From contig CAIOKE010000055.1 of NCBI GenBank assembly GCA_903858815.1, forward strand, positions 1-34,928: a stretch of 34,928 nt of DNA, written 5' to 3'. Every line of letters begins with the position of its first letter. The first letter of the stretch is position 1. The position numbers and the translations under genes were made by a program. This document shows positions 1-34,928 of the stretch, one piece after another. This DNA comes from an uncultured Planctomycetaceae bacterium (lineage in GTDB: Bacteria > Planctomycetota > Planctomycetia > Planctomycetales > Planctomycetaceae). The notes under the pieces were generated by a model that was not told the origin of the DNA, ran no database searches, and was given only the letters and a program-made list of their open reading frames with translations.

Positions 1-805
1 CTACCCCCCCCCCCCCCCCCGACGCGACCCTCCGCTGAGTCCACGCAAAAGCCATCGGACCGACATCCATTCATTCAACCTGCCCAATGCCACAGCACCG
101 AATGCAGATCAATTGGCCATTCCCAGGGTCGCAGAGCAGCTCATCCATGCATTTCTCTGCTGCGGCACGTGTCAGCCATCAGGTTCTCGATCCCACTCAC
201 GCCGACCGAAGCATCAGCAGGCGCCACTGCATCAGCATGCAGACTCAAGGCGAGCCGGTGCGAAATTTACCGGCCGGAAAACTCACCCAGCATTGCAGCA
301 ATTGCAGTTCGACAGGAAGGGATTCGGGCACAACCGGCTGGATTTGCAGTGGGCTCAGTTTTTCTGTCGAGCCATGATCTCTTTTGACGCCTGCATTGCA
401 TCGGCACGTCCTGATTCGCCTGATCTCAAACAGTTCCACAACGATTCCCGCCACGACGACTTCAGCTCAACACAACCTACGATTACCACCGTGAATTTTT
501 GCAGTTTTTTCGTCACGAATCCCGCTGACCGGTTAATACGCTGCTGCGAAGTCATCACGGTCTGGTTTCTCCCTCGACAGTCAGAGGCAACTCTGCAATT
601 TGAACATCCCTTTTCTGCAGAATTGATGCAGAGCTGGAAGCATGCGGACTGGTATTGCAATGTCTCAGCCTCTTCGGTCACGTTTTGCGTGTCCAGTAAA
701 CATCGCCACGGCGAAATTATTCCGCTCAAGTGTTTTCCCATCTGACTTTCTTTCACATTTGGCTACGACCGCCCACACCGCGTCTAAAAGCCCAGGGCCC
801 CTGCA
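1..805. other. Stretch without a convincing gene
   Basis: Open frames exist on both strands here, including about 210 codons on the plus strand and 133 on the minus strand. None has a recognisable domain, a hydrophobic or catalytic motif, or a credible start, and their compositions look like antisense or out-of-frame translation. The sequence may be intergenic or a decayed gene. The last part is the 5' leader of the metallophosphoesterase gene at 806. No clear promoter, terminator or RNA gene was seen. Confidence 0.5.
4..20. repeat. 17-nt poly-C homopolymer
   Basis: Bases 4 to 20 are an uninterrupted run of 17 cytosines. A tract this long is unusual in a mixed-composition bacterial genome. 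It could be a slippage-prone (phase-variable) tract or an assembly or scaffold-edge artefact. No reading frame or promoter could be tied to it. Confidence 0.9.
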
Positions 806-2405
806 ATGAAGGTAATCTCTGTTACGATCCTGCTCTGGCTCATGTTCTTTCAGGCCCCTGGCGGATTGCCGTATTCGCTGGACGAAGGTTCCACAGCAAA
901 CACGGGCTTGACACCGCCTGCAGGTACTCAGTCCACCAGTACCACAGAACAACCAGATCCCCGGATTGGCGGTCGGCAGAATCCACAGCAACCCGATCAG
1001 ATTCGAAATCGAGATGAAGGTCGTCCCGCAGCATCACGAGGTGGTCGCAACGGCAAAGGTGGCAGTGGTCTCGGCAACTACACCGTCCCGCCACCGGCCA
1101 ACAATGTGCCAGAGCATCTGTTTAATATCGTGCTTGGTCGTCCCACAGCCTGCAGTATCACGGTGCGTGTGTTGCTGCATCAGGCCGCAACAGCCAGTCT
1201 GCAATACGGCCCTGCAGGTGGTCCACTTTTGCTGAAGACACACGAAGTACCGGTGGCTGCTCGCGATACTGTCGATTTTGTATTGACCTCACTGCAGGGA
1301 AACACCCGTTATGCCTATCGACTGATCTGTCAGCCGGAAGGCGGCCCGCCGATCACCAGCAACGAATACAGTTTCCACACACAACGCGCCACAGGCAGCC
1401 GTTTTGTCTTCACCGTCACTTCAGACTCCCATCTGGATGAAAACACCAGTGGCGAGGTCTATCTGCGAACACTGAATAATGCCCTTGCTGAGACGCCCGA
1501 TTTCCATTTCGAACTGGGCGACACATTCATGACCGGCAAATATGTGAAGCCAGAATACTCAGAGCCACAGTACCTGGCTCAACGGTACTATCTGGGAAGT
1601 CTCTGCCACTCAGCCCCGCTGTTCTTTGCACTGGGCAACCATGACGGCGAACAGGGCAGTCGTGGATCTCTGACCTGGGCCACACAAACTCGCAAACGCC
1701 TGTTCCCCAATCCTGAACCAGACGGATTCTACACAGGAAACGAACAAAGTGAACCAGTGACGGGGCTGCCGCAGAACTACTATCAGTGGAAGTGGGGTGA
1801 CGCACAATTCATCGTCCTCGATCCATTTCGCTATACAACTCAGCGTGGTCGCGATGGCAACAACTGGTCATGGACACTTGGCGACAGACAATATCGCTGG
1901 CTGAAGGCCAGCCTTGAAAACACAACCGCAGCATATCGCTTCGTTTTCCTGCATCATCTGGTTGGTGGCTCACCAGGCAACAGTCGTGGCGGCATTGAAG
2001 TCGCAAGGCTCTGGGAATGGGGGTGGTGAATCACCTGACGGAACAAAGGAATTCGCGTCCCGCCGCCCCGGCTGGGAACTGCCCATTCATGATCTGCTGG
2101 TCAAACATGGAGTGTCAATCGTGTTCCACGGTCATGACCACCTGTTCGTGAAACAGGACCTCGACGGCATCGTTTATCAGGAGGTTCCTCAACCCGGTCA
2201 TCCACGATCAGGCAATATTCAGACCGCAAAGGAATATGGGTACCTCAGCGGTGAAACACAAAGCAGCTCCGGATTGATTCGAGTGCAGGTCGGGGCCGCA
2301 GAATTACGTGCTGATTACGTGCGCACGTGGCTGCCGGCTTCTGAAAATGACAACCGACGGAATGGTGATGTCAGCTATTCGTATGTTGTGCCGGCAAAAA
2401 AGTAA
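806..2405 (+). pseudogene. Secreted metallophosphoesterase, purple-acid-phosphatase-like, split by a frameshift
   Basis: This encodes a calcineurin-like phosphoesterase that would act outside the cytoplasm. The first frame (806-2029, 407 codons) starts with a hydrophobic signal peptide, followed by a low-complexity Pro/Gly/Arg linker and a fibronectin-III-like domain as in purple acid phosphatases. Metal-site motifs follow in order: TSDSHLD, ELGDTF, ALGNHDG and FLHH. The frame ends early at TGA 2027-2029. The missing last motif, FHGHDH, and the C-terminus lie in another frame ending at 2405. Removing one G from the G5 run at 2019-2023 joins them as EWGGESPDGT and gives a 532-residue protein of sensible length. 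The family call is firm. The substrate is unknown. Whether the frameshift is real or a homopolymer sequencing error cannot be told from one sequence. Confidence 0.85.
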
Positions 2406-2671
2406 CGGTCGCGCAGATTCTGAACTGTCGCTCTCAATTTCGGTCAGAAGCAATCTCAGGAACTCCATGCAGACAACGTTGTGTTGAGACTCGCACAGCC
2501 TGCTCAGGATGAAATTCCCGCTGATCCACTGCGTCGCCGTTATCGTTTCGCAACATCCACGCAAAACCATTGGATTGCAGGATCGCACTCGCTCAATCTC
2601 TGTTTTCCAATGACTCAGCAGCAGCAAAAGGGACGATGCTGCAGTGAAATCCCGGCAGCCTGCAGGCCTGA

Positions 2672-3761
2672 CGAGCCGTCGTCGTTTGCAGACTCGCGAA
2701 CAAAATCCACAACCTGGGCATCATCGGCACTACAGCACAAACAATCATCCCAGAGTCAGAAGAGCACCGGCCTGCTTTTCTGCGAAATTTTCTCCCTGAG
2801 TGTTTTGTGTGGGAACCGTCCGCAAGTGTTGCGGCAGAATTCGCCCTGCTGACTCGACAGTTCTGGCAGTACAACGCAGGGCAGGCTCTGCAATCAGCAG
2901 CGGTGGGCCATGGAATGACGCTGCACAAACTGCAGCGGGAGGTTGAACACATTGACCTCAGCTGCTCTCTGTCACCCCGACTCAGTGCTCGACTTTCCAG
3001 CCTGATGCAGTCGGTGGAACATCGTGATGGATATGCAGTGTATTATAATGCACTGCAGACGTGGTCCTGCGATCTGCCGGAATCGTGGTACAGTGACCAG
3101 CTGTTGATTGAATCGATTGCAATCCATACCAGGAAAAATGATGTCCTGCGTGAAGCGCGTTCCACTCAGATTTTCTGAGTTTCCGCGTTTGAGTTCTTTC
3201 CGCTGCTGGAGCGTGACATCACTGGCTGGCAGGCTGAAGTACAGGAGTCACAGGAACGGCTTGCCGTTGCCGATCCGGACATGCATGCCGAGATTGAATC
3301 GCACGTATCGCTGGTCCAATTATGCACGGGAAACGGTATCAAGGGCCTGAGTACCCCACGGGCCTTTGGAGCAATCCGGCTGCAGGCCCCCAATATGCAG
3401 AAAGCTCAGTACAGGTTTCCTGAGGACCTCGTTCATGAATGTTCGCACCTTCACCTGAACGCCATCCTGATCGCCGATTCGTTGCTGACGAATCCTCAGG
3501 AAGTCAATCGTTCGCCACTAAGACCAGCCCCCTCGCCCGATGATTCAGATCCTGCACGGCACATTTGTGCTGGCCCGTGCCTGTCGAGTCCATGCTCGGC
3601 TGAGTCGGCAGTACCCTGAGTTGCGGCTTGAAGCGGCACGTGAAAAATTCGCGGAGCAGTTTCGCAGTGGCATGCAGGTGCTTAACGACCACATGCAGCC
3701 AACAAACAAAGGTACAGTTCTGTTAAACTCGCTCAATCGCGTCCTCAATGAACTGAACTGA
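2672..3761 (+). pseudogene. Broken HExxH-motif protein (putative aKG-HExxH peptide beta-hydroxylase type)
   Basis: Three pieces read as one protein. The first (coding-like from about 2672, first usable start GTG at 2807) ends at an in-frame TGA at 3176-3178. The same frame continues and contains the key motif FPEDLVHECSHLHLNAI, an HExxH with downstream Leu/Asn as in the HExxH-domain family linked to ribosomal peptide modification. Near 3520-3523 one extra base shifts the frame. Reading on from DQPPRPM gives the usual C-terminal segment (ILHGTFVLARA) to the stop at 3759-3761. No start or ribosome binding site is visible at the 5' end, so a further lesion there is possible. 2406-2671 carries nothing recognisable. 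No precursor peptide or other RiPP gene lies nearby. The family call comes from motif pattern only and is moderate. Confidence 0.6.
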
Positions 3762-3773
3762 AATGAACTGAAC
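3749..3773 (+). repeat. TGAAC pentanucleotide tandem repeat
   Basis: Five consecutive 5-nt units (TGAAC, TGAAC, TGAAA, TGAAC, TGAAC) span the end of the HExxH pseudogene and include its stop codon. This is a short imperfect microsatellite; no function is evident. Confidence 0.85.
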
Positions 3774-3965
3774 CCGACGCGCGGAAACCGCCGTATGGGC
3801 ACGCTGAATGCCCCCAAATCCCGATTTTCTCTGCCCTCAACCATTACCTCGACTCCCCAGCACCCGATCAAGCTTGCTTCTCTGGTGCGAATACGCCATG
3901 CTGTTGTCGACAGTGGCATTCAGAGTGCTCGCGGGTTCGTGACTATTCCGGAAAGTGGGCCGAAA

Positions 3966-5369
3966 ATGAAGGATTTGCAACTGAATCGTCGTCAGGCTCT
4001 GCTGGCCGGGGGACTGGGCACACTCAGTATGAGCATGCCCGGGGTGGTGCTGGGCAGCGATGAGGTCAACGCTGCAGGGCAGGCGGTGCGGGCCGAAAAG
4101 TCCTGCATCTTCATCCTCCTGTGTGGTGGCCCCAGCCATGTCGACACATGGGATATGAAGCCGGAAGCACCGCTTGATTATCGCGGGCCTTACATGCCCA
4201 TCGAAACACAGGTTCCGGGGATGCTGATCAATGAGATGCATACCGAGCTGGCGAAGGTTGCCGACCAGTTCACACTGATCAACTCCATGCATCACCCGGG
4301 TGCCATCAGCAATCACTTTGACGCCATGCATAATCTGCTCAGTGGCCAGTCGACCAAGCGAGTCCAGGAGGGAATTCTGAACGACCAGCCGTACCTTGGC
4401 TGTGTCGTCGCTCGCCATAAACCCAGCACTCGAAACTTTGTCTCCAACGCATGGCTGATCCGCTGTGTCGGTCCCCCCGTTTTCTGTGCACCGAATATCG
4501 GGATCGGTGGCTACCTTGGTTCGGCCTACGCGCCTGTGTTTGTCGGGTCGGCAGAAAACCACCCAGCCATGCCCGGTTTTCAGCCCCCGGAGATTTATGC
4601 ACCAGTGGATGAAAGTCGTTTCGGAGACCGCAAATCTCTGCTGACTCAACTGGAATCCGTCCGCTATGACCGCGACAAGCAGGTGAAAGACTGGTCCGAT
4701 CTGCGTGCCAAAACCTACGACGCAATGACTCGTACGGAAGGCCGTGAAGCATTCGAACTGCATCGTGAGCCGGACGCAGTTCGTCAGCGTTATGGCATGC
4801 ATCCGCTGGGCCAGAATCTGCTGCTGGCACGGCGCATGGTGGAAGCCGGAGTGCGATTCATCACCGTCAACGGCTGGACGGGACAGGCGACACATGATAA
4901 GGGTGGCCCCCCCAGCAGCAGCTGGGACATGCACGGGGGCAACATGGGCATGGGGAATGCCTTTGGCGATGGCTCTTACGGAATGGGCTTCTGCCTGCCG
5001 CGACTGGACCAGGCACTGTCGGCCCTGTTGACTGACCTGCGAGATTCCGGCCTGCTGAAAAATACGCTGGTCGTCGTCACCGGAGAATTCGGACGGACAC
5101 CCTACGTTCTGAAACAGGACCCTCCCGGACGGCAACACTGGCCTCAGTGCTTCTCAACAATCCTTGCCGGAGCCGGTATCAAGGGGGGACAGGTTTACGG
5201 GAAATCCAATCGTTACGGCGAATTCCCGACTCACAATGCCGTGCGACCGGAGGAACTTGCGGCCACCATCTACCACGCCCTCGATATTCCAATCAACAAT
5301 CCGCTGGATGCCACTGGAATGTTCCGGTCACTGACGACCGGCAAACCGATCATGGACTTGTTTGGCTGA
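3966..5369 (+). CDS. DUF1501 family protein, Tat-exported
   Basis: A 467-residue DUF1501 protein, a planctomycete-enriched family related to the alkaline phosphatase/sulfatase fold. Its substrate is unknown. The chosen ATG at 3966 gives a twin-arginine signal (NRRQALL, then a Gly/Leu-rich segment). The frame is open 57 codons further upstream, but that part lacks signal-peptide character. Family motifs include GGPSHVDTWD near the N-terminus, GEFGRTP about 90 residues from the end, a following HWPQ, and the NRYGE segment. In planctomycetes DUF1501 genes usually follow a DUF1549/DUF1553 cytochrome-type partner; here the upstream neighbour is the HExxH pseudogene. The 3' end overlaps the convergent Lgt-like gene by 20 bp. 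Confidence 0.9.
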   Translation: MKDLQLNRRQALLAGGLGTLSMSMPGVVLGSDEVNAAGQAVRAEKSCIFILLCGGPSHVDTWDMKPEAPLDYRGPYMPIETQVPGMLINEMHTELAKVADQFTLINSMHHPGAISNHFDAMHNLLSGQSTKRVQEGILNDQPYLGCVVARHKPSTRNFVSNAWLIRCVGPPVFCAPNIGIGGYLGSAYAPVFVGSAENHPAMPGFQPPEIYAPVDESRFGDRKSLLTQLESVRYDRDKQVKDWSDLRAKTYDAMTRTEGREAFELHREPDAVRQRYGMHPLGQNLLLARRMVEAGVRFITVNGWTGQATHDKGGPPSSSWDMHGGNMGMGNAFGDGSYGMGFCLPRLDQALSALLTDLRDSGLLKNTLVVVTGEFGRTPYVLKQDPPGRQHWPQCFSTILAGAGIKGGQVYGKSNRYGEFPTHNAVRPEELAATIYHALDIPINNPLDATGMFRSLTTGKPIMDLFG

Positions 5370-6048
5370 TGCCTGGCGTATCCCGATACCATAGCCAGCC
5401 GAATCCAGCGATCAGCATCAGACTGGCCCACTGATACAGGGTCAATCCCGCTGAAAACCGCACCTCCGGACGAATGAACTCCGTCAGGAATCGCCAGCCT
5501 GCATAGGCGATGATATAGATTTTGATCAGCTGGCCTCGACACAGCTGCCGTCGCAGTGCCACAGCCATGATACCGGCAGCCACCGCATGAAATGCCGTCT
5601 CGTAAAGCTGCACCGGGTGACGCGGCTGCCCGTCAATCTGACGAAACACCACGCCCCATGGCAGTGTTGTGGGAGTTCCATAACAGCAGCCACCCACGAA
5701 ACAACCAATCCTGCCAATTGCGATGGCGACAGCAACCGGCACGGAAAAACTGTCCCCCGTGCGAGTTCGAACACCTAGACACCACTTCGCTGTCTCAACC
5801 CCCAGATACCCGCCCGCCATCCCCAGCAGGATCGTTTTGCCATCTGAAAACCATGCAGCGCCACTCAGAAATGACTGCCAGTCCGAAAACAGAAACGGCA
5901 GTTTAGCGCCGATCATGGAACCACAGAATGCACCCACTCCGATGCCCAGCCGCTCAGTCGCAGCAAGTCCCAGATTACGCTGTGTCTGCCGCGACAGAAC
6001 AAAGGCCGCCAGCACCGCCAGCAACATGATGCAGGAATAAGCCCACAT
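5350..6048 (-). CDS. Lgt-like integral membrane protein (prolipoprotein diacylglyceryl transferase family paralog)
   Basis: A 232-residue multi-pass membrane protein of the Lgt superfamily. The signature around residues 112-124 reads GRIGCFVGGCCYG, and RHPVQLYE and EFIRPE follow, matching the fold's conserved Arg positions (about R113 and R193). Canonical Lgt moves diacylglycerol from phosphatidylglycerol to the lipobox cysteine. This copy lacks several residues that define it in E. coli: the HGG His is replaced (GMAGGYLG), and the Asn and Glu of the GRxGNF signature are Cys or Gly. A standard lipoprotein role is therefore doubtful. Its ATG overlaps the stop of the radical SAM gene (TGATG), so the two are probably translationally coupled. 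Lipid handling for that enzyme is an inference. Confidence 0.8.
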   Translation of the reverse strand: MWAYSCIMLLAVLAAFVLSRQTQRNLGLAATERLGIGVGAFCGSMIGAKLPFLFSDWQSFLSGAAWFSDGKTILLGMAGGYLGVETAKWCLGVRTRTGDSFSVPVAVAIAIGRIGCFVGGCCYGTPTTLPWGVVFRQIDGQPRHPVQLYETAFHAVAAGIMAVALRRQLCRGQLIKIYIIAYAGWRFLTEFIRPEVRFSAGLTLYQWASLMLIAGFGWLWYRDTPGISQTSP

Positions 6049-7580
6049 CAGTCGGCCCCGCCCAGTGTCACAAGGCCCGCTGCTGCCGGCTTAGCAGCGG
6101 AGCCCCGCAACGCCGGCAGAGCTACTCGGCCATCACGATACAACAGATTGTAGGCACAAAATGGGATCAGATGACCACTGGGCAGCACATGATGCACACA
6201 CGACTTCATCAGCTGCCGAATGTCAAAGTTCCACGCATCCATGAAACTTGTCGTCGTAATTCGAAACACGTCCGCCGGAGACAGATCTTCCGTCAGACAG
6301 CGTCGAAAGAACGAGATGGCCGACTGCTCCACTGCAGCACTCAGCTCCGCTGCCACTGCGTTGCCCTGACGAGCACGCGATACCGTCGCCGGGAAGCCTG
6401 CTGCTGCCGGCAGTGCCACACTGCTGCAACTATCATCACAACCACTTGACTGCCGGGACATGAATTTCGCGATCAGATCACGAGCACTTCCGCGATTGAA
6501 TGTGATTCCGTTTGCCAGCAGATCAAGATGGTTCTGGATATCGATGAAACGAGTCAGGGGAGTCAATCGCCCCTGTTCCCGATAGGCATAGGCCAGTGAA
6601 TGGGCATTCGGATGAGCACACGGCAGTGGCAGAAAATCAGATTCCTGCCAAACCCCGGCAGATTGCTCTGCAAGTCCCCGAATGATGTCCGGAAATGTCA
6701 CACGACGCTCCAGCGTTTCCGGCAATGGACAGCGTCCGACATACGTCGCAGGCTGAAAACTGACCCCCGTGATCCACGGACGCTCCGCACCGAAGCGAAC
6801 GATCGCCCCCAGCTGCTGCGTATTGACATCCGTCTCCACCGTACAGACGAGGATTGTGCGAATATCCCGCTTTCCCAGCTCTTCGATCGCACGCAGTTTC
6901 GTCTGCAGCAGAGGTTCACCACGCAGCGTCTGACTGCTGGCTTCGTCAAGACCATCGAACTGCAGATACACTTCGCACCGTCGGTTTCGCTGCTGCAGCT
7001 CATCCAGCAGACGCTGATCCGTGGCCAGACGTACCCCGTTGGTATTGATCATCACAATATCAATCGGCTGCCGACAGGCATAATCCAGAATCTCGACGAA
7101 CTGCGGATGAATTGTAGGTTCACCGCCCGACAGTTGCAAAATTTCGGGCCGCCCTTCGTACTGCACCAGAAAATCAATCGCTCGCCGACAGTCCTCTACA
7201 GTGACATGTACGCCACCCGGTCGACTGGATGCGTAACACAAAGGACACGTCAGGTTGCAGGAGGACGAAATCTCCAGCACACCAATACACGTATGCTGCT
7301 CATGCTCGGTACACAGCCCACAGTCGAAGGGACAACCACGCCGAGGTTCGATCGCAAAGCCGACCGGAAGCTTGCCCGGCAGGCTGTACTCCATCCGATC
7401 AAACCAGCGATCATCACTGCACACAAAATCTTCACGGGCGCCGTGCTGCACACACTGCTTCAGAAAATAAACGCGACCGTTTCGAGACACGATCTTCGCG
7501 GGTACGACGGCGAGGCACTGCGGACACAGACTCTGAGTCGTTCCAAGAAATCGATGATCACGCAGCTTCAGTCTGGCCAT
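6048..7580 (-). CDS. Radical SAM enzyme of the MJ0619/Tes (tetraether lipid synthase-like) family
   Basis: A 510-residue radical SAM protein. The SAM cluster motif is CNLTCPLC (C108, C112, C115), with GGEP about 45 residues later. The N-terminus has CPQC (C19, C22), a VYFLKQC segment, and a second Cx3Cx2C triad in GCPFDCGLC (C83, C87, C90) just before the main motif. A segment with IPFCAYN lies near the C-terminus. This layout and length resemble Methanocaldococcus MJ0619, known as Tes, which carries several iron-sulfur clusters and couples lipid tails carbon to carbon. Bacterial homologs have been proposed to make membrane-spanning lipids. The substrate here is unknown, and other relatives are uncharacterised. 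The gene sits in a minus-strand operon, 34 nt after the zinc-ribbon gene and coupled to the Lgt-like gene. No strong Shine-Dalgarno is seen before its ATG. Confidence 0.8.
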   Translation of the reverse strand: MARLKLRDHRFLGTTQSLCPQCLAVVPAKIVSRNGRVYFLKQCVQHGAREDFVCSDDRWFDRMEYSLPGKLPVGFAIEPRRGCPFDCGLCTEHEQHTCIGVLEISSSCNLTCPLCYASSRPGGVHVTVEDCRRAIDFLVQYEGRPEILQLSGGEPTIHPQFVEILDYACRQPIDIVMINTNGVRLATDQRLLDELQQRNRRCEVYLQFDGLDEASSQTLRGEPLLQTKLRAIEELGKRDIRTILVCTVETDVNTQQLGAIVRFGAERPWITGVSFQPATYVGRCPLPETLERRVTFPDIIRGLAEQSAGVWQESDFLPLPCAHPNAHSLAYAYREQGRLTPLTRFIDIQNHLDLLANGITFNRGSARDLIAKFMSRQSSGCDDSCSSVALPAAAGFPATVSRARQGNAVAAELSAAVEQSAISFFRRCLTEDLSPADVFRITTTSFMDAWNFDIRQLMKSCVHHVLPSGHLIPFCAYNLLYRDGRVALPALRGSAAKPAAAGLVTLGGAD

Positions 7581-7614
7581 CTTTTTTACCGTTCAGATCA
7601 GGCACCGCATACAG

Positions 7615-8331
7615 CTAATCACGATCCACATCACGTCGATAGCGAGCTGCGATCAGCTTGCCGGTCAGGAACAGGCCAGCGAGCACAGCAAACCCCGCCG
7701 CCGGCAGAATGATGGCGAATGGATCACTGGAATTCGCCCCCGACGCAAGGACACCAAAGCACAGAACCACAAAACCCACAACCGCACTGACACACCACAG
7801 AAGAACCAGACCGGCCGTCACTGCAACCGACGTCAGGAACAGCTCGATCCGTTGCCCACCCTCAACCGATTTTCCTTTCGATTCACGCTGCATCGTCACA
7901 ATCATTGTTCGAACAAGGGGTGGGATCATCAACAGACCGTACAGAATGGCGATCCCAGGTGATGCCTGATACAGCACCAGCCCAACGCCCACCAGCATGA
8001 ACAGCAGCAGGCATGTGATCAGCACACGCACTGCTGATCCGGACGTACTGCTCTCTGCATGTTGAGCACTGATTTCGAAGGGATTGGACTGCAGTGGCGG
8101 CTTTCCGAGCGATCCTGCAACTGCCGGAACAGCAGTCGCTTCAGCGGCAGGCGACAGAACAGCCCGCTGCCCAGCAGACGGTACGGCATCTGCCCCTGTC
8201 CCCCGGCCTGTCGACACCGGACGCGGCAACGCGGTACCTGTCGGAGTAAAACAGAGCCAGCAGTTGGTGTTACCGGCACGCAGCTCAGCACCACAACAGC
8301 GACAACTTCCCGGAGCTGATCCGGTCCTCAT
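7615..8331 (-). CDS. Zinc-ribbon membrane protein, unknown function
   Basis: A 238-residue protein. The first 30 residues hold two Cys pairs (CRCCGAEL and CWLC), consistent with a zinc-ribbon. A Pro/Ala/Gly-rich linker of about 85 residues follows, then roughly four transmembrane segments and a basic cytoplasmic tail. No catalytic motif is seen. Its ATG overlaps the stop of the upstream membrane-protein gene by four bases (ATGA), and the radical SAM gene begins 34 nt downstream, so it is part of the same operon. The function is not recognised; a scaffold or membrane-anchor role for the module is only a guess from context. Confidence 0.75.
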   Translation of the reverse strand: MRTGSAPGSCRCCGAELRAGNTNCWLCFTPTGTALPRPVSTGRGTGADAVPSAGQRAVLSPAAEATAVPAVAGSLGKPPLQSNPFEISAQHAESSTSGSAVRVLITCLLLFMLVGVGLVLYQASPGIAILYGLLMIPPLVRTMIVTMQRESKGKSVEGGQRIELFLTSVAVTAGLVLLWCVSAVVGFVVLCFGVLASGANSSDPFAIILPAAGFAVLAGLFLTGKLIAARYRRDVDRD

Positions 8332-9029
8332 GACTGCTGCTCCTGTCCGGAGACCCGCTGCAGATCAAAAGCCAGCTGGCGTACATGACGAACCATCTGC
8401 CCCACAATGACCCCTGACATCACAATCGCAAGGCCCAGCACGAACTGATGATAGCGAGGCAGCATGGGATGCGGCTGAGCGAGTAATACCCCCTGCGGCC
8501 AGCGTGCACACCCCAGCAACACAACATAACCAACCAGACAGCAGCCCGCAGCGGCTTTCACCCAGTTCAGATTCAGTCGCAGCCCGGCCATCATCACAAT
8601 CAGAAAATAACCGCAGACCATGGGACTGGCGGCCCCCGAGCCACAGAGCAGAACGGCCGTCAGCAGCAGACTGTCAACACAGATCGATAACAATGGCAAA
8701 CGGCGAGGAAACACGCGATCCAGCAACAGCACATGCACCAACAGGCTCCACAACACCCACGCTGCGACAATCACTGTAATCGCCAGATGTCGCTGCTGAG
8801 AAATCGCGACCGCAGAATCCTGCAGAGCAAGCGAGCCAAAACCAGCGTCAACCCGAAACCGCAGCAGATGCGTCAGATAGAACACAGTCAAAGCGACCAC
8901 CCGCAACGCATTGACCCGCAGCTCTGCCTGGTACTGTCGCCAACGACAGACAACATCCCACGCCGACGCCGCCGGACCACCAGCCGGATCAACAACCGGA
9001 TCAGTCTTCTCTGCTGCAAGCATATACAA
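8328..9029 (-). CDS. Multi-pass membrane protein, unknown function
   Basis: A 233-residue protein with about five to six predicted transmembrane helices after a hydrophilic N-terminus of about 45 residues, and a short charged C-terminus (RHVRQLAFDLQRV). The helix arrangement resembles the membrane sensor portion of some bacterial kinases or cyclases, but no output domain follows. It is the first gene of the minus-strand operon and overlaps the next by ATGA. Two ATGs lie close together at the start (9029 and 9023), and neither has a strong ribosome binding site. No family is confidently recognised. Confidence 0.7.
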   Translation of the reverse strand: MYMLAAEKTDPVVDPAGGPAASAWDVVCRWRQYQAELRVNALRVVALTVFYLTHLLRFRVDAGFGSLALQDSAVAISQQRHLAITVIVAAWVLWSLLVHVLLLDRVFPRRLPLLSICVDSLLLTAVLLCGSGAASPMVCGYFLIVMMAGLRLNLNWVKAAAGCCLVGYVVLLGCARWPQGVLLAQPHPMLPRYHQFVLGLAIVMSGVIVGQMVRHVRQLAFDLQRVSGQEQQS

Positions 9030-9171
9030 ACGCCACTCGCGGATGAGAATCTGCCTCGGAACACGACAGCAGAAACCCTAATCTGATTTCAAGTTTCCCG
9101 CAAGTCCACAGATAACACTCACAATCCAGGAAACATCAGTCGCTGCCCCAAATGAACGATTTTATGGATCT

Positions 9172-12100
9172 TTACTGCTCGCCAATTGGCACATCACAGA
9201 ACGTCAGAGCAGCCAGCCCATTGACGCCCATCAGCAGGTTCTCAGGACTCCAGCCAGCACTGTCAAGGTAGGTAATTGAAGTCCCTGCTGCCGGTTCACG
9301 CAGTTTGAGGATCACACGATTTCCCTCCACCGACCCCGACTGCACCGATCGTGACTGCCCTGCCACAAAAAACTGACTCACCAGCGGTTCACTCCACTGC
9401 ATCGGCTGATCAAACTCCAGCACAACCTTGTCCCGCTGCTGGCCTGCAAAATACGCCCGCTGCAGGCCCGGGGATTCACAGGCAGTCCGAGCGTGGCCAT
9501 ACAACTGCTGTCGCATCAGGGGATGCAGATAGCCCGCAAACTGCGCGTACCCAGCCGCCGGAAAATGACACCCACCGGGCGGCTTTACCCCCAGCGTCGC
9601 AATGACAGTGAGATTCGAAAACAGTCTCGGCAATCGTCGCTGAACATCACGCAGCCGATTGTCCGATCCATTCACGCCCATAGCGCAGGACTTCGGCCAG
9701 ATCTGAAATGCATAATAACGCTGCACATTCGGATAATCCCGTTTCCAGTCAGCCGCCAGACTGACAAAGTACTGTTCGTAAGTTTCATAGCCAAAGCCAC
9801 CAGTCGGACCGTCCGCCCCCTGGTCGTTTTCTCCCTGATGCCAGATCACCGCCCGGATCCCGTGTGTCAGTCCTGCCGCACGCACACGCCACAGCAGACG
9901 ACCATAAATTGTCCGCACATCCTCCGGATCCGCAGCGTTTCTCTGATGCTGATCAATGCGAGTGCCACCAACCGCTCCATTGATCAGACACACCGGCATT
10001 TGCTCGCTTTCCACCAGCCGTCTGCCAAGCTCCATGCCCCAGTATCCAATCTCGGATTTTCCCCCTGCACTGCGCGCCTCCGCAGGTGCCCACAACTTCA
10101 GACGAGCCCCCTCAGGATCACCTGCAGTTGCCCCGAATGTCCGGACCCACTCATTCGCTTTCAGCGGATTTTCTTTGCCAAAGTCGGTCGCCACAGCGTT
10201 CGACTGACCGAGAATCAAAAATGCATCCCCGCAGACCAGATCGCCGGCCCTGTGCTGCACGGTTTCCTGATCACCCACACGGCTCACAAGTTCACTGCGG
10301 TAGTGCACCAGCCCGGGCTTCAGCCGCACCATCAGAGAATACCGCCCATCGGCCTCAGGCTTTGCCGACTCCTCCGCATACTGCTGGTCCTCGGCAAACA
10401 CTCGCAGCAACACCCGATCAGCCGGCTGGTCCAGTCGACCACGTGACACCAGTCGGCCCCACGATTCACCATTCAGATCGGGGCCTTCCCGGGGTATGAA
10501 CTGATGATCCTGCGGTTGCTCAACATCCGCCAATGGCCGACTCAGCCATTCGGCCTGTTCAGCCGGTTCCTGAACATCGATTTCAACACTCTGCCGTACG
10601 ATCGGCCCGCCATTATCCAGCAGCGCTGTGACCTTCATCCGTCCGCTGCCCTGCGATCGCTCCAGCCGCAGCTTGCCGTCAACCGCGGCATGCAGCGTCG
10701 CAACACCATCAATCTGCCACTGCAGATTGAACCGCGCATTCCCCTGCACCTCCAGTTCGGCCTGATTTCGAATCTGAGGTATGACTTCTGTCAGTGTCCG
10801 TCCGTCCCAGGTCGCTGGTGCCTGCAGCACAAATTCAGGTTCAGCCACGTCGTCCAGAATGGTGATTGCCACCTCTTGCGAGCGGACCTCGCCACCATAA
10901 CTGGCTCGCACAATCAGGACCGCCTGCAATGGATCCACCCCTGCCGTCAATTTCTGCCCGGTGGCCTCAACTGCTGCAGACACACGCCCAGCCTCGAATT
11001 CATATGCCAGCTGATCAGTAGCAACGATCTTCTCAACACCACCACGACGCAGCAGCCACACCACCTTCTGAGCACCACCAGCCCGCGCCGTCACCATCAG
11101 GCTGCGATTTTCTGAAACAGTGAATTCCTCACCCGACACCGTCAGCTCTTCTCCCGCCTGAACTGGCCCTCCAACCAGCAACTGCCCACGCCTCTGATTC
11201 TCATACTGCAGCCGCACCCACTCCGGCGATCGCACGACCGACGATATTCTGGCCTCATCCAGATCACCACGAAAATCGTAGTTGTTGTACCAGCCACCCA
11301 GATACAGCCGCGCAGGTGTCTTCACGTTCAGAGGACTGCCACGGTCCTGATTGCTGCTGTCCAGCACTCCATTCACATACAACCGAGCTTCTCCCTGACG
11401 CCACGTGTGCACAACATGCGTCCATTGCCCCGGTTCCACAGGCGTCTTACCACTGACATTGGCACTGGAAAAATAGCAGTCCATGTTGATGTGCGGAGGA
11501 CTGCGGAACTGCATCACAACCTTGCCCTGCGCTGCTTCATTCCCCCAGCCAATCAGTGTCGAATTCATTCGCGCTGGTCGGAACCACAGTTCCGTACTAT
11601 GCTCCTCTGACCCCATCGGCAGTGTCAGAATCTTTTCGCCACCCGAAATGCCCTGCCCCTCCTCAAAATGCCGCCCGTTGCCGATCACCCCGGGAACGCT
11701 GGTGGTCCCGGAATCCGTACTTTCGATCGCGCTCACAGCGTCCTCGACAGAATCCTGCAGGTGCCACACGCCGCGATAGCCGTTGGACTCGTGAAATACG
11801 GCAGCACCGTTCGATGTGCTGGCAGCCTCGGCATTTCCCCAGTACATCCGCAGCTCCTGTCGTGCCGCTCCACGAATCTCAGGAATTCGCACCCAGACTG
11901 CCGCCGTACCCGTCGCGGCATCCCAGTGCTCCACCTGATGCGGCAGAATTCCACCCTCAGCCGTCGAAAATCGCAGGTCTGCCCCATCGCTGGCAGCCTG
12001 TCGAAAATCAAATGTATCGCGATGCAGTCGCACCAGCAGCGGAAACTGCTCAACACGAACATCCGCCGGAAGATCCACGCCATCCGGGGTCGTCAGGATC

Positions 12101-12882
12101 CACAGCGATCCGGAATGTTGCCACTGCGACAGCTCCGCCGGCAACTCTCCGGGTTCTGCCGGCTTCGGCATACCCCATAGATCACTCAACAGTGCAAACA
12201 TCTCCGGATCATGCTGCTGTAACTGCGCAGCATGAAACGGGAAAAAGTCATTGGTCGAAAAAAAAGCTTCGGTGCTTTCCGCAAAATACTCCATCGGATT
12301 CGACAGGGCGTAAGCCTTCGTCTGCACCGAACGGCCATCCCCAAACCGCTGCTCAACACTGTCATATTTTCCGGCCGCTGACGCTCGCGCGAAGGCCGCA
12401 ACCAACTGCTCGTTACCAAACCCCCGTGGCAGGACACGATCGTGGTATGCGTGCGCCAGCTCGTGCAGAGTAAAATTCGGCATCCGCCGAGTCTCTCGCT
12501 CAAAGTCACGAATATCTGTGAATTCAACCCCCTTCGCCATCGCCGGGTCACGGCCATTGTCTCTCAGCCAGCCCGCCCCTGGATGATACTCGGCACGCGG
12601 CTGCACACCGGGGTATTCCGGAGAAAACCAGAGCGGTACTTTACGAAGCTCCACCACCGCCGCAGCGGGAACAACTCGGACAACCTCCTGCAACTGCAGT
12701 GTCAGAAGCTGCAACGCCTTTTCTGTCGCCGCGGCTTCCTCACGCAACAGTCGCTGGCTCACATGAACCAACCACCCCTCCACTGGGTACGTGCGCCAGC
12801 TGGACGTTTCATCAGCAACAGCGAGGGCAATCGAACTCCGCAGCAATACCAACATCACGATTGCCGACCAGAAGCGAATCAT
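9172..12882 (-). CDS. Secreted multidomain protein: HExxH metallopeptidase-like, DUF2341, LamG, sialate-O-acetylesterase
   Basis: A 1236-residue exported protein. The ATG at 12882 is chosen because AGGA (12891-12894) lies 8 nt upstream and a signal peptide starts there; ATGs at 12900 and 13038 are also in frame. A zinc-peptidase-like domain has HELAHAYH (H140, H144) and a later NPMEYFAES that could give the third ligand. A DUF2341 segment spans about 275-350 and a LamG/concanavalin-like lectin domain about 365-560. Ig-like regions run to about 870. The C-terminus (about 885-1125) is a SASA esterase: LGQSN with Ser894, WHQGEND and CHFP with His1106. It may bind and deacetylate sulfated or sialylated glycans while a protease acts on the protein part; that division of labour is inferred. 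It lies 142 nt upstream of the radical SAM operon on the same strand. Confidence 0.85.
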   Translation of the reverse strand: MIRFWSAIVMLVLLRSSIALAVADETSSWRTYPVEGWLVHVSQRLLREEAAATEKALQLLTLQLQEVVRVVPAAAVVELRKVPLWFSPEYPGVQPRAEYHPGAGWLRDNGRDPAMAKGVEFTDIRDFERETRRMPNFTLHELAHAYHDRVLPRGFGNEQLVAAFARASAAGKYDSVEQRFGDGRSVQTKAYALSNPMEYFAESTEAFFSTNDFFPFHAAQLQQHDPEMFALLSDLWGMPKPAEPGELPAELSQWQHSGSLWILTTPDGVDLPADVRVEQFPLLVRLHRDTFDFRQAASDGADLRFSTAEGGILPHQVEHWDAATGTAAVWVRIPEIRGAARQELRMYWGNAEAASTSNGAAVFHESNGYRGVWHLQDSVEDAVSAIESTDSGTTSVPGVIGNGRHFEEGQGISGGEKILTLPMGSEEHSTELWFRPARMNSTLIGWGNEAAQGKVVMQFRSPPHINMDCYFSSANVSGKTPVEPGQWTHVVHTWRQGEARLYVNGVLDSSNQDRGSPLNVKTPARLYLGGWYNNYDFRGDLDEARISSVVRSPEWVRLQYENQRRGQLLVGGPVQAGEELTVSGEEFTVSENRSLMVTARAGGAQKVVWLLRRGGVEKIVATDQLAYEFEAGRVSAAVEATGQKLTAGVDPLQAVLIVRASYGGEVRSQEVAITILDDVAEPEFVLQAPATWDGRTLTEVIPQIRNQAELEVQGNARFNLQWQIDGVATLHAAVDGKLRLERSQGSGRMKVTALLDNGGPIVRQSVEIDVQEPAEQAEWLSRPLADVEQPQDHQFIPREGPDLNGESWGRLVSRGRLDQPADRVLLRVFAEDQQYAEESAKPEADGRYSLMVRLKPGLVHYRSELVSRVGDQETVQHRAGDLVCGDAFLILGQSNAVATDFGKENPLKANEWVRTFGATAGDPEGARLKLWAPAEARSAGGKSEIGYWGMELGRRLVESEQMPVCLINGAVGGTRIDQHQRNAADPEDVRTIYGRLLWRVRAAGLTHGIRAVIWHQGENDQGADGPTGGFGYETYEQYFVSLAADWKRDYPNVQRYYAFQIWPKSCAMGVNGSDNRLRDVQRRLPRLFSNLTVIATLGVKPPGGCHFPAAGYAQFAGYLHPLMRQQLYGHARTACESPGLQRAYFAGQQRDKVVLEFDQPMQWSEPLVSQFFVAGQSRSVQSGSVEGNRVILKLREPAAGTSITYLDSAGWSPENLLMGVNGLAALTFCDVPIGEQ

Positions 12883-12890
12883 CTGTATTT

Positions 12891-12894
12891 TCCT
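12891..12894 (-). promoter_or_regulatory. Ribosome binding site deciding the start of the large esterase fusion
   Basis: The minus-strand AGGA lies 8 nt before the ATG at 12882, and the encoded protein then begins directly with a signal peptide. This favours 12882 over the upstream in-frame ATGs. Confidence 0.5.
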
Positions 12895-13122
12895 GACCAT
12901 TTCACGGATGCACGAACACACCGGCCTCGGACAAAGCCCCGAGAACCTCGCACACTGTAGCAGGCTGTCCACTGCGTACAAAACGCAGACCCACCGACGC
13001 CGCCACCTCCCGACTCGCATTTCCAGGAAGCCGCCCACCCTTCACGCTGCCTTCAGGTTGCTCACATACACTGCCACAGCAGTGAATCGTCATTCGCTCT
13101 CAAACGTGCGGCACATCGTTGT

Positions 13123-14511
13123 ATGGCAGTCAGAATTGCAATTGTTGGTGGCGGCCCCGGTGGCCTGATGACAGCCTCGCTGCTGCACAGACTGACCAAC
13201 CAGGCGATCTCACTGACACTGCTGGAAGCTGCCCCGCGAATCGGCGGTAAAGTACTGACTCGTCAATTCAACAGCCTCCCCGTCAGTTACGAAGCGGGGG
13301 CAGCCGAATTCTACGACTACTCCCACATCGACAGCGACCCACTCAAAGAACTGATCAGCGACCTCGGGCTCTCGATCACCACCATGTGTGGCAATTCCGT
13401 GTTTCTCAACGGCAGGCGTTTTTCCACACTGGAAGACGTTGCAGACGGGCTTGGTCAGGAAGTCCGGAACGGCTGGCAGCGGTTTCACAACACTGCTCAG
13501 GATTCCATCAGCCCGCGAGAATTCTATGCATCGGATAATTCTGAACATGTGACGGTCCCCTGCCCTGCTGACCAATCCGTCATGCCGCAGCGTTTCGACT
13601 CTCTCAAGGCCCAGATCACTCCACCGGCACTGCACACCTTTCTGGCGACCATGATTCACAGCGATCTGGCTGCCGAATGGTCCCAGACAGACGTTACGTA
13701 TGGGCTGCAGAACTATCTGATGAACCATCCGCAGTACATGCAGTTATACAGCATTGTCGGCGGGAACGAGCAGCTGATTCATCGGCTGGCCGAGTCGACT
13801 CCGATGCAGCTGAAACTGCAGCATCAGGTACTCTCCGCAGAACGTCTTGCAGACGGACAGATGCGGCTGCAGATTCGCCATCAGCAGCAGATCCATGCTG
13901 AAGACTTTGACTATGTGGTCCTGTGCCTGCCCATCCAGCATCTGCATTCCCTCACTTTTCCAGCTCCCGCGCTGGCAGCTGCCATGCGGAGGCATCTGCA
14001 GCAGTTCGATCATCCGGCTCATTATCTGCGAGTCACTCTGCTGTTCAGGCAACCGTTCTGGAAATCGTGGCTGACCGACTCATGGTGCATGCTGGATGCC
14101 TGGGGTGGCTGCTGCCTCTATGATGAAACTTCGCGCCAACCAGAACCCGAGTGTGGCATTCTGGGTTGGCTGTTCGGTGGCGATGCAGCTGTGGAACTCA
14201 GCAGCATGACGGACGAACAGTTGATACGGAAGGCGCTGGACACACTGCCAGCGTCCCGCGAACTGGCTCAGGAACTGCTGCTGGAGGGGCATGTCCATCG
14301 CTGGATTAACGCCGTCAGTGCGTTACCTGGCGGCGAGCAGCCGACGCGGCTTGACCTGCGACATCAACCCGATCCCATTGATCATCCGCGGCTGTTTGTG
14401 ACTGGCGACTATCTGTTTGATTCCACACTCAATGGAGTGCTGGACTCGGCCGAATGTGTCGCATCGTGGATCGCTGCGGAACTGGAAAACACACCATTAC
14501 TCAATCAATAA
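13123..14511 (+). CDS. FAD-dependent flavin amine oxidase / protoporphyrinogen-oxidase-like oxidoreductase
   Basis: A 462-residue cytosolic flavoprotein. The N-terminus carries the dinucleotide-binding fold VGGGPGGL (residues 8-15) and the adenosine-ribose acidic residue in LLEAAPRIGGK. The C-terminus has the second FAD-contact segment (LFVTGDYLFDSTLNGVLDSA), so the fold is complete. This family oxidises amines, desaturates carotenoids or oxidises porphyrinogens; nothing visible fixes the substrate. It starts a plus-strand operon divergent from the large esterase fusion, about 240 nt away. The next gene begins 16 nt after its stop. Confidence 0.8.
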   Translation: MAVRIAIVGGGPGGLMTASLLHRLTNQAISLTLLEAAPRIGGKVLTRQFNSLPVSYEAGAAEFYDYSHIDSDPLKELISDLGLSITTMCGNSVFLNGRRFSTLEDVADGLGQEVRNGWQRFHNTAQDSISPREFYASDNSEHVTVPCPADQSVMPQRFDSLKAQITPPALHTFLATMIHSDLAAEWSQTDVTYGLQNYLMNHPQYMQLYSIVGGNEQLIHRLAESTPMQLKLQHQVLSAERLADGQMRLQIRHQQQIHAEDFDYVVLCLPIQHLHSLTFPAPALAAAMRRHLQQFDHPAHYLRVTLLFRQPFWKSWLTDSWCMLDAWGGCCLYDETSRQPEPECGILGWLFGGDAAVELSSMTDEQLIRKALDTLPASRELAQELLLEGHVHRWINAVSALPGGEQPTRLDLRHQPDPIDHPRLFVTGDYLFDSTLNGVLDSAECVASWIAAELENTPLLNQ

Positions 14512-14527
14512 GAACCCGGACAACCGC

Positions 14528-15403
14528 GTGACGACATTAACAGATCACACTCAGCTCCCCGACGCCACAGTCCGACCAATCCTGCTGGCAAGGCAGATTC
14601 CGCCTGGCTGGCAGCAGCAGCAGCAGATCGGATCACCGGTATTCCGCAGACATATCAATGTTGGCTTCGGTCCGCTGCAAAGGCTGTCAGACGGAAACGT
14701 GGCGACAGATCAGCATTCTGTGTTACTCCTCTCAGTACCGGACTCCGCGACTGATGCTCGATATTCGCTGCAGCAGCCGGCTGCTGCCATGCTGACGGAC
14801 TGGGTTGCTGAAACTCAGCTGGAGGAGGACGGCCCCCCGCAGGTGATCCAGCTGCAGGGAGTTCTGATGTGCGCTGGCTCAACTCGCATCGCTGTCTCGG
14901 GATCGCCCGAAAGAATGCAGGCTGTCACTGGCGCTGTCCTCGAACACTTCTGGCTGCAGTCTGAAATCCGCCGGCTTGAACAGCAGACAGCGGACCGCTG
15001 GCAGGAACTGGAAGAAGACACGCCGGCAGCTTTTGAATTCACCGAGCCACTGCTTGAGCGTCGCCAGCAGCTGCAGCAGCGATTCCAGCTGGTGATTGCA
15101 GCTCGAGCAACTCTGACCAGACTGGCTCCATTGATCGACTGTCCCGCAGTCTGGCCCCCCACACTGGCCAGCCAGGCCTCAGAACGCCTGCGAGAAAAGT
15201 CCCGCCTGCCTGATCGATTGCAGATTCTGCGAGAACAACTGGAAGTCTATGAGCAGGTTTACGAACAGTGTGGTCAGCGATTGAGCGATTTCAGCAGCAG
15301 TCGCAAAAGCCAGAACCTTGAATGGATCATCATTGTTCTGCTGGCGGCTGAGCTCCTGCTGCTGGTTGTGGATTTGCTCAGCAGTCTGTCGGAAACCACC
15401 TGA
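14528..15403 (+). CDS. DUF155/RMD1-like protein with a C-terminal membrane anchor
   Basis: A protein of 291 residues from the chosen GTG at 14528. The frame is open further upstream, but that part lies inside the preceding gene. The C-terminal half has the pattern of the DUF155 (RMD1/YagE) family: a helical region with a D-x-P-x-x-WP segment, a charged coiled region, then LEWIIIVLL leading into one transmembrane helix. Eukaryotic members are mitochondrial (Rmd1, Rmnd1); bacterial roles are not established. The Gln-rich N-terminal region is weakly conserved. Co-transcription with both neighbours is likely from the 16-nt and 62-nt gaps. Confidence 0.6.
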   Translation: MTTLTDHTQLPDATVRPILLARQIPPGWQQQQQIGSPVFRRHINVGFGPLQRLSDGNVATDQHSVLLLSVPDSATDARYSLQQPAAAMLTDWVAETQLEEDGPPQVIQLQGVLMCAGSTRIAVSGSPERMQAVTGAVLEHFWLQSEIRRLEQQTADRWQELEEDTPAAFEFTEPLLERRQQLQQRFQLVIAARATLTRLAPLIDCPAVWPPTLASQASERLREKSRLPDRLQILREQLEVYEQVYEQCGQRLSDFSSSRKSQNLEWIIIVLLAAELLLLVVDLLSSLSETT

Positions 15404-15465
15404 TTTCGATCGCCTGTTTTCTGTCGCTCCCATCTCCCCCCTCTCTACGTCACCGGCCATTCCAC

Positions 15466-16545
15466 ATGCGTTATCGTTCCATCGACCTGCTGCGAGCCTA
15501 CGCCATCGCCGTTATGGTCATGGTCCATTTCCTTGAGAACCTCGCTGGTACACGTGACTGGAGTCCTGATGGGTTCGGAGCTCCGATCTTCGCCTTCCTC
15601 ACCGGGGTCAGCTATCGTCTGTGGCTGGTCAGTCGTCAGCAGCGATGCATCAGCGACTTCCAGATCTCAAAAGAGACTTTGCGCCGGGGCCTGTTCCTGG
15701 GCGGACTGGGCTTCCTGTTCAATGCCTTCGTCTGGCTGCCCGACGATCTGTTCACATGGGATGTCCTGACGTTTCTTGGCGCCTCAATGTGGGTCCTGAA
15801 TGTTGTGCGGAAGATGCCTGTGCCGGCCGCACTGCTGACAATCGCTCTTGCCATTCTGCTCAGTCCTGTGCTGCAGAGGATCACAGAGTATGATGCATGG
15901 TGGATCAACGGTTACTTTGAAACCGAGCAGACGCTGTCTGAGTTGCTGACAGGCTTTCTGGTCACGGGATACTTCCCTGTTTTCCCGTGGATTGCCCTGC
16001 CACTGATCGGTTTCCTTTCTGCTCCGGCACTGCTGGGCCTTCCGCGTGCACCCGCAACGCACCGTGGCCGCTGGTGTCGGGTTGCTTTGGTGCAGGTGCT
16101 GCTGGTGGCCATCGTGCTGATGCTCAGACAACTGACTTCGTGGGGGCAGCTCTGGTTGCCTCGGTGGAGCATGTTTCCAGCCTCACTTTCGTATATGACA
16201 GCGGCTCCGGGGATTATCGTGCTGCTGCTCACAACGCTGCATGTACTGCTGGATGAACGTGCGGTGATCAAAATGCCGGACTGGCTGCTGTCGCGGGCGC
16301 AACGATTCAGCCGCTATTCACTAACCCTCTACCTGCTGCATCACATTGCACATCTGTGGCCACTCTGGATGTATGGTCTGTGGAAAACGGGAGAACCAGC
16401 GGTCTACTGGGGGCAGGCACTTTCCTGGTGGCCCGCTTTCCTGCTGTCGGTCGTCTTCCTGCTGCTCAGCGACAGGTTGCTGCAATGGATCGAGCAACGC
16501 AGGATACCGACAATTGAGAACCTGATGCGCTGGCTGTGCGAATGA
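15466..16545 (+). CDS. DUF1624 / heparan-alpha-glucosaminide N-acetyltransferase-like membrane protein
   Basis: A 359-residue integral membrane protein with about nine to ten helices. The N-terminal RSIDLLRAYAI and the following HFLENL, with the acidic and His residues of the first helix, are typical of the DUF1624/HGSNAT acyltransferase-like family, which moves acetyl groups across a membrane onto sugars. No further specificity is visible. It is the last gene of the 13123-16545 unit and converges with the rhombosortase-like gene 52 nt away; no clear terminator lies between them. Confidence 0.75.
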   Translation: MRYRSIDLLRAYAIAVMVMVHFLENLAGTRDWSPDGFGAPIFAFLTGVSYRLWLVSRQQRCISDFQISKETLRRGLFLGGLGFLFNAFVWLPDDLFTWDVLTFLGASMWVLNVVRKMPVPAALLTIALAILLSPVLQRITEYDAWWINGYFETEQTLSELLTGFLVTGYFPVFPWIALPLIGFLSAPALLGLPRAPATHRGRWCRVALVQVLLVAIVLMLRQLTSWGQLWLPRWSMFPASLSYMTAAPGIIVLLLTTLHVLLDERAVIKMPDWLLSRAQRFSRYSLTLYLLHHIAHLWPLWMYGLWKTGEPAVYWGQALSWWPAFLLSVVFLLLSDRLLQWIEQRRIPTIENLMRWLCE

Positions 16546-16597
16546 GCATCAGCGACCGCCGCAACTTTGAAAACAACAACAGAAGACTGGCCTGCCC

Positions 16598-17272
16598 TCA
16601 GTTGCAACCACGCTTGCGAACGATTGCCAGTACTGCCACTGCGCTGCCGATCAGGGCCCCGGTGAAATGTGAGAGTGGGACTGGAACGAAGGAGTGATCG
16701 CTCACAAACAGCGTATGACCGACAACGACTTCTGCCGCGATCTTCAGAAACTGAGTCAGCACGGCAATGGCGGCGATCGCCGTGCCTGATCGTCGTCCCG
16801 CCTGCAGCTCTTCCCAAAGAATCATAGCGGCTGCCAGTGCAAACAGTGCAGAATCCACTCCACTTAACCCGCGATAGCACAGCAGATCCGGCGCACTGAA
16901 GAGGACACTGAATGGAATCAGAACAGTCGACCACGCAACAACTCGGCGAAAGGCCTGTGGCCAGCGAGTCTCACAGAGCAGACCGGCCGACAGAAAGACC
17001 AGCACATCCCACAGGCAATGATCCCACGACCAGTGCAGCAGATGACAGCAGGCCAGTCGCCAGAGGGAACCGACAGCGAGGCGAGCAAACTGCAGCTCCA
17101 TCGCAGTCTGCAACTCAGGGCTGGTCTGCAGCAGCAGAGCCAGCGTACTGAGCGTCAGAACCAGAGGTGCGGCTGCCACCAGACTGAGCAGGTGCTGCCA
17201 CGAGACTTGCATCATCCCGGACATGCGGTGGCTGTGCCAGACACAGCCACCGCTGCATTCCATCCGGTCCAT
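16598..17272 (-). CDS. rrtA: Rhombosortase-like intramembrane serine protease
   Basis: A 224-residue rhomboid-family membrane protein with about six helices. The nucleophile motif is YRGLSGVDSALF (Ser137). The second catalytic residue is the His of SHFTGALIG (His202). An HLLHWSWDHCLWD loop matches the first conserved block. Together with the small size this fits rhombosortase, the rhomboid subfamily that processes proteins with GlyGly-CTERM tails. The gene lies 17 nt downstream of a vWA protein that has such a tail. AGGTGA sits just before the ATG at 17272; internal Met codons at residues 4, 17, 20 and 21 are alternatives. Assignment to rhombosortase rather than another rhomboid rests partly on this neighbour. 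Confidence 0.75.
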   Translation of the reverse strand: MDRMECSGGCVWHSHRMSGMMQVSWQHLLSLVAAAPLVLTLSTLALLLQTSPELQTAMELQFARLAVGSLWRLACCHLLHWSWDHCLWDVLVFLSAGLLCETRWPQAFRRVVAWSTVLIPFSVLFSAPDLLCYRGLSGVDSALFALAAAMILWEELQAGRRSGTAIAAIAVLTQFLKIAAEVVVGHTLFVSDHSFVPVPLSHFTGALIGSAVAVLAIVRKRGCN

Positions 17273-17289
17273 AAGTCACCTGTTTCTCA

Positions 17290-19509
17290 TCAGACACTGC
17301 GGGCACCGGAGGAATTGCGACGACGACTGGCCCACGCTGCCCCGGCAAGTCCGAGGACTGCCAGACCGGAGAGTGGATCAATGGCTCCACCGCCGCCCCG
17401 GCTGGATACGCTGGTACCCACTGCATCACGAGACATCATGGGGGCCGTCGAGGCCGGAGCGGATGCCGGGGAATTGCCCCAGACCAGATCTCCAGGCTGC
17501 GTCACCACAGGCGTAGCTGGTGCTGCTGACTGCGTTACATTGCGATCTGGTGTCGAGACGGCGTCAGTTCCCGCCGGGGCTGTCGTTGGGACGGTCTGTG
17601 CGGTCGACGAATCAGCTGGCTGAGGACCAGTGCGGGCGAGGGCCGCATCACGCATCGCCTCCAGCTGCTGAGCCAGTCGCATTCTGGCCGCATCGTCACG
17701 CTGGACCCGAGTCGCATTCCGGCGAGCAATCTGCCACCGCTGAAACTCAGAGTCATTTTCCAGAACCAGAAATGAAGCGTATTCACTGACGATCGAATAT
17801 CCTTCGCACAATGAGACAATATCGGCAGCCAGCGCAGGTGTCTCACCACTGCGACGAATCTCGGACATCTTCTGCTGGACCTGCTCGTACGCCCACATCC
17901 GTTCGATTTCCGGGTTGTCGTCATTCAGTTCCGGCAGGACCACATCCACAGACTGCTGCATTGGCTGTCCCTGAATGGTGGCTGACACAGTGACTTTTGC
18001 TGCGCCGGGCTTGCGATAACGTCCGTAAATCCGCAGCGGTGCACCATAAAACAGATCCGGAAGTTCCCGCGGCGTGACGTCGTAAATCTCTGCATCAGCC
18101 AAATCAATCTGCACCTCGGCCGCTGCAGGCCGCATCAGCTTGCGACGGAACAACTGAGCCTGCCGTTCAAAATCCTCCTCCTGCGAAACAAAAGCCGCGA
18201 GGCCACCGGCTCCTTCAGCCAGCTGCTTCAACAGGGGACGATTCACTTCATTTCCAATCCCCACGCAGAAGACCCGCACACCATCCGGAGCCTGTTCAAT
18301 CAATCGGACCAGTTCCGTCTGCTCCCCGAATTCCGTCATCCCGTCCGACAGCAACACCACATTCAACGGACGATCGGAGTCACGGTACTTGTAGGCTGTC
18401 TGCAAGGCAGGCCGCAAAACCGTACCACCACGAGCTTTTTGTGATGCAAGGTAGTCGCGTGCGGACTTCTTCGAAGCGTCATTCACCGCGGTCATCGTAC
18501 CGAAATGCAGATCCGGAACACTGCTGAACGTCACAACCTCAAACCGATCCTGCTCGCCCAGAGCATCCAGAAATGACTGCACAGTGCTGACAGACTGCAC
18601 CAGTTTTCCCTGAGCCGACATACTTCCTGAGATATCCATCAGGAATACGTAGTCCATACCGCCGGCTTCAATATCCAGTTGCGGCCCCGCCGTCATCGTC
18701 AGCAGGAAGTAACCATCCTCGCCATTCTTTCGTGACGTCACGATATCAATCCCCGTGCGCGGACGCTCGACGTCAAAACCAATCACGACGTCACGTGCCA
18801 GACTGCCACCGGCAGTTTCCAGACTGGCTCGCACATACTCAGCCGCATGATTGCCAACCACAAATTCGTCAGCATGCGATGGACTGAAGAATTTCTGTAT
18901 GGGAATGGCACTCTTCACATCGACAGTCATCGAGAATCGACCGTGCACCTGTGAGTCGATTCCGGGGCGGGTCGTGGTGGCCAGCGGATAGACGTACGTT
19001 GCGGTGTCATGGTCAAAATCCAGCTGCTGCTGCCACGTCAGCCAGATCTCCTGCTCTGCTCCAGGTGCAATCGGAAAGATACGCAGCTCAAACGTCCGAA
19101 AATCCGTCTGCTCCAGCAACCCGGGATCACGCTTGACCGCTTTGTAGCTGTTATAGATTTCCCTCGCTCGTTTTTTCTCAACGACCTCTCCAGTCATCTC
19201 ACGACCGCCGATCATCATCCGAAAGTTGCTGACGCTGGCTCCCTTCGGCACCGGAAACGTATATAAAGCCTCAACCACGCGTGACTCAGTGTTGCGAAAC
19301 TTCTGATAGACAGTCGTAACCGCAATCCCGTTATTAATGACCACATTCACATCGTGCTGCTCGATACGCAGCACACCACCAAGACCTCCATCTGCAATCA
19401 GCAAACCCGAAGCCGAAACGGACTGTCCCGCCAGCAAAGAGACCAGCAGACCACCCAGCAGTACCGCTGCAAACGATTTCCTGTGACCATTAACTGACAT
19501 GCATCTCAT
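17290..19509 (-). CDS. VIT/vWA-domain surface protein with GlyGly-CTERM-like sorting tail
   Basis: A 739-residue exported protein. The ATG at 19509 is supported by GAGGAG 8 nt upstream and a signal peptide right after it. A VIT domain covers about residues 40-175. A von Willebrand A domain (about 288-465) has an intact MIDAS: DISGSMS (residues 292-298), the Thr in RGGTVL and the Asp in LLSDGM. A Thr/Pro/Ala-rich stalk follows. The last 35 residues are four Gly, a hydrophobic stretch and RRR, the GlyGly-CTERM layout. The adjacent rhombosortase-like protease is the likely processor of this tail. Such VIT/vWA proteins are thought to bind ligands at the cell surface; the ligand here is unknown. 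Confidence 0.85.
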   Translation of the reverse strand: MRCMSVNGHRKSFAAVLLGGLLVSLLAGQSVSASGLLIADGGLGGVLRIEQHDVNVVINNGIAVTTVYQKFRNTESRVVEALYTFPVPKGASVSNFRMMIGGREMTGEVVEKKRAREIYNSYKAVKRDPGLLEQTDFRTFELRIFPIAPGAEQEIWLTWQQQLDFDHDTATYVYPLATTTRPGIDSQVHGRFSMTVDVKSAIPIQKFFSPSHADEFVVGNHAAEYVRASLETAGGSLARDVVIGFDVERPRTGIDIVTSRKNGEDGYFLLTMTAGPQLDIEAGGMDYVFLMDISGSMSAQGKLVQSVSTVQSFLDALGEQDRFEVVTFSSVPDLHFGTMTAVNDASKKSARDYLASQKARGGTVLRPALQTAYKYRDSDRPLNVVLLSDGMTEFGEQTELVRLIEQAPDGVRVFCVGIGNEVNRPLLKQLAEGAGGLAAFVSQEEDFERQAQLFRRKLMRPAAAEVQIDLADAEIYDVTPRELPDLFYGAPLRIYGRYRKPGAAKVTVSATIQGQPMQQSVDVVLPELNDDNPEIERMWAYEQVQQKMSEIRRSGETPALAADIVSLCEGYSIVSEYASFLVLENDSEFQRWQIARRNATRVQRDDAARMRLAQQLEAMRDAALARTGPQPADSSTAQTVPTTAPAGTDAVSTPDRNVTQSAAPATPVVTQPGDLVWGNSPASAPASTAPMMSRDAVGTSVSSRGGGGAIDPLSGLAVLGLAGAAWASRRRNSSGARSV

Positions 19510-19517
19510 CGATTTGA

Positions 19518-19523
19518 CTCCTC
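19518..19523 (-). promoter_or_regulatory. Strong Shine-Dalgarno (GAGGAG) for the vWA gene
   Basis: The minus-strand GAGGAG sits 8 nt before the ATG at 19509 and decides this start over the in-frame upstream ATG at 19557. Confidence 0.7.
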
Positions 19524-19931
19524 TGAACTGATGTTCCAAAAAGTTCCAATCAGTCACTTATGCAGGTCTGATGCCATTCATCAACAAACAGCTCCGTATG
19601 CGGAAAACGCCTTCTTTTCCAATTTTTTTCTCTCAACAGTGGCAGACAGGACTCCTTCATGGACAAAAAATGAATACCCGACGACCAAAAAAAGAAAAAC
19701 ACGAAATCATGTGCGCAGCTCCAGCCTGCCTTGCCAGTCGTGTCGACAAAGTGCCGTCCAGGGAAAAGCGAGACGTCCATGAAAACAGAATCGTTACGGC
19801 TCTAAGTCATATGCTGTCCGCGCTGTGACTATGCCGTCTGAGTGCCGGTGATTCTTCACTACCTGAGGATTCGGTCGCCTGTGGTCAGTTCTCAGCTCTC
19901 AGTGCACGCAAACTTCCCCCTGGGAGGGCGA

Positions 19932-19946
19932 GGCTCCTGCCGAGCC
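19932..19946. repeat. REP-like hairpin in a GC-rich repeat-like segment
   Basis: GGCTC-CTGCC-GAGCC forms a perfect 5-bp stem with a 5-nt loop, preceded by a GGGAGGGCGA box. The segment resembles short repeats that recur between genes in some planctomycete genomes. That resemblance is from memory and was not searched. Confidence 0.45.
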
Positions 19947-20142
19947 GAAGTGAACCGTCACGTCTCTGTAGTCGTTGTGCACCGACGACCGTAGCCCCGG
20001 CATTCCCGCCCAGCCGCCCCTCGCCCACACCAACCTGCAACGCACCGCACGTTTGCCCGTCGCTCAGCCATTCCGCAGGCTGTTAATCGCTCAGCGATCC
20101 GAGGCTCGACATCGTTATCGAACTGGTACTCGGTGGTCGTTG

Positions 20143-20160
20143 CATGGGCTGCAGCCCGTG
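20143..20160. repeat. 18-nt near-perfect palindrome
   Basis: CATGGGCTGCAGCCCGTG is a palindrome with one mismatched pair. It lies about 200 nt from the hairpin at 19932 in the same gene-free region. It could be part of a dispersed repeat or a protein-binding site. Confidence 0.5.
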
Positions 20161-20464
20161 TTGCCCACCGCGCTCAAGTCCCTCCCCGTGGCGAGCTGTT
20201 CGCGTAAGCTGACGGCTATTGTCGCTTGCGTCTGAGCGGTTGTGTTTTCCTGGCACCGAAGCAGTCTCCAGTGCGAATCAGGTCTATGTTGCACGCCGGT
20301 GTCCGGAAAACTTCCTTATACTGCGCACATCATTTTACGCTGCGATGAACTTTCAGAGCCAACGGAGTCTTCCGCTGAGGGCTTTTCAACGTATGATGCA
20401 GTGGCAGCCCTGCCGCCCCCGCCCATTGGACCCCATAACTCCTCCGGAATCCCCCGCCGTTTTT

Positions 20465-22975
20465 ATGATCCGTTGTTCTGTCACGTCATCCCGCACGCAC
20501 GATCACAGCCTCAGGCGATTCCCGAAGTATCTCCTGTGTGTGCTGTTGTGCGTTTTGCATGTGGCATATGGAAACGCTCAGGACCAGCCGCAACCTGCGC
20601 TGACGCAACACTATGACGTCGTCATCTGCTCGGCCAGTCCCGCCGGGATTTCCGCAGCACTCGCAGCAGCCAGCGAGGGCTGTACGGTGCTGCTGACTGA
20701 CACAGCGCCACGAGTTGGCGGTATGCTGACTGCCGGACTATCACACTCCGACTTCCGCACCTTCGCCTCACTTACTGGCACCTTTCTCGAGTTCTCACGT
20801 CGCGTTGAACGACACTACCAGCAAACCTATGGTGCTGATTCCGCTCAGGTGCAGGACTGCTTCCGCGGTACTCACGGAGAACCTCGAGTCAACCAGCTGA
20901 TTCTTGAGCAGATGCTGGCAGAGTTTCCGCAAATCACTGTTCACCTGCAGACACAACTGCAGTCTGTTGCACGCTCAGCGAACGGCAGGCGTATCCAGAG
21001 CCTGCGATTTCAGTCATTGCCTCGATCAGCCGCAACTTCTGACTCACCTCAGGCGATACCACCTGCAGAATTCTCTGTGACCTGCGGCATGGCAATCGAC
21101 GCATCATGTGAAGGTGATCTGCTGGCACTCAGCGGTGAACCGTGGCAGATGGGACGTGAGTCTGCCGGTCAGTATTCGGAATCACTGGCCCCTGCCGTGG
21201 CAGACCAGCAGTTGCAGGCCTCCAACTTTCGCTTCATTCTCACACAGGACCCAGCCAATCGACTGCCGCTCACGGCGCCCCGAAACTATCGGCGCGAACA
21301 CTTCATCGATATACCTGCAATTCTTGCTGATCGACATATCCGGTCGGTCTTCGGTGATCCGGGTAACTGTCTGTTCAAGGCTCACCAGCCATCGCTGCCC
21401 AATGGGAAATACGACATCAACGATGTCTCTGGTGGATTAGTGCGTCTATCGATTCCCGGATTGAATTCCCGCTGGCCTGTGGCCACAGGAATCGAACGTG
21501 CAGAAATCTTCGCGGCCCACCTGCAGGATCAGATTGGGCTGCTCTATTTCCTGCAGCATGACTCGCAGGTTCCTGAATCCATTCGCAGAGAAGCCTGCGA
21601 ATGGGGCTGGTGCCAGGACGAATTTCCTGAAACAGGTGGACAGCCACCAGAGCTGTACCTGCGCGAGGGACGACGTCTGCAGGGGTTGCACATCAGCATT
21701 CAGCGAGACAGTGAACATGCCCCCAACGATGCTCGAGCCCTGCTGCACTGTGATTCAATCGCCGTCGGAGACTATGGTCATAACTGCCATGGCACCGGCC
21801 GCGAGGGCACCAGGTTCCTCGGCAAACACACAGGCGAGTTCTATCAGCAGACACCGCCCATGCAGATCCCGTACGGTGTGATCGTTCCAAGACACACAGA
21901 GAATCTGCTGGTTCCCGTGGCCGTCAGTTCGTCACACGTGGGCTACTCAGCCCTGCGTTATGAACCCATCCGCATGTCGCTGGGACAGGCCGCGGGATTT
22001 GCAGCAGCTCAGGCCATTCGTGATCAGACTCACGTCCAGCAATTGCATGTACCTGCACTGCAGCTGAAGTTGATTTCCCGTGGTTCAGCCGTGCTTTATG
22101 TCAGCGATGTCGCTCCACAGCACCCGGACTTTGCTGCTGTCCAGTGGTGGGGTTTGCTGGGTGGCCTGCACGGACTTGCCGCGACTCCGGAACCGGCTGA
22201 AATTCGTGGCCCCAGGCTCACAGGTCAGTATTTCGCCGAATTCCCGTTCCACGCTGCCGAACTTTCACTGCCTCTGACTGCCGAACAGGCTCAGCGCTGG
22301 CAGACCATCGCGCTGATCGCCGGTATTCCACAGTCCGAGCTGCCACAAGTCACCAGTCAGATCACTCGCGGGAATTTCATCCGCTTCGTGTATCAGCACA
22401 GCATGCAGACACCCCCAACTGCTGGAAATCGCACACAGCTTCCGCACGCAGCCCCGCGATTTCACCCGGCGGCAGCTCCCGGAACGCATCCCCCCGGAGA
22501 AGTCGACAATCAGCAACTTGCCGCCCTCGTCGTCCGTAACAGCGAATTGCTGCCAGGCATCGTCGTCGACGACTGTGATGCCCACCTTGAAGGTGACTGG
22601 CAGTATTCCACACATACCCCCCCGTATGTCGGACGAGGTTACCTGCACGACAGGAACACCGGGAAAGGCCGGAAGTCCGCCACCTATCAGCCCAGTCTGC
22701 CGACAGCGGGATGGTACGAAGTACGACTGTCACACTGCCACAATATTCGTCGCTCAACAAACACACTAATCACCATCAGTCATGCTGACGGTGAAACCAC
22801 ACTGCGAATCAATCAACAGCAGACCCCGGAACACGCGGGGCTGTTTCGCACACTTGGCTCTTTCCGTTTCAACGCCGGTCAACAACACTGGGTGCGAATC
22901 GCCAATCCTGACACCGACGGCAAGTACGTGATTGCCGATGCCGTGCAGTGGTTACCCACGGCTCCGCAGAAATGA
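20465..22975 (+). CDS. Secreted FAD-dependent oxidoreductase with golvesin-type C-terminal domain
   Basis: An 836-residue protein from ATG 20465, chosen because a signal peptide (RRFPKYLLCVLL, ending near GNAQ) follows it; the frame is open back to 20219. The FAD_oxidored-type domain begins with a beta strand and VVICSASPAGI. The usual glycines of the nucleotide-binding loop are partly Ser/Ala, as in many members of this family. RVGGMLTAGLSHSD and the BNR-like middle part fit secreted planctomycete FAD oxidoreductases found beside polysaccharide degradation genes. The last about 135 residues (GIVVDDCDA to DAVQWLP) match the golvesin/xanthan-lyase C-terminal domain, a probable carbohydrate-binding beta sandwich. 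The substrate is unknown. Confidence 0.8.
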   Translation: MIRCSVTSSRTHDHSLRRFPKYLLCVLLCVLHVAYGNAQDQPQPALTQHYDVVICSASPAGISAALAAASEGCTVLLTDTAPRVGGMLTAGLSHSDFRTFASLTGTFLEFSRRVERHYQQTYGADSAQVQDCFRGTHGEPRVNQLILEQMLAEFPQITVHLQTQLQSVARSANGRRIQSLRFQSLPRSAATSDSPQAIPPAEFSVTCGMAIDASCEGDLLALSGEPWQMGRESAGQYSESLAPAVADQQLQASNFRFILTQDPANRLPLTAPRNYRREHFIDIPAILADRHIRSVFGDPGNCLFKAHQPSLPNGKYDINDVSGGLVRLSIPGLNSRWPVATGIERAEIFAAHLQDQIGLLYFLQHDSQVPESIRREACEWGWCQDEFPETGGQPPELYLREGRRLQGLHISIQRDSEHAPNDARALLHCDSIAVGDYGHNCHGTGREGTRFLGKHTGEFYQQTPPMQIPYGVIVPRHTENLLVPVAVSSSHVGYSALRYEPIRMSLGQAAGFAAAQAIRDQTHVQQLHVPALQLKLISRGSAVLYVSDVAPQHPDFAAVQWWGLLGGLHGLAATPEPAEIRGPRLTGQYFAEFPFHAAELSLPLTAEQAQRWQTIALIAGIPQSELPQVTSQITRGNFIRFVYQHSMQTPPTAGNRTQLPHAAPRFHPAAAPGTHPPGEVDNQQLAALVVRNSELLPGIVVDDCDAHLEGDWQYSTHTPPYVGRGYLHDRNTGKGRKSATYQPSLPTAGWYEVRLSHCHNIRRSTNTLITISHADGETTLRINQQQTPEHAGLFRTLGSFRFNAGQQHWVRIANPDTDGKYVIADAVQWLPTAPQK

Positions 22976-23030
22976 CAGCTGCACGCGCGTCGCTGCCCAG
23001 CACAATCGATGGACAGCACACGCTGCTGGA

Positions 23031-23892
23031 TCATGGTGCCGCACTCTGCGACTTGCCCCCCGCCTTCAGCCAGGCATACAGCGAATCGCCGTCCTGCCGA
23101 TAGCCTTCCGCTGCGCGATGCACGCCGTTACTCAGTCGCCGCAGCTGCACTGAACTCCGCAGATTTGCCGGTTCAGTCACCGCCGGATCATTGTGCACGC
23201 AATCCAGATTCAAATGAGTCGGTTCCACATCCACATGCTCAGACTCACGCCCCGCATACCGCCCCAGCAGACATTCCAGCAACCGATGCTGATTCCGACG
23301 ATTCTGCCAGCGAGTCTGACCGCTGCCATCATTGGCCCTGAAGGCATCCTGAGTCGCAGCGGGAGGAATCGGCAGCAACACCGCAAAATCACCTCCGGCC
23401 CCGGCGATCGAACCATGGACAACAAATCGCCGCGCCCTCCATCCCCCATAGCCCTCATGACGCACTGCACCCCGTGTCTCACCACGGCCATGAGTCCCCA
23501 GCAGTGTCACACGAGGATTCCCGGGGGATCACACAGCTGCAGCAGATGCTGCGGATACACCGATGCATGCGTCAGACTGTCACCAATCAGCACCAGTGAC
23601 AGGGATGCGCCGCCCCCGCTTCGGCAGGAATAAGACGCAGGCGAGTCTTACCGCGAGCCACCACAGTGTGGGACTGATCCCGCACCTCCAGAGTCAGATC
23701 ATGCACGCCCGCATCAGCCACCAGTGGAGTCAGTGTCCCGCGGTCGACCTGCTGACGACCCTTCGCACAAATCACATCAAATGCGTAATTCGCCGGATTC
23801 AGAACCAGCACGGCGTTTTCAGAATACAGGTTTGTCTCAAGCAGCAGCCGACCGGTCAACCCGCGCCCGAACATGCCACCGCCCTCACTCAC
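23031..23892 (-). pseudogene. Decayed SGNH/GDSL hydrolase
   Basis: Pieces in different frames read as one planctomycete SGNH hydrolase. The first part (from GTG 23892) has a beta-rich N-terminal domain and runs out at HPCHWC. Adding one base to the C5 run at 23613-23617 restores ASLSLVLIGDSLT, the Block I serine motif. A second lost base in the G5 run at 23523-23527 restores PPGNPRVTLLGTHG. The remainder contains HEGYGGWRARRF, LLPIPPAATQDAF and the C-terminal GVHRAAEGYRQ with the catalytic His. About 70-90 residues usually found between GGWRARRF and LLPIPPAAT, including the Block III GxND oxyanion motif, appear to be missing. The enzyme would be inactive even with both frameshifts repaired. 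It overlaps the stop of the upstream small gene (GTGA). Confidence 0.75.
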
Positions 23893-24122
23893 AGCAGTGC
23901 ATACACCAGAATCTGGATCCCCAGAGCCAGTCCTGCACCAAGCCGCAGATCAGCATCCCAGCGATCCCCCCCCTGCGATGACAGCACACGCTCGCGTGGC
24001 AATCGCAACACCCAGATCAACAGCAGCACAGGCAATGACAGAAACAGAATTCGCACCACACCCTGAGGTACCAACAGCAGATAAGCCCGCAACCCGTCAC
24101 CCAATGTATGCAGAATTGTCAT
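23889..24122 (-). CDS. Small two-helix membrane protein
   Basis: A 77-residue protein with two hydrophobic helices (about residues 23-39 and 61-77) joined by a charged loop (LPRERVLSSQGGDRWDADLRL). No family is recognised. Its stop overlaps the GTG of the SGNH pseudogene by four bases, so the two were probably translated together, and it follows epmA by 67 nt on the same strand. It may have been the membrane partner of the now broken hydrolase. Confidence 0.6.
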   Translation of the reverse strand: MTILHTLGDGLRAYLLLVPQGVVRILFLSLPVLLLIWVLRLPRERVLSSQGGDRWDADLRLGAGLALGIQILVYALL

Positions 24123-24189
24123 CGCTCAGCCTTTTCTGAAACTCGGCCATTGCTCAACAAAAAACACAGGTTCCCGTGTCGATATGTCT

Positions 24190-25206
24190 TCAGGCACGCT
24201 CCGCAGGAAACGGAATGACGTCTGACAATCGATCCACGCCAGCCGCAATCATCACCAGCCGATCAAAACCCAGCGCCACCCCGGAACATTCCGGTAATCC
24301 AGCCTCCATCGCTTTCAATAACCCGGATGCACCCGGCAGGATGTCCGTAGTCCCCTCCTCTCGTTTCTGATTCTGCAGCTGATCGCGACGTCGCAGTTCC
24401 ACCGGATCCGTCAGCTCCTGATAGCCATTACAGAGTTCCACACCCCGAATGTACAGCTCAAATCGTCTGGCAACTCGCGGCTCCGCCTCCGTTGTGACCG
24501 CCAGCGCCGCCTGACTGGCAGGATAATCACACAGAAATTCCGGGAACTCCAGTCCATCTCGCTGCCCCAGCTGTGGTTCAATGCAGAAACCCAGCAGCAG
24601 GTTCAACAGCTCATCACGCCCCAGCACCCCAGACCCCGGAAGCATCACTCCCTGCCCCTCGGCAGCATTCCGAAGCTCACTGTCATCTGCGTCGAAGACC
24701 GCCAGCTGAAGGCTTCTCAGAAAAGCCTCTGCATAAGTGGTCAAAGCAAACTGGCCGCGACACCACACCGGCACCTCACGCCCCAGACTGCGACACCCCG
24801 CCGCAACGACCTCACAGACCAGCTGCTCTGTCAACAGCACCTGCTGCCGCCAGTCTGTCCCGACACCATACCACTCCAGCATCGTAAACTCAGGGTTGTG
24901 ACGCTGCCCCAGCTCGCCACCCCGAAACACGCGTCCAACCTGAAAGATGGAACCCGAACCTGCCGCCAGCAGTCGCTTCATAAACGCTTCAGGGGACGTC
25001 TGCAGATACCAGTCAGATCCGGCCTGCTGCACTCGCAGAGGATCCAGCCAAGCATCCACAACCACATCACGCGACAAACACGGAGTCTCCACCTCCAGAT
25101 AATCGTGGCGTCCAAAAAACTCACGCACCGCCGCCAGCATCGCCGCTCGAGCCCGCAATACTGATAACGAACAGCTCGGACGCCACTCCTCACCTCGGCA
25201 ACTCAT
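24190..25206 (-). CDS. epmA: EF-P--(R)-beta-lysine ligase EpmA (GenX/PoxA)
   Basis: A 338-residue protein related to the catalytic core of class II lysyl-tRNA synthetase without the anticodon domain. In the family it activates (R)-beta-lysine and attaches it to a conserved lysine of elongation factor P, which relieves ribosome stalling at polyproline. Class II motifs are visible: motif 2 with FQVGRVFRGGELGQRHNPEFTML split around the Arg and Glu residues, a NGYQELTDP segment, and motif 3 GVALGFDRLVM. Length agrees with known EpmA (about 325). The ATG at 25206 overlaps the stop of the aminotransferase gene (ATGA), which fixes the start. The EF-P gene and the lysine 2,3-aminomutase epmB are not in this window. 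Confidence 0.9.
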   Translation of the reverse strand: MSCRGEEWRPSCSLSVLRARAAMLAAVREFFGRHDYLEVETPCLSRDVVVDAWLDPLRVQQAGSDWYLQTSPEAFMKRLLAAGSGSIFQVGRVFRGGELGQRHNPEFTMLEWYGVGTDWRQQVLLTEQLVCEVVAAGCRSLGREVPVWCRGQFALTTYAEAFLRSLQLAVFDADDSELRNAAEGQGVMLPGSGVLGRDELLNLLLGFCIEPQLGQRDGLEFPEFLCDYPASQAALAVTTEAEPRVARRFELYIRGVELCNGYQELTDPVELRRRDQLQNQKREEGTTDILPGASGLLKAMEAGLPECSGVALGFDRLVMIAAGVDRLSDVIPFPAERA

Positions 25207-26516
25207 TGAGACCTCGCGGAAGAACCTGCACCCTGCTCCGTCAGAACCCAACGCACGGCGTTTGCCAGTCGACGCATCCCCTCGCGAATCCCATCCGCAC
25301 TCTGCACCCCGAAACTCAGACGCATTTCACACCGAGGACGCGACGGCCAGTCCTGCGGATAACACAGCTCACCCGGCACATACATCACCTTATCCACCTG
25401 AGTCGCTCGGCGGAACAGAACACTGTCGAAGCCCGTACCAATCCACTCCGGCAGACGCATCCAGACGTACATCCCACCCTCCGGGCGATACCACGTCACC
25501 CCAGGGATGTCGCCAAACTCCTGCTCGGCTGCCTCCAGCATCGCATCACGCTTGATGCGATAACCGTCACGCACTCGCTGAACATGCTGATGATAGGTGC
25601 GCTCCTTGATCGCTCGAGCCACCACGTGCTGATTCAGATGCGCCGAACCAAAATCCTCATTCCCCTTCAGATCCGACAGGGGCTTCACAAGCACCTGCGG
25701 CACCACTCCCAAACCAACCCGAATTCCAGGCGAAAAACTTTTGGAAAACGTCTGCGCAAGAATCACAGTGTCCCGCTCACGATCATATGACCAGATACTG
25801 GGCGGTGACTGACCGTCATATCGCAGCTCGCGGTAAGCCGCATCCTCCAGCAGAAAAATCCGCGACTCCCGGGAATACTCGCGAGCCAGTGCAAGCAGAG
25901 CCGGTCGACGATCGGCTGAGACACTGACACCGGATGGGTTCTCAAAATCACTGACGACATAAATCAGCCGCACACGCCCCAGCAGCCCCGACTGATCCAG
26001 TCGCTGCAGCGCTGCACGCAGCGCCACCGGGCACATCCCCTGCTGGTCAGACTGCACAGGAACAATACTGGCCCCCACCGCCTGCAACACCCCCAGAAAC
26101 ACAAAGTAGGTTGGTGCCGCCACCAGACAGATGTCACCCGGATTGAATAAAGCCTGTGCCAGCAAGGCCAGTAACTGCTGAGACCCGGTCGTCAGAAAGA
26201 ACTGCGATAACGGCAGATCTGTCAGTCGGTCAGTTCGCTGCTCCAGCTCCGCCAGATAATCCCGAAACACCCTCCGCAAAGGCTCCGGCCCCTGCGTCGT
26301 GCCATACTGCAGCAATTTGCGACCGGCTGTTGCATCCTGCAGGACCTGACCCACAGTCTCACGTACCAGATCCACCGGCAATGACTGCTCGTCCACCAGT
26401 CCAGCTGCCAGCGAGATACAGTCGGCATTCTCTACCGCCTGCTGCATCAGAAAACCAATCGCCTGATCCGCAGATCGCAACGCCTGTTCGCTCAGCCTGA
26501 GCACCGCCCGCTCCAT
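25203..26516 (-). CDS. PLP-dependent class I aminotransferase (LysN/2-aminoadipate type)
   Basis: A 437-residue fold-type I aminotransferase. Visible features are an NPGD-type N-terminal core, the SDFENPSG loop, the PLP Lys in QTFSKSFSPGIRVG, and a C-terminal Arg region (CEMRLSFG). The layout matches the 2-aminoadipate/multi-substrate aminotransferase group. ATG 26516 is supported by GAGGGAG (26525-26531) 8 nt upstream. It is translationally coupled to epmA by an ATGA overlap and lies 47 nt after the ABC transporter gene. The amino acid substrate cannot be read from sequence. A role with lysine or beta-lysine is suggested only by the epmA coupling. Confidence 0.85.
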   Translation of the reverse strand: MERAVLRLSEQALRSADQAIGFLMQQAVENADCISLAAGLVDEQSLPVDLVRETVGQVLQDATAGRKLLQYGTTQGPEPLRRVFRDYLAELEQRTDRLTDLPLSQFFLTTGSQQLLALLAQALFNPGDICLVAAPTYFVFLGVLQAVGASIVPVQSDQQGMCPVALRAALQRLDQSGLLGRVRLIYVVSDFENPSGVSVSADRRPALLALAREYSRESRIFLLEDAAYRELRYDGQSPPSIWSYDRERDTVILAQTFSKSFSPGIRVGLGVVPQVLVKPLSDLKGNEDFGSAHLNQHVVARAIKERTYHQHVQRVRDGYRIKRDAMLEAAEQEFGDIPGVTWYRPEGGMYVWMRLPEWIGTGFDSVLFRRATQVDKVMYVPGELCYPQDWPSRPRCEMRLSFGVQSADGIREGMRRLANAVRWVLTEQGAGSSARSQ

Positions 26517-26563
26517 CGTCACCACTCCCTCACAGTTCACATCATCCCAAACAGCACAACCAC

Positions 26564-28639
26564 CTAATGATCTGCTTTCACATGGCGTCCCTGCGAGACC
26601 GCAGGCCGAGGTGCTTCCACGCCCCCCAGAGCTATCCGCACCTGCTGCTCAACCATCGCTCGATATCGCCCACCACTGCTCATCAGCTCGGCATGCGTCC
26701 CCGTCTGCAGTATTCGCCCCGCCTCCACAACACAAATCACATCGGCCGATGCAATCGTACTGAGACGATGAGCAATTACAAAACACGTCCGCCCACGCAT
26801 CAGTCGCCCCAGACTCTGCTGAATCAACTGCTCGCTGTCCGTATCCAGGTTGCTGGTTGCCTCATCAAGAATCAACAACCGAGGATCCGCGAGAATGGCC
26901 CGCGCGATGGCCAGACGCTGACGCTGACCGCCACTCAATCGCACACCCCGCTCGCCGATCACCGTCTGCAGACCAAGCGGCATCCGCTGAATGAATTCGA
27001 GGGCATTCGCGGCTTCGGCGGCATCCAGAATCTGCTGCTCTGTCGCATGCCGACAGCCATACGAAATGTTGGCCGCAATCGTGCCGTCAAACAAAAACAC
27101 GTCCTGCTCAACCACCCCCAGCAGCGAACGATAACTTTCCACATCAAACTGCCGCAGATCCTGATCGTCCAGCAGCACACTCCCCTCCGTGGGGTCGTAG
27201 AACCGAGCCACGAGGTTGCAGAGCGTCGTCTTGCCGGCACCACTGGGTCCCACCAGAGCCACCGTCTGACCCGCTCGCACCCGCAGATTGATATCACTCA
27301 AGGCCGCCTGATCAGTTCCCGGATACAAAAAACGCACGCCCTGAAATGTGATGTCACCACGCACCGCCTGTCGATTCACCCGCAGGGACGATGCTCCGGA
27401 TGGCATCTCCTGAGGCTCAGCCAGCATGTCCAGGACACGATCCAGTCCACTAAGACTGTTCTGGAACTGCGTCGCACTGGTGGCCAGCGCCGCCAGCGGC
27501 TCAAGCAGCATCACCAGATACACCAGAAACATCATCAGATCGCCAGCCGTCATGACCCCCGTCGTCACACGCCAGCCACCATAAAACAACAGACCGGCCG
27601 AAGCAATCGGGATCAGGGCCTCCCAGACAATCTCGACAATTCGCATCCACCACCACGCATAGAGCTCCTGCCGAGCCATCATGTTGTTCTCAAGCGAGAA
27701 CCGCCATGCCTCCCGACGCTGACGACTGAAAGCACGCACAATCCGAATCCCCGCAAATGACTCGGCTGCACCCGCATCAATCTGCTCACGCTGCTTCCGA
27801 ATGGCACGAAACTGCGGCCGAATACTGTTGATCCACGCCCGATGCGTCACAAACACCGTCGGCAACAACACAACCGCACCCAGTAGCAGTGTCCAGTCGA
27901 CCCAAGCGAGCACCGCAAAACTGCCCGCCAGCTGAATCACAGCACGCCACGGATTATACAGCAGGCCAAAAACCAGCTCCCCAACGCTGCCACCATCCTC
28001 ACGCAGAATCGATGCCACACCACCCGAACGCAGCTCCTGCACCCGATGCAATGGCAGCCGAACCGCGTGCTCAAAGACACGCCGACGAATGTCCAGCTGG
28101 ATAATCTTGGAAATTCGAGTGGCGTGCCAGCGGCCCCAGATGTGAATCACAATCTTCAGCAGCGAAATCGCCGTAACCACGAGCACAACAGCACCCAGAA
28201 GCCTGACGGGCGTTCCCAGCAACGAGATCGAACGCAGCGGCAATGGCAGGGGACGCCCATTCAACGCGTAGTCAATGACAAACTTGGTGCCGGCCGGTGG
28301 AATCAGACCCAGCAAGGTCGAAATACTGACCGTCACCAGAGCCAGCACAAGACTGCCACGATAGGGCCGCAACAGTGACAGAAATTCGCGGATCAGCGTG
28401 CCCGAAGACCGCACACGCTCTTTCGCCGAACGCGCTACACCCACGGAATGCACACTGCCACCGGGCAATTGCCGCAGCTTCACCTTCCGCCGATGCTGCG
28501 AAAAACGCTGCCGGCTGCTGACTGACGACGCAGAACCGTTGGCGGTTGCCTGAGCCGCTGCTGAGGAAGACACAGAAACTTCGCCTGCAGGATCAGGGGA
28601 AGACGGTGGGGATGGTACGCTCGGCTGTCTGATGCTCAT
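26564..28639 (-). CDS. ABC exporter, fused transmembrane and ATPase domains
   Basis: A 691-residue half-transporter of the ABCB/MsbA-like exporter type. An unusual Ser/Pro/Arg-rich N-terminal extension of about 80 residues precedes six helices (about 95-390). The nucleotide-binding domain has Walker A GPSGAGKTT (about 464-472), the Q-loop in VVEQD, signature LSGGQRQR, Walker B LLILDEATS and the H-loop in IAHRLST, all intact. It probably works as a homodimer exporting a lipid, peptide or drug; the substrate is unknown. The start ATG (28639) lies inside the end of the preceding HhH gene (47-nt overlap). Frames further upstream cross that gene, and no strong ribosome binding site is seen. Confidence 0.85.
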   Translation of the reverse strand: MSIRQPSVPSPPSSPDPAGEVSVSSSAAAQATANGSASSVSSRQRFSQHRRKVKLRQLPGGSVHSVGVARSAKERVRSSGTLIREFLSLLRPYRGSLVLALVTVSISTLLGLIPPAGTKFVIDYALNGRPLPLPLRSISLLGTPVRLLGAVVLVVTAISLLKIVIHIWGRWHATRISKIIQLDIRRRVFEHAVRLPLHRVQELRSGGVASILREDGGSVGELVFGLLYNPWRAVIQLAGSFAVLAWVDWTLLLGAVVLLPTVFVTHRAWINSIRPQFRAIRKQREQIDAGAAESFAGIRIVRAFSRQRREAWRFSLENNMMARQELYAWWWMRIVEIVWEALIPIASAGLLFYGGWRVTTGVMTAGDLMMFLVYLVMLLEPLAALATSATQFQNSLSGLDRVLDMLAEPQEMPSGASSLRVNRQAVRGDITFQGVRFLYPGTDQAALSDINLRVRAGQTVALVGPSGAGKTTLCNLVARFYDPTEGSVLLDDQDLRQFDVESYRSLLGVVEQDVFLFDGTIAANISYGCRHATEQQILDAAEAANALEFIQRMPLGLQTVIGERGVRLSGGQRQRLAIARAILADPRLLILDEATSNLDTDSEQLIQQSLGRLMRGRTCFVIAHRLSTIASADVICVVEAGRILQTGTHAELMSSGGRYRAMVEQQVRIALGGVEAPRPAVSQGRHVKADH

Positions 28640-29108
28640 GCCGTATTCTAAGCGCTGGACGGATTCGGTCGAGAGTGGCTGGGCCGATTCCGGGAACTCG
28701 CTGCAGATCGTCGATCGTGACAAAAGGACCGTGAACCTGACGGTCCGCGATAATGCGACTGGCCAGGGCAGGCCCCACACCCTCCAGCTGCATCCACTCC
28801 ACCCAACCCGCCTCGTTCACGTCAATCAGAAATCCAGTCTCAGACTGGTGAGCACGAGTCACAACCAGAGGTTCAGGACGCTTGCTGCTGGCCCGGAACC
28901 ACTGCAGCAGCAACAGGCCGCAACTGAGCCCGATCAGTACCCGAAATCCAGGCAGCTCGCGACTTAAAGAACGAATACGCTGTGGACGCTGCTGCCCCTG
29001 CCCCCCAGCCTCACCCGCCAATGCCTGCGCCCCAGCCAATGCTGGCCCACGCCGAGCTTCACCGGACGCAGCCACCGAGACTCGATTGAGATCAAATACC
29101 TGAGACAT
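28593..29108 (-). CDS. ComEA-like helix-hairpin-helix protein with one membrane helix
   Basis: A 171-residue protein. A hydrophilic Ala/Gly/Arg-rich N-terminus (about 55 residues) precedes one transmembrane helix (FRVLIGLSCGLLLLQWF). The C-terminal 70 residues are a double helix-hairpin-helix domain: IDVNEAGWVEWMQLEGVGPALASRI and then LQRVPGIGPATLDRI, separated by the usual FVTIDDL. ComEA-type domains bind double-stranded DNA during uptake, but similar short HhH proteins occur widely and the role here is not proven. ATG 29108 is chosen from a GAGGGG-type ribosome binding site. It heads the minus-strand run of genes to 23031 and overlaps the ABC gene. Confidence 0.75.
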   Translation of the reverse strand: MSQVFDLNRVSVAASGEARRGPALAGAQALAGEAGGQGQQRPQRIRSLSRELPGFRVLIGLSCGLLLLQWFRASSKRPEPLVVTRAHQSETGFLIDVNEAGWVEWMQLEGVGPALASRIIADRQVHGPFVTIDDLQRVPGIGPATLDRIRPALRIRHEHQTAERTIPTVFP

Positions 29109-29521
29109 GATGGGCCACCCCTCACCCTCTGCCACAACAAATCAATCAGATTTGATTATCCCCGCTAGTGGCTGTATTTGTTGCCACCCCACATTCGGCT
29201 CTGATCTTTGAACCGGTTGATCTCCGAATTCCAGATAAAAACGGCACTCAAACTCGCTATTCGGTCAAACGAGGTGCAATCTGACGGCTTGAGGTGTTTT
29301 CGCAACGCCCCGCACCGCCCTGACTGCTCCCTCGGAAAACCCGACGAAAAATCCGCCGCGCGATGAAAAATTCACCAGCACCGAATTCTGCAGCCCGGAA
29401 ATTCCCGACCCTTCTGCGGATTCCAGACGATGGCACCGAATTTGCACCTCCGAATCGGCGAGTGCCGGCACTGCTACTGAACCGGAATCTCCACACCCCG
29501 AAAAACGGATGTCTTCGCTCC
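29109..29521. other. Divergent intergenic region before DUF1559 gene
   Basis: This region separates the minus-strand HhH gene from the plus-strand DUF1559 gene. It includes an inverted repeat at 29140-29157. The DUF1559 frame stays open back to 29363, but that part has no pilin signal or domain. No confident promoter could be assigned. Confidence 0.5.
29140..29157. promoter_or_regulatory. Inverted repeat, candidate operator
   Basis: AATCAA-TCAGAT-TTGATT has perfect 6-bp arms. It lies 32 nt upstream of the HhH gene start and within the divergent region, a place where a regulator could act. No supporting evidence beyond symmetry and position. Confidence 0.3.
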
Positions 29522-30538
29522 ATGAATGCGGCCCGCAATCAAGCTTTCACGCTGATTGAACTGCTGGTGGTTATTGCCATTATCGCGATCCTCGTGGCTT
29601 TGCTGCTGCCAGCCGTCCAGCAGGCCCGCGAATCCGCACGTCGCACGCAGTGTCGGAACCATCTGAAACAGATTGCCCTCGCGATTCACAACTACGAGTC
29701 GACTTTTGGCCAGTTTCCTCCGAGTATGGCGATCAATCCCGCGATCACCTCGAATTCGTCATGGTCCATTCACGGGCGAATCCTGCCGTATCTGGAACAG
29801 GTCAACCTCTACCAGCAAATCGACCTCAGCATGGCATGGGGCAATTTTCCGGTGATCAGCAATTTTCGGGTGCCGATCTATGCCTGTCCTTCGGATCCCA
29901 AATCTGACCGAGCTCGGGACACCGGCACCAACGGAATCTTTCTGCTGCCCACGTGTTATGGCTTCAATTTCGGTACGTGGCTGATCTTCAACCCGACGAC
30001 GCGTCAGGGGGGGGATGGCATCACGTTTCCAAATTCGCGCATTCGCGTTGCCGATATTACCGACGGCACCAGCAACACTCTGCTGGCGTCCGAAGTGCAT
30101 GCGTGGACCGCCTATACTCGTAACGGTGGGCCACCATCGACAGCCATCCCCAACACGGCGGCCGAAGTTGCCACCTATGCGAACTCGGGCCTGCGTGACC
30201 GCATCCTGCCTGGTACAAGGGATGGCACTGGTCACACGGAATGGGCCAACGGGCATTCCCATCACAGCGGATTCACAACCACATTGCCGCCCAACACGAA
30301 TGTGGTGTTTGTGGACAACGGGGTGACCTACAACAACACGGACTATGCATCGCGGCAGGAGGGCAGTTCGCTGACGTCAGTCAGCTATTCCGTACTGACC
30401 TCCCGCAGCTATCACACGGGCAGTGTGAATTCAGCACTCAGTGATGGATCCGTGCGGACTTTCAGTTCATCCATTGATCAGCGAGTCTGGCGGGGTCTGG
30501 GCACGCGTGACAGCGGTGAAGTTCCGGGAGAATTCTGA
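29522..30538 (+). CDS. DUF1559 protein with prepilin-type N-terminal signal
   Basis: A 338-residue secreted protein of the DUF1559 family, present in many copies in planctomycetes. The N-terminus [17 protein letters not shown] is a type IV pilin-like methylation signal with Glu at position +5. The residue before the cleavage site is Ala rather than the usual Gly. A pilin-like helix runs through [12 protein letters not shown], followed by a beta-rich body with H-x-x-H and GSVN and DGSVRTFS near the C-terminus, as in the family. Start ATG 29522 is chosen because it leaves the short basic leader typical of these proteins. Function is unknown; a pseudopilin or surface-filament role is assumed. 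Confidence 0.85.
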
Positions 30539-30670
30539 TTTTCCGGCCCACTGCACCGCATTTCTGCAGAACGCTCGCCCCCGTTGTGGCGAACTCGCGA
30601 TCCACGCCGTACAATTCGGAACCACTGCGACTGACCTGTCTTTGGAAAAGCCTGCCAGGAATTCACTTTC

Positions 30671-31777
30671 ATGCGTCATGCGTTCATCTCCGCTGTCTCC
30701 CTTCGGGGCGCCTGCCTGCTGGGTCTGGCGTATCTGCTTTCCGGGCTGTGTGTGGTCGCAGATGACATCACCGAAATGCAGAAAAAGGCCCTGCAGTTTC
30801 TTGAAGTGACTCAGGATCCAGGTGGTTCGTGGACAACGAATGAGTCTGTGGGAATCACAGGACTTGTGACGTCTGCTCTGGTGCAAAGCGGTCGTGGCCC
30901 TGATGACCCGGTTGTGGCTCGCAGCCTGAAATTCCTTGTCGGGATGCAGCAGCCAACCGGTGGTATCCACGCCCCTGCCAGCCGACATCAGAATTATGAA
31001 ACCTGCATTGCCATGATGGCACTGGCTCAGGCCGGTCGTGATGGCCGATTCGATTCGCAGATCAGCAAGGCTCAGCAGTTTCTGCGTGACCTGCAGTGGG
31101 ATGCCGGTGAGGGTGTGGAAAGCAGTGACGGCGCCTGGGGTGGTGCCGGCTACGACAGCAAACAGCGTCCCGACATGTCCAACACTCAGTTCCTGCTTGA
31201 GGCATTGAAGCAGTCTGGCGTCCCAGCGGACGATCCAGCCATGCAGAAGGCGCTGGTCTTTATCAGCCGCGCACAGAACCTCGAGTCTCCTTACAACACG
31301 ATGCCGTGGGCGGGAAAGATCAACGACGGCGGCTTCATTTATACTCCCGCCAAAGGCGGCGAATCGAAAGCTGGCGTGACCGACAACGGCGGTCACTCGT
31401 CCTACGGCAGCATGACATATGCCGGACTGAAAAGCATGGTGTATGCCGGATTGAAGAAGGATGATCCGCGAGTTGCCGCAGCCACCCAATGGATCCGCAA
31501 AAACTACACGCTGAAAGAGAATCCGGGGATGGGCCAGCAGGGGCTGTTCTACTACTTCCAGACCATGGCCAGGACTCTGCAGGTTCTGGAAGTGAAGAAT
31601 TTTGAGGACTCCGCGGGGAAATCCCATGATTGGCGAGCGGAACTGACCGAACGACTGAAGCAGTTGCAGCAGCCCAACGGCAGCTGGACGAATCCCGCCG
31701 ATCGCTGGTACGAAGGCGATCCCAACCTCGTCACAGCCTACTGCCTGATCGCCATCGCGAATGCTCGACAGAACTGA
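30671..31777 (+). CDS. Secreted prenyltransferase/squalene-oxidase-repeat protein
   Basis: A 368-residue protein with an N-terminal signal peptide (hydrophobic stretch ending near CVVA). Repeats of an alpha/alpha toroid follow, marked by QDPGGSW, QQPTGGIHAP, SDGAWGG and QPNGSWTNP, the QxxxGxW-type pattern shared with squalene cyclases and terpenoid cyclase-like proteins. The catalytic DxDD of true cyclases is not seen, so an enzymatic terpene role is unlikely. CAGGAA lies about 9 nt before the ATG. It begins a likely operon with the SGNH hydrolase (9-nt gap) and DUF309 (4-nt gap). This type of secreted repeat protein is common in planctomycetes and its function is not known. Confidence 0.85.
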   Translation: MRHAFISAVSLRGACLLGLAYLLSGLCVVADDITEMQKKALQFLEVTQDPGGSWTTNESVGITGLVTSALVQSGRGPDDPVVARSLKFLVGMQQPTGGIHAPASRHQNYETCIAMMALAQAGRDGRFDSQISKAQQFLRDLQWDAGEGVESSDGAWGGAGYDSKQRPDMSNTQFLLEALKQSGVPADDPAMQKALVFISRAQNLESPYNTMPWAGKINDGGFIYTPAKGGESKAGVTDNGGHSSYGSMTYAGLKSMVYAGLKKDDPRVAAATQWIRKNYTLKENPGMGQQGLFYYFQTMARTLQVLEVKNFEDSAGKSHDWRAELTERLKQLQQPNGSWTNPADRWYEGDPNLVTAYCLIAIANARQN

Positions 31778-31786
31778 GCCGCAGCG

Positions 31787-32596
31787 ATGTTGAACGTCAA
31801 AGCGGGCGACCTGCAGACGGCCGACAAAGACGACAGCTCACGGCAGATATTGTTATTCGGTGCCAGCAACCTCGTGCTGGGCTGGCCTGCCCTGATCCGC
31901 CAGTTGCAGCAGCAGACTGCACTGCCTCTGCACGTTCATGCGTGCCTTGGAATGGGACGCTCCTATATCCGTCATTCGAAGTGCCTCGTGCGAGTGCTGC
32001 CGGGCATCCTCGAATCAAAGCTCTGGGAACATCTGCCAGCTCGCCCCGCCCAGCCTGCCCTCGTCCTGCTCACAGATGTCGGCAATGACATTGTCTACGG
32101 GTTTCCTCCGCCGCAGATTCAGTCAGCAGTGCGTGAAGTGATCAGCAGAATCAGAGCATGGGATCCGCAGGCGGAAATCGTCCTGACGGCGCTGCCGCTG
32201 AAATGTCTGGATGATCTGTCGCAACTGCGTTTCCAGATTGCCCGTCTGCTGCTGTTCCAGGGCAGTTCGCTGACACTTTCTGATGCTCGACGACTGGCCG
32301 GCCAGCTGCAATCGCTGCTGGCGGAACTGGCAGCCGAAACGGGTGTCACCCTTGCATCCCCCCAACGATCGTGGTACGGCCTTGATCCGATTCACTATCG
32401 TCGGCCCGCTCGCCAGACAGCGTTCCAGAGTTACTTCAGTCATTGGGCATCCGTAGCAAAGCCGTCAACGACTGTGGCGGTCGCCCTGCAACAGCCTCCA
32501 CTGCCCGTCAGTGCGGAAGTTCTGCGCAAAGGGCGGATGATCTGCACACCGCAGCCCGTTTACAGCACTCAGACACTGCAGATTTCCGCATGGTGA
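31787..32596 (+). CDS. SGNH-type hydrolase-like protein
   Basis: A 269-residue protein with SGNH features: LFGASNL with the nucleophile Ser near residue 27, TDVGNDI as Block III, and DPIHYRR as Block V with Asp and His. No signal peptide is visible, so it is probably cytoplasmic. The substrate could be an ester or thioester; nothing visible narrows it. It lies 9 nt after the squalene-repeat gene and 4 nt before DUF309, so it is likely co-transcribed with both. Unlike the SGNH gene at 23031-23892, all catalytic blocks are intact here. Confidence 0.75.
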   Translation: MLNVKAGDLQTADKDDSSRQILLFGASNLVLGWPALIRQLQQQTALPLHVHACLGMGRSYIRHSKCLVRVLPGILESKLWEHLPARPAQPALVLLTDVGNDIVYGFPPPQIQSAVREVISRIRAWDPQAEIVLTALPLKCLDDLSQLRFQIARLLLFQGSSLTLSDARRLAGQLQSLLAELAAETGVTLASPQRSWYGLDPIHYRRPARQTAFQSYFSHWASVAKPSTTVAVALQQPPLPVSAEVLRKGRMICTPQPVYSTQTLQISAW

Positions 32597-32600
32597 CGGC

Positions 32601-32993
32601 ATGAGTGAACCCGGTTTCGACGATCCACGGATCCAGCAGGGACTGGACCTGTTCAATGCCGGTGAGTATTTCGCCTGTCACGATGTTCTTGAGGATTACT
32701 GGGGCGAGCTGACGTGTCCCGAAAAATCCCTGTTCCAGGGGCTGATTCAGGCTGCCGTCGCCTTATTTCATTTCGAAGAAGGAAATCTGGGCGGGGCACT
32801 GCGCATGTACACCTCCAGCCGCATGCGACTGCAGGGATTCAAAGATGGAGTTGCCGGCATTGACGTGAATCGACTGCTGCTGGACATGGAACGCTGCTTT
32901 GCGGAACTTTGCCAGCCACATCAGGGTTACCCGTCACACGTCAGACTGGATCCCCAGCTTGTGCCGCACATCCACCGTGCCACCGCCCATTGA
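32601..32993 (+). CDS. DUF309 family protein
   Basis: A 130-residue small helical protein. FNAGEYFACHDVLEDYWGE, then LFQGLIQAAVALFHF and GNLGGAL, are the conserved segments of DUF309, a family of unknown function whose conserved Glu, His and Asp residues suggest a metal site. It is the third gene of the 30671-32993 unit, with a 4-nt gap to the SGNH gene. Confidence 0.85.
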   Translation: MSEPGFDDPRIQQGLDLFNAGEYFACHDVLEDYWGELTCPEKSLFQGLIQAAVALFHFEEGNLGGALRMYTSSRMRLQGFKDGVAGIDVNRLLLDMERCFAELCQPHQGYPSHVRLDPQLVPHIHRATAH

Positions 32994-33039
32994 AATCCCC
33001 CGAAATCCTTCGAAAACCCTCGTCAAATCCATGGAATTC

Positions 33040-33069
33040 TTGACTGCAGGAAGCCGATTGGGATAGAGT
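33040..33069 (+). promoter_or_regulatory. Candidate sigma-70-type promoter for the second DUF1501 gene
   Basis: TTGACT (33040-33045) and TAGAGT (33064-33069) are separated by 18 nt, matching 5 of 6 and 4 of 6 consensus bases. They lie about 100 nt before the ATG at 33170, in the gap after DUF309. Sequence match only. Confidence 0.4.
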
Positions 33070-33169
33070 TTGCAGACAGATCCTGTGGTTCTGCAGATTC
33101 TGCCCTCCTGATGCCCTGCCTCCCGCCTGCTCACCTGTTCCATCCCAGCGTTCCTGACGGACCCCAGCC

Positions 33170-34552
33170 ATGCTTACCATTTTCGGTCGGTCCTCTGCCA
33201 CAGCCTCGTCAAACACCGGTTTTTGCGATGGAGTCTCGCGACGGAACTTCCTGACCATCGGCGGAATGGCCCTTGGGGGTATTTCCCTCGCAGATGGTCT
33301 GCGTGCTGAGCAGCAGCAGCGCACAGGAAGGTCGCACAAGGCCATCATCAACATCTACCTGCCCGGTGGTCCGCCACATCTTGATATGTGGGACCCGAAG
33401 CCAGAGGCTCCGTCCGAGATTCGTGGTGAATTTTCCGCCATCTCAACCAGCGTACCAGGGATCTTTGTCAGCGAGCTGTTTCCAAAGATGGCCCAACTGA
33501 TGGATCGCTTCGTGCTGGTGCGCTCACTGTCAGACTCAGACGGTGGGCACGACGCGTATCAGTGCATGACGGGTCGTCGAAAAGGCAGTCGTCAACCGCC
33601 GGGTGGCTGGCCATCGGGTGGTGCATGGGTTTCGAAGATGGCGGGGCAGGTGACGCCGGCGATCCCCGCGAATGTGGCCTTAATGTACAACACGGGCAAC
33701 CGCACGTGGGGCGAACCAGGCGGTGGTGGTTTTCTGGGTGTCGCACATGCTCCCTTCAATCTGGTGGGCCGTGAAGCGCGCAGCAAGCCCGAGAACATGA
33801 CGCTCAACGGAATCACGCTTGAAAAGCTGCAGGATCGCACGACCCTGATGCGGTCACTCGATCGATTTCGTCGCGATGCCGATCAGCGCCGACAGATGGA
33901 AAGCCTTGATGTCTACGCAGAACAGGCGATGGGCATCCTGACCACATCCAAACTGGTTGATGCCCTCGACCTGTCGAAGGAAGATCCTCGCATTGTGGCC
34001 CGCTATGGGGCCAGCAGCGAAGTCTTTCAGCGTGACGGGGCTCCGCCGATGATCGAAAACCTGTGTATTGCCCGCCGACTGGTGGAAGCCGGTGCTCGCT
34101 TTGTTTCCCTGAACTTCAGTCGTTGGGACTGGCACGGCGCCGATGGCATGAACTTCCCCAAGTGTCGGGAAGAATGTCCAAGACTCGACCAGGGATTGGC
34201 CGCACTGGTGACCGACCTGCATGAACGCGGGCTTGATCGCGATGTATCAGTTGTCGTCTGGGGTGAATTCGGGCGAACTCCCAAAATCAACAGCAACAAC
34301 AGTCGCGATCACTGGCCACAGGCCAACACCGCGGTCATGTTTGGTGGTGGTATGCGAACCGGACAGGTCATCGGAGCCACCAATCGCTATGGCGAAACCC
34401 CGCAGCTCCGCCCTGTCACCTTCCAGGAAGTCTTTGCAACGCTGTACCACTGTGCCGGGATTGATGCCCAGAACACTCGCATCTTCGACCTTGCCGGAGT
34501 GCCCCAGTATCTGGTGGATCAGGGCAACAAGCCGATGCACGAAGTGATTTAA
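33170..34552 (+). CDS. DUF1501 family protein, Tat-exported (second copy)
   Basis: A 460-residue DUF1501 protein. The twin-arginine signal is SRRNFLTIGG (residues 23-32), followed by a hydrophobic Gly/Ala stretch. Conserved segments are PGGPPHLDMWD, the middle DGGHDAYQ, and GEFGRTPKINSNNSRDHWPQA near the C-terminus, then NRYGE. It is only distantly like the copy at 3966-5369 and carries different spacer regions, so the two are not recent duplicates. No DUF1549/DUF1553 partner is adjacent. It has its own candidate promoter upstream. Confidence 0.9.
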   Translation: MLTIFGRSSATASSNTGFCDGVSRRNFLTIGGMALGGISLADGLRAEQQQRTGRSHKAIINIYLPGGPPHLDMWDPKPEAPSEIRGEFSAISTSVPGIFVSELFPKMAQLMDRFVLVRSLSDSDGGHDAYQCMTGRRKGSRQPPGGWPSGGAWVSKMAGQVTPAIPANVALMYNTGNRTWGEPGGGGFLGVAHAPFNLVGREARSKPENMTLNGITLEKLQDRTTLMRSLDRFRRDADQRRQMESLDVYAEQAMGILTTSKLVDALDLSKEDPRIVARYGASSEVFQRDGAPPMIENLCIARRLVEAGARFVSLNFSRWDWHGADGMNFPKCREECPRLDQGLAALVTDLHERGLDRDVSVVVWGEFGRTPKINSNNSRDHWPQANTAVMFGGGMRTGQVIGATNRYGETPQLRPVTFQEVFATLYHCAGIDAQNTRIFDLAGVPQYLVDQGNKPMHEVI

Positions 34553-34584
34553 GACCGGCTGAATGCAACCGTCGGATAGATGTC

Positions 34585-34601
34585 ACTGCTTGATCAGCAG
34601 T
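34585..34601. terminator. Weak hairpin between converging genes
   Basis: ACTGCT-TGATC-AGCAGT forms a perfect 6-bp stem with a 5-nt loop between the convergent DUF1501 and serine dehydratase genes. No T-tract follows, so intrinsic terminator function is uncertain. Confidence 0.35.
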
Positions 34602-34624
34602 CCGCGCGCTGACTAAACATCCAC

Positions 34625-34928
34625 TCAGCACTCGATGATGTTCACTGCAAGGCCACCACGCGATGTTTCCTTGTACCGAGCATTCATGTCGCGTCCGGTG
34701 TCACGCATGGTGCGAATCACTTTGTCCAGTGACACAAAGTGCTTGCCGTCACCGCGCATCGCCAGCCGCGCTGCGTTGATCGCTTTCACCGCTCCCATCG
34801 CATTCCGCTCAATACACGGGACCTGCACCAGACCACCAATCGGATCACACGTCAGGCCCAGATTGTGCTCCATCCCGATCTCAGCCGCGTTCTCAACCTG
34901 CTGAGGCGTCCCGCCAAGGACCTCGGCC
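34625..34928 (-). CDS. sdaA: L-serine dehydratase, C-terminal part (cut by window edge)
   Basis: The last about 100 residues of an L-serine ammonia-lyase, which converts L-serine to pyruvate and ammonia using an iron-sulfur cluster. Family segments are [28 protein letters not shown] split over the region, with the cluster cysteines in TCDP and VPC, and [19 protein letters not shown]. The protein ends NIIEC, with the C-terminal Cys described in bacterial enzymes of this type. The frame is open to the window edge, so the start lies outside. Confidence 0.9.

Follow-up and report, generated by a model that had tools for sequence, protein, structure and literature searches.

What reaction could a radical SAM enzyme carry out when its gene overlaps that of an Lgt-fold membrane protein? 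This question is raised by a minus-strand locus in DNA from an uncultured Planctomycetaceae bacterium, analyzed here as a stretch of 34,928 nucleotides (the window). An earlier note on this DNA had described a four-gene membrane operon that might modify membrane lipids. All four open reading frames are found as described, in the order TM233, Znr, radical SAM gene and LGT, from position 9029 to 5350:

8328..9029, minus strand: TM233, a six-helix membrane protein with a TTG start (open reading frame list, predicted structure, fold match)
7615..8331, minus strand: Znr, zinc-ribbon-like N-terminal cysteines followed by hydrophobic segments (sequence)
6048..7580, minus strand: Tes-like radical SAM protein, 510 aa (NCBIfam, Pfam, alignment, fold)
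5350..6048, minus strand: LGT, an Lgt-fold membrane protein, 232 aa (NCBIfam, Pfam, alignment)

The proposed operon is borne out at each junction. TM233 and Znr share an ATGA overlap read from the sequence at 8331-8328, a gap of 34 nt separates Znr from the radical SAM gene, and the stop of the latter overlaps the LGT start by 1 nt at 6048 (TGATG). A promoter scan found no sigma-70-like site 5' of the operon; its two matches within the radical SAM gene overlap each other and are not above shuffles. Terminator-like sites number 10, compared with 4.9 in shuffles.

The radical SAM protein matches PF04055 with 64 bits and PF23545, the HMPTM N-terminal zinc ribbon, with 63 bits. Foldseek places the Tes structures 7tom (E 4e-40) and 7tol (3e-39) on top, with a TM of 0.75 and 27-28% sequence identity, and the next entry follows at 1e-11. 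The reference enzyme of the Tes family joins archaeal membrane lipids. Assignment to that family itself fails. The Tes model NF045702 gives 284.7 bits, under its equivalog cut-off of 450 bits, and in a genome search it gave 271 bits, with none of 21 genomes above the cut-off. The best NCBIfam match is TrsS (NF045646), which aligns in a single stretch over approximately the full model and scores 344.9 bits against a cut-off of 490; none of 392 genomes of the phylum lies above that cut-off. By NCBIfam, the protein is under both cut-offs and slightly closer to TrsS than to Tes. The structure comparison and Tes-profile search proposed in the earlier note thus returned the Tes fold without Tes membership. 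True membership was rejected on this score and on the loss of cysteines that presumably bind a C-terminal cluster, as seen in the metal sites:

7443..7526, minus strand: rubredoxin-type site C19-X2-C22-X20-C43-X2-H46 (alignment)
7302..7334, minus strand: N-terminal auxiliary [4Fe-4S] site C83-X3-C87-X2-C90 plus H93 (alignment)
7236..7259, minus strand: radical SAM CX3CX2C motif, C108, C112 and C115 (sequence)
6156..6605, minus strand: presumed C-terminal auxiliary cluster positions A326, S460 and C475 (putative ligand assignment)

Three of the four Tes metal sites (rubredoxin, N-terminal cluster and radical SAM) are present with identical spacing, which together with the top Foldseek matches supports the Tes fold and the MJ0619/Tes cysteine layout first recognized from the letters. 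The corresponding Tes rubredoxin motif is given as C9X2C12X20C33X2H36 in excerpts of PMC9433317. At the SAM site, Tes Gln268, Ser271, Arg275 and Arg210 have their aligned counterparts in Q276, T279, R283 and R220. The fourth site differs. In Tes, the C-terminal [4Fe-4S] cluster, with its labile Met439, holds the first radical in the form of a carbon-sulfur bond. In the window protein, A326 and S460 occupy Tes cysteine positions while C475 is retained, and T444 and H464 align with Met439 and Tyr459. Throughout the window's clade C326 and C460 are absent (25/25 rows), as is C475 in 19 of 25. Another LGT-linked clade has C460 and C475 replaced in 12 of 12, and sister lineages with LGT retain cysteine at 326, 460 and 475. 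These three positions are probably the ligands of a Tes-type radical-storing cluster, of which the clade has lost 326, 460 and often 475. The insertion that follows DFYPVP in Tes is also absent, and residues 380-407 of the predicted structure have no confident structure.

These residues bear directly on whether the enzyme is a true bacterial synthase of membrane-spanning lipids, which would couple the acyl tails of two phospholipids as Tes does while LGT presents the lipids. Tes is the closest solved relative, sister lineages bearing LGT keep all three cysteines, and bacterial Tes homologs have been proposed to make such lipids, according to excerpts of PMC8941075 and PMC11868695. However, the score lies under the Tes equivalog cut-off, the insertion is missing, and two LGT-linked clades have lost cysteines that probably hold the radical-storing cluster, so that Tes chemistry is unlikely in the window's clade. 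Met439 and Tyr459 are not retained either, yet Tes variants M439A and Y459F remain active. Some carriers are aerobes, which was counted against this explanation as well. It is judged quite unlikely. Tail cross-linking by the window's clade is not supported, and the cross-linked lipids that had been envisaged for this locus find no support, the storing cluster having probably lost its ligands.

The NCBIfam ranking points instead to an enzyme resembling TrsS, acting on a small molecule or in metal or selenium chemistry, with LGT serving only as membrane platform or lipid anchor for the product. The uninterrupted match across the whole TrsS model fits this explanation, as do additional invariant cysteines (C98, C321 and C461) and three relatives that adjoin a methyltransferase rather than LGT. 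These three, however, sit on long separate tree branches, and LGT is near-obligatory within the window's own family. This explanation is considered unlikely. We know of no function for the TrsS-like relatives. The excerpts available of PMC13188914 list TrsS itself in a single table row.

The downstream gene encodes a relative of Lgt. As the earlier note had suggested, LGT belongs to the Lgt-like membrane proteins, with 105.4 bits for PF01790 against a cut-off of 24.9. It stays under the curated cut-off of every Lgt model matched, with 54.7 of 118.9 bits for equivalog model TIGR00544 and 90.5 of 334 for NF000778. The same genome encodes a separate Lgt that scores better. Two segments hold the conserved residues:

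5677..5715, minus strand: counterpart of the Lgt signature, residues 112-124 (GRIGCFVGGCCYG) (alignment)
5470..5505, minus strand: Y182, R186, E190 and R193, counterparts of E. coli Y235, R239, E243 and R246 (alignment)

Within the signature, R113 corresponds to E. coli R143 and C116 to N146. Counterparts of E. coli R143, E202, Y235 and R239 are identical in all 37 LGT homologs, R113 and R186 being those of the catalytic R143 and R239. Excerpts of PMC4728403 assign residues of the E. coli enzyme to holding phosphatidylglycerol and activating its C3-O bond, and place the active site in the periplasmic half. By alignment, LGT is an Lgt paralog that retains the residues for both tasks. No histidine is found at the H103 position when aligned by eye; the genome's other Lgt has a tyrosine there, so this position is not diagnostic. 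A GCC motif (GRIGCF..GCC) was rejected as diagnostic of the LGT family since it is present in the other Lgt, and the first of its two cysteines is absent in 10 of 37 LGT homologs.

The pairing of the two genes recurs on a genomic scale. Among 297 genomes of the class, 73 carry both genes, 6 have the radical SAM gene alone, 1 has LGT alone and 217 have neither; among 59 relatives the corresponding numbers are 19, 1, 0 and 39, with related genomes being non-independent samples and presence defined by the thresholds used. At these thresholds, LGT is missing from 6 of the 79 class genomes that have the radical SAM gene and from 1 of 20 such relatives. The linkage is far above chance. Both genes lie no more than 6 kb apart on one contig in 60 of the 73 class genomes that have them. 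Of 80 named loci, 68 have LGT downstream on the same strand, in 48 cases at -200 to +60 nt (longest open reading frame), and no LGT is adjacent in the other 12. In other classes of the phylum the pair is adjacent in 15 of the 20 best-scoring loci. Adjacency also extends to Bacteroidota, Actinomycetota and two Polyangia bins, and both gene orders occur. The pair is also found on plasmids of Persicobacter, Nonomuraea, Mycobacterium branderi and M. avium. Two loci (L256 and L257) have a trio of TM233, Znr-like and LGT genes with no adjoining radical SAM gene, which their genomes encode elsewhere, and one (L051) has a divergent Tes-like pair amid fatty-acid-synthesis genes. Cultured carriers of both genes include Blastopirellula marina DSM 3645, Lacipirellula limnantheis and Botrimarina colliarenosi. 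The B. marina radical SAM protein retains cysteine at 326, 460 and 475 and is predicted to carry three [4Fe-4S] clusters and one rubredoxin iron, against a predicted two and one for the window protein. Excerpts of the open-licence PMC literature yielded no description of the pair.

The co-occurrence search across planctomycete genomes, set in advance as a check, therefore revealed conserved linkage and excluded its absence. This holds for the radical SAM and LGT genes rather than for all four, since the 80 related loci, a part of them truncated at contig ends, include 27 with TM233 and 41 with Znr. These two proteins are common but optional members of the module. TM233 starts with TTG, although an ATG is present two codons further in, and its predicted structure has six helices (pLDDT 86.9). 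A Pfam search with the window's TM233 gave no match; its homolog in another locus (L045) reaches PF25323 (6TM_PilS) at E 6e-4 and 20.1 of 27 bits, under the cut-off. The best fold match is the membrane domain of ImcA, with a probability of 0.99 but an E of 0.14. TM233 looks like a PilS-type sensor's membrane domain that lacks an attached output domain, and a role as an enzyme is unsupported. Znr has zinc-ribbon-like cysteines near its N-terminus (Cys 10, 12, 13, 24 and 27), and its hydrophobic segments presumably span the membrane; no Pfam family scores above cut-off.

Over the 80 loci no further constant partner, such as an ether-lipid or fatty-acid gene, stands beside the module; the next most frequent gene clusters, one of them DUF1501, occur in 8 loci each in this tally of crude hexamer-based gene calls. 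This tally bears on a radical-modified lipopeptide or lipoprotein pathway, in which a peptide or small transmembrane partner would be modified and LGT would add diacylglycerol. A small transmembrane protein, sometimes with a zinc ribbon, does lie beside the pair in distant lineages, and a lipoprotein route in peptide maturation has been reported elsewhere (PMC12636315, in excerpts). Beyond the four genes, however, none exceeds 8 of 80 loci, by gene calls that are not tailored to precursor peptides. Peptide-maturase models all score far under their cut-offs, and the fold is that of Tes rather than of a SPASM maturase. Such a pathway is very unlikely. A low-scoring PADLOC hit to pVip (40 bits) inside the radical SAM core suggested an antiviral viperin-type enzyme. 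This match spans residues 104-216 at most, a region common to many radical SAM enzymes, whereas the Tes fold extends over the full length; a role in viperin-type defence was rejected and has next to no chance of being correct.

The explanation preferred here, with a probability of about one half, is a conserved module of a new type for modifying membrane glycerolipids. As judged by alignment and fold, its core is a Tes-fold enzyme whose SAM, rubredoxin and N-terminal cluster sites are intact and which is tied genetically to an Lgt paralog. The four genes together probably modify membrane lipids, and we infer from homology that the substrate is a glycerolipid. The radical enzyme would take hydrogen from the hydrocarbon part of this lipid on the membrane's inner side. 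The Lgt-fold protein may bind the same lipid, as substrate or product, and pass on or transfer its diacylglyceryl part, while Znr and the sensor-like TM233 could help in docking or regulation. In the window's clade a single-radical reaction, such as desaturation, functionalization or addition to a partner, would be likelier than head-to-head coupling of tails because the cluster that parks the radical is probably gone. Inspection by eye revealed no signal peptide or membrane helix in the radical SAM sequence; with the active site of E. coli Lgt in the periplasmic half, the two proteins need not act directly on one lipid, a point counted against the module. Also counted against it were the closer NCBIfam score to TrsS, the genomes with a radical SAM gene but no LGT, the loci without an adjacent LGT, and the signature shared with the genome's other Lgt. 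In a more specific scheme, judged less likely than not, a Tes-type enzyme without a radical-storing cluster would alter the tail, and LGT would then take the altered diacylglyceryl group from phosphatidylglycerol and attach it to some acceptor that is not a prolipoprotein. Among the papers listed by searches of the open-licence PMC literature, none with a lipid study of a carrier strain bearing on the substrate was found.

If this more specific scheme is correct, planctomycetes and scattered other bacteria would have a new lipid pathway, with a lipid or lipid-anchored product that is not yet described. In surveys, bacterial Tes homologs are tallied among the candidate producers of membrane-spanning lipids (PMC8941075 and PMC11868695, in excerpts). 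The planctomycete branch described here has a fixed membrane partner and, in two clades, a radical-storing cluster that is probably dismantled, which suggests that such counts mix functionally different enzymes. The near-complete pairing also gives an orphan radical enzyme a substrate-handling partner that is open to testing.

Several known systems resemble parts of this module. Tes, the GDGT-macrocyclic archaeol synthase MJ0619 (NF045702; 7tol and 7tom), shares the fold, the rubredoxin, N-terminal cluster and radical SAM sites, and the SAM contacts; the window protein departs from it in its low identity and score, in lacking Met439, Tyr459, the Tes insertion and the presumed C-terminal cluster ligands, and in being tied to a membrane partner. 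The TrsS radical SAM (seleno)protein (NF045646) gives the top NCBIfam score, but this falls short of the required 490 bits, and the window protein has an LGT partner. Lgt, the phosphatidylglycerol:prolipoprotein diacylglyceryl transferase (PF01790, TIGR00544; 5azb), is matched above the Pfam cut-off with counterparts of R143, E202, Y235, R239, E243 and R246 retained; LGT differs in its 232 aa, its cysteine at N146, the missing H103 histidine and scores under the curated cut-offs. Mss and Ger, proposed in excerpts of PMC13274423 for bacterial lipid tail coupling and ether formation, are likened to the module by the description of these lipid roles. Gms and GrsA/B are likewise radical SAM enzymes acting on membrane lipids, set apart by description as other subgroups with a different domain make-up (PMC11186832, in excerpts).

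The radical SAM gene lies in an operon of four minus-strand open reading frames that an earlier note had located, and all four are present at exactly these positions. They and the other relevant genes of the window are as follows:

9029-8328, minus strand, TM233, a membrane protein
8331-7615, minus strand, Znr, a zinc-ribbon transmembrane protein
7580-6048, minus strand, radical SAM protein, 510 aa
6048-5350, minus strand, LGT, an Lgt-like paralog, 232 aa
9172-13038, minus strand, large SASA-esterase-domain protein, the operon's upstream neighbour
3795-5369, convergent with the operon, DUF1501 protein, the nearest neighbour on the other side
30671-31777, squalene-hopene-cyclase-like repeat protein

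The operon junctions, read off the sequence, are in order ATGA, 34 nt and TGATG. Elsewhere in the window, no lipid chemistry gene other than the cyclase-like repeat protein was found.

Gene distribution indicates that radical SAM and LGT are tightly coupled genetically. Among 59 related genomes, 20 carry the radical SAM gene, at E values under 1e-150, and 19 of these also carry the LGT paralog (over 250 bits), which is found in none of the other 39 (next best match 96.8 bits). Across 297 genomes of the class, searched at E 1e-40 for radical SAM and E 1e-35 for LGT, 73 have both genes, six radical SAM only, one LGT only and 217 neither (Fisher p 4e-61, a statistic that ignores kinship). The six are G014, G122, G140, G171, G221 and G313; the sole radical SAM match is divergent in G122, G140 and G171 (285-297 bits) and is a 254-aa frame in G313. 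The match in the LGT-only genome, G097, spans 107 of 249 LGT positions. The pair shares a contig, at most 6 kb apart, in 60 of the 73 genomes and is separated in 13, in some perhaps through contig breaks; in G126 and G137 the two genes lie deep inside different contigs.

The linkage proposed for all four genes holds for this pair, but not to the same degree for TM233 and Znr. In the 80 best-scoring loci of 493 relatives, LGT is found on the same strand as radical SAM in 68, Znr in 41, TM233 in 27 and all four genes in 25. Twelve loci lack LGT. Two of these have fewer than 500 bases downstream, and four belong to G003, G008, G014 and G016, which, except for G014, carry LGT on another contig. 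Four loci (L126, L127, L129, L131) have the order radical SAM-LGT-TM233-Znr. No other gene family recurs around more than 8 of the 80 loci.

Ten of the 59 relatives have a TM233 ortholog (over 130 bits). All ten belong to the 20 that carry the radical SAM gene, and in each the ortholog lies at most about 5 kb from an LGT gene; weaker matches, with one exception, sit in frames of 470-834 aa. A TM233 homolog has a sub-threshold match to PF25323 (PilS membrane domain), and the six-helix TM233 model weakly resembles ImcA. Genomes G001 and G006 carry a second TM233-LGT pair, with the radical SAM gene on a different contig. The protein between the two genes (164 or 176 aa) has zinc-ribbon cysteines and stays below the Znr profile threshold. 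Znr matches also occur in rows of up to three upstream of the radical SAM gene:

L256 4622-6510 and L257 4299-6266, second TM233/Znr-like/LGT trios
L099 4484-5978, L081 148-1743 and L104 3838-5889, Znr rows

TM233 and Znr would be accessory, perhaps serving in sensing and docking.

Beyond the class, the 20 top-scoring loci from the rest of the phylum (L194, L202-L206, L208-L221) were compared, and 15 have LGT within 1.5 kb of radical SAM, on either side; the exceptions are L202, L210, L215, L216 and L219, two of which (L210 and L219) are truncated. All four genes occur in two Polyangia bins (L117, L118). Because L117 nests within the planctomycete family in a quick tree, these loci may reflect binning error or transfer. 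Ten plasmid records hold relatives, and seven were examined. LGT adjoins the radical SAM gene on plasmids of Persicobacter (Bacteroidota) and Nonomuraea, and is two small genes away on those of Mycobacterium branderi and M. avium. At L259, L262, L263, L269, L270 and L274 the pair is accompanied by small transmembrane proteins of 82-151 aa, some of which bear a CxxC zinc ribbon. On plasmids of Mycolicibacterium vanbaalenii and two haloarchaea (L273, L276, L277), a methyltransferase gene follows radical SAM in place of LGT, and DUF547 and redoxin genes adjoin the haloarchaeal copies. For the TrsS-like family this adds a further, puzzling gene neighbourhood.

The radical SAM protein had been assigned to the family of Tes (MJ0619), which joins archaeal lipid tails. 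It shares the fold and first three metal sites of Tes, but falls below the NCBIfam cut-off for that family (NF045702, 284.7 bits against 450), as it does for TrsS (NF045646, 344.9 against 490). Its score is closer to TrsS-like relatives, a group without known substrate. PF23545 (HMPTM N-terminal zinc ribbon) matches at 63 bits. The sole strong PDB sequence match is MJ0619 (7tol, 5e-71), improving to 1.4e-108 with a profile from alignment A1 of the family. The AlphaFold model (pLDDT 82.8, pTM 0.84) matches 7tom (E 4e-40) and 7tol (E 3e-39) best, with TM 0.75 and 27-28% identity; the third entry is far behind (E 1e-11). The gene is single-copy in its own genome, where the only further match has E 7e-5.

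The available text on Tes (PMC9433317) describes a rubredoxin-type motif C9X2C12X20C33X2H36, an N-terminal cluster held by C73, C77, C80 and a histidine, a CX3CX2C motif, and a C-terminal cluster with labile Met439. Spacing identical to the first three sites is found in C19-X2-C22-X20-C43-X2-H46, C83/C87/C90/H93 and C108/C112/C115. Met439 and Tyr459 are replaced by T444 and H464, which alone excludes nothing, because M439A and Y459F Tes retain activity according to the same text.

MJ0619 has cysteines aligned to window positions 326, 443, 460, 461 and 475. The C-terminal cluster would be held by the three at 326, 460 and 475, together with Met as a fourth ligand. In 75 aligned rows (the window protein, 51 of the 80 loci and 23 other proteins), all three are present in 38 and absent in 26; six lack 326 and 460, and five lack 460 and 475. 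Positions 326 and 460 co-vary in the 38-row alignment A6 (both in 24 rows, neither in 14). The window's clade (25 rows, SH-aLRT 99) has lost 326 and 460 in all rows and 475 in 19, with C475 retained in the window protein itself. A second LGT-linked clade has Ser/Thr at 460 and Asp/Glu at 475 in all 12 rows. The tree, which is quick, has long branches and represents Tes by one sequence and TrsS by no member over the cut-off, requires two changes at 460 and five at 326. The C-terminal cluster has probably been dismantled in two lineages. Every one of the 38 rows of A6 has three further cysteines outside the assigned metal sites; Tes has the one at 461 and lacks those at 98 and 321:

7289-7287, minus strand, C98 codon
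6620-6618, minus strand, C321 codon
6200-6198, minus strand, C461 codon

Placement of LGT in the Lgt superfamily is borne out by PF01790 (105 bits), with scores below the cut-offs of TIGR00544 (54.7 against 118.9) and NF000778 (90.5 against 334). The genome has one further PF01790 protein (178.7 bits; G000:C77:60392-61156), presumably the housekeeping Lgt. The available text of PMC4728403 gives roles for E. coli Lgt residues R143, N146, E202, Y235, R239, E243 and R246. In 37 LGT homologs, the counterparts of R143, E202, Y235 and R239 are invariant, while Glu (34) or Asp (3) stands for E243, Arg (30) or Lys (7) for R246, and in every case Cys for N146. The window LGT lacks His at the position of H103. 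The presumed housekeeping Lgt itself departs from the E. coli signature, with Tyr for H103 and GRIGCFLYGCCYG, which the window LGT shares; neither feature is used as a mark of LGT.

By sequence, the window's radical SAM site is intact, on the fold of Tes, and its LGT partner has a phosphatidylglycerol-type binding site. One glycerolipid could be their common substrate. Lipid cross-linking, as suggested in the earlier note, is disfavoured in the window's clade, because the probable loss of the radical-storing cluster speaks against coupling of two tails and favours a single-radical reaction. Since the radical SAM enzyme appears cytosolic and the LGT site, by comparison with E. coli, would face the periplasm, the steps may be sequential, with the lipid flipped between them. 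The available literature on planctomycete lipids yielded no lipid evidence for the carrier organisms.

Tes homologs are already known from Planctomycetota, in 110 of 684 Black Sea MAGs (PMC11868695), and from bacteria in general (PMC8941075), as far as the available text of each indicates. In the accessible open-licence literature on Tes, TrsS, Lgt with radical SAM, and planctomycete lipids, we found neither the loss of C-terminal cluster ligands nor the Lgt-paralog pairing. In a same-genus relative (L051, G006:C251, 2342-9158), two divergent Tes/TrsS-like radical SAM genes stand in tandem within a fatty-acid-synthesis cluster that has a FabA-like gene, two ketoacyl-synthase-like genes and an SDR gene. 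This arrangement recalls the clusters proposed, in the available text of PMC2649909, for ladderane or polyunsaturated chain synthesis.
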